Assembly (NCBI GenBank): GCA_020440025.1
Contig: JAGROX010000018.1
Coordinates: 6,437-41,456 of the forward strand
Length of the DNA stretch: 35,020 nt
Direction of reading: 5' to 3'
DNA from: Verrucomicrobiia bacterium
GTDB lineage: Bacteria > Verrucomicrobiota > Verrucomicrobiia > Verrucomicrobiales > DEV007
Under the pieces are notes generated by a model, which searched no databases, was not told the origin of the DNA, and saw nothing but the letters and a program-made list of their open reading frames with translations. Every line of letters begins with the position of its first letter. Position 1 is the first letter of the stretch. The translations under genes and the position numbers were made by a program. Below are positions 1 through 35,020 of the stretch, in pieces.

Positions 1-3000
1 GTTTTCACCGAGTGGATGGGACGTTCGCCGCAGGACGTCGAGGACCAGATCACCTATCCCCTCACCACGGCCCTGCTCGGCCTGCCCGAGGTGAAAACGG
101 TGCGAAGTTATTCCTTCTTCGGTTTCTCGGCGATCTACATCATCTTCAAAGATGGTGCCGAGTTCTACTGGACCCGCAGTCGGATTCTGGAAAAGCTCAA
201 CTCACTGCCCTCCGGAACCCTGCCCGAGGGCGTAGCCGCCCAACTCGGCCCAGACGCCACCGCACTGGGACAGGTCTATTGGTATACGCTCGAGGGACGC
301 GACGCCGAGGGCAAACCCGCCCCCGGATGGACGCCGCAGGAGTTGCGCAGCATTCAGGACTACCAGGTGAAGTATGCCCTGCAATCTGTCGATGGCGTCG
401 CCGAAGTGGCTTCGTGCGGCGGCTTCGTGCGCGAGTACCAGATCGATGTGGATCCCGATGCCATGCGCGCTTGGGGCGTGACCTTGGAACAGGTGTTCAA
501 AGCCGTGAAGGAGTCGAACATCGACGTCGGCGCCCGCACCATCGAGATCAACCGGGTGGAATACGTCATCCGCAGCCGGGGTTTCATCAAGGATCTCGAT
601 GACTTGCGAAAAACGGTAGTGACGGTCCGTGACAATGTTCCCGTGACCTTGGAGCAGATCGCCACCCTGCAGAAGGGACCAGCCCTGAGGCGTGGCGCGC
701 TCGACAAGGACGGAGCCGAAGCCGTCGGCGGTGTGGTCGTCGCCCGCTATGGGGCGAACCCGATGGCGACCATTGAAGCGGTCAAAACCCGGCTGGAAAC
801 GCTCAGTGCTTCCCTGCCCACCAAGGAACTAGAAGACGGTCGCACGAGCCACGTCACCGTGGTTCCCTTCTATGATCGCACCGGCCTGATTGACGAAACG
901 CTTGAGACGCTGAACTCGGCACTCGCCGACGAAATTCTCGTCACCATCATCGTAGTGCTGCTGTTGGTTTTCCACATCCGCAGCGCCCTCCTGATTTCGC
1001 TGATGCTGCCCTTGGCGGTCCTTTTCGCGTTTGTGGCGATGAAGCTTTTCAAAGTGGACGCCAACATCGTGGCCCTCTCCGGGATTGCCATTGCCATCGG
1101 GACCATCGTGGACATGGGGATCGTCATTTGCGAGTCCATCCTGAAACGCCTCGATGATCCCGAGCATGCGGGCGAGTCAACTCACGAGACGATTTACCAC
1201 GCCACCACCGAGGTCGGCAGCGCGGTGCTGACTGCCGTGATGACCACCATCATCGGATTCCTCCCGGTATTTTTCATGACCGGTCCGGAAGGCAAGCTGT
1301 TCAAACCGCTCGCCTACACCAAGACCTTCGCGCTGATGGGTTCCATCCTCGTGGCCCTGACCGTTCTCCCCGCCCTGGCGACCTTTGTCTTTCGTCGCAA
1401 AAAGGCGAAGAAGTCGCTTCCCGTCGCCGACGATCACGACCTGACCGCAGGCGGACTCGCCACCCTCCAGCAGCATTTGCGGGTCACTGGCCCCCGGCTC
1501 TGGATGACGATTTCGCTAAGTCTGTTGCTGGCCATCTATCTCAGCCATCGATGGCAGCCTCTGGGGCCGGAGCCGGTGTTCGGCAATGCGGCCCTGGTCA
1601 TCGTGCTCCTCGGCGGGCTTATCGGTGCCGCCTGGCTATTCATGGCATTCTATCCCAGGATGCTGGCCTTTTTCCTGAAGGCGAAACTCGTGCTCATGGC
1701 GGCCGTCCTGCTGGTCATCGGCAGCGGTGTCTGGGTGTGGTCGCAGATGGGCCGCGAGTTCATGCCATCGCTGGACGAGGGTTCGTTCCTGTGGATGCCC
1801 AGCACCATGCCCCATGCTTCCATTGGCGAGGCGCTCGAGGCGCTCCAACTTCAGGACCAGGCCATCCGAGCGATTCCCGAGGTGGAAAATGTGGTCGGAA
1901 AAATCGGACGCGTCGACAGCCCACTCGATCCCGCGCCGGTCTCGATGGTCGAGACCATTGTCACCTACCGACCAGAATACGGAACCGATGACAACGGCAA
2001 TCGAGTCCGACTCTGGCGAGATCACATTCAATCCCCCAACGACATCTGGAACGAGATTGCCGCAGCCGGGGAGATTCCCGGATCGACCTCTGCGCCTCGC
2101 CTGCAACCCATCGAGACTCGCCTGGTGATGCTGCAGACCGGGATGCGAGCTCCCATGGGCCTGAAAGTCTATGGCCCCGATCTCGCCGCCATCGAATCGG
2201 CGGGATTCGAGATCGAGCGTCTGCTCAAACAGGTTCCCGGCATTCGCGGCGAAACCGTTTTCGCCGACCGAACGGTAGGAAAACCCTATCTCGAAATCGA
2301 CATCAACCGCGACGCCATCGCCCGCTACGGATTGTCCGTGCTCCAGGTGCAAAACGTCATCGAAGTGGCCGTGGGCGGACGACGAATCACCTCGACGGTA
2401 GAAGGACGCGAGCGCTACCCCGTCCGGGTTCGCTATCAACGGGAACTCCGCGATTCCATCGAGGATCTCGAGGAAATCTTCATCCCCACCCCGAGCGGTG
2501 CGCAGATCCCGCTCAACCAACTCGCGACCATTGAATACGTGCGCGGGCCCCAAGCCATCAAAAGCGAAAAGGGATTTCTGGTGGGCTACGTCATTTTTGA
2601 CAAAGAACCCGAAGCCTCCGAAGTCGAGGTCGTGGAAACTGCGGCAGCCTACCTGAAGGAGAACTTCGATCAGCCCGTTGGGGTTGGCTACGAGTTCACC
2701 GGTTCCTACCAAAATCAGGTTCACGCCAGTCGCACCCTGGCTCTGGTGGTGCCGGTGGCGCTGGTCCTCATTTTCATTCTCCTGTATCTCCACTTCAAAT
2801 CCCTCAGCCTGACCCTCATCGTCTTTCTGGCGGGAGTCCCGACTTCTCTGGCAGGTGGCTTCATCCTCCTCGGACTGTTTGGCCAACCGTGGTTTCTCGA
2901 TCTCCATCTCTTTGGCGTCGATTGGCGGGAGTTGTTCCAGATTCACCCGCTGAATCTCAGCATTGCCGTCTGGGTAGGGTTTCTCGCCTTGTTCGGCATC

Positions 3001-3357
3001 GCCACCGACGACGGCGTCCTCATGGGCACCATCCTCCAGCAGCGTTTCGCGGACCCGAAACAAGACACTGACGGCATCGCCGCGATTCGCGAGACGACGG
3101 TGCAGGCGGCCACTCTGAGAAACCGTCCCGCCATGATGACTACAGCCACGACTCTGCTGGCTTTGCTCCCGGTTCTCACCTCGACGGGACGCGGGGCCGA
3201 TGTCATGATTCCCATGGCCATCCCGACATTTGGCGGCATGTTGGCGGCGATTCTGACCGTCTTTATCGTGCCGACCCTTTACTGCGGGATGGTGGAAGCT
3301 AGATGCCGTCGAAAAGGCATGTCACTCTCTTCAACCGTTTCTCCCCCAAAATCGTAA
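1..3357 (+). CDS. cusA: CusA/CzcA-type heavy-metal RND efflux pump, 5' end missing
   Basis: Inner-membrane proton-driven pump of a CusCBA-like tripartite system exporting Cu(I)/Ag(I). The frame is open at base 1 (VFTEWMGRSP), matching the conserved CusA segment about 50 residues from the N terminus, so the true start lies outside the window. Visible hallmarks are GIAIAIGTIVDMGIV (TM4, proton-relay Asp at window residue 371) and a C-terminal repeat block with a GIATDDGVLM stretch and MTTATTLLALLPVL. The three Met positions that bind Cu/Ag in E. coli CusA appear kept in FLWMPST, VSMVETI and RLVMLQTG, aligned from memory; this favours Cu/Ag over Zn/Co. Residues about 498-518 and 528-551 form two hydrophobic segments not present in E. 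coli CusA, before the usual TM7. Stop TAA precedes the small lipoprotein by 30 bp, probably one operon. Confidence 0.95.
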   Translation, partial: VFTEWMGRSPQDVEDQITYPLTTALLGLPEVKTVRSYSFFGFSAIYIIFKDGAEFYWTRSRILEKLNSLPSGTLPEGVAAQLGPDATALGQVYWYTLEGRDAEGKPAPGWTPQELRSIQDYQVKYALQSVDGVAEVASCGGFVREYQIDVDPDAMRAWGVTLEQVFKAVKESNIDVGARTIEINRVEYVIRSRGFIKDLDDLRKTVVTVRDNVPVTLEQIATLQKGPALRRGALDKDGAEAVGGVVVARYGANPMATIEAVKTRLETLSASLPTKELEDGRTSHVTVVPFYDRTGLIDETLETLNSALADEILVTIIVVLLLVFHIRSALLISLMLPLAVLFAFVAMKLFKVDANIVALSGIAIAIGTIVDMGIVICESILKRLDDPEHAGESTHETIYHATTEVGSAVLTAVMTTIIGFLPVFFMTGPEGKLFKPLAYTKTFALMGSILVALTVLPALATFVFRRKKAKKSLPVADDHDLTAGGLATLQQHLRVTGPRLWMTISLSLLLAIYLSHRWQPLGPEPVFGNAALVIVLLGGLIGAAWLFMAFYPRMLAFFLKAKLVLMAAVLLVIGSGVWVWSQMGREFMPSLDEGSFLWMPSTMPHASIGEALEALQLQDQAIRAIPEVENVVGKIGRVDSPLDPAPVSMVETIVTYRPEYGTDDNGNRVRLWRDHIQSPNDIWNEIAAAGEIPGSTSAPRLQPIETRLVMLQTGMRAPMGLKVYGPDLAAIESAGFEIERLLKQVPGIRGETVFADRTVGKPYLEIDINRDAIARYGLSVLQVQNVIEVAVGGRRITSTVEGRERYPVRVRYQRELRDSIEDLEEIFIPTPSGAQIPLNQLATIEYVRGPQAIKSEKGFLVGYVIFDKEPEASEVEVVETAAAYLKENFDQPVGVGYEFTGSYQNQVHASRTLALVVPVALVLIFILLYLHFKSLSLTLIVFLAGVPTSLAGGFILLGLFGQPWFLDLHLFGVDWRELFQIHPLNLSIAVWVGFLALFGIATDDGVLMGTILQQRFADPKQDTDGIAAIRETTVQAATLRNRPAMMTTATTLLALLPVLTSTGRGADVMIPMAIPTFGGMLAAILTVFIVPTLYCGMVEARCRRKGMSLSSTVSPPKS

Positions 3358-3387
3358 TCCAACCACCAGCCAAGACATAACCACATC

Positions 3388-3744
3388 ATGAAGAAAACCA
3401 CACAATGGATCCTCGTTCTCAGCGGCATCGCCGGTCTGAGCCTCTTTGGCGTCTCCTGCAACTCAGGTGATGATCACGACCATGGCGATCACGATCACGG
3501 CGATCATGAAGAACACGCTGAAGCCCCTGCCGAAGGTGGTGAGCAAGCCGCCGCCGCTCCAGCCGACAATTACCCGCTCGATGTCTGCATCGTGTCCGGC
3601 GAAAAACTCGGCAGCATGGGTGATCCCATCACCATTCAGCACGAAGGCGTCACTGTGAAGTTCTGTTGCGACGGCTGCATCGATGACTTCAAGGAAGCGC
3701 CCGAAAAATATCTGCCGAAGTTGACTCAGGCGATGGCGAAATAA
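3388..3744 (+). CDS. His-rich lipoprotein with Cys-rich metal-binding (YHS/TRASH-like) domain
   Basis: A 118-residue exported lipoprotein: signal sequence with lipobox FGVSC (C24), then a His/Asp-rich stretch at residues 28-45 (repeated HDHGDH), an Ala/Glu linker, and a C-terminal domain from about 60 to 112. That domain contains YPLDVCIVSGEKLG and FCCDGCIDDF, so C67, C93, C94 and C97 could form a soft-metal site like those of YHS/TRASH domains. The His tract and cysteines, with cusA directly upstream, suggest a periplasmic copper/silver-binding protein that buffers or hands metal to the pump. The metal role is inference. No clear Shine-Dalgarno precedes the ATG. A strong terminator follows, so it is the last gene of its transcript. 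Confidence 0.85.
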   Translation: MKKTTQWILVLSGIAGLSLFGVSCNSGDDHDHGDHDHGDHEEHAEAPAEGGEQAAAAPADNYPLDVCIVSGEKLGSMGDPITIQHEGVTVKFCCDGCIDDFKEAPEKYLPKLTQAMAK

Positions 3745-3770
3745 TTTAGTCACTCCCCTCTGGTCAAGGT

Positions 3771-3809
3771 AGCGCCGTTCGGAGTCTTCGGACTTCGGAC
3801 GGCGCTTTT
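3771..3809 (+). terminator. Rho-independent terminator with UUCG tetraloop
   Basis: AGCGCCGTTCGGAGTC, loop TTCG, GACTTCGGACGGCGCT, then TTTT. The 16-bp stem is complete apart from two G-U wobbles and is capped by the very stable C(UUCG)G loop. It lies 27 bp after the stop of the lipoprotein gene and ends the cusA transcript. Confidence 0.88.
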
Positions 3810-3957
3810 CGTTATCTCGAGAAGCGTCTCCGGCTGTCGAAATCCCTGTCCGAATTGTCATTGCACCAGAAAGACTACCTTACTCCGCCTCTTGACCGAA
3901 TGTAGCGGGATCTATACGGTGACTCAGTCACTCAGAACCCTCTCCCAAAATAAGAAG

Positions 3958-4416
3958 ATGCCCGCTCTCGAACAACTCAGTGAATCGCCCACCGAGGCGG
4001 AATGGACGCCTTTTCTCAATGCGGTGATCGACGAATTCGACTCCACCACGGGAACGCTACATCGCTTGGACCCGGAAGACGGGCACCTCAAGTTGGTGGC
4101 CCAGCGCGGTATTCCCGATGTGCTGATGTCCATCGTCCAATCGATCCCTATCGGGAAAGGCATCGCGGGGGCGGCGGCGGAACGCCGGGAACCGGTGGAA
4201 CTTTGCAATCTCCAGACCGACACTTCCGGGGTGGCAAAACCGGGTGCGAAACAGACGAACGTCCAAGGATCGCTGGCGGTTCCTGTATTGGACGGAGATC
4301 GCCTTTGCGGAACCCTCGGGGTGGGAAAAATGGTTCCCTATGATTTCTCCGATGAAGAAAAAGATCGCCTCACCTCGCTGGCGACGGCCATCGCATCCCG
4401 CTTGCTGCCCGCCTAG
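3958..4416 (+). CDS. Stand-alone GAF-domain protein
   Basis: About 152 residues from ATG 3958, almost all a single GAF fold: TGTLHRLDPEDGHLKLVAQRG, then IGKGIAGAAAERREPV, then QGSLAVPVLDGDRLCGTLGVGK and a final helix. GAF domains bind small ligands or mediate dimerisation; no output domain is present, so it probably acts as a sensor or partner subunit, ligand unknown. Two cysteines (VELCNL, DRLCGT) do not match the cysteine pattern of the GAF-type methionine sulfoxide reductase. An upstream in-frame TTG at 3892 or GTG at 3919 would add up to 22 residues with no domain character, so ATG was chosen. The gene ends 28 bp before the isomerase-like gene and could be cotranscribed with it. Confidence 0.72.
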   Translation: MPALEQLSESPTEAEWTPFLNAVIDEFDSTTGTLHRLDPEDGHLKLVAQRGIPDVLMSIVQSIPIGKGIAGAAAERREPVELCNLQTDTSGVAKPGAKQTNVQGSLAVPVLDGDRLCGTLGVGKMVPYDFSDEEKDRLTSLATAIASRLLPA

Positions 4417-4444
4417 TTTTCCCTCTTCTCAAAACCAACATTTC

Positions 4445-5299
4445 ATGAAAACACTCATCATCTCCTCGCTGGCCACGCTGGTGGCCGTATCCGCTCTCTA
4501 CGCCGCCGAGCCAATCCCGGACGATCACAAGATCAACGGTTTTGCCATCGGCTGCCAGGCATACACCTTCAATCGATTCTCCGCGTTCGAAGCCATCGAA
4601 AAGACCGCTACCGCCGGCGGCAAGGTGATCGAGTTCTATCCCGGTCAAAAACTTTCGAAAGAGGAGCCGGAACTCAAGGTAGATCACAACGCGACTCCAG
4701 AAACCATCGCCAAGGTGAAAGCCAAATTGGCCGAACACGGCATGATGGCGGTCGCCTATGGAGTCGTCGGACTGAGCAAGGATGAGGCCGAGTGTCGCAA
4801 AGTTTTCGAATTTGCAAAAACCATGGGCATCCGCGTCATCAACACGGAATCGGTCGACGCCATCGATACCTTCGAGCCTCTCGTGAAGGAGTATGACATC
4901 AAGGTGGGATTCCACGATCATCCGAAACGCGAGCAGGATCCGAACTATAGAATGTGGGATCCGAATTACATCCTCAGTGTGGTGAAAGATCGCGATCCCC
5001 GCATCGGATCGTGCGCGGACACCGGCCACTGGATGCGCTCGGGTCTGAAGCCGGTGGATTGCCTTCGCATTCTCAAAGGTCACGTCGTCAGCAGCCACCT
5101 CAAGGACCTGAACGGATTCGTGAGACTCGCTCACGACATGCCCTACGGTCAGGGCGAAGGTGATGTGGACGGCATTCTGAAAGAGTTGAAAGCCCAAGGG
5201 TTCGAAGGCCCGATCTCGATCGAGTATGAGCACAAATGGGAGGAGTCGCTCCCGGATGTGACCGCTTGTATCGATTACGTGAAGGCGTGGAAATCCTGA
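4445..5299 (+). CDS. Exported sugar-phosphate isomerase/epimerase-like TIM-barrel protein
   Basis: 284 residues. A Sec signal peptide (residues 1-20, cleavage near LYA-AEP) precedes a xylose-isomerase-like TIM barrel (AP_endonuc_2 fold). The metal-site pattern of the family is visible: E135 in INTESVD, H157 in GFHDHP, D192 and H195 in CADTGHW, H218 in SSHLKD, and E260 in SIEYEH. Such proteins usually isomerise or epimerise sugars or act on keto-sugars with a divalent metal. The signal peptide places this one in the periplasm, common for homologues in Verrucomicrobiota and Planctomycetota. The substrate cannot be read from sequence. Next downstream is an exported LamG/DUF1080-like protein, so both may act on imported polysaccharide breakdown products. 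Confidence 0.82.
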   Translation: MKTLIISSLATLVAVSALYAAEPIPDDHKINGFAIGCQAYTFNRFSAFEAIEKTATAGGKVIEFYPGQKLSKEEPELKVDHNATPETIAKVKAKLAEHGMMAVAYGVVGLSKDEAECRKVFEFAKTMGIRVINTESVDAIDTFEPLVKEYDIKVGFHDHPKREQDPNYRMWDPNYILSVVKDRDPRIGSCADTGHWMRSGLKPVDCLRILKGHVVSSHLKDLNGFVRLAHDMPYGQGEGDVDGILKELKAQGFEGPISIEYEHKWEESLPDVTACIDYVKAWKS

Positions 5300-5383
5300 G
5301 GTCTTGAAAAGCCAAAGAACCAGCCGTTCCACAGCAAATGACGAGGCTTGATCGTTGCTGGCGAACCCGCTAGCCTTTCGCTC

Positions 5384-6052
5384 ATGATTCGATCATTTCT
5401 CTTTTCCATCGCCCTGGGCGGCTCGCTCGCGCTTCCCCTGGCGGCTGCCGATTCACCGGAACCGACACTCGGGAAAAAGGGTGAAAAATTGCTGGAGGAA
5501 AGCTTCGATGGCGATGCCTTTGTCCACGGTTGGACCGTTCAAACCGGCGATTGGAAACCGGTCGCAGGAGTGATGGTAGGGAAAGAAATCCCCGACGATC
5601 ACCACGCGGCCGCGGCTCGTCGCCTGTTGCCGATGCAGGACGGCATTTATCAACTTCGATTCCGTCTCACCGGGGCCGCCAAGGCCTTCCACTTCGGTTT
5701 CGATCCGGCCCGGGGAGAGCTGGAAAAACGGGGGCACCTTTTCTCCATCATCGTCACCTCTACCCACGCGCAGTTGCTCAAGCATATCGATAAAGATCGT
5801 CCGAAAGAAGATCCCAACGAGGTGCTCGCCGTTGCCGAGACTGCCTTCAAGTCGGGGGTCTGGCACACGCTGTTGGTTGAAAAGAAAGGCAACAACGTCG
5901 CGGCAAAAATCGTCTCCGACTCCGGCGACACCAGCATCAGCTTGGCGGCGACCCACCCCACCTTTCACGTCAAGACACCCACGATGGTGTTCCGGTGCCA
6001 AGGCGACGGCGTGGAGGTCGACGACATTCGTGTCTGGAAAATGGCCGAATAG
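5384..6052 (+). CDS. Exported LamG/DUF1080-like protein
   Basis: 222 residues. The start at ATG 5384 gives a clean signal peptide (MIRSFLFSIALGG..., cleavage near AAA-DSP); an earlier in-frame start at 5348 would add 12 residues before it. The mature part looks like a concanavalin-type beta sandwich: EESFDGDAFVHGWTVQTGDW near the N terminus, an alternating strand pattern (YQLRFRLTG, HLFSIIVTS, WHTLLVEKKGN), and VEVDDIRVWK at the end. This resembles the LamG/DUF1080 group, whose members bind or cleave carbohydrates, including 3-keto-disaccharides, in this phylum. I see no catalytic motif that proves hydrolase activity. The position after an exported isomerase-like gene supports a sugar-related periplasmic role. 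Confidence 0.75.
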   Translation: MIRSFLFSIALGGSLALPLAAADSPEPTLGKKGEKLLEESFDGDAFVHGWTVQTGDWKPVAGVMVGKEIPDDHHAAAARRLLPMQDGIYQLRFRLTGAAKAFHFGFDPARGELEKRGHLFSIIVTSTHAQLLKHIDKDRPKEDPNEVLAVAETAFKSGVWHTLLVEKKGNNVAAKIVSDSGDTSISLAATHPTFHVKTPTMVFRCQGDGVEVDDIRVWKMAE

Positions 6053-6101
6053 CTCAGCGATTTTCTTCCTCTTTCGAGTTTCACTCCATCCCTTTTCTTT
6101 C

Positions 6102-7112
6102 ATGTCATCCCGATTCACTCACCTCGCGCTCAACACGGCCGTCGCGCTTTCACTTTTTGCCACCGGTTGCGGCAAAAAAGTCGTCGAGACGCCGCAATCG
6201 GACACACCCCCGCCGCCAACGGAAGCAGAAGTCAAAGGGCTGATTGCCGCGACCTGCCTGACCCTGACGAATCCGTTTTTCAAAACGATTCAGGAAGCCA
6301 TGGAGGATGAAGCCTCCAAACATGGCTACGAGGTGCTCTTCCTCAGTGGCGATTACGACGTCGCCAAACAGCGCAACCAAATCAAGGACTTCATCGTTCG
6401 CGGCGCCGATGCCATCGCCATCAATCCCTGCGACAGCAAGGCCATCGGAGCCGCCATCAAGGAAGCCAACGATGCGGGAATTCCGGTGCTGACCTTTGAC
6501 ATCAAATGCCAGGATCCCGACGCCAAGGTGGTGTCCCACATTGGCACCAACAATTTTCAGGGCGGCCAACTCGCCGGCGAGGCCATGATCGAAGCCATCG
6601 GCGAGAGCGGGGGCCAGATTGTGATCCTCGATTTCAGGGCAGTGGAATCCTGCCTCGAACGCGTCCGGGGATTCAAGGAAGTGATCGACCGATTCAACGC
6701 CAGCCGTCCCAGTGCCGAATCGAAAATTGAAATCGTGGCCGAGTTGCCCGGAGACGGTGACAAGGAAAAATCCCTGCGCGCCACCGAAGATGCCCTCCAG
6801 GCCCATCCCGGTTTCATCGGCATCTTTGCCATCAATGATCCCAGCGCGCTCGGTGCGGTGGCCGCTCTCGAAAAAGCGGGGCGGCAGGATCAAGTCACCA
6901 TCATCGGCTTCGACGGGCAGCCCGAGGGCAAGCAGGCCATCAAGGACGGGAAAATCTACGCCGACCCGATTCAATTCCCGGACAAAATCGCCCGGGAGAC
7001 CGTCAGATCCATCATCGCCTATCTCTCCGGCGAAGAGGTTCCCGCCGACCAACCGATCGACTCGGCCCTGTATCGAAAAGCCGATGCCGAGGCGGATCCA
7101 GAGCTGAAATAA
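6102..7112 (+). CDS. Sugar-type ABC transporter substrate-binding lipoprotein (Peripla_BP_4, RbsB-like)
   Basis: 336 residues, with a lipoprotein signal ending in LFATGC (C23), a Pro-rich linker, and a ribose/galactose-binding-protein fold: LTNPFFKTIQEAMEDEA, LFLSGDYDVAKQRNQIKDF, GADAIAINPCDSKAIG, VSHIGTNNFQGGQLAGE, GIFAINDPSALGAVAAL and IIGFDGQPEGKQAI. These are the standard Peripla_BP_4 landmarks, so it should deliver a monosaccharide or related ligand to an ABC importer. No ATPase or permease of that importer is nearby, so the partner is elsewhere or the protein signals instead. The start at ATG 6102 is set by the signal peptide; the open frame extends further upstream but overlaps the previous gene. 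Confidence 0.87.
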   Translation: MSSRFTHLALNTAVALSLFATGCGKKVVETPQSDTPPPPTEAEVKGLIAATCLTLTNPFFKTIQEAMEDEASKHGYEVLFLSGDYDVAKQRNQIKDFIVRGADAIAINPCDSKAIGAAIKEANDAGIPVLTFDIKCQDPDAKVVSHIGTNNFQGGQLAGEAMIEAIGESGGQIVILDFRAVESCLERVRGFKEVIDRFNASRPSAESKIEIVAELPGDGDKEKSLRATEDALQAHPGFIGIFAINDPSALGAVAALEKAGRQDQVTIIGFDGQPEGKQAIKDGKIYADPIQFPDKIARETVRSIIAYLSGEEVPADQPIDSALYRKADAEADPELK

Positions 7113-7163
7113 TCCGGGCAATTCGGCTGACAGTCCCGGCAGGATGGTGGAAAGTGGCAATAG

Positions 7164-7180
7164 ACCGATCTGCGATCGGT
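7164..7180. other. Short inverted repeat ACCGATC-TGC-GATCGGT
   Basis: A perfect 7-bp inverted repeat with a 3-nt spacer in the 111-bp gap between the binding-protein gene and the E2 gene. Six bases later comes TTTTT, so it may be a weak terminator of the upstream transcript. It could also be an operator for the E2 promoter. The sequence does not decide between the two. Confidence 0.35.
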
Positions 7181-7223
7181 GAACACTTTTTGATTCTCAC
7201 CTTTTTCTGGCTACTGATCCCTC

Positions 7224-8483
7224 ATGCCGCGAGTTCCCATCTACATGCCCCAACTCGGCGAATCGATTGCCGAAGCCACTATCCGCGAAATCGATATCGC
7301 GACCGGCGACGACGTAAAGGCCGATCAGGAAATCTTTCAGGTCGAGACGGACAAGGCCATGATGGGAGTGACCACTTCCGCCAGCGGCACCGTTCTGGAG
7401 ATCGTGGCCAATGTCGATGAAAGCTACGCCGTCGGCGCGACCTTGGCGTATCTTGAAGTGACGGAGGAAGAAATTCAGCGCGCTGGACTTTCCAAAACCG
7501 GAGACACCGATCCAGTCAAACCTCTGCCTGAAGCGGGTGGAGCAAGCCCCTCCGTCGATGACGATGACGACACCAGCGGGGTTCATTTTGCCGTCGACGA
7601 GCGAGAAATGATCACCGACGAGCGGCCCGAGGTGAAACCGACCATCGAAGGCCTGCCTGTCCCGGCTTCGACCACTGGCGCGACCTATCTGAGTCCCAGA
7701 ATGAAGGTGCGGATGGAAGAGCTCGGCCTGAATGCCTCCGATCTTGCCGGGGTCGCCGGCAGTGGCGCGGGCGGTCGAGTGACGATCGAGGATTTCGAAA
7801 AATTCATTCGTGAGATCGAGAGCAGCAAGATGACGGAGGCGTCGCCAATGCGCATCGCCGTGGCCGACTCCATGCGCCGCAGTTGGTCGCGCCCGCTGGC
7901 GACCGTGGGCGTGCCGGTGGTATTGGATGAAATACTCAATCATCGCCGCCAACAGGATCCCAAGCCCGGGCTGGGCCTGTATGCCATTCGAGCGCTCGCC
8001 ATGGCGCTCTCCGAAAACACCGCCGTGGCCGGTCGGCTCGTGGGTGAACGTATCGTCCACCCGAATGCCATCGATATCGGATTTGCCGTGGAGGTTGACG
8101 ATGGTGTCCTCGTTCCCGTGATGCGCGAGGTGGACAAAAAAACCCTGTCCGAGTTGACTTCCTCCTACGAAACTTTGGTCGAGCAAGCTCGAAAACGAAA
8201 GCTCCCCCCCGAAGCGCGGGGAGCAGGCATCGCCACGGTGACCAACTTCGGGACCTTCGGGATTGTCTGGGCCACGCCGATTCCCCTTCCGGAGCAGAAC
8301 CTCGTGCTCGGCATCGGTGCCGGCACCAAGGTGCCCACCTGGGATCCCGCGACCGAAACTTTCATTCCCAAAACCGAGGCCCAACTGACCCTGAGTTTCG
8401 ACCATCGTATCCTCGATGGCGGTGCTGCCGGTCGATTGCTCCAGCGAATCGGAACCTTGCTGCAATCTCCCGAGGCACTCTAA
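7224..8483 (+). CDS. 2-oxoacid dehydrogenase E2 (dihydrolipoamide acyltransferase)
   Basis: 419 residues with the complete E2 architecture: a lipoyl domain (residues 1-80, lipoyl-lysine K44 in VETDKAMMGV), an acidic linker, a peripheral-subunit-binding domain at about 153-192 (LSPRMKVRMEELGL, GRVTIEDFEKF), and a catalytic acyltransferase domain from about 205 to the end, with the active-site motif DHRILDG (H394, D398). It transfers the acyl group from lipoamide to CoA in a pyruvate, 2-oxoglutarate or branched-chain complex. Which complex cannot be told from the sequence. The usual E1 and E3 genes are not adjacent, which is unusual. The catalytic domain is compact, and its N-terminal MRIAVADSMRRS is only a loose match to the classic RRxIAxRM element. 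Confidence 0.9.
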   Translation: MPRVPIYMPQLGESIAEATIREIDIATGDDVKADQEIFQVETDKAMMGVTTSASGTVLEIVANVDESYAVGATLAYLEVTEEEIQRAGLSKTGDTDPVKPLPEAGGASPSVDDDDDTSGVHFAVDEREMITDERPEVKPTIEGLPVPASTTGATYLSPRMKVRMEELGLNASDLAGVAGSGAGGRVTIEDFEKFIREIESSKMTEASPMRIAVADSMRRSWSRPLATVGVPVVLDEILNHRRQQDPKPGLGLYAIRALAMALSENTAVAGRLVGERIVHPNAIDIGFAVEVDDGVLVPVMREVDKKTLSELTSSYETLVEQARKRKLPPEARGAGIATVTNFGTFGIVWATPIPLPEQNLVLGIGAGTKVPTWDPATETFIPKTEAQLTLSFDHRILDGGAAGRLLQRIGTLLQSPEAL

Positions 8484-8499
8484 GAAGACTCTTGGATCG

Positions 8500-8543
8500 A
8501 CCCAACAGGGTTGCGTCGGCGACTCAACAGGGTTGACTGAAGA
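8500..8543 (+). repeat. 22-nt-period tandem repeat, locus 1 (intergenic)
   Basis: Two consecutive 22-nt units begin ACCCAACAGGGTTG (8500-8521) and ACTCAACAGGGTTGA (8522-8543), between the E2 stop and the sigma-factor start. The same core with the same 22-nt period is found at 15114-15157 and, on the other strand, at 31685-31728. Locus 1 and locus 2 also share the bases between cores (GTCGsCGACTCAACAGGG), so they are related by descent or copying rather than chance. Confidence 0.78.
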
Positions 8544-8578
8544 AGGACAACTCGACACCATTCACAAAAACTCCCCCT

Positions 8579-9295
8579 GTGACTGAATTTACTGCCAGTT
8601 CTCAATCGGTTCCCCTGAAACACGCCGAAGACATGGACCTCGTCCAGCGGGCGCTGGCAGGAGACAATGCTGCCGTCGTCCAGTTTGAGCGGGACTACCG
8701 CCCCACCCTTGAGCGCGTCTTGATGGCGCGAGGCATTGATCGCATCGATGCCGAGGATCTGGTGGCCGACATCATCGCGGAATGTTTCGGCGCCGGAAAA
8801 AAGGGCACGATGGACGTGCGCCTGCTGGAGAAATTTGAAGGACGCTCCTCTCTGTCGACTTGGCTGATCCGCATCACCTGGAATCGTTGGCTCGACCTGA
8901 AGCGGCGCGACAAATTTCGCGGCGAACTCCCGCGCTACGAAGGTGACGAAGCAAAAGGAGCCGATCAGTTTGACCGAGTGGCGGATGACTATGAGGACGA
9001 GGATTTCATCGAAACCGATCTCGCCGAACTGATGGCGGGAGCGATCAAGACGGCGTTCGCCAGTTTGGAACCCGACGTGTTGGTGATGCTGAAACTCTCC
9101 TTCATCCACGGCGTCAGCCAGACCGATATCGCTCGCATGTGGCAATGCGACCAAACCCGGGTGAGCCGAACTCTCTCCACGGCCCGGTCTCAAATCGCTG
9201 CGGAAACGATGCGGGCGATCCGAGCCGCCGAGCCGGATCTTCAAATCGATTGGGACGACTTCAAACGACTCTGTGCCTACGGCATCGAAATTTAA
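8579..9295 (+). CDS. ECF-like RNA polymerase sigma factor
   Basis: 238 residues from GTG 8579; an in-frame ATG at 8633 (MDLVQRALAGD) would also keep all domains. Region 2 spans about 20-110: LVQRALAGDNAAVVQFERDY, AEDLVADIIAECF, and SLSTWLIRITWNRWLDLKRR. A long acidic linker (about 121-150, rich in D/E) replaces region 3. Region 4 at about 155-205 carries a helix-turn-helix (FIHGVSQTDIARMWQCDQTRVSRTLSTAR). It should direct polymerase to a small regulon, probably including its own cluster. It heads a co-directional run through 15461 and is followed by an anti-sigma-like small protein. The linker is longer than in most ECF factors. Confidence 0.87.
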   Translation: MTEFTASSQSVPLKHAEDMDLVQRALAGDNAAVVQFERDYRPTLERVLMARGIDRIDAEDLVADIIAECFGAGKKGTMDVRLLEKFEGRSSLSTWLIRITWNRWLDLKRRDKFRGELPRYEGDEAKGADQFDRVADDYEDEDFIETDLAELMAGAIKTAFASLEPDVLVMLKLSFIHGVSQTDIARMWQCDQTRVSRTLSTARSQIAAETMRAIRAAEPDLQIDWDDFKRLCAYGIEI

Positions 9296-9394
9296 TCACT
9301 TTTTCCCTGAATAGTTTGCATAAGCCTCACGTCCGGGCCGTCTCTCAGACAAGCAAATCATTGTCCATCCCCACCCGGAGAACTTCCCCACACC

Positions 9395-9616
9395 ATGGAA
9401 AACGAAATTGAAATCCTTGCCTCCTTCCTCGACAGCTTCGAGCCCGAGGTCTCTGGCCGCTCATCGGCCCCAGTCTCTGACGAGGACGCCGCCACCATCG
9501 CAAAACTCGCCGCCGGCGAACTCAGCGAAGCGGATCGGGCTCGCCTGACTCCCCTGCTCGCATCCAATGAACAGGCCATGCAGCAACTCGTGGCCGCCCT
9601 TCGCGGAGATCGCTGA
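9395..9616 (+). CDS. Small acidic anti-sigma-like protein (73 aa)
   Basis: 73 residues, very acidic in its first half. The C-terminal part (AATIAKLAAGELSEADRARLTPLL, then two more helices) resembles the N-terminal helical domain of anti-sigma factors, where a 'xLxxGELxxxExxxL' helix precedes a sigma-binding helix. The zinc-binding His/Cys residues of zf-HC2 anti-sigma factors are absent and there is no membrane segment. Its position directly after a sigma factor suggests a soluble regulator of that factor. A different possibility, given the protease and exporter downstream, is a small substrate that is cleaved and exported. Both are inference. It starts 99 bp after the sigma gene, enough room for its own promoter. 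Confidence 0.62.
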   Translation: MENEIEILASFLDSFEPEVSGRSSAPVSDEDAATIAKLAAGELSEADRARLTPLLASNEQAMQQLVAALRGDR

Positions 9617-9644
9617 TTTTCCCGAAACTCACCCACCCCAACCG

Positions 9645-10244
9645 TTGCCTTTGTCAGGGTCACTCAATCTCATTGCCGATCCCGAACTGACCGCCGCCGG
9701 TGGCCAGCTTGAGGATCGGCTGCAGCGTTGGGCCGATGGCCTCGACGTCAGCGGTTTCAACGAATTGATGGATCCGCTGGTTTGCCGGGTACTGGCGGGA
9801 GCCTTTCGATGGGTCGGCGCCGATGAGGGCACCGTCTGGCTGGTGGCACCTCACAATCGTCATCTCATCGCGGCTTTCAATACGGGCCCTCAGTCGACAG
9901 ACCTCATTGGATTCGAGCAGCCGCTCGATCAGGGCATCGTCAGTCTCGTCTATGCCAACGAGCAGGCCTATTGCGAAAACGAAATCGCCGGGCGCGATTC
10001 CCACGATGCCACGCTCGACCACAAACTTGGCAAGGAAACGGCGGCAATGCTGGCGGTTCCTTTCTATTTCGCCTTCGGACTTCGCGGGGTGATCTCCTGC
10101 GTGCAATTCCGACAGACCGACGCGGCGGAGACACCCGGTTTTGACTCCTGTCATGTGGAGGAACTCGCGTCTTCGGCGACTTTGGTGGAGCGCCTCATCA
10201 ACAGCCGTCTGATCATGGCGAGCCTTGGGCTGGATCATGTCTGA
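9645..10244 (+). CDS. GAF-domain sensor protein (start uncertain)
   Basis: About 199 residues. Helical N terminus (LEDRLQRWADGLDVSGFNELMDPLVCRVL), then a GAF domain: GADEGTVWLVAPHNRHLIAAFNTG, a PLDQGIVSLVYANEQAYCENE stretch, KLGKETAAMLAVPFYFAFGLRGVISCVQ, and a C-terminal helix. It has no catalytic or DNA-binding domain, so it likely senses a small molecule or redox state and acts on its neighbours. No ATG fits well: the in-frame ATG at 9567 overlaps the 73-aa gene and adds low-complexity residues, so TTG 9645 (or TTG 9651) is proposed. The stop overlaps the protease start by 8 nt (ATGTCTGA), implying translational coupling and a shared role with the subtilisin. Confidence 0.7.
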   Translation: MPLSGSLNLIADPELTAAGGQLEDRLQRWADGLDVSGFNELMDPLVCRVLAGAFRWVGADEGTVWLVAPHNRHLIAAFNTGPQSTDLIGFEQPLDQGIVSLVYANEQAYCENEIAGRDSHDATLDHKLGKETAAMLAVPFYFAFGLRGVISCVQFRQTDAAETPGFDSCHVEELASSATLVERLINSRLIMASLGLDHV

Positions 10245-11022
10245 GTGCTTTACCGATGCGATTTGGCCCAGCCCCGAGGAAGCGCTGGCCGCTCTCCGCG
10301 ACGGAGATGGGCACGGCATTCGCATCGCCGTGATCGATTCTGGTATCGACACCTCGCATCCGGCTCTCAAAGGACTGACGCTCTCCGATGACGTATCCGT
10401 CACCACCGATGGCGTGCGCATGATCGTGCGAGAGGACGATGGCAGCGACGTTTTCGGCCATGGCACCGCCGTGGCGGGCATCATCCGCGAAGTCGCCCCC
10501 AGGGCCGAGATCGGGAATTTCCGAGCCCTCGACGGCCAAAACCGCTCCCGAAGCTTCATCATTGCAGAGTGCGTTCGCCAGGCGATTTCCCGAGGCTACA
10601 ATGTCATCAACTGCAGCTTCGGTTGCCGGGGCTTGGCGAAATATGTGATGGACTACAAGGACTGGATCGACGCCGCCTACGTCTCCGGGGTTCACGTCGT
10701 CGCCGCGGGCAGCAACCTCAGTGACAACGTCCGGGAATGGCCCGCGCATTTCCCCTCTGTCATCGGCGTGGGTGTGGCCGACTGTGGCGAAGACGAGTTA
10801 CGCTATCGTCCCGATAAACTGGTTTCTTTTGCCGCCAAAGGCGAACGAGTGCGAGTGCCTTGGCTCGATGGTCAGTGGCGATTGGAAACCGGGAGCAGTT
10901 TTGCGGCTCCCCGAGTGACAGGATTTGTGGCTCGGCTGCTGTCGGTCTATCCCGGACTGCGCCCCGATCTGGTCAAAGCCCTGCTCCGCGTGGCCGCTGC
11001 AAGATCTGGAGACCCAGTTTGA
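10237..11022 (+). CDS. Subtilisin-like S8 serine peptidase, apparently cytoplasmic
   Basis: 261 residues, essentially a minimal subtilisin catalytic domain. The triad is visible: D34 in AVIDSGID, H75 in FGHGTAVAGI and S221 in GSSFAAPRVTG; the oxyanion residue is probably N160 in VVAAGSN. There is no signal peptide and no propeptide, so it should act inside the cell. The ATG at 10237 overlaps the GAF stop by 8 nt, and the gene sits after sigma and anti-sigma-like genes and 33 bp before an exporter. This context suggests regulated processing of a neighbour-encoded protein, such as the 73-residue protein. That target is inference. The length is near the lower limit for an S8 domain. Confidence 0.9.
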   Translation: MSECFTDAIWPSPEEALAALRDGDGHGIRIAVIDSGIDTSHPALKGLTLSDDVSVTTDGVRMIVREDDGSDVFGHGTAVAGIIREVAPRAEIGNFRALDGQNRSRSFIIAECVRQAISRGYNVINCSFGCRGLAKYVMDYKDWIDAAYVSGVHVVAAGSNLSDNVREWPAHFPSVIGVGVADCGEDELRYRPDKLVSFAAKGERVRVPWLDGQWRLETGSSFAAPRVTGFVARLLSVYPGLRPDLVKALLRVAAARSGDPV

Positions 11023-11055
11023 TTGTGAGGCAAAAGCGGGGCAACTTGAACCGAG

Positions 11056-11775
11056 ATGCCGAAAGAAGCAGCGACGATCGTTTTCGAGACGAAAAAGGTC
11101 ACGAAAGTCTATCATATGGGCGAAGTGTCGGTGCACGCCCTCCGCGGTGTCGACACCCAGTTCTTCGAAGGCGAGTTCGTGGTCCTGTTGGGCCGATCAG
11201 GCAGCGGCAAGTCCACCCTGCTCAATATACTTGGCGGCCTCGATCTTCCGTCTGAAGGCGAGGTGATCTATCGTGATCGACACATGGCGGATTTTGACGA
11301 GAACGAACTGACCCGCTATCGGCGAGACCATGTCGGATTCGTCTTTCAATTCTACAACCTCATCCCAAGCCTGACCGCGCGGGAAAACGTCGCCCTCGTC
11401 ACCGAGATTGCCCGCGATCCGATGAAGCCGGAGGAGGCACTTGAACTCGTCGACCTCGGCAATCGGCTCGATCATTTCCCCTCTCAGATGTCAGGCGGCG
11501 AGCAGCAACGCGTCGCCATTGCCCGGGCCATCGCGAAACGACCCGACGTACTGCTATGCGATGAACCCACCGGTGCGCTCGACCTCAACACCGGAGTCAA
11601 GGTGCTGGAGGCGCTGCAATCGGTGAATCGCGAACTTGGAACCACCACCGCCGTGATCACTCACAACGCGATCATTTCCGACATGGCGCACCGCGTCATC
11701 ACCCTGTCCGACGGCCGGATCGAGTCCGTCCACACCAACGACACCCGCCGCCTCGCCAACGAACTCAATTGGTGA
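11056..11775 (+). CDS. ABC transporter ATPase, MacB/LolD family
   Basis: 239 residues with all ATPase motifs: Walker [10 protein letters not shown] (46-54, K52), Q-loop [18 protein letters not shown] (Q98), signature MSGGEQQR (145-152), Walker [13 protein letters not shown] (E170 catalytic), and H-loop ITHN (H203). The '[13 protein letters not shown]' and 'EPTGALD' strings are typical of LolD/MacB/DevA-type ATPases, which pair with FtsX permeases. It powers the permease encoded 25 bp downstream, and the HlyD-type adaptor completes a tripartite exporter. It lies 33 bp after the subtilisin gene, so the exporter is probably cotranscribed with the sigma/protease genes. Confidence 0.95.
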
Positions 11776-11800
11776 CCCGAGATCACTGCCGCCGCCCCGA

Positions 11801-14164
11801 ATGAGCCCTCTGCACCGCAAGCTGTTTCGCGACCTGCTCCAAATGAAAGGACAGGCGCTGGCGATTGCTGCGGTCATCGGGTGCGGCATCGCCGTTTTCA
11901 TTGGTGCCCAGACGACTCTGAAATCGCTGAGTGCGGCCAGGGAGGCCTACTATGATCGGTATCGGTTTCCGGATGTTTTCTCCTCGCTGAAACGCGCGCC
12001 CCTCTCAGTAGTCGACCGCATCGCGAACTTGCCCGGCATCGCCACCGTGGAGCATCGTATCGTCGAAGGCGTCACCCTAGATTTGCCAGATCTCGATGAA
12101 CCCGCCGTGGGTAAAATCGTTTCCCTTCCCGATCGGGGTACGCCGAGACTGAGCGACGTTCATTTGCTGAAAGGACGACTCCCAGAGCCCGGCAGAACCG
12201 GGGAAATCCTGGCAGAAGAGGCCTTCGTCGATGCCAATGGCTTCGAACCCGGGGATCAGATCCGCGCGGTGCTGAATGGGCGACTTCAAACCCTCACCAT
12301 CGTGGGCGTGGGATTGTCGCCCGAATACATCACCACCATTCAGCCCGGCAGCATGTTTCCCGATGACCTTCGCTTTGGCATTTTCTGGATGCGACGACGT
12401 CAGATGGAAGCTGCCTTCGACATGGAAGGAGCCTTCAATGATGTCGTCCTCTCCCTGATGCCTGGAGCGAACGAGGACGAGGTGATTCGCCAACTCGACC
12501 TGCTGCTCGACGACTATGGTGGCCTCGGTGCCACCGACCGCGATCTTCACCTTTCCCATCGCTTCATTTCCGATGAACTGAAGCAGCTCAAAACGATGAG
12601 CATCATTCCGCCATCGATCTTCATGAGCGTGGCCGCCTTTCTCCTCAATGTGGCTCTGCGGCGCCTGTTGACGCTGCAACGGGAGCAGATCGCTGCGTTG
12701 AAAGCCTTTGGATACTACAATCGTGAGGTCGGCGCCCACTACCTGCAACTGGTCGGGGTCATCATTGCGTTTGGGGCGGTTTTCGGCTGGTTGCTGGGCA
12801 CCTGGATGGGGCAGAGCATGACGGGCATGTATGCCTCGTTCTATCGATTCCCAAAAACGGTGTTTCGTCCCGAGTTCGGCGTATACCTGACCGGAGCCAT
12901 CATCAGTTTTACGGCCGGCATGATCGGAGTCGCCGCCGGGGTTCGCCAGGCCGTCGCCATTCCACCCGCGGAAGCGATGCGTCCCGAGCCGCCCCCGACC
13001 TTCAAGCCTTCGCTGATCGAGCGGCTTGGCTGGCATCGCTGGTTGAATCAGGCACCTCGAATGATTCTACGGGAGCTGACCCGCCGACCCGCCAAGGCCA
13101 TGCTGACCACTCTGGGGATCGGCTTTGCCTGTGCCATTCTCATCGTGGGTAACTTTGGAAAAGACGCCATCACCTACCTCATCGATTTTCAATTCGGCCT
13201 GCAGGAGAGACACGACGCGACCGTGCAGTTCCACGAAGCCGTTCCTCAACGGGTGCTGAGCAGCCTCCAGAGTATCCCTGGCATCATCCGCATCGAGGCA
13301 TTTCGATCGATTCCTGTCCGCCTGAGGCATGGTGCCAGGTCCCGGCAAACCTCCATCTCGGGACTCGATGAAAACCGCGAACTCTTTCGCCTGATCGACT
13401 CCGACGAGAAACTCGTCAACCTCCCGGAAAGCGGCGTCGTGATGTCGTCGCAGTTGGCCAAAATCCTCGACCTGAAACTGGGCGACACCGTCACTGTCGA
13501 GGTGCTCAATGGCCAGCGTCCTGTCCGCAATGCGGTCGTCAGCGGCATGGTCGATGACTTCTCCGGCACTGCTGCCTGGATGCGCCGCGAGGCCCTCCAT
13601 GCCCTGATGCGAGAAGGCCCAGTGATCTCGGGAGCCTATCTCCAGATCGATCCCGAGCACGAAGCGGCGGCCTACCGAGCCCTCAAAGAAGCCCCCATGG
13701 TCGCCGGAGTCACCCTTCAGAAAGTAGCGGTTCAGAGTTTCATGGAAAATTTCGCGGAAAACCTGCTGCGAATGCGCATGTTCAACGTGGCCTTTGCCAG
13801 TGTCATCGCCATCGGCGTCGTCTACAACAGCGCCCGGGTCTCACTTTCCGAGCGCAGCCGCGAACTGGCGACGTTGAGAGTGATCGGCTTCACCAAAGCC
13901 GAAGTTTCCCGAATCCTGCTTGGAGAACTGGCTTTTCTCACGGCCATGGCCATCCCGGTGGGCTTCCTCATCGGCTCCGGTCTCTGCCGATTTATTTCCA
14001 AAGCCCTGGAGACGGAACTCTATCGCATTCCATTTGTGCTCAATCCCTCCACCTATGCCTTCGCGGCGGCGGTCATCGCGGTGGCCGCCGTGCTCTCCAG
14101 CCTCATCGTGAGGCGCGGCATCGATCACCTCGATCTCATCGCCGTGTTGAAATCGCGCGAATGA
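11801..14164 (+). CDS. Double-FtsX ABC transporter permease
   Basis: 787 residues with eight predicted transmembrane segments at about 18-38, 268-290, 314-336, 360-385, 432-452, 660-682, 706-730 and 750-772. The layout is two FtsX modules, each with a large extracytoplasmic domain (residues 40-265 and 455-658). The second module has the typical SLSERSRELATLRVIGFTKAE element before TM7, the FtsX cytoplasmic coupling loop. The permease most resembles the long ABC3/MacB-like group that works with HlyD partners; the substrate could be a lipid, peptide or drug and cannot be read here. It follows the ATPase gene by 25 bp and precedes the adaptor gene by 31 bp. Confidence 0.92.
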   Translation: MSPLHRKLFRDLLQMKGQALAIAAVIGCGIAVFIGAQTTLKSLSAAREAYYDRYRFPDVFSSLKRAPLSVVDRIANLPGIATVEHRIVEGVTLDLPDLDEPAVGKIVSLPDRGTPRLSDVHLLKGRLPEPGRTGEILAEEAFVDANGFEPGDQIRAVLNGRLQTLTIVGVGLSPEYITTIQPGSMFPDDLRFGIFWMRRRQMEAAFDMEGAFNDVVLSLMPGANEDEVIRQLDLLLDDYGGLGATDRDLHLSHRFISDELKQLKTMSIIPPSIFMSVAAFLLNVALRRLLTLQREQIAALKAFGYYNREVGAHYLQLVGVIIAFGAVFGWLLGTWMGQSMTGMYASFYRFPKTVFRPEFGVYLTGAIISFTAGMIGVAAGVRQAVAIPPAEAMRPEPPPTFKPSLIERLGWHRWLNQAPRMILRELTRRPAKAMLTTLGIGFACAILIVGNFGKDAITYLIDFQFGLQERHDATVQFHEAVPQRVLSSLQSIPGIIRIEAFRSIPVRLRHGARSRQTSISGLDENRELFRLIDSDEKLVNLPESGVVMSSQLAKILDLKLGDTVTVEVLNGQRPVRNAVVSGMVDDFSGTAAWMRREALHALMREGPVISGAYLQIDPEHEAAAYRALKEAPMVAGVTLQKVAVQSFMENFAENLLRMRMFNVAFASVIAIGVVYNSARVSLSERSRELATLRVIGFTKAEVSRILLGELAFLTAMAIPVGFLIGSGLCRFISKALETELYRIPFVLNPSTYAFAAAVIAVAAVLSSLIVRRGIDHLDLIAVLKSRE

Positions 14165-14195
14165 TCCCCAACACCTCGCCCTCTGATTCCCACTC

Positions 14196-15461
14196 ATGAA
14201 TCGAAAAACCATTTTCTGGACCATTGCTGTCGCCATCATTGCCGCCCTCGTCTACCTCGGCGTCCGTCCCAAACCGGTGGAGGTGGACTTCGGCACTGTC
14301 GTTCGCGGTCCCCTCGTGGTGACCGTGAATGAGGATGGCGAAACCCGGATTCGGGAACCTTATCTCATCTCGGCCCCGCTGGCGGGTCGATTGCTGCGGG
14401 TGAAACTCGAGCCCGGCGACAGCATCAAGAAAGATGACGTTCTCGCCGCGATCGATCCCGGCGAGCCAGGCCTGCTCGATGCCCGAACCGAGGCGGAAGC
14501 CCAGGCCCGGGTGAATGCCGCCGAAGCCGCCCATGCGAGAAGCCAGAGCCAGCTGGAAATCACCAAAGCGGATGCCGACCAGGCCCAGCGTTATCTTGAT
14601 CGTGATCTTGGGCGCTTGGAGCGAGGAAACATCTCCGATGCCACCCTCGAAGATACCGAACACGCCCTCCGCGTAGCCAAAGGAAACCTGGCAGCGGCTC
14701 AGTCGTCATTGGAAATTTCCAAGTTCGAACTCGAACAGGCCAAAGCCGCCCTTCTCTATTCCAAATCCCTGAGCAATCCCAATGAACCTACGGGTCGGCA
14801 TTTTGAGATTCGCAGCCCCATCGATGGCGTGGTCCTGAGACGCTTTCAGGAAAGCAGCACCGTCATCCCGGGCGGCGAACGCATTCTCGAAATCGGCGAC
14901 CCTCACGATCTCGAAATCCGGATCGATGTCCTGTCTCAGGATGCCGTCCGCATTCAACCCGGCCAGCGCATCATGATTGAGCACTGGGGCGGCAAAGAGA
15001 CTCTCACCGCCTGGGTTCGTCGGGTGGAACCATCCGCCTTCACCAAAATCTCTGCCCTCGGTGTCGATGAACAACGCGTCTGGGTCTACGGAGATTTCGC
15101 CGCACCCGAGCAGACTGAAGAGGGTCAAGTCGCCGACTCAACAGGGTTGAATGACGCGATTGCCCATTCCCTTGGGGATGCCTATCGTATCGAAGCGCGC
15201 ATTGCCGTTTCGGAGCAGGCCAATGTCCTCAAAGTTCCCGCCGGTGCCCTCTTTCGCGATGGTGACAACAACGGGGAGAACGATTGGGCGGTCTATCGAG
15301 CAGACGAAGAAGGCAAAGCGGTGAAAGTGCCCATCGTCGTCGGTGAACGCAATGACCTGGAAGCCGCCGTGATTTCCGGCCTGGAAGAAGGCGACCGCGT
15401 CGTCCTCCACCCGAGCGACAAGGTGAGCCCGGGAACGCTCCTCGTGGAGCGTGATCTGTAG
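14196..15461 (+). CDS. HlyD/RND-type periplasmic adaptor of the ABC exporter
   Basis: 421 residues: N-terminal membrane anchor (residues 5-22), split lipoyl/barrel-sandwich halves (ISAPLAGRLLRVKLEPGDSIKKDD... and FEIRSPIDGVVLRRFQES), a coiled-coil hairpin at about 92-200 rich in Ala/Gln/Glu, a beta-barrel, and a membrane-proximal end (ALGVDEQRVWVYGDF...). It bridges the inner-membrane FtsX transporter to an outer-membrane channel, which is not encoded here. Between VYGDFAAP and LGDAYRIEARI there are about 20 residues where homologues I recall have roughly 5; this stretch is encoded by a copy of the 22-nt-period repeat (15114-15157). The stop is 4 bp before a strong bidirectional terminator. 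Confidence 0.92.
   Translation: MNRKTIFWTIAVAIIAALVYLGVRPKPVEVDFGTVVRGPLVVTVNEDGETRIREPYLISAPLAGRLLRVKLEPGDSIKKDDVLAAIDPGEPGLLDARTEAEAQARVNAAEAAHARSQSQLEITKADADQAQRYLDRDLGRLERGNISDATLEDTEHALRVAKGNLAAAQSSLEISKFELEQAKAALLYSKSLSNPNEPTGRHFEIRSPIDGVVLRRFQESSTVIPGGERILEIGDPHDLEIRIDVLSQDAVRIQPGQRIMIEHWGGKETLTAWVRRVEPSAFTKISALGVDEQRVWVYGDFAAPEQTEEGQVADSTGLNDAIAHSLGDAYRIEARIAVSEQANVLKVPAGALFRDGDNNGENDWAVYRADEEGKAVKVPIVVGERNDLEAAVISGLEEGDRVVLHPSDKVSPGTLLVERDL
15114..15157 (+). repeat. 22-nt-period tandem repeat, locus 2 (inside the HlyD gene)
   Basis: The second unit, ACTCAACAGGGTTGAATG plus 4 nt (15136-15157), is nearly identical to locus 1. The first unit (15114-15135) is degenerate but matches the first unit of locus 1 at 15 of 22 positions, including the GTCGsCG spacer. 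In frame it encodes VADSTGLNDA, within a loop that is longer than usual for this adaptor family. Confidence 0.68.
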
Positions 15462-15464
15462 ACC

Positions 15465-15497
15465 AAAAAACCGCTCCCGTTGCCGGAAGCGGTTTTT
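15465..15497. terminator. Bidirectional terminator
   Basis: AAAAAACCGCTCCCG, loop TTGC, CGGAAGCGGTTTTT. The stem has one C/A mismatch, with an A-tract on the left and a T-tract on the right, so it can end both the HlyD transcript (plus) and the convergent cupredoxin transcript (minus). Confidence 0.9.
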
Positions 15498-15531
15498 CGA
15501 AAAGTCAGTTCGTTGCCAAACCAGCCTCAGA

Positions 15532-15999
15532 TCACTTGGTGACCTTCATGATGCCATTCATGATAGCAGCGTGGCCGATGTAGCTGCAAAGGAAAGGATA
15601 GTCGCCCTCTTCAGCGGGAGCGGTGAACTCAAGCGTTTCGCTTTCACCCGGTTTCAGAAGCTTGGTGTGATGGAGGATCATATCGGTCTCAGGAATCGGA
15701 TTGGTCAACCAAGCCGGATTGCTGAAATTCGCGGGGTCGTTCACCAGCGCAATCATGGCACCCAGTTTTCCCGGCTTCACAAGGATGAGGTTGTGGGGCT
15801 GCAGGTTCTGACTGTCGGCGGGATTCACCAGCGTCAGTTTCACCGTTTGACCGGCCTTCACGGAGATCTCCTTGGTGTCGTAGGCCAACTGAACCTTGTC
15901 CGCGGTGATGGTAATTTCTGCGTCTTCAGCAAACAGCGACGCGCTTTGGCCGACCAGCAGACCGGTGACAAGAGCAAGAGTAGCAACAGTACGTTTCAT
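15532..15999 (-). CDS. Azurin-like type-1 copper protein (cupredoxin)
   Basis: 155 residues with a Sec signal peptide (cleavage near FAE-DAE, about residue 25). The type-1 copper ligands follow the azurin spacing: H69 in LQPHNLIL, then C138, H143 and M147 in PFLCSYIGHAAIM (Cys-x4-His-x3-Met). The region between (ALVNDPANFSNPAWL, LHHTKLLKPGESETLEF) is like other Planctomycetota/Verrucomicrobiota 'plastocyanin/azurin' proteins. It should be a periplasmic one-electron carrier. No oxidase or reductase gene is beside it, so its partner is unknown. It is a single-gene transcript ending at the shared terminator, with a long upstream region facing the REC gene. Confidence 0.92.
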   Translation of the reverse strand: MKRTVATLALVTGLLVGQSASLFAEDAEITITADKVQLAYDTKEISVKAGQTVKLTLVNPADSQNLQPHNLILVKPGKLGAMIALVNDPANFSNPAWLTNPIPETDMILHHTKLLKPGESETLEFTAPAEEGDYPFLCSYIGHAAIMNGIMKVTK

Positions 16000-16318
16000 A
16001 TCAGTGGGATGAGTTGATTGGGTGGGTGGATGACAAACAGAGCGAGCCGCTTCCGGTTCGCCAAGGAGAACTTACGCTTCGGAACGTCCGACGGATGGCT
16101 CAGAGGCATTAAGCAAGGGCGGTCATCGTAGCCGACCGAGTCCCGCTCGCAAGTGGGTTTTCGCGGCGCAGAAAGGGACCTGAAACGGCCCCAAATCCCA
16201 TTTTTGACGGCGATTTCCGATGAATCCGAAAAAAACGCCGAAATATTTAGCGAAAATTGTTTATTTTTATGGAAATTCTGTCAAAATACAGAATATCGAA
16301 TATTAATCATTTTTACGG
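16000..16318. promoter_or_regulatory. Divergent intergenic region between cupredoxin and REC gene
   Basis: A 319-bp gene-free stretch. The left half (16000-16160) is GC-rich and should hold the cupredoxin promoter; I see no convincing -35/-10 pair. The right part (about 16235-16315) is strikingly AT-rich compared with the rest of the window and contains an inverted repeat, described separately. It most likely holds the promoter of the REC gene. No RNA structure is recognised. Confidence 0.5.
16275..16294. promoter_or_regulatory. Inverted repeat ATTCTGT-N6-ACAGAAT, possible operator
   Basis: Perfect 7-bp arms with a 6-nt spacer, in the AT-rich stretch 24 bp upstream of the REC gene start. A second short inverted repeat, AATAT-cga-ATATT, directly follows. 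The dyad symmetry and spacing suit a dimeric regulator, or a hairpin in the 5' leader. Which protein would bind is unknown. Confidence 0.5.
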
Positions 16319-17113
16319 ATGAACCGAATTCTAATTGCCGCTGGAGACCCCACTACTGCCGAAGGGACTCAAACCGCTCTGTCATCGGCCGGATTTCAAA
16401 CCGCTGTCGTTTCCGATTGCCAACAGCTCTTGGCCTTCTGTGGGCAACACACTCCTGACCTGGTCGTGATGGATTTTGACATGGATGGAAATGGAATCTG
16501 GACAGCAGCCCAAGCCCTCCGGACCGAGCCTCGCCTCGCCAGCATGCCCTTGGTCGGCATTGCCAGTCACCTTTCCGACGCCGAGCGCCAACATGCCCAA
16601 TCCATTGGATTCTCCGCGGTGGTGGACAAACCGGTTTCTGTGGAATCCCTCGTAAAAACGGTGCGCGCGGCATTTAGTGCCACCGAAGCTTCCAATGTTA
16701 CCCAGATGCCCCAAACTCCCTCAGCCACGCCTCAAGTTCACGATCCGGTCGGTATCTTAGTCAAGCAGATCAATGAAATCCGTCAGCTGACGGCCGAATT
16801 GAAGCCGAATGTTTCTGCATTCGGCGAGGAAGCTCCCGAGCTTTTCGAATACATCGAAAACTCAGGCACCCAGATTCACGAGGAGTTGGCCAAGATCTCG
16901 GCCCACGGTGTCGAACACTCGGCCATCGCTCTTCAAGACAAGGATCTGCGTCACGATTTCCGCAACATGATCGGGTCCGTCACCGGGTTCTCGGAACTCC
17001 TCCTGATGGAGCCCTCTGTTCAAGGGGCTTCCAAGGAAAAGTTCACTCGCATCCGGGTGATCTGTCGCGAATTCTGCAACATTCTCGACGAGCAGAAGGC
17101 GGTCGCCGCCTGA
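16319..17113 (+). CDS. REC-domain protein with H-box (HisKA-like) C terminus and no kinase ATPase domain
   Basis: 264 residues. The N-terminal receiver domain (1-120) has D52 (VVMDFDMDG) as phospho-acceptor and K104 (VVDKPVS); the usual acidic pair is reduced to D10 (AAGDPT). A low-complexity linker follows (122-142), then a helical region. Its second part contains LRHDFRNMIGSVTGFSELLL, an excellent match to the histidine-kinase dimerisation H-box, with H212 in the phospho-His place. No N/G boxes follow: the protein ends 52 residues later, so it cannot autophosphorylate alone. It may be a phosphorelay intermediate, a dimerisation module, or a regulator acting on a partner kinase. The upstream AT-rich region with a palindrome suggests tight control. 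Convergent with the dehydrogenase gene. Confidence 0.82.
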   Translation: MNRILIAAGDPTTAEGTQTALSSAGFQTAVVSDCQQLLAFCGQHTPDLVVMDFDMDGNGIWTAAQALRTEPRLASMPLVGIASHLSDAERQHAQSIGFSAVVDKPVSVESLVKTVRAAFSATEASNVTQMPQTPSATPQVHDPVGILVKQINEIRQLTAELKPNVSAFGEEAPELFEYIENSGTQIHEELAKISAHGVEHSAIALQDKDLRHDFRNMIGSVTGFSELLLMEPSVQGASKEKFTRIRVICREFCNILDEQKAVAA

Positions 17114-17134
17114 TCGGTCTGAATCGACCGATCA
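17111..17134. terminator. Hairpin between convergent genes
   Basis: TGATCGGTC, loop TGAATC, GACCGATCA: a perfect 9-bp stem that starts on the stop codon of the REC gene. No T-tract follows, so it is either a weak terminator for both converging transcripts or an mRNA 3'-end stabiliser. Confidence 0.55.
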
Positions 17135-17171
17135 TCGGAACGATGTCCCCTTTCCCTCCGATACTCGCCAA

Positions 17172-18773
17172 TCAGCGGGTGATCGGGTCGCGCGTGTAGG
17201 TGCCGTCGACCATTCGAAGGATGCCTCGAGGATTTTCGTCGCGCAGATCTTCCGGCAGCTGAGATTGCGGCCAACCTTGAAAGCAGAGCGGGCGGACAAA
17301 TCGATAAATGCAGCGCGTGCCAATGCTGGTAAAATAGCTGTGTGCGCTCGCTGGATAAGGCCCCCCGTGGTGCATGCCATGGCAGACCTCGATTCCAGTA
17401 GGATAGCCGTTGAAGATCAATCGACCGACACGCTTCTCAAGGATGTTGATCAATCCACGGTACTCGGCCAAATCCTCCTCGGTCCCGTGAATCGTCGCGG
17501 TGAGGGAGCCTTCCAGCTGGGAGGCAAACTCCTCAAGATCTGCCGGACTCGCACATTTCACCACAGTGGAGACGGGACCAAAGATTTCCTCGTAAAGCTC
17601 GGGATTGGAGCGCAGTCCCGAAGCATCAGTTTCAAATACGTGACAAGCCGCCTGTGATTTCGCGGGATCTGCCGGGGTATTGGACTGGCCGACCAGAGTC
17701 AGACCGGACATGCCCTGCATGGTGCCCACTCCCTCTACGAAGGCGTGATGAATGCCCGCATGCAGCATGGTGGCTGGCGCGGCATTCTTCGCGGCTTCGG
17801 CAGTTCCATTCACAAAAGAGCCCATTTCCTCGGATTCCAGTCCGAACACGAGTCCCGGATTGGTGCAGAATTGGCCCACCCCGAGGGTCAGCGACTGGAT
17901 GAACCCGGTCGCCAGATCCTGGCTTCTCTCTTTGAGCGCACCCGGAAGCACAAAAATGGGATTCACGCTGCCCATCTCAGCATAGAACGGGATGGGATTG
18001 GGACGTGAGTTGGCCGCATCCAGCAGAGCCCGACCGCCGCGCAAGGATCCGGTGAAGGCAGCCGCCACCGTTTCCGGATGCCTGACAAGGGCCAACCCAA
18101 CGGCATTGGTTCGACCGTGCACCATCGAGAAGACCCCTTCCGGCATGCCGCATTTTTCCGCGGCGGTGAGAATGGCCCGGGCCAAAAGTTCGCAGGTTGC
18201 CGGGTGGGCAGGATGGGCTTTTACCACGACCGGGCATCCGGCGGCAAATGCCGAAACGGTATCCGCGCCGAAAACGGAAATCGCGAGGGGGAAATTGCTG
18301 GCTCCAAAAACCACCACCGGCCCCACGGGAAACATCAGGCTGCGAACGTCGGGCTTCGGCAACGGTTGCCGATCCGGTTGCGGCAGATCGATCCGGGCAT
18401 CCACCCAGGAACCTTCGCGAAGGAATTGGGCAAACATTCGCGACTGTCCCGTAGCCCGACCACGCTCGCCGACGCAGCGTCCCTCAGGATGACCGGTCTC
18501 CGCCATCGTGGATTCGATGAGCTGAGTTCCGAGGGCCTCCACTTCGTCGGCACAGACCTCCAGAAAGCGCGCCCGATCTTCCACCGAAGTCTGGCGAAAG
18601 GCGACGAAAGCATTCGCTGCCAGAGTCAACGCACGATCAATTTCGGCATCGGTGGCTTCGCGAAAAACCGTCGGAAGCGACTCCCCTGTTGATGGATTCG
18701 CCGACTGAAAAGTCTGATCTGATTCGGCGCTCGTTTGATGACCGATGAGGTGGTTTCCGTGGAGTTCTAACAT
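17172..18773 (-). CDS. Alpha-ketoglutarate-semialdehyde (2,5-dioxovalerate) dehydrogenase
   Basis: 533 residues, an NAD(P)-dependent aldehyde dehydrogenase. Catalytic residues are visible: N160 (FGASNFPLAI), K185 (VVVKAHPAH), general base E266 (YAEMGSVNP) and nucleophile C303 (VGQFCTNPG). The KAHPAHP string, AEMGSVNP and the C-terminal CHGMHHGGPYPAS region are typical of the type that oxidises 2,5-dioxopentanoate to 2-oxoglutarate at the end of glucarate, galactarate, L-arabinose or hydroxyproline breakdown. The upstream partner gene on the same strand is a DapA-family enzyme of the kind that makes this semialdehyde, which supports the call. The start ATG at 18773 gives a normal N terminus. 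Confidence 0.93.
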   Translation of the reverse strand: MLELHGNHLIGHQTSAESDQTFQSANPSTGESLPTVFREATDAEIDRALTLAANAFVAFRQTSVEDRARFLEVCADEVEALGTQLIESTMAETGHPEGRCVGERGRATGQSRMFAQFLREGSWVDARIDLPQPDRQPLPKPDVRSLMFPVGPVVVFGASNFPLAISVFGADTVSAFAAGCPVVVKAHPAHPATCELLARAILTAAEKCGMPEGVFSMVHGRTNAVGLALVRHPETVAAAFTGSLRGGRALLDAANSRPNPIPFYAEMGSVNPIFVLPGALKERSQDLATGFIQSLTLGVGQFCTNPGLVFGLESEEMGSFVNGTAEAAKNAAPATMLHAGIHHAFVEGVGTMQGMSGLTLVGQSNTPADPAKSQAACHVFETDASGLRSNPELYEEIFGPVSTVVKCASPADLEEFASQLEGSLTATIHGTEEDLAEYRGLINILEKRVGRLIFNGYPTGIEVCHGMHHGGPYPASAHSYFTSIGTRCIYRFVRPLCFQGWPQSQLPEDLRDENPRGILRMVDGTYTRDPITR

Positions 18774-18813
18774 AAGAAAAAGGGATTTTTAGTGATAAGG
18801 CAAGAAGTGGGGG

Positions 18814-18834
18814 AAATAAGCTTCTGGCTTATTT
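18814..18834. other. Hairpin between the two sugar-acid genes
   Basis: AAATAAGC, loop TTCTG, GCTTATTT (8-bp stem) covers the stop codon of the DapA-family gene, 41 bp before the dehydrogenase start. It lacks a T-tract on the minus strand, so it may set the ratio of the two messages or block RNA decay rather than end transcription. Confidence 0.38.
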
Positions 18835-19737
18835 TTCAAGAAGTTGCACCGCTGCATGCTTCACTCGATCGCAATCGGCAGGATCGAGGTTGGTCAACAA
18901 TGGCAATGCGGGTCCGGTATTGGCAATTCCGGCCAGAGAAACGGCTTCGTGAAGGACACGAACAGGATTGATGCGGTTACGAAGATCCTCAAGAGGTTCG
19001 AATCCGGCTCTCAAAGTCTCCGCAGTCTCGTAGTCACCCGCCACGATCGCTTCCAACATTCGCTGACTGAGATCGGGACGAATGCAGACGCAACCAGCCG
19101 TGAATCCGTTGATCCCAAAGTCTCGAAGATGGATGATGGCAGGCTGCTCCCCAATTCCACTCACCACGAGTTGAGAATCGACCAATTGAAGCAACTCGGT
19201 AAGGTAGGGATCGACCGCCGGATCTTCGCGAACGATGGCGTATTTGATCCAGGAGATCAGCCCATCGTTCACCAGACTCGCCGCGTCTGCCGGATCGATG
19301 AAACCGTCCTGTTTGATGTAAAGAACGACCGGTTTTCCGAAAGCCTCGGCAAAACGCCTGACTCCGGTCGCCACTCCCGCTGAAGTGGTCAGCCCCTGCA
19401 TTGGTAATGCCATGACGGTCGGGTAGTCAAAGTCAGCAAGAATCCGCGCTTGATCCATCATTGTCCCCCACGCCGGACCAACGGAAGGAATCACCAGCGT
19501 TTCCGCCGCCGCCGTCTCGGCCAGGGCCGTTAGAATGGAGGCATACTCGCTCGGAGCCGTGTGGTAAAAATTCGCATTTCCGCCGTAGAGCAAAATGTCG
19601 ACTCCCCCAGCTTCGATGTGGCGGATGATTTTCGCATTTTCCTCTGGAGCATAGACCAGATTCTGGTCGCGAGCCATGGGGGGCACGGCAATGACAGAGG
19701 AGCGAAGACGTTCGGGAGTAACAGGTGCGGTTTGCAT
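18829..19737 (-). CDS. DapA-family lyase, probably sugar-acid dehydratase making 2-oxoglutarate semialdehyde
   Basis: 302 residues, a class-I aldolase TIM barrel of the dihydrodipicolinate-synthase family. Schiff-base K165 (ISWIKYAIV) and the partner tyrosine Y140 (VVLYIKQDG) are in the expected places. The family's GGTTGE-type substrate loop is replaced by YGGNANFYH, so it is not DapA itself. Adjacent to an alpha-ketoglutarate-semialdehyde dehydrogenase, it is best read as a 5-dehydro-4-deoxyglucarate or 2-keto-3-deoxy-sugar-acid dehydratase. Its exact substrate is inference, since the altered loop is not what I would expect from standard KdgD. It is the first gene of the pair on this strand; 55 bp separate them. 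Confidence 0.85.
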   Translation of the reverse strand: MQTAPVTPERLRSSVIAVPPMARDQNLVYAPEENAKIIRHIEAGGVDILLYGGNANFYHTAPSEYASILTALAETAAAETLVIPSVGPAWGTMMDQARILADFDYPTVMALPMQGLTTSAGVATGVRRFAEAFGKPVVLYIKQDGFIDPADAASLVNDGLISWIKYAIVREDPAVDPYLTELLQLVDSQLVVSGIGEQPAIIHLRDFGINGFTAGCVCIRPDLSQRMLEAIVAGDYETAETLRAGFEPLEDLRNRINPVRVLHEAVSLAGIANTGPALPLLTNLDPADCDRVKHAAVQLLEK

Positions 19738-19835
19738 GAAGATCGCCTACTAGGGCACCCAAGAGTTGCCGCAAGCCGTCCGAACCGTCAAACGGGAATC
19801 GTCACGCAAAAGACTTCAAGGCCCGAAAAGTCGTC

Positions 19836-20156
19836 CTACAGACGGGGCAGCAACTGCGCCCGCGCCGTCTCATTCTCGGCAGAGGCTTCGGCCATGCTGC
19901 TGCGAAGAGCTTTCCACCGACGATGATTGATGGCGATCAACAGCGACTCCACTACCAGACCAATTAGGGCGACAGCTCCCGTCATGACCATCCCAAACCA
20001 CACGACCAAATACCGCGGAGACTGACTCCACTTTTCAAAAGCCTCCGAGCGCGAACCATCCCAAAGCAGGAAAGCAACCACGACCAGCGTCGCCAGAAGG
20101 CAAATGACGCAGCGTGTCTTGCGACGCTTCAAGTTGAGGATGGACTGCAGTTTCAT
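19836..20156 (-). CDS. Small two-helix membrane protein of unknown function
   Basis: 106 residues from ATG 20156 (MKLQSILNLKRRK); a longer frame up to 20228 has no supporting feature. Basic N terminus, then TM1 at about 18-33 (CVICLLATLVVVAFLLW), a short extracytoplasmic loop, TM2 at about 49-72 (VVWFGMVMTGAVALIGLVV), and a charged C-terminal helix (RRWKALRSSMAEASAENE) likely in the cytoplasm. No family recognised. It is downstream of the ExbB/ExbD/TPR operon on the same strand after 171 bp containing palindromes, so cotranscription is uncertain. Confidence 0.6.
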   Translation of the reverse strand: MKLQSILNLKRRKTRCVICLLATLVVVAFLLWDGSRSEAFEKWSQSPRYLVVWFGMVMTGAVALIGLVVESLLIAINHRRWKALRSSMAEASAENETARAQLLPRL

Positions 20157-20278
20157 CGGAACAGGAAAGGTGGGAAGCAGGCTTCGTTCCAACTCGATAG
20201 TTGAGAGAAGAAACTTCGCCGACGACACAGCTATGTTCGCGGAAACGGTCTCAACCGTAAACTCACCTAAACACGCCC

Positions 20279-20311
20279 GCGCAACTGCGCCCCTAACCCT
20301 TGGGCTAGCCC
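20279..20311. other. Clustered palindromes in a 171-bp gap
   Basis: GCGCAACTGCGC (20279-20290) and GGGCTAGCCC (20302-20311), with an outer TGCGC...GCGCA pair, lie just beyond the stop of the last TPR gene on the minus strand. They could fold into a 3'-end structure, but there is no T-tract, so this is only a candidate terminator. The rest of the gap (20157-20327) shows nothing else. Confidence 0.3.
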
Positions 20312-20327
20312 TAGCGCACCTATCCCT

Positions 20328-21392
20328 CTACTTTTCAGGTTCTTCCTTTTTGATTTCGACCTTTTTCATTCCATCGACGGTCACTTGTTCAATCATCTCA
20401 GCCCCTGCGGATTCCTTGGTTTGATCCCCCTGAATTTCGGTTCGACCCATGTTGCCGAGGGCTGCCTCACCCAAAGTCAATTTTTCAGCAAGGGCATCGG
20501 AAGCCGTTTTTCCGGCATCATCCCAAAGTTTTCCGTCCCCAAAGATCGAGGCATAGAGATGGACCTGAGCCTTGAGCTCCGAAAGATCGATCGGTTCTTC
20601 CATCCGCTCGTCGCGAAGCGCGGTTCGTCGTTCCACATCGGCGGCGACCAGATTAATCGATTGCTTGAGTGAAAGGCGTGACAATCGGGAGTCGGTCGCG
20701 GCGTTGAGTGAGTAGGCCTGTGCATAGGCAAGGATCGCTTGCCTGATTTTGCCCTCTTTCTCCATCGCCAGCCCCGTGAGATAGGCGATCTCAATCCCTT
20801 CTTCTGAGGTGGATGAGCGTGCGTCGGAAAACTTGGCGACCAGATCAATGACGTCAAGCCAGTCCTCCCTTCCCGCCGCAGCCCAGACTTGAAGCGCCAG
20901 AGGTAACTCCCGCTGACCTGCTGGCATTTTCTGCGGCTCAAACGCGTCCAGATGGTCCGCCACTCCCTTGGCGTCGCCGAGTCGCCGATAGCAATCGAGC
21001 AACCGCCCCTGCGCCCGCGTCACGAAATTTCCCGGAGCAGGATAGAATCCGCCCTTCATCTGTTTCGATCCCGCCAACGATTCAAAAATCGGGAGGGCTT
21101 CGGCGTATCGGCCCAGTTCGAACCACTGCGTGGCCCGGGTCCAGTCATCTGGCTCCGGCCATTCGATGTTATCGATCTGCTCGTAACTCAATCGCGCAGT
21201 GGTGGTGCTCTCCGGCGTACGGAATGACAACGATGCGCTGTCGATGGTCTCAATCAACGCCGTCACTTTTCCTCCGTTGGCGAGGAGAATGGTGACCTCC
21301 TGCGAGTGTCCCGTCACAGAGGAAATCAGACAGACGCAGCCTCCCAGGAGAAACCAAAAACCGAACCTTACGATGGGGATTACCTTTCTCAT
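20328..21392 (-). CDS. Exported TPR-like protein of the ExbB/ExbD operon
   Basis: 354 residues. ATG 21392 overlaps the TGA of the upstream TPR gene by 4 nt (ATGA), which fixes the start and implies coupled translation. A signal peptide or anchor (residues 8-30, FGFWFLLGGCVCLISSV) leads into a short beta-type domain (VTILLANGGKVTALIETID, then LSYEQIDNIEWPEP). Such a strand pattern is seen in 'SHD1/NGG-like' periplasmic modules. Helical repeats like TPRs follow (WTRATQWFELGRYAEALPIFESLA, ... YLTGLAMEKEGKIRQAILAYAQAYSL). The last 50 residues are charged and disordered. It probably assists the envelope complex formed by its upstream neighbours. No enzymatic motif. Confidence 0.78.
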   Translation of the reverse strand: MRKVIPIVRFGFWFLLGGCVCLISSVTGHSQEVTILLANGGKVTALIETIDSASLSFRTPESTTTARLSYEQIDNIEWPEPDDWTRATQWFELGRYAEALPIFESLAGSKQMKGGFYPAPGNFVTRAQGRLLDCYRRLGDAKGVADHLDAFEPQKMPAGQRELPLALQVWAAAGREDWLDVIDLVAKFSDARSSTSEEGIEIAYLTGLAMEKEGKIRQAILAYAQAYSLNAATDSRLSRLSLKQSINLVAADVERRTALRDERMEEPIDLSELKAQVHLYASIFGDGKLWDDAGKTASDALAEKLTLGEAALGNMGRTEIQGDQTKESAGAEMIEQVTVDGMKKVEIKKEEPEK

Positions 21393-24298
21393 TGGTTCCT
21401 GATCCATTCTTCCTTCCAGGCAGCGAAAAGGTCTCGTCCCTTTCTAATGTTGGCGTGATCCAGATGCCCGAGGCGTTTCAGCATATCTACCAGCACCAGC
21501 AGGGCGTCGCCATCACGCTTGTCCTTTTTCAAAATTTCCGCGGTGCGCAGGTAGGCCTGCGTCGACCAATCCAGGTGCCCGGGAAAGAGCGCGTAGACGC
21601 TGGTGTAAATTTTCAACGCCTCTTTGGGAGAACCTGTTTCCTCAAGACACCGTCCGTAGTTGAAATTTGCTTCCGGTCGAGCATTCAGCCAGTTCCCATG
21701 GCCGAGATAGTCGCGCCACCAAGTCTGTGCCTGCCCGTATTTCTCCTGTCGCATCAACAGTTGACCACCTCCGAGAATCGCCCCCTCCTGGAGGGTCGGA
21801 GTTTCAGATTCGTCCCTGACTTGCTGATACAAGTTCACCGCTCGGTCCTGATCTTCGGAGTTCTCGGAGTCGGCAAGGAGTGATGCTAGATCGTATCGCG
21901 CCATGTCCAGATGAGGGCCTTTGGGCCGCTGCTCAAGCAGGTATTCGTAGATCGCACGCGCTCGACTGGCGTCCCCTTGTTCATGGCTCCATCGGGCCAG
22001 TTTGATCAATGGATAGTCGGGCATTCTCTCCATCGGCAAGTCAGTCGCCAGCCGGCGAAAGAGTTGCTGTGCTTTTTCCTGCTGGGCGGGATCCTCACGA
22101 GCTTCCAGTTTCTCGATTTCGGCAATGCGGAGCCAAGCCGTGAGAGGTTCCGGCGCAGGCTCGGGAACCGGAAAGGTTCTGATTTTCGCGAGAACATCAT
22201 CCGGTGGATAGTGCGAATCGAGGAAATTCAAATAACTGCCAAACAGTTCGCTGAGATTCCCGGAATCCACATCATCCGCAAACTTAAAGATCTGATTGCG
22301 AACCGTCTCCTCAGCCTCTCGCGATCTGCCGACCTTCACCAGGGAATGCAGGGCTGCGGCGATGACATCCAACTCGTGACCGCTCTTGGCGTAGCCCTTC
22401 TTGAACTCATCATAATAGGCCACCGCGTCTTCGTGATTCTGGTTCTCAGCGCACAGCAGCACCAGCTTCCAAAAAGAATAGGCTGCGGTCTCGAAGTGCA
22501 TGGGAATCCCTTCCGAGAGCCTCCGCCCTTCCAGATAAGCCGCTTCGATCGCTCCGATTGGAATTCCGCCCTTGGAAACCAAGACGTCTCCTCGCAGATT
22601 CCATGAGGCCGGGATCTCGGAGGCGTTTGGAAACTCGGCCTGGAGGCGGTCAAGTTTCGCGAGGGCGTCGTCAGGCTCTCCCAATACGAAACGACAAAGT
22701 GCAGCCTGATAGAGAGCGCTCGAATGCAGGTCTGACCGCGGCCAGCGTTCCATGAACGATTCCAGAATGCCTACCCCGCTCTGCCACTGAAAAAGTTTCA
22801 CCTTGGTGGACCCGTGGTAGTAGGTTGCAAGCTCCAGCCTTCTCGGTTCGGCATAATTTTTCAAGTAGGCCTCGATCTCGATCTCCGCTTCGGGAAAACG
22901 GTCGAGATGATAGAGCGAGGCGGCCACCACAAAATCCGGCACGTCGCGTGCCGCCTCGCCGATTTTGAATCGCTCCCGAACTTCAATCGCCGTGGTATAG
23001 GCTTCCTGCCACTCCTGCAGCAGGTAGATGGACTCGACCATCAGGCGCGCCACCTCAGACACCAGCGGATGCTCCGGATACTCATCGAGAAACACCCGGC
23101 CGTACTGACGCGCCTCCGGCCAAAGTCCCAACTGCACCGCGCTGGCCACCAAATTGTAGAGCGCATCCGGGCGATTGCGATGCTCGGGATAAAAGTCCGC
23201 AATCTGTCGAAAGGCGGCGAACGCTCCAGAAAAATTCTTCAATTGGTAGTGCCCCGACCCCACCCCAAGCAACATGGCCGCCACCATGGATTCGGCTTCG
23301 ACAATCCCGGTCGCGGCTTCCTGTTTTCGCGCTTCCAGACTCGCGGCATCTTCCGGGGTGCGTGGCGACTCGCGATTTAGCTGGTCGAGAACTCCCTGCC
23401 GATGCGCCACCAGTTCCTGCGGATTTAAGAGAAATCCATACCAAGTCAGGGCACGAAGCGGTTCCTGGTGTTCCAATGCATTTCGACCCAGAAAAGCGAA
23501 GATCGGATTTCTCTCCCATCGATGCGCCCGGATATCTTCTTTGACGAGATGCCCATAATTCCATAAAAGAGATTGGACCTCTTCAAAAGGGACTTCACGA
23601 GACCAGTCCTCGGCTAGAATCATGAAAGCCCTACGCTTCAGGTCAAGCCCCAGGCTCTGGCTATCGAGCGCTTTCTGGAGCAGTTCCCGCCCTTGCTCAA
23701 GATCTCCGTTCCTGAGATAGCTTCGGCCCAGATTGAGTCCAATGACATCGGTTCGAATCTGGGTATCACCGGCCTCGGCGAGAGCGCCTTTCAGCTTTTC
23801 CACCGCACTGGCGTAGTCTCCCAAAATCATGAGACAGGCTCCCTCCTGCGCCAATGCGTGGGTGCGAAACCGATTGGCGAGCTTGGGTCGCTCCCGCACG
23901 CCTTCGACATTAATGAGGTCATTGGTGAACTCTTCCCGGCAGGTGCGAAACGATCCCATCGCCTCGGGATAACGCCCCAGCCCCATTTGTAGCAGCCCTC
24001 GCAGATAGTAGAAGTGCCCGAACCCTGGACCAAACTGCTCCTTCGCCTTGGGTCCCCAATAGCGAATCACTTCATCGACAATCTCCAGTCCTTTCTGATA
24101 CTCCTGACGACTCAAGGCCATCAGAATGAGATTGTAGGCGCCGGCCGGATTGGCGGCGATCTGTTCCTGGGGATTCCCGATCTGGGCCCGCCCCCCTCCC
24201 GGTAGAGCCAACAACATCACCACAATGAGACCGATGACGCCAAACACGCCCCCTCTCGGAGATCGTGTCACTGGCGCATTGTTGGTCGTCCGCTTCAT
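21389..24298 (-). CDS. Large exported TPR-repeat protein (969 aa)
   Basis: 969 residues. Arg-rich N terminus, hydrophobic signal/anchor at about 17-38 (GVFGVIGLIVVMLLALPGGG), then TPR or TPR-like repeats to the end: for example GHFYYLRGLLQMGLGRYPEAM, ALAQEGACLMILGDYASAVEK, IGLNLGRSYLRNGDLEQGREL, ALYQAALCRFVLGEPDDALAK, and NFNYGRCLEETGSPKEALKIY. The pattern is like periplasmic assembly factors of the YbgF/BamD type but much longer. It is fifth of six in the exbB-led operon and overlaps the next gene by 4 nt. A scaffold linking the ExbB/ExbD motor to envelope partners is plausible, but is inference. Confidence 0.88.
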   Translation of the reverse strand: MKRTTNNAPVTRSPRGGVFGVIGLIVVMLLALPGGGRAQIGNPQEQIAANPAGAYNLILMALSRQEYQKGLEIVDEVIRYWGPKAKEQFGPGFGHFYYLRGLLQMGLGRYPEAMGSFRTCREEFTNDLINVEGVRERPKLANRFRTHALAQEGACLMILGDYASAVEKLKGALAEAGDTQIRTDVIGLNLGRSYLRNGDLEQGRELLQKALDSQSLGLDLKRRAFMILAEDWSREVPFEEVQSLLWNYGHLVKEDIRAHRWERNPIFAFLGRNALEHQEPLRALTWYGFLLNPQELVAHRQGVLDQLNRESPRTPEDAASLEARKQEAATGIVEAESMVAAMLLGVGSGHYQLKNFSGAFAAFRQIADFYPEHRNRPDALYNLVASAVQLGLWPEARQYGRVFLDEYPEHPLVSEVARLMVESIYLLQEWQEAYTTAIEVRERFKIGEAARDVPDFVVAASLYHLDRFPEAEIEIEAYLKNYAEPRRLELATYYHGSTKVKLFQWQSGVGILESFMERWPRSDLHSSALYQAALCRFVLGEPDDALAKLDRLQAEFPNASEIPASWNLRGDVLVSKGGIPIGAIEAAYLEGRRLSEGIPMHFETAAYSFWKLVLLCAENQNHEDAVAYYDEFKKGYAKSGHELDVIAAALHSLVKVGRSREAEETVRNQIFKFADDVDSGNLSELFGSYLNFLDSHYPPDDVLAKIRTFPVPEPAPEPLTAWLRIAEIEKLEAREDPAQQEKAQQLFRRLATDLPMERMPDYPLIKLARWSHEQGDASRARAIYEYLLEQRPKGPHLDMARYDLASLLADSENSEDQDRAVNLYQQVRDESETPTLQEGAILGGGQLLMRQEKYGQAQTWWRDYLGHGNWLNARPEANFNYGRCLEETGSPKEALKIYTSVYALFPGHLDWSTQAYLRTAEILKKDKRDGDALLVLVDMLKRLGHLDHANIRKGRDLFAAWKEEWIRNQ

Positions 24299-24323
24299 GC
24301 CTTAAAGAGAAAGAAATGATCGA

Positions 24324-25841
24324 TCACCCTGTCGCTGGCAGGTAGCGATAGTAGACCTCCAGCATCAGGATACAGAGACAGGTTCGGTAGATCTCGGGAT
24401 CCTGTGATCGATCCGTCTTGGCGCTTCCCTCCTGATTGAATCGCCCACGCTTGTCCTGATTCTGGATCAGTTGATCCCGGAAAATCCCATTCCACTCCTT
24501 CCAAGTGTCGCCCTTGTGATTAAATGCCGCCAGAGTCATGTAGTACCAGGAGTAGAGATCACAAGTGGAGAGATTGTAGTCAAAGCCCCCCGCCGAAAGG
24601 TAGAAGTCGAAACCTTTCTTGATGCGACTGCCTCGATCTCCGCTCAGATACTGAAGACCGAGGAGGCCAACTCCTGTCAGGCTGTGTCGATCCTCCGTTC
24701 GCTTGTATCCGAATCCTCCCTTCGGCCCTTGGCGCCCTGCGACGAATTGCGCCGTCTTACTGATCGCCTTGTCCAATCCCGGCAATGAGATCCTCGCATG
24801 TTGGGCTGTTTTGAGCGCCTGAAACTGCCAACCCGTCACCGAGAGATCACCCGCCCCCTCGCGCGAATATCCATACACCCAGCCACCATCGGAATTCTGT
24901 CCGTCGATCACGAGTTTGACCGCCGCCTCATAGGTCTCCTCCAATTGGGGAATCTCTGAGCCTTCTTCACGGGTCAGGATCAACGCCTCACCCAGCGCAT
25001 AGGTGCCGATGCCATGTTCGTAGGCCCAATGCTTGTCCCCGGGAGATCCCAGGCGCCCCCCATTTCGCTGCGCCATTTCCAGAAGCGCCTGTATCCCCTT
25101 GGTCACGGTCTCACCATAGCGGGGAGATTGCGGAGTCTCGCAATGTCCCAGGTAACAGAGCAGGGCAAAGCCCGTCATGGCCCCCTCGTAGGTACCGCCC
25201 CAACTCCCATCACGATTCTGGGCCGACTGAAGCCAATCGAGCGCATTCATGACCGCTGCCTCGACTTCGGGCGTTCCCCCGTTCTCGTGCAAAAGACGCG
25301 CGCGTTCTCCCGGGATGCACCGCCCCCGCATCGTCGCCGGAATCTTGGAAACATTCATGCCCCCGCCTCCCGCTCCTCCAGCCCCCAAACCGACGCCATT
25401 GCCCAGATCTCCAAGTCCCATGCCCAGCGGACTGAGCGTTTCCATCTCAACCTCCGGCGCGGCGATCACCGACGGCGTGTTGGCTCGCATCAATTTCGCC
25501 ACCGATGCCGAAGCACTGGCGCGCACTTCCTTGAGTTGCTTGACCGCGCTCAGTCGCTGCATCTGAACATCCTGAGTGCGCTCGGGCACAATGACCTCGG
25601 CGATGATCTCCGGGGTGTCATCAGCCCGCGGCACCACCACGATGATGGCCGCCACGATGAGGACGACCAGATGGAAAATCGCCGCCCACATCGCAGCCTT
25701 TTTTCCAGTCTCTCCTCCCGGTATCCGATCAATGGCTCCAAAAACGAGACGCTTCCCCAGCGCCACCAGCCGATCCCGGATCGTTTCTCGCTCGGGCTCC
25801 TGATCATCCCAGGGATTGGAGGGGCGATAGAAATGGCTCAT
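24324..25841 (-). CDS. TonB-like membrane anchor fused to prenyltransferase/squalene-cyclase-like toroid
   Basis: 505 residues. A cytoplasmic N terminus (1-48) is followed by one transmembrane helix at about 51-71 (MWAAIFHLVVLIVAAIIVVV) with H57 near its start, and just after it PEIIAEVIVPE. This matches the TonB/TolA plan: a single N-terminal helix carrying a functional His, then a 'P-x-I-x-V-x-x-V-x-P' strand. A Gly-rich linker (137-160) leads to an alpha/alpha-toroid of the prenyltransferase/squalene-oxidase repeat type at about 185-500 (WLQSAQNRDGSWGGTYEG, VIDGQNSDGGWVYGY, GRQGPKGGFGYKRT). The catalytic DxDD and DCTAE motifs of terpene cyclases are absent, so a binding role is likely. It overlaps exbD by 4 nt. 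Confidence 0.9.
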   Translation of the reverse strand: MSHFYRPSNPWDDQEPERETIRDRLVALGKRLVFGAIDRIPGGETGKKAAMWAAIFHLVVLIVAAIIVVVPRADDTPEIIAEVIVPERTQDVQMQRLSAVKQLKEVRASASASVAKLMRANTPSVIAAPEVEMETLSPLGMGLGDLGNGVGLGAGGAGGGGMNVSKIPATMRGRCIPGERARLLHENGGTPEVEAAVMNALDWLQSAQNRDGSWGGTYEGAMTGFALLCYLGHCETPQSPRYGETVTKGIQALLEMAQRNGGRLGSPGDKHWAYEHGIGTYALGEALILTREEGSEIPQLEETYEAAVKLVIDGQNSDGGWVYGYSREGAGDLSVTGWQFQALKTAQHARISLPGLDKAISKTAQFVAGRQGPKGGFGYKRTEDRHSLTGVGLLGLQYLSGDRGSRIKKGFDFYLSAGGFDYNLSTCDLYSWYYMTLAAFNHKGDTWKEWNGIFRDQLIQNQDKRGRFNQEGSAKTDRSQDPEIYRTCLCILMLEVYYRYLPATG

Positions 25842-26287
25842 GGCGAGATGCTCACATTCTTGATGTTGGCTTTGGCACAGGCGTTGAGGACATCAATGAA
25901 ACGCTGCTCGGGAACCCGGCCATCACATTTCACCACTACCAGCGCCTCGGATTGCGCGATCCTTGCCGCAGCGGCATAACGAACGAGGCGATCGGTCAGT
26001 ACTGGTGCGTGGTGATTGGCGGGATCGGTATCGACCGGTTCGCGATTCACCAGGATCACTCCTGTTGCATCGATTTCGATCATCATCTGATCCACCGTCA
26101 CCGGCTGACTCTGCACCTGAGACACTCCCGGCAACGTCATGGAGAGATCTGCCTCCTGCTTGATGAGGGTGGTGGTCACCAGGAAATAGATGAGGAGCAA
26201 AAACGCCACATCAATGAGCGGAGAAATGTTCAACTCCGGCTCGTCGTCCCGACTAAACGGACTGCGCTGATGGCGATCGTATTTCAT
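25838..26287 (-). CDS. exbD: ExbD/TolR-family protein, second copy
   Basis: 149 residues. Single transmembrane helix in ISPLIDVAFLLLIYFLV, with the conserved proton-pathway Asp (D26), then a periplasmic domain ending KNVSISP. ExbD dimers sit in the pore of ExbB pentamers and turn proton flow into motion. The stop overlaps the start of the TonB-like toroid gene (ATGA), so the two products are made together. It is divergent from the first exbD (DLSPMID) next to it, suggesting an ExbD heterodimer. Confidence 0.95.
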   Translation of the reverse strand: MKYDRHQRSPFSRDDEPELNISPLIDVAFLLLIYFLVTTTLIKQEADLSMTLPGVSQVQSQPVTVDQMMIEIDATGVILVNREPVDTDPANHHAPVLTDRLVRYAAAARIAQSEALVVVKCDGRVPEQRFIDVLNACAKANIKNVSISP

Positions 26288-26311
26288 CAGTCTGATTTGG
26301 ATCGGCTCAGC

Positions 26312-26752
26312 TCACTTGTCGGTGATGTAGGTTGAGAAAATCACATTGGCGACGCCACCACGGGCCGAGGCATCGATCACTTCCTTGACCTTTGCATGGG
26401 CGGCCAACTGATCGGCCCGAACATGCAGTCGAACGCCAGGGTCCGATTGCTTCGCCCGTCTCATCCGGGCTTCCACTTCGTCCACCGTCAGCTTTTCGCC
26501 ATCCTCCGACTTGATGGTGCCGTCGCCATAGACGTTCAGGATAACCCGGCCCTGCACCAGTCCCGGCACCTTGCCTTCGGTGGCGATGGGCACGGTGACG
26601 TTGGGATCTTTTCGGTAAGTAATCATCGTCGAGCTGACCATGAAAAAGATCAGCAACAGAAACACCAGATCGATCATCGGAGACAGATCGACTTGGCAAG
26701 TGCCTGAGCGAAAAAGCCGCCCTCGCAATTTGCTGGAGGAACTCGCACTCAT
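26312..26752 (-). CDS. exbD: ExbD/TolR-family protein, first copy
   Basis: 146 residues. VDLSPMIDLVFLLLIFFMV contains the membrane helix with the conserved Asp (D28); the periplasmic domain follows (RVILNVYGDGTIKSEDGEK..., VRLHVRADQLAAHAKVKEV) and ends VIFSTYITDK. The start overlaps the ExbB stop by 4 nt (ATGA), which fixes the frame. A 24-bp gap separates it from the second exbD. Confidence 0.95.
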   Translation of the reverse strand: MSASSSSKLRGRLFRSGTCQVDLSPMIDLVFLLLIFFMVSSTMITYRKDPNVTVPIATEGKVPGLVQGRVILNVYGDGTIKSEDGEKLTVDEVEARMRRAKQSDPGVRLHVRADQLAAHAKVKEVIDASARGGVANVIFSTYITDK

Positions 26753-27657
26753 GGCAAATCCGGAGCCGGGATCGAATCCTCAGAAGGTCCCGATGCACTC
26801 GCATAGGCCGCCCGACGGAGTTGGTTCAACATTTCGACACCGAAATCCTCGCAGCGGGTGATGAGTTCCTCGAGTCGATCTCGGAAAAAGAAATACAGGA
26901 AAATGGCCGGCAATGCGATCATCAACCCGGTGGCAGTCGTGACCAGCGCCTCCGAAATATTGGCCGCCAACAGACTGGGGTCTCCCATTCCCTTGTTTCC
27001 CAGTGTGCCAAACGCCTTGATCATCCCGGACACCGTGCCCAGCAGCCCCATCATGGGTGCCGCCTGAGCAAGCACGGAGAAGTAGTTGATCACCCGGGCC
27101 CGTTTTCGGTTGTGCTTGATCCCCGCTTCCATCATGAGGTCGCGGATCAGTTGGTTGTCATCGGTGGAGTAGCCCGTCTCTTCGATCTCATGAGCAAAGG
27201 CCGCCATCATCCGCGCCAAGGTGGTCGGGTCGTCCTTCACCACCACGGCAACTGCTTTGAGATTCGCCGTCGCCATCTCGTCGCTGAGCTTTTTCGTCAA
27301 CGCGGCTGGACAGAAATTCGCCGCCCTAAGATCGAGGTAGCAATAGATACCCAACCCGATCACCGCGATGGAAAACAAACCCAGAATCCACATGGCCCAG
27401 CCACCCGCCGCGATCAGCCCAAACAGTGACGTGTCGGCTTTCGATACGGTCCCATCGTCAGACACCACCGTTCCGGGAGGTGGCCCCACCTCGACCGGCA
27501 GATTGTCGGTGAGTCCGGGCACAGTGAGATCGTCCTGCGCCATCAGGCCTTGGCCCCCTGTCCACATCAGACCGATGACCAGTAGTCCCAAAAATAAACG
27601 CGACAAAATGTGGCAGCGCTTGGCGACGAGAATGTCGCGAGAAAATACCTCGTTCAT
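26749..27657 (-). CDS. exbB: ExbB/TolQ/MotA-family proton channel protein
   Basis: 302 residues from ATG 27657, chosen because it starts a clean signal-like segment (residues 17-40, ending GLMAQDD); upstream starts at 27711 or 27693 would add residues without function. The MotA_ExbB domain is at about 120-280, with TM helices near 84-108, 190-212 (LAQAAPMMGLLGTVSGMI, the classic motif) and 235-258 (ISEALVTTATGLMIALPAI). A periplasmic N-terminal extension after a cleavable signal is typical of ExbB homologues in this phylum. It forms the proton channel with the two ExbD proteins and heads the six-gene operon, with its promoter in the 210-bp divergent gap facing the deacetylase gene. Confidence 0.93.
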   Translation of the reverse strand: MNEVFSRDILVAKRCHILSRLFLGLLVIGLMWTGGQGLMAQDDLTVPGLTDNLPVEVGPPPGTVVSDDGTVSKADTSLFGLIAAGGWAMWILGLFSIAVIGLGIYCYLDLRAANFCPAALTKKLSDEMATANLKAVAVVVKDDPTTLARMMAAFAHEIEETGYSTDDNQLIRDLMMEAGIKHNRKRARVINYFSVLAQAAPMMGLLGTVSGMIKAFGTLGNKGMGDPSLLAANISEALVTTATGLMIALPAIFLYFFFRDRLEELITRCEDFGVEMLNQLRRAAYASASGPSEDSIPAPDLP

Positions 27658-27867
27658 AGATTCGATCGGATAGAAAAAAGGAGTACGCCTCATCAAACCC
27701 GATTCCAGCAAGGCACGTCGAGCCTCAATCGTCGACTCTGTCAGAATTTACAATCTCCCAAAACCTTGATTCTTCCCCTCCCGGCGCAAAAACGGGCGTT
27801 GTTGCCAATGGTCCGGTGACGTATGTTTGGCTTTCCCATCTTTCTCAGCACCTGCCTCTGCGCTTTC

Positions 27868-29316
27868 ATGACCTGCCCACTCTTTCCCCGCGCATTTTCG
27901 CTCGTTTTTTCCACGCTCTTTGCTGTTCTCAGTCTGTCGCTGGTTTCCTGTGACAAAGTCGATGGCTTGGGAGCCAAGCTGGAGGAAGCTCTCAATCGCA
28001 AGCCTCCGGGAGCCTCGGGCATTCCTCAGCCAGACCCCGAACAATTGCTTGCTGACGAGCCGGACATGGTCATTCCTCCTCCGCCTGAGCCGGTGAAGAT
28101 GGAGCCAGTGATCAACAAAGAAGCGCGCGTCTCCATTCTTGGCTATCACGACTTCACCGATGGCAAATCCCGCAACGACATGATCATCAACATCGATGAT
28201 TTCCGGGGCCAGATGCAAGCGATCAAGGATGCCGAGCTTCCCGTCATCAGCATGGCGCAATTCCTCGCCTGGAAACGCGGCGAAGAAGACATCCCTGAGA
28301 AAAGCATCATGATCACGATCGACGACGGTTGGAAAGCCACCCACACCCTCGCGATGCCCGTGTTGAAGGAATTCGGTTATCCGTTCACCATTTTCCTCTA
28401 CAAGAAATATGTCGGCGTGGGCGGTCGTTCCCTCACCTTTGATGAAGTGAAGGAACTCATGGCCAACGGCGCCGATGTCGGTAGCCACAGCGTCAGTCAT
28501 CAGAACATGGCCAGTCGCAGCGGTCGCAGCGCCGAAGCGCATACGGCTTGGCTGCACAGCGAACTCGAGGATTCCTGGAACTTCCTGAACGAGAACTTCG
28601 GTGCCTATGGTCAGGTCCTCAAAACCTTCGCCTACCCCTTCGGAATCTTCAGTGACGAAGTCGTGGAAATCTCTGATGCCTTTGGCTACGAAGCCTGTTT
28701 CACCGTGAATGGAAAGAAGACGCTTTGGGCGGATCAGGATGCCAGGTTGGGGCGCTACGTTGTCCACGGCACCACCTTGGCGAACTTTGACCAGGCGCTC
28801 GATTTCGGTGGCGGCGGCACCACGACTTCAGGCAGAAAGCTCATGACCGAATCCACCGACGAATCCGGCGAAGTCAAAGGCCCTCTCGTCAGCACCTGGC
28901 CCAGCGAAGGGCAGACCATCATCGACCGACTTCCCGAGATTCAGATGAGCATCGGCGACCTTGCCGGATTTGATCCCGAAAGCGTCACCGTCCGGGTGAC
29001 CGGATTCGGCAAAGTCACTCATACTTGGGATGCAGAGAGCAAGACGGTTCGCTATCAGGTCCCGCAGCGCCTTCGCTCCGATACCTGCGGCGTCCGGGTG
29101 AGTTTCAAGCACTCGGGAAATTCAGACTGGGAGATCATTGCCTGGAACTTCCACATCGATCGGCTTGCCGGCTATCTCCCCAATGAAGCGTTGGAGGAAC
29201 TTCGCGAGCGCCGTGAGACCGAAGGCGAAAGCGCCATCGACGCGCTACCAACCGAAGAGACGGCAGCGCTTCCCGTAGCCAATGAAGAGCCGAAAACAGC
29301 CTCAGTGACTCGCTGA
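27868..29316 (+). CDS. Polysaccharide deacetylase-family lipoprotein
   Basis: 482 residues from ATG 27868, which gives a normal lipoprotein signal with lipobox SLVSC (C28); an in-frame ATG at 27823 would add 15 residues. After a Pro-rich linker (50-80) comes a NodB-type carbohydrate-esterase-4 domain: VSILGYHDF, TIDDGW (D152, D153) and the metal-binding GSHSVSHQNM (H207, H211), then FAYPFGIFSDE. These residues bind a divalent metal and deacetylate N-acetylated glycans such as peptidoglycan, chitin or exopolysaccharide. The C-terminal 150 residues look like a beta-rich domain (VTVRVTGFGKVTHTWDAES) of unknown role, ending in a disordered Glu-rich tail. It is a single-gene unit divergent from exbB. 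Confidence 0.92.
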   Translation: MTCPLFPRAFSLVFSTLFAVLSLSLVSCDKVDGLGAKLEEALNRKPPGASGIPQPDPEQLLADEPDMVIPPPPEPVKMEPVINKEARVSILGYHDFTDGKSRNDMIINIDDFRGQMQAIKDAELPVISMAQFLAWKRGEEDIPEKSIMITIDDGWKATHTLAMPVLKEFGYPFTIFLYKKYVGVGGRSLTFDEVKELMANGADVGSHSVSHQNMASRSGRSAEAHTAWLHSELEDSWNFLNENFGAYGQVLKTFAYPFGIFSDEVVEISDAFGYEACFTVNGKKTLWADQDARLGRYVVHGTTLANFDQALDFGGGGTTTSGRKLMTESTDESGEVKGPLVSTWPSEGQTIIDRLPEIQMSIGDLAGFDPESVTVRVTGFGKVTHTWDAESKTVRYQVPQRLRSDTCGVRVSFKHSGNSDWEIIAWNFHIDRLAGYLPNEALEELRERRETEGESAIDALPTEETAALPVANEEPKTASVTR

Positions 29317-29318
29317 GC

Positions 29319-29336
29319 GTTGGCTTTCCTGCCAAC
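29319..29336. terminator. Hairpin between convergent genes
   Basis: GTTGGC, loop TTTCCT, GCCAAC: a perfect 6-bp stem in the 30-bp gap between the stops of the deacetylase and the SpoIIAA-like gene. Short and without a T-tract, so a candidate terminator for both directions only. Confidence 0.5.
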
Positions 29337-29346
29337 TCGACAATAA

Positions 29347-29724
29347 TCACTCAGCCAGCCAAGCCAACGCCTCGGCCTCATCGAGAAACGCCTTCGTCCG
29401 AATCGGGATTCCACGCTCCCGCATCACCAGATCAAAGGACCAGATCAGATTCAGGGCGGATTCATCCGCGACCAGGCAGGCCCATTTGCAGGCTCCGCGA
29501 ATCTCGGCGAGTTCCGCCGAATGATCGACGTATTTGCGAATCGCTGCCACCTCATCCATCAGGCTGGCCTTCCGGAGATCTGTCAGCGTGTTCATGCCAG
29601 GGACGAACGCCGGATCTTCATTCACTCGCAGCGAGTGACGGATCATCTCTGCGATGGAAAAACTCCCTACTTGGTTCACCCGAATCAGATTCGCCTCAGG
29701 ATCGATGGTGTAATCAATCGCCAT
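29347..29724 (-). CDS. SpoIIAA-like (STAS/SEC14-type) small protein
   Basis: 125 residues, all one small alpha/beta domain: a beta start (MAIDYTIDPEANLIRVNQVGSF), helix SIAEMIRHSLRVNEDPAFVPG, strand NTLTDLRKASLMD, and then a long helix and a terminal helix (TKAFLDEAEALAWLAE). This order is that of the SpoIIAA-like family, related to STAS and SEC14 lipid-binding folds. There is no conserved Ser in a DSxG phosphorylation motif, so it need not be an anti-anti-sigma factor. Function unknown. It lies alone on the minus strand between two plus-strand genes. Confidence 0.7.
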   Translation of the reverse strand: MAIDYTIDPEANLIRVNQVGSFSIAEMIRHSLRVNEDPAFVPGMNTLTDLRKASLMDEVAAIRKYVDHSAELAEIRGACKWACLVADESALNLIWSFDLVMRERGIPIRTKAFLDEAEALAWLAE

Positions 29725-29840
29725 TTCACAGGTTAGCCCGAATTCCCCCTCTCGGAAAACAACATTTTCCGCTTCGACCTCCCGCCAAAGCGCCCATCTC
29801 TTCGCGTGACTTCCCGGAAAACCTCGTTCAATCTTCGCCC

Positions 29841-31082
29841 ATGTCGATTTTTCATCGCCCCCTCGCTTTCCTCATGCTGGCCTCTCTGCTTGGCAGTATC
29901 GCCGCCTCTCGGACTGATCTTTCAGCGCAGGAAAAGAAACCCTGGTCCCCGCCCCCTGCCATTGCCTTGGAGAAACTGATCCCGGAGAACCCCTCTGAAG
30001 CGGCAGCCCTCATTCGTAAGAGCTGGGGAGACAAAGCCTTCGAGAGCAACAACTCCAAGGTCATCGAAAAGACGACCGTCCTCTGGGTCGGCAAAGCAGA
30101 GACTCCCATCAGCGTGGTTCGGCTCGATACCGGAGAGACCATCGGCACCATGACCGATCTCGGTGGTTTTCAAGCGCTCGCCAAAACCCTGCCGAACTGT
30201 GTCACCTTCGACTACGAACTCCGCGCCACCGGCAAGGACAAGGCGCTCGGCAAAGGCAACCTCAAGATCGAATACTACGACTACACTCCCGACTCTCTGG
30301 AGCAACCGGGCGTCCCCCGGGGAACCGTCACCGAACACGAATGGAATGACTCAAAGATCTTCCCCGACACCGCCCGCGAGTATGTCGTCTACATCCCCGC
30401 TCAATATGACGGGTCCAAACCCGCCGCCCTCATGGTTTTTCAGGACGGTCTCCGGCACGCCGATCCCAAAACCAGCAACGGTCTTCACGCCACCACCGTT
30501 CTCGACAACCTCATTGCCAAAGGTGAGGTGCCTGTCACCGTCGCCATTTTCATCAACCCCGGTCGAACCAAAGACCAGAAGCCCGGTGACAAGGCCCGCA
30601 ATCGCAGCTTCGAATACGATTCCCTCGGTGACGCCTATGTGAGATTCCTCCTCGAAGAGATCATTCCCCACGTCGTCAGCGAGCACGACCTGAAGCTTAG
30701 CGACGATCCCGCGATGTGGGCCATCTCCGGAGGTTCCAGCGGCTGCGCCTGTGCCTGGACCGCCGCGTGGGAGCGTCCCGACAAGTTCGGCAAAGTCCTC
30801 GGCTGGGTCGGCACCTTCACCAACATCCGCGGCGCAAATGTCTACCCTGCGCTGGTTCGAAAGACCGAGCGCAAGCCCATTCGGGCCGCCCTGCTCGATG
30901 GCACAAACGACGTCGACAACCAGTTCGGCAATTGGCCACTTGCCAACCGCCAGATGGAAGCCGCTCTCAAGTTCTCCGGTTACGACTACCGCTACTGGTG
31001 GGGCGAAGGCTTCCACGGCAGCACCTACGCTGCCGCCATGCTGCCCGAGATGATGCGTTGGCTGTGGCGCGATGACGAGTAG
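29841..31082 (+). CDS. Exported alpha/beta-hydrolase esterase (esterase D/feruloyl-esterase-like)
   Basis: 413 residues with a Sec signal peptide (residues 1-30). The N-terminal part (40-150) is a separate beta-rich domain. The esterase domain runs from about 165: EYVVYIPAQYDGSKPAALMVFQDG, IIPHVVSEHDL, a nucleophile elbow ISGGSSG (Ser299, Gly-x-Ser-x-Gly), acidic D353 or D357 (LLDGTND), and H392 (EGFHGSTY). It belongs to the putative-esterase family (PF00756), acting on feruloyl, acetyl or siderophore esters in the periplasm; the substrate is not visible. The start ATG 29841 is set by the signal peptide. The stop is 8 bp from the convergent ferritin-like gene. Confidence 0.87.
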   Translation: MSIFHRPLAFLMLASLLGSIAASRTDLSAQEKKPWSPPPAIALEKLIPENPSEAAALIRKSWGDKAFESNNSKVIEKTTVLWVGKAETPISVVRLDTGETIGTMTDLGGFQALAKTLPNCVTFDYELRATGKDKALGKGNLKIEYYDYTPDSLEQPGVPRGTVTEHEWNDSKIFPDTAREYVVYIPAQYDGSKPAALMVFQDGLRHADPKTSNGLHATTVLDNLIAKGEVPVTVAIFINPGRTKDQKPGDKARNRSFEYDSLGDAYVRFLLEEIIPHVVSEHDLKLSDDPAMWAISGGSSGCACAWTAAWERPDKFGKVLGWVGTFTNIRGANVYPALVRKTERKPIRAALLDGTNDVDNQFGNWPLANRQMEAALKFSGYDYRYWWGEGFHGSTYAAAMLPEMMRWLWRDDE

Positions 31083-31090
31083 AAGGCCGG

Positions 31091-33151
31091 CTACGGTTGA
31101 ATCGCCAATTCCGCCACGTCACGAGCCACTTTCAACCAGCCACCCCAGCCACCCGCTGCCTCCACATCGGTCAGGGCAATGCGACCAGCCGTGAGTTTCC
31201 TGTGAGCATCGAATCGCACGCCTTCTTCGGGGGGCGTCCTTTCCTGTTTTTTCTCGATGGAGAAAGCGAGGGCATGCCCCGCACTGACCCGTCGAGACAA
31301 GTCGCATGCGAGTCGGCCCATGGTAAATCGCGGATTCACTTCGCAGACCACCCGATGCGCCAAGTTTCCGGCTCGGTCCCGATAGACAAAGGCATCGATC
31401 CCAACGGGACCACGATAGCCCGCCTCGGCCAACCAAGCCCGGAGGTTCTCTGGAAAAGGCTCACCCTCATCGTAATTGGGCAAGGCGTGATGCATGAGGA
31501 ATTGGGCCAACTCGGAATCGAGCCCTCGACAGAATTTTGGACTCCACACCGTGCCCAGATAGCGGCCGCGTTCTCCGATGAGTTGGCGCGTGAATCCAAT
31601 CCGACGGAGAGTGTCGCCCGTCATCTCGAACTGAACTGAAAAATCGAAAACCCGATCCACCCACGGTTCCAGCACCCCTCTTCCGCACCATTCTACCCTG
31701 TTAGGTCCGGCATTCAACCCTGTTAGGTTGCCTGTATCCTCGGGCTCGATCCGGCGAAATCCTCGACCGGCGGCGGCAAACTCGGGCTTCCATACCATCG
31801 AGACCGGACCTCCCCAGTTTTCCTGAATCGAGGCAGCCGCGTTCACCCAGGATTCGCCATCGATGACCGGATGAGAAAGAGGCATCTCCCCGTCGGACCA
31901 TTGCGGCCACTCTTCCATCTGGGAGATCTTGGAGAAAAGGCCGCGTATCTCAGCCGACCATTTCGTCGTCTCGGCTGATTTCGGCAACTTCGCCCGCAGC
32001 GGAGCCAGGAGTTTCGCCACTCGCGGATCCCACGACCACGGTCGAAGATCATTGAGTCGGCGATCGGCAGTCAGGCTGTCGACGGCGAGCGACGTGTCCG
32101 ACTCCACCTTTTCGAATTCCGGCAAATCGAAACCCAGCGCGCGGATTCGCTCCAGATATTCCCGGCGCTGAGTTTCTCTCACCAATACCACATCGTCTCG
32201 TCGCGCCAGGTAGAGTGCCAATCCCTCGAGGTCGCGAACAAACTCGGTCACGGATCGCTTCGGCTCGTAGTCCCCACCATTGAGTCCCCGGGCCATGACG
32301 TCCTCGGCGTGAGGGTTGAACCAGTGAACGTTGGGCGTGCGCCCTTTGGATCGCTCGAAGACTGCCAGTTCTCGCACAAATTCTTCATCCAGTCCCGCCG
32401 CCAATCGGCCTTCGGCATTAAACTCGGCTCCGTTTCCTTTGGCTCGACTCGCCGACAGCGGAAAGACGAGCGACTCCTGATATGCCTCCCAATCGGATTG
32501 CCCTTCCCGCTTCCATTTGCGAAACCATTTCAGTCCATAGCCGACGTGAGAAATCTCGTCGCGATAGATTTGATCCATCAATTTTCCCGATTTTTCATCG
32601 CCAGCCTCTCGCATGACTCCTGCAAAATGTCGGGCGTAGTCGAGATTTGCCTGCTCAAAAGTCAGGCTGAGCCGGGTCACGTAGTCGAGCGGCGTCTCCA
32701 TCTGCGCCACCATGTCCCAGAAGAATCGGTTCAGCGGATGGGTGCCGAAAGTGACCCCGCACTCCTCCATCCGACGCACATACCAGAGCGTGTGTCGCTG
32801 CTCCTCGCGAAGGGTCTGCAGCAGCCCCATTCGAAACGCTCTCGGGGCATCTGGAAAGCGCAACAGCGCCAGAGCCATCAGTTCTGCGGCCATCAACTCA
32901 TGATTCCCAAAAAAGTGAAAAAGCACGCCTCGTGATTCTTCATCAACGAGTTGAGGTCTCGACGGAAGCTCAGGTTTCCCTTCTGCGCCCCGGATCCGCA
33001 TTCGCAGATCCATCGGTCGCCCTGGTTCGACGAGTTGAGGGGGAATCGCCGCGATGCCATCATCCGTCAGCTCCGCCAGAGGAAGAATCTTGAGTTTCTC
33101 CTCGAGGGTTTCGGCATAGAGCACTCGCTCGGCATACTCGGCAATGGTCAC
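31091..33151 (-). CDS. Fusion of ferritin-like (DUF455-type) domain and ATP-grasp-like domain
   Basis: 686 residues from GTG 33151. The first about 230 residues are a ferritin-like four-helix bundle like DUF455/MiaE-type proteins: FHFFGNHELMAAELMALAL (E85, E90), LREEQRH (E117, H120), LTFEQANLDY (E166) and YRDEISHVGYG (E199, H202). This is a complete set of diiron ligands in E, ExxH, E, ExxH order. Residues about 300-660 look like an ATP-grasp ligase: SMVWKPEFAAAGRGF, LEPWVDRVFDFS, GPVGIDAFVYRD and VVCEVNPRFTMGR. Such a pairing may couple an oxidation to ATP-dependent ligation. Residues about 474-489 are encoded by copies of the 22-nt repeat. Substrate unknown. Confidence 0.85.
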   Translation of the reverse strand: MTIAEYAERVLYAETLEEKLKILPLAELTDDGIAAIPPQLVEPGRPMDLRMRIRGAEGKPELPSRPQLVDEESRGVLFHFFGNHELMAAELMALALLRFPDAPRAFRMGLLQTLREEQRHTLWYVRRMEECGVTFGTHPLNRFFWDMVAQMETPLDYVTRLSLTFEQANLDYARHFAGVMREAGDEKSGKLMDQIYRDEISHVGYGLKWFRKWKREGQSDWEAYQESLVFPLSASRAKGNGAEFNAEGRLAAGLDEEFVRELAVFERSKGRTPNVHWFNPHAEDVMARGLNGGDYEPKRSVTEFVRDLEGLALYLARRDDVVLVRETQRREYLERIRALGFDLPEFEKVESDTSLAVDSLTADRRLNDLRPWSWDPRVAKLLAPLRAKLPKSAETTKWSAEIRGLFSKISQMEEWPQWSDGEMPLSHPVIDGESWVNAAASIQENWGGPVSMVWKPEFAAAGRGFRRIEPEDTGNLTGLNAGPNRVEWCGRGVLEPWVDRVFDFSVQFEMTGDTLRRIGFTRQLIGERGRYLGTVWSPKFCRGLDSELAQFLMHHALPNYDEGEPFPENLRAWLAEAGYRGPVGIDAFVYRDRAGNLAHRVVCEVNPRFTMGRLACDLSRRVSAGHALAFSIEKKQERTPPEEGVRFDAHRKLTAGRIALTDVEAAGGWGGWLKVARDVAELAIQP
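31685..31728 (-). repeat. 22-nt-period tandem repeat, locus 3 (inside the ferritin/ATP-grasp gene)
   Basis: On the minus strand, two units start ACCTAACAGGGTTGAATG (31728-31707) and ACCTAACAGGGTAGAATG (31706-31685), with 18 of 22 positions identical. The 22-nt period is not a multiple of three, so the two copies are read in different frames: LTGLNAG, then PNRVEW. They lie in a loop between two ATP-grasp strands. Confidence 0.82.
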
Positions 33152-33474
33152 GCGCCCACTCTACTCTCTCTGCCTCGTTCTGGCGAACCGAGCCGCAAGG
33201 TTCCCGGAAAACACTCTCCAGCCCCGCCAAACCCCTGCAAAAATGAGTACTTGCAGTTGATTGGCATTTGTCGTCTCGTTAAGGGTAATCCGGCAGTTTG
33301 ACTTCCTGAAATGGGTGCATTCCTGCCGATTGACTTCGCCGTTTCCTTCTGGTTCGGTGGAGGGGATCAGGATTCGTTTGGCGAATCACTGGTCTACACC
33401 ATTCAACTTTTGGCGAAAAGCTCCCGCGAAGGAGGAATCCGCCAATCGATTCAAGCCCCAACAACGACAAACAT
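33152..33474. promoter_or_regulatory. Divergent intergenic region before the SWIB gene
   Basis: A 323-bp gene-free stretch between the starts of the ferritin-like gene (minus) and the SWIB gene (plus). It should contain promoters for both, but I see no reliable -35/-10 pair. A GGAGG at 33431-33435 is about 40 bp from the SWIB start, too far to serve as its ribosome site. No repeat or RNA structure noted. Confidence 0.45.
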
Positions 33475-33801
33475 ATGGAAGAAGCAAAAGGACTAAACAA
33501 GCCGGTGACACTCAAGAGCGAACTGGCCGAATTTCTCGGTGCCAAGGAACTCCCCAGAACTGAGATCACCAAGAAGCTCTGGGATTACATCAAGAAGAAC
33601 GGCCTTCAGACGAAGACCGCAAACGGCAAGCCGGAGAACGGTGGCAAGTTCATCGTCGCCGACGCCAAGTTGCTCCCGATCTTCAAGAAGACGAAATCGA
33701 CCAGCAAGTCAGGCAAGCTCACGGACCTCACCGGTCTGAAAGAAGGCCAGACCATCGACATGATGCAGATGGCTGCGGTCGTCGGCGCCAACGTCGAGTA
33801 A
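33475..33801 (+). CDS. Stand-alone SWIB/MDM2-domain protein
   Basis: 108 residues, mostly one SWIB domain (residues 9-75): LKSELAEFLGAKELPRTEITKKLWDYIKKN, then KFIVADAKLLPIFK. In eukaryotes SWIB domains belong to chromatin remodelling complexes; in Chlamydiae and relatives they occur as small DNA-associated proteins or fused to topoisomerase I. A nucleoid or DNA-topology role is therefore likely. The C-terminal 30 residues (LTDLTGLKEGQTIDMMQMAAVVG) form an extra helical tail. It is a single-gene transcript ending at a strong terminator, and is one of the clues pointing to the PVC group. Confidence 0.9.
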   Translation: MEEAKGLNKPVTLKSELAEFLGAKELPRTEITKKLWDYIKKNGLQTKTANGKPENGGKFIVADAKLLPIFKKTKSTSKSGKLTDLTGLKEGQTIDMMQMAAVVGANVE

Positions 33802-33844
33802 GTCGCCCTCGCGGCAACGACTTCAAGACTGAACGTCTTTTCCC

Positions 33845-33889
33845 AAAACGCCCTGACGCTTCCCTCACCGGGAGTATCAGGGCGTTTTT
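33845..33889. terminator. Strong bidirectional terminator
   Basis: AAAACGCCCTGA and TCAGGGCGTTTT form a 12-bp stem with a T-tract; the 20-nt loop holds a small TCCC/GGGA hairpin. It ends the SWIB transcript, and its A-tract provides the T-tract for the convergent Usp transcript, whose stop codon overlaps its edge. Confidence 0.92.
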
Positions 33890-34736
33890 AGCGAAAGAGC
33901 AAAACCGGCACGTGGCAGGTGCGGATAATTGAGGTGGTGGTGCTGCCAATGACGAGGCGGCGAATGCGGGAATGCCCGTAGGCCCCCATCACCAACAGGT
34001 CGATCTGACGTTTCTCGACCTCAGCAGTAATGACATCGTCGGCGTGTCCGGATAACAGGTCCGCCTGGACGTCAAATCCGGCGCCACGCAAGCCGGTGGC
34101 AGCGGTTTCCAATTCGCGCTGAGGACTCCCCTCTTTCCCCACGGCGACGAGATGAGCTTGTGCCCCTTTCAGCAGCGGATTTGACGCGGCAAAGTGAATC
34201 GCCTTCAGCGCACTGGGGCCACCATCGAAGGCGACGAGGAATTTCTGAATTGGTCGAAAGGCCCGCGAGGCGACGAGGACAGGAATCTTGGCACTGCGGA
34301 CGACGCGTTCCAGATTGCTGCCAAGGTGCCCTTTGGAAAAGTCGGCATGTTCTCCGCGTTTTCCGATCACCACGAGTTCGGCACCGGTCTCAAACTCTTC
34401 CACGGTCTCAACGACGGAACCGTGACGCTGCGTGGTCTTGACCTCGGCGACTCCGGCGCTTTTCAGCTGACGAGCCGCGTCTTCGAGGACTGCCTTGCCG
34501 CGCAGACGAGCAACCCGGGAATGGGCTTCGTCGAGTTTGACGAGCTCTTCCATCAATTCGCTGCCGGCATCAAAACCGAGGCTGCCGGTCAAATCGGCGG
34601 GTTTGTGGGTTTCCTCACGTTCGATGACGTGGAGCACATGCACTCCCGCACCGGATTTCTCCGCCACCCAGGCGGCGTGTTGAAAGATGCTGGCCGCGTA
34701 CTGCGAGCCGTCGGTGCAGACGAGAATGGTCGACAT
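33888..34736 (-). CDS. Tandem universal stress protein (two Usp domains)
   Basis: 282 residues from ATG 34736 (MSTILVCTDGS); a longer frame to 34793 adds a run with no structure. Domain 1 (about 1-158) begins with ILVCTDGSQYA and has GKRGEHADFSKGHLGSN. Domain 2 (about 163-282) begins FLVAFDGGPSALKA and has GAYGHSRIRRLVIGST, matching the Gly-x2-Gly-x9-Gly-Ser/Thr ATP-binding motif exactly, while domain 1 has one extra residue there. Usp proteins respond to starvation and stress, often binding ATP. The upstream gene on the same strand is the SulP transporter, 53 bp away, so this Usp may act with anion or bicarbonate transport. Confidence 0.92.
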   Translation of the reverse strand: MSTILVCTDGSQYAASIFQHAAWVAEKSGAGVHVLHVIEREETHKPADLTGSLGFDAGSELMEELVKLDEAHSRVARLRGKAVLEDAARQLKSAGVAEVKTTQRHGSVVETVEEFETGAELVVIGKRGEHADFSKGHLGSNLERVVRSAKIPVLVASRAFRPIQKFLVAFDGGPSALKAIHFAASNPLLKGAQAHLVAVGKEGSPQRELETAATGLRGAGFDVQADLLSGHADDVITAEVEKRQIDLLVMGAYGHSRIRRLVIGSTTTSIIRTCHVPVLLFR

Positions 34737-34789
34737 AGTATCGGGGTGAAAACTAGAGGAGTCTGGGATGGATCGGGGCGTTCGGTCAA

Positions 34790-35020
34790 TCAATGTTCCA
34801 ACATCCGGTCGAGGGCGTCGGGTTTGTCGTGAATGGCGAGCCGATCGACAATAGTGGCACTGGCCTCGTTCATGCCGAGAATCTCGACTTCCGTGCCCTC
34901 ACGGCGGAATTTCAGCACGACCGTGTCGAGCGCACCGACGGAGGTGAGATCCCAGAAGTGAGAGTGGGACACATCGATGATGACTTTTTCGAGCACTTCC
35001 CGGAAATCAAAGGCGGCCGT
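34790..35020 (-). CDS. SulP-family anion transporter, C-terminal STAS part (5' end missing)
   Basis: 76 residues remain; the frame is open to the right edge ([18 protein letters not shown]...). The segment [20 protein letters not shown], then [30 protein letters not shown] is the C-terminal STAS domain of SulP (SLC26-type) sulfate/bicarbonate permeases, a cytoplasmic regulatory domain after about 12 membrane helices that lie outside the window. The stop is 53 bp upstream of the Usp gene, an arrangement often seen for SulP and Usp genes. Confidence 0.87.

Follow-up and report, generated by a model that had tools for sequence, protein, structure and literature searches.

A 41-bp twin element evenly spaced along the chromosomes of one group of Verrucomicrobiales, and a putative recognition site for a dimeric DNA-binding protein

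The stretch of 35,020 nucleotides analysed here (the window) carries three copies of a 41-bp element, built from two 19-bp units and a 3-nt spacer with a 22-bp period, which recurs at strikingly regular distances along the chromosomes of related bacteria. The reading that we tentatively prefer is that this twin is the putative recognition site of a dimeric DNA-binding protein which would act chromosome-wide, in folding, segregation or tagging, rather than at single promoters. No paper on this element was found in the open-access literature.

The host genome (G000; 6.38 Mb, 500 contigs, 87% complete) was used to train a weight matrix (PWM), which gave a 19-nt unit of approximately GAYTCAACAGGGTTGARTC, with near-palindromic arms flanking an asymmetric AGG, in keeping with the imperfect palindrome described when the core was first noticed. 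The skeleton GA-N3-AAC-AGG-GTT-N3-TC is constant across genomes, with some departures. When 415 kb of G000 were scanned with the matrix, 40 twins had a period of 22 nt, none had a period of 19–21, 23–25 or 32 nt, and one pair had a period of 33 nt. The 22-nt period also holds in G002, G003, G013 and G078; stray pairs were seen at 18 and 19 nt (one each, G078) and at 20 nt (one in G013 and one elsewhere), with a few more in G078, all of them at low thresholds or in other pieces. Most sites (190 of 206) have two units, 15 have three and one has four, always on the 22-bp register. The AGG can face either way, and the 193 sites scoring at least 30 comprise 92 direct, 84 convergent and 17 divergent arrangements. 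Some arrangements are more elaborate: at about 9527–9610 of L257 (G003 C32) a divergent and a convergent twin lie within some 80 nt, where the G000 counterpart is one direct twin, and in L002, L003 (both G000 C28) and L013 (G000 C68) the units are ordered reverse-forward-reverse, the third unit being seen in L003 and L013. These last three are alike over about 60 nt on their left and are possibly pieces of a larger duplicated segment.

All three window loci are direct twins. Locus 1 (8499–8539, plus strand; units 8499–8517 and 8521–8539, spacer 8518–8520; PWM score 50.7) is intergenic; its neighbours, named by Pfam, are an E2-type acyltransferase gene whose end is at 8483 and a sigma-factor-like gene whose start is at about 8579. 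Locus 2 (15113–15153, plus strand; units 15113–15131 and 15135–15153; score 52.1) lies inside a HlyD-type adaptor gene (14196–15461; Pfam HlyD_3), and locus 3 (31689–31729, minus strand; units 31689–31707 and 31711–31729; score 49.2) inside a DUF455-containing gene on the minus strand (31091–33151; Pfam DUF455). Loop alignments of homologues put locus 2 in a loop of variable length in the adaptor protein and locus 3 in a variable loop of the DUF455 protein, whose DUF455 part is N-terminal and is followed by a long C-terminal part with no Pfam match. Elsewhere in the window, at 33845–33888, there is an inverted repeat with 19-nt arms, a 6-nt loop and a T-run at its end, which is perhaps an ordinary terminator.

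The sequence-only reading had counted five copies of AACAGGGTNGA and one degenerate copy at three paired places; the pairs are real, their unit starts are indeed 22 nt apart at every locus, and loci 1 and 2 do have most of the intervening bases in common, as had been said, but the count has to be lowered to four exact copies (8526, 15140 and, on the minus strand, 31692 and 31714). The copy at 8504, counted as the fifth, has a different last base, and the sixth is the degenerate GAAGAGGGTCAA of locus 2. With one mismatch allowed, AACAGGGTNGA has eight matches in the window against 1.62 expected, a number reached by none of 100 shuffles, and three of the eight (550, 11212 and 18961) lie outside any twin. 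The sequence-only reading would have given up the idea of a true repeat family had fewer than some ten more copies turned up or had the spacings been random; instead, CAACAGGGTTGA has 293 matches in G000 at up to one mismatch, where its reversed pattern has 29 (103 against 1 when exact), pairing is strictly at 22 bp, and all three window loci are members of the family.

With a sequence-only model (E ≤0.1; best 88 candidates per genome), at least 38 of the 74 genomes in the bacterial family match: all four of genus g1, 30 of 33 in g2, both of g11, the one of g13 and, weakly, one of four in g17. Two of the three g2 genomes that have no site among their best 88 candidates are incomplete; the existence of such genomes implies that the twin system would be dispensable. 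Of the 288 genomes of the order Verrucomicrobiales, at least 38 have matches at E ≤0.001 among the best 22 candidates of each; 36 of these belong to this family, and the other two have one match each among those candidates. A scan of GTDB returned at least 119 loci, of which at least 30 hold a twin, and the 30 twin loci among the matches listed are all titled Verrucomicrobiales, Verrucomicrobiia or Verrucomicrobia. On contig C50 of G061 (L412–L414, about 240–278 kb), four sites stand 9.6–16.6 kb apart within some 37 kb of sequence that includes genes which we take to encode metal efflux and mobile-element functions, while the remainder of that genome gave one weak match only; the stretch looks like transferred DNA, with misassembly as the alternative. 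A virus-borne element was considered and rejected: of 54 exact-core loci in the viral contigs (a raw count of direct and convergent twins), five score above 36 as full twins, two duplicate pairs among them, and the median of real sites in G000 and G003 is 49.

The sites are evenly spaced. Pooled over 153 sites on 11 stretches from five genomes, each stretch with at least four sites, the spacing CV is 0.48, against 0.90 for uniform placement and 0.85 ± 0.06 when the numbers of sites in genes and between genes are kept; none of 5000 draws was as low, and five neighbours lie closer than 3 kb where 32.6 were expected. For this test, sites less than 200 bp apart were merged and the window's own three sites excluded; genes were called with a simple codon-score script, as they were for gene placement and for locating the window loci, and the stretches were chosen partly for holding sites, which should not produce evenness. 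Against the intergenic null, eight of the 11 stretches are individually even at p <0.05 and three are not (G013_C80, p 0.066, or 0.009 against the uniform null; G003_C386, p 0.14; G000_C224, p 0.31), and in the host genome alone the evenness is weak (14 sites, p 0.03). The mean spacing differs threefold between genomes, from 7.1–11.4 kb in g1 and g11 to 23.8 kb in G078 of g2, where the 715-kb contig 13 has 30 sites with a CV of 0.51 and a minimum of 7.5 kb. Extrapolated to whole genomes, the 52 sites in 490 kb of G002 correspond to some 690 per 6.5 Mb, and the density in G078 to some 190 per 4.5 Mb.

Biased transfer (molecular drive) would also lead to evenly spaced sites if these were self marks for DNA exchange, either uptake signals or marks that protect or select self DNA, an explanation that we regard as unlikely. 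PMC1939737 describes uptake sequences of H. influenzae as evenly spaced, crediting this to Karlin et al., and the USS of Haemophilus and DUS of Neisseria resemble the twins in forming genome-wide arrays, in both orientations and in tolerant spots. The motif is likewise over-represented genome-wide here, sits in tolerant coding spots, has a clade-specific consensus and occurs on the apparently transferred DNA of G061, and ComEC is found in 58 of the 74 family genomes, including most carriers. However, ComEC fails to separate carriers from the rest, since it is equally present in many site-free genomes, such as G021; it was missed in a few incomplete carriers, and it is absent from nine of ten g15 genomes, also site-free, but present in other site-free genera. 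The sites themselves differ too. According to PMC1939737 and PMC7811141, USS and DUS are short, non-palindromic and mostly single, with about 10% in inverted pairs, and stand about 1 kb apart, whereas the twins are palindromic, have a fixed period and lie on average 7–24 kb apart. If drive worked by point mutation, part-matches should be plentiful, yet isolated strong units (score ≥14, five genomes) number 27, next to 201 twins and 3 such units in the reversed control; this scarcity, together with a motif that is long (approximately 42–59 bits) and requires two units at fixed spacing, makes uptake-like drive the less favoured account.

The sites are also retained in position. Within the genus, a site is common to 24 of 28 mapped comparisons and seven of ten distinct loci, an upper estimate because the relatives' pieces were fetched partly by flank similarity to G000 sites, so that sampling favoured sites, and some of the 28 rows repeat, L193 and L271 being overlapping pieces with one locus in common. 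Three sites are not shared, two of them weak (scores 26 and 27). Same-genus flanks are about 65–83% identical in DNA, and in the 24 shared comparisons the orientation is the same in 17 and changed in seven. G003 and G001 have the locus 1 twin in their orthologous gaps; that of locus 2 recurs in G001, G002 and G003, with the homologous proteins running through it in frame; and that of locus 3 is found, weaker, in G003 and G001, in the opposite orientation in G002, and in the G002 orientation in the same protein loop of G013. At L248:12369 one unit is common to G000, G001 and G003, and its partner flanks it on one side in G000 and on the other in the latter two. Another dispersed repeat, some 127 nt long, occupies 14003–14129 of L248 (G000 C264); both strands of G001 and G003 match it in many short stretches, and near 80 kb of G000_C224 it is repeated in tandem. 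At a strong G003 site with no counterpart in G000, the G000 sequence has a relic-like score of −4.2 (background mean −31.4, 99th percentile −13.4), and the gap in G002 is shorter. Across the 17 same-orientation comparisons the 41 nt are 63–88% identical and the adjoining 41-nt flanks 34–78%, the element exceeding both its flanks in 12. Of 18 cross-genus rows, four represent two loci clearly shared in the same orientation, each viewed from either genome; a site is clearly absent in another four, and the ten with weak or paralogous flanks, one of which shows a site, were left uncounted. One of the two shared sites lies between genes that we read as pgk and tpi, and the other beside what we take to be an FKBP-like isomerase gene and a small unnamed protein.

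The consensus changes from genome to genome with its symmetry largely kept, being about GAYTCAAC-AGG-GTTGARTC in G000, GATCAAAC-AGG-GTCTGATC in G002 and GAACCAAC-AGG-GTTGGTTC in G013. In G002 symmetry extends outwards as GGTTTCC...GGAAACC, and in G013 as about GTTTAC...GTAAAC. The 3 nt of the spacer are characteristic of the lineage in G002, and less strictly so in G013 and G003. Within the arms, G000 has GAYTC, a form of GANTC, and G002 has GATC, both of them methylation targets elsewhere; neither occurs in G013 (GAACC). The copies are not recent duplicates: within one genome and orientation class the top identity between two copies is 0.78–0.95, and nearest-neighbour identity is not above column shuffles in six of ten sets and slightly above them in four.

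These features bear on a second possibility, a form of the short mobile repeat suggested when the core was first noticed: a REPIN- or MITE-like micro-mobile repeat, spread long ago and mostly between genes, that would owe its spacing to target immunity or purging and would today be passed on largely by inheritance. We consider this rather improbable, although the outer inverted repeats of G002 and G013 make a mobile origin of the early copies possible, and the lineage-specific spacers, the intergenic bias, the patchy presence within one family and the four sets with slightly raised identity all fit it. REP, REPIN and BIME elements with their RAYT are likewise small palindromes and often paired, and they lie between genes, where most but not all of the twins are found; GTAG-type REPs are reported in O. 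terrae, a member of the Verrucomicrobia (PMC3733652). Against this, the twins are evenly spaced, orthologously retained and in part within genes, their three- and four-unit arrays stay on the 22-bp register, and near-identical copies are absent. No clean 41-bp insertion was found at one non-shared locus or in the two protein loops, all weak tests, and neither insertion nor origin in place is proved, since the length of either loop varies whether or not it carries a site. Nor do Y1 transposases track the sites: they are common in the family but independent of site number, with one weak or broken match each in the site-rich G013 and G025 and up to 36 in site-free genomes, and the RAYT/REP candidate was therefore rejected. 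As between the two suggestions of the sequence-only reading, a DNA-binding protein fits better than a mobile repeat, because of orthologous retention with changeable orientation, symmetric change of the consensus and the lack of any burst of near-identical copies; the old mobile origin is the weaker of the two but possible. The convergent and divergent twins and the regular distances along the chromosome were beyond the reach of that earlier reading.

With respect to genes, pieces 9 kb or longer carry 197 sites, of which 147 are intergenic and 50 lie in called coding sequence, which makes up 88% of the DNA. Convergent gaps hold more sites than expected from their length (32 against 21.7) and divergent gaps fewer (22 against 40.1), with 49 and 44 in the same-strand gaps where 35.2 and 50.0 were expected. 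Repressor operators are typically symmetric twin sites of this length, which is what would recommend operators of a global transcription factor; the depletion in divergent gaps and the placement in general argue against promoter operators, as do the quarter of sites within coding sequence, the even spacing and the retention across genera of a site between the presumed pgk and tpi genes, and this explanation is very unlikely.

It is more doubtful still that the twins act as RNA hairpins, whether as terminators, stabilisers or attenuators. Convergent twins do fold well (mean MFE −16 to −25 kcal/mol over 55 nt) and locus 1 is more stable than its shuffles (z −3.78), but the folds of direct twins are less stable (−11.7 to −16.5), and locus 2 (z −1.19) and the plus strand of locus 3 (−0.63; minus strand −2.97) are no better than shuffles. 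There is no Rfam family match within the window and no covarying pair in an alignment of 27 twins, and mirror positions are uncompensated within copies (ten sets: seven below expectation, one equal and two above). Symmetry thus belongs to the consensus, as it would at a dimeric protein's site, and not to a hairpin maintained in each copy.

Least credible of all are core sites of a site-specific recombinase, of integron attC or inversion type: the symmetric arms around an asymmetric 3-bp centre, the orientation changes in seven of 24 shared comparisons and the likeness of the arms GAYYCAAC/GTTGARTC to the integron core-site consensus speak for them, but recombinase cores are typically longer than this 3-bp centre, the arms change in other genomes, and the sites are single, kilobases apart and in some cases inside genes, with no cassette array.

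Returning to the binding-site reading, each 19-bp unit would be bound by one dimer of the candidate protein, and the two dimers would sit side by side, two helical turns (22 bp) apart on one face of the DNA. As each unit is symmetric in itself, this arrangement would explain why orientation can change while position is retained. Even spacing and the avoidance of divergent gaps suggest that one twin per stretch matters, and selection may act to keep one in each stretch of chromosome. MatP with matS and ParB with parS are examples of chromosomal palindromes recognised by a dimeric protein in organisation or segregation. The putative role proposed here is of the same kind, and archaeal SegB sites offer a further parallel; in PMC12284271 the SegB motif is described as 13 bp long, with 46 sites that are mostly intragenic and clustered near segAB, whereas the sites described here are twins, mostly intergenic and evenly spread. 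A feature of the matS, parS and SegB type, orthologous retention of sites, is present in these genomes at seven of ten loci within the genus, subject to the sampling in favour of sites noted above. Among the neighbouring systems (uptake sequences, SegB, REPs) we know of none with a fixed 22-bp twin. Several observations count against the binding-site reading: three of the 11 stretches are not significantly even and the host genome is so only weakly, the mean distance varies threefold from genome to genome, a few g2 genomes carry no site, four loci are clearly absent across genera where two are clearly shared, and the spacers and outer inverted repeats of G002 and G013 could be traces of copying. 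ParB itself, the nucleoid protein family covered by the search, was rejected as a correlate; it occurs in 66 of the 74 genomes, usually as one copy, with and without sites.

A more specific and more doubtful version of this reading, which we nevertheless think possible, is a chromosome lattice in which hundreds of evenly spaced twins and a dedicated protein would set the length of loops or domains, as a ‘molecular ruler’. Such a ruler would be, to our knowledge, unlike any known nucleoid system. Genome-wide arrays of a motif that are both evenly spaced and retained in position are rare. Uptake sequences, the best-known case, were at one time interpreted as pointing to replication, repair or compaction, as PMC1939737 recounts. 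In the array described here the site is considerably larger and a twin palindrome, the spacing is on the scale of domains, and the bacteria belong to a group in which little cell biology has been done. Because the consensus changes between species, co-variation with it offers a way to find the protein, and the array makes it testable whether bacteria set the size of chromosome domains by fixed sequence landmarks.
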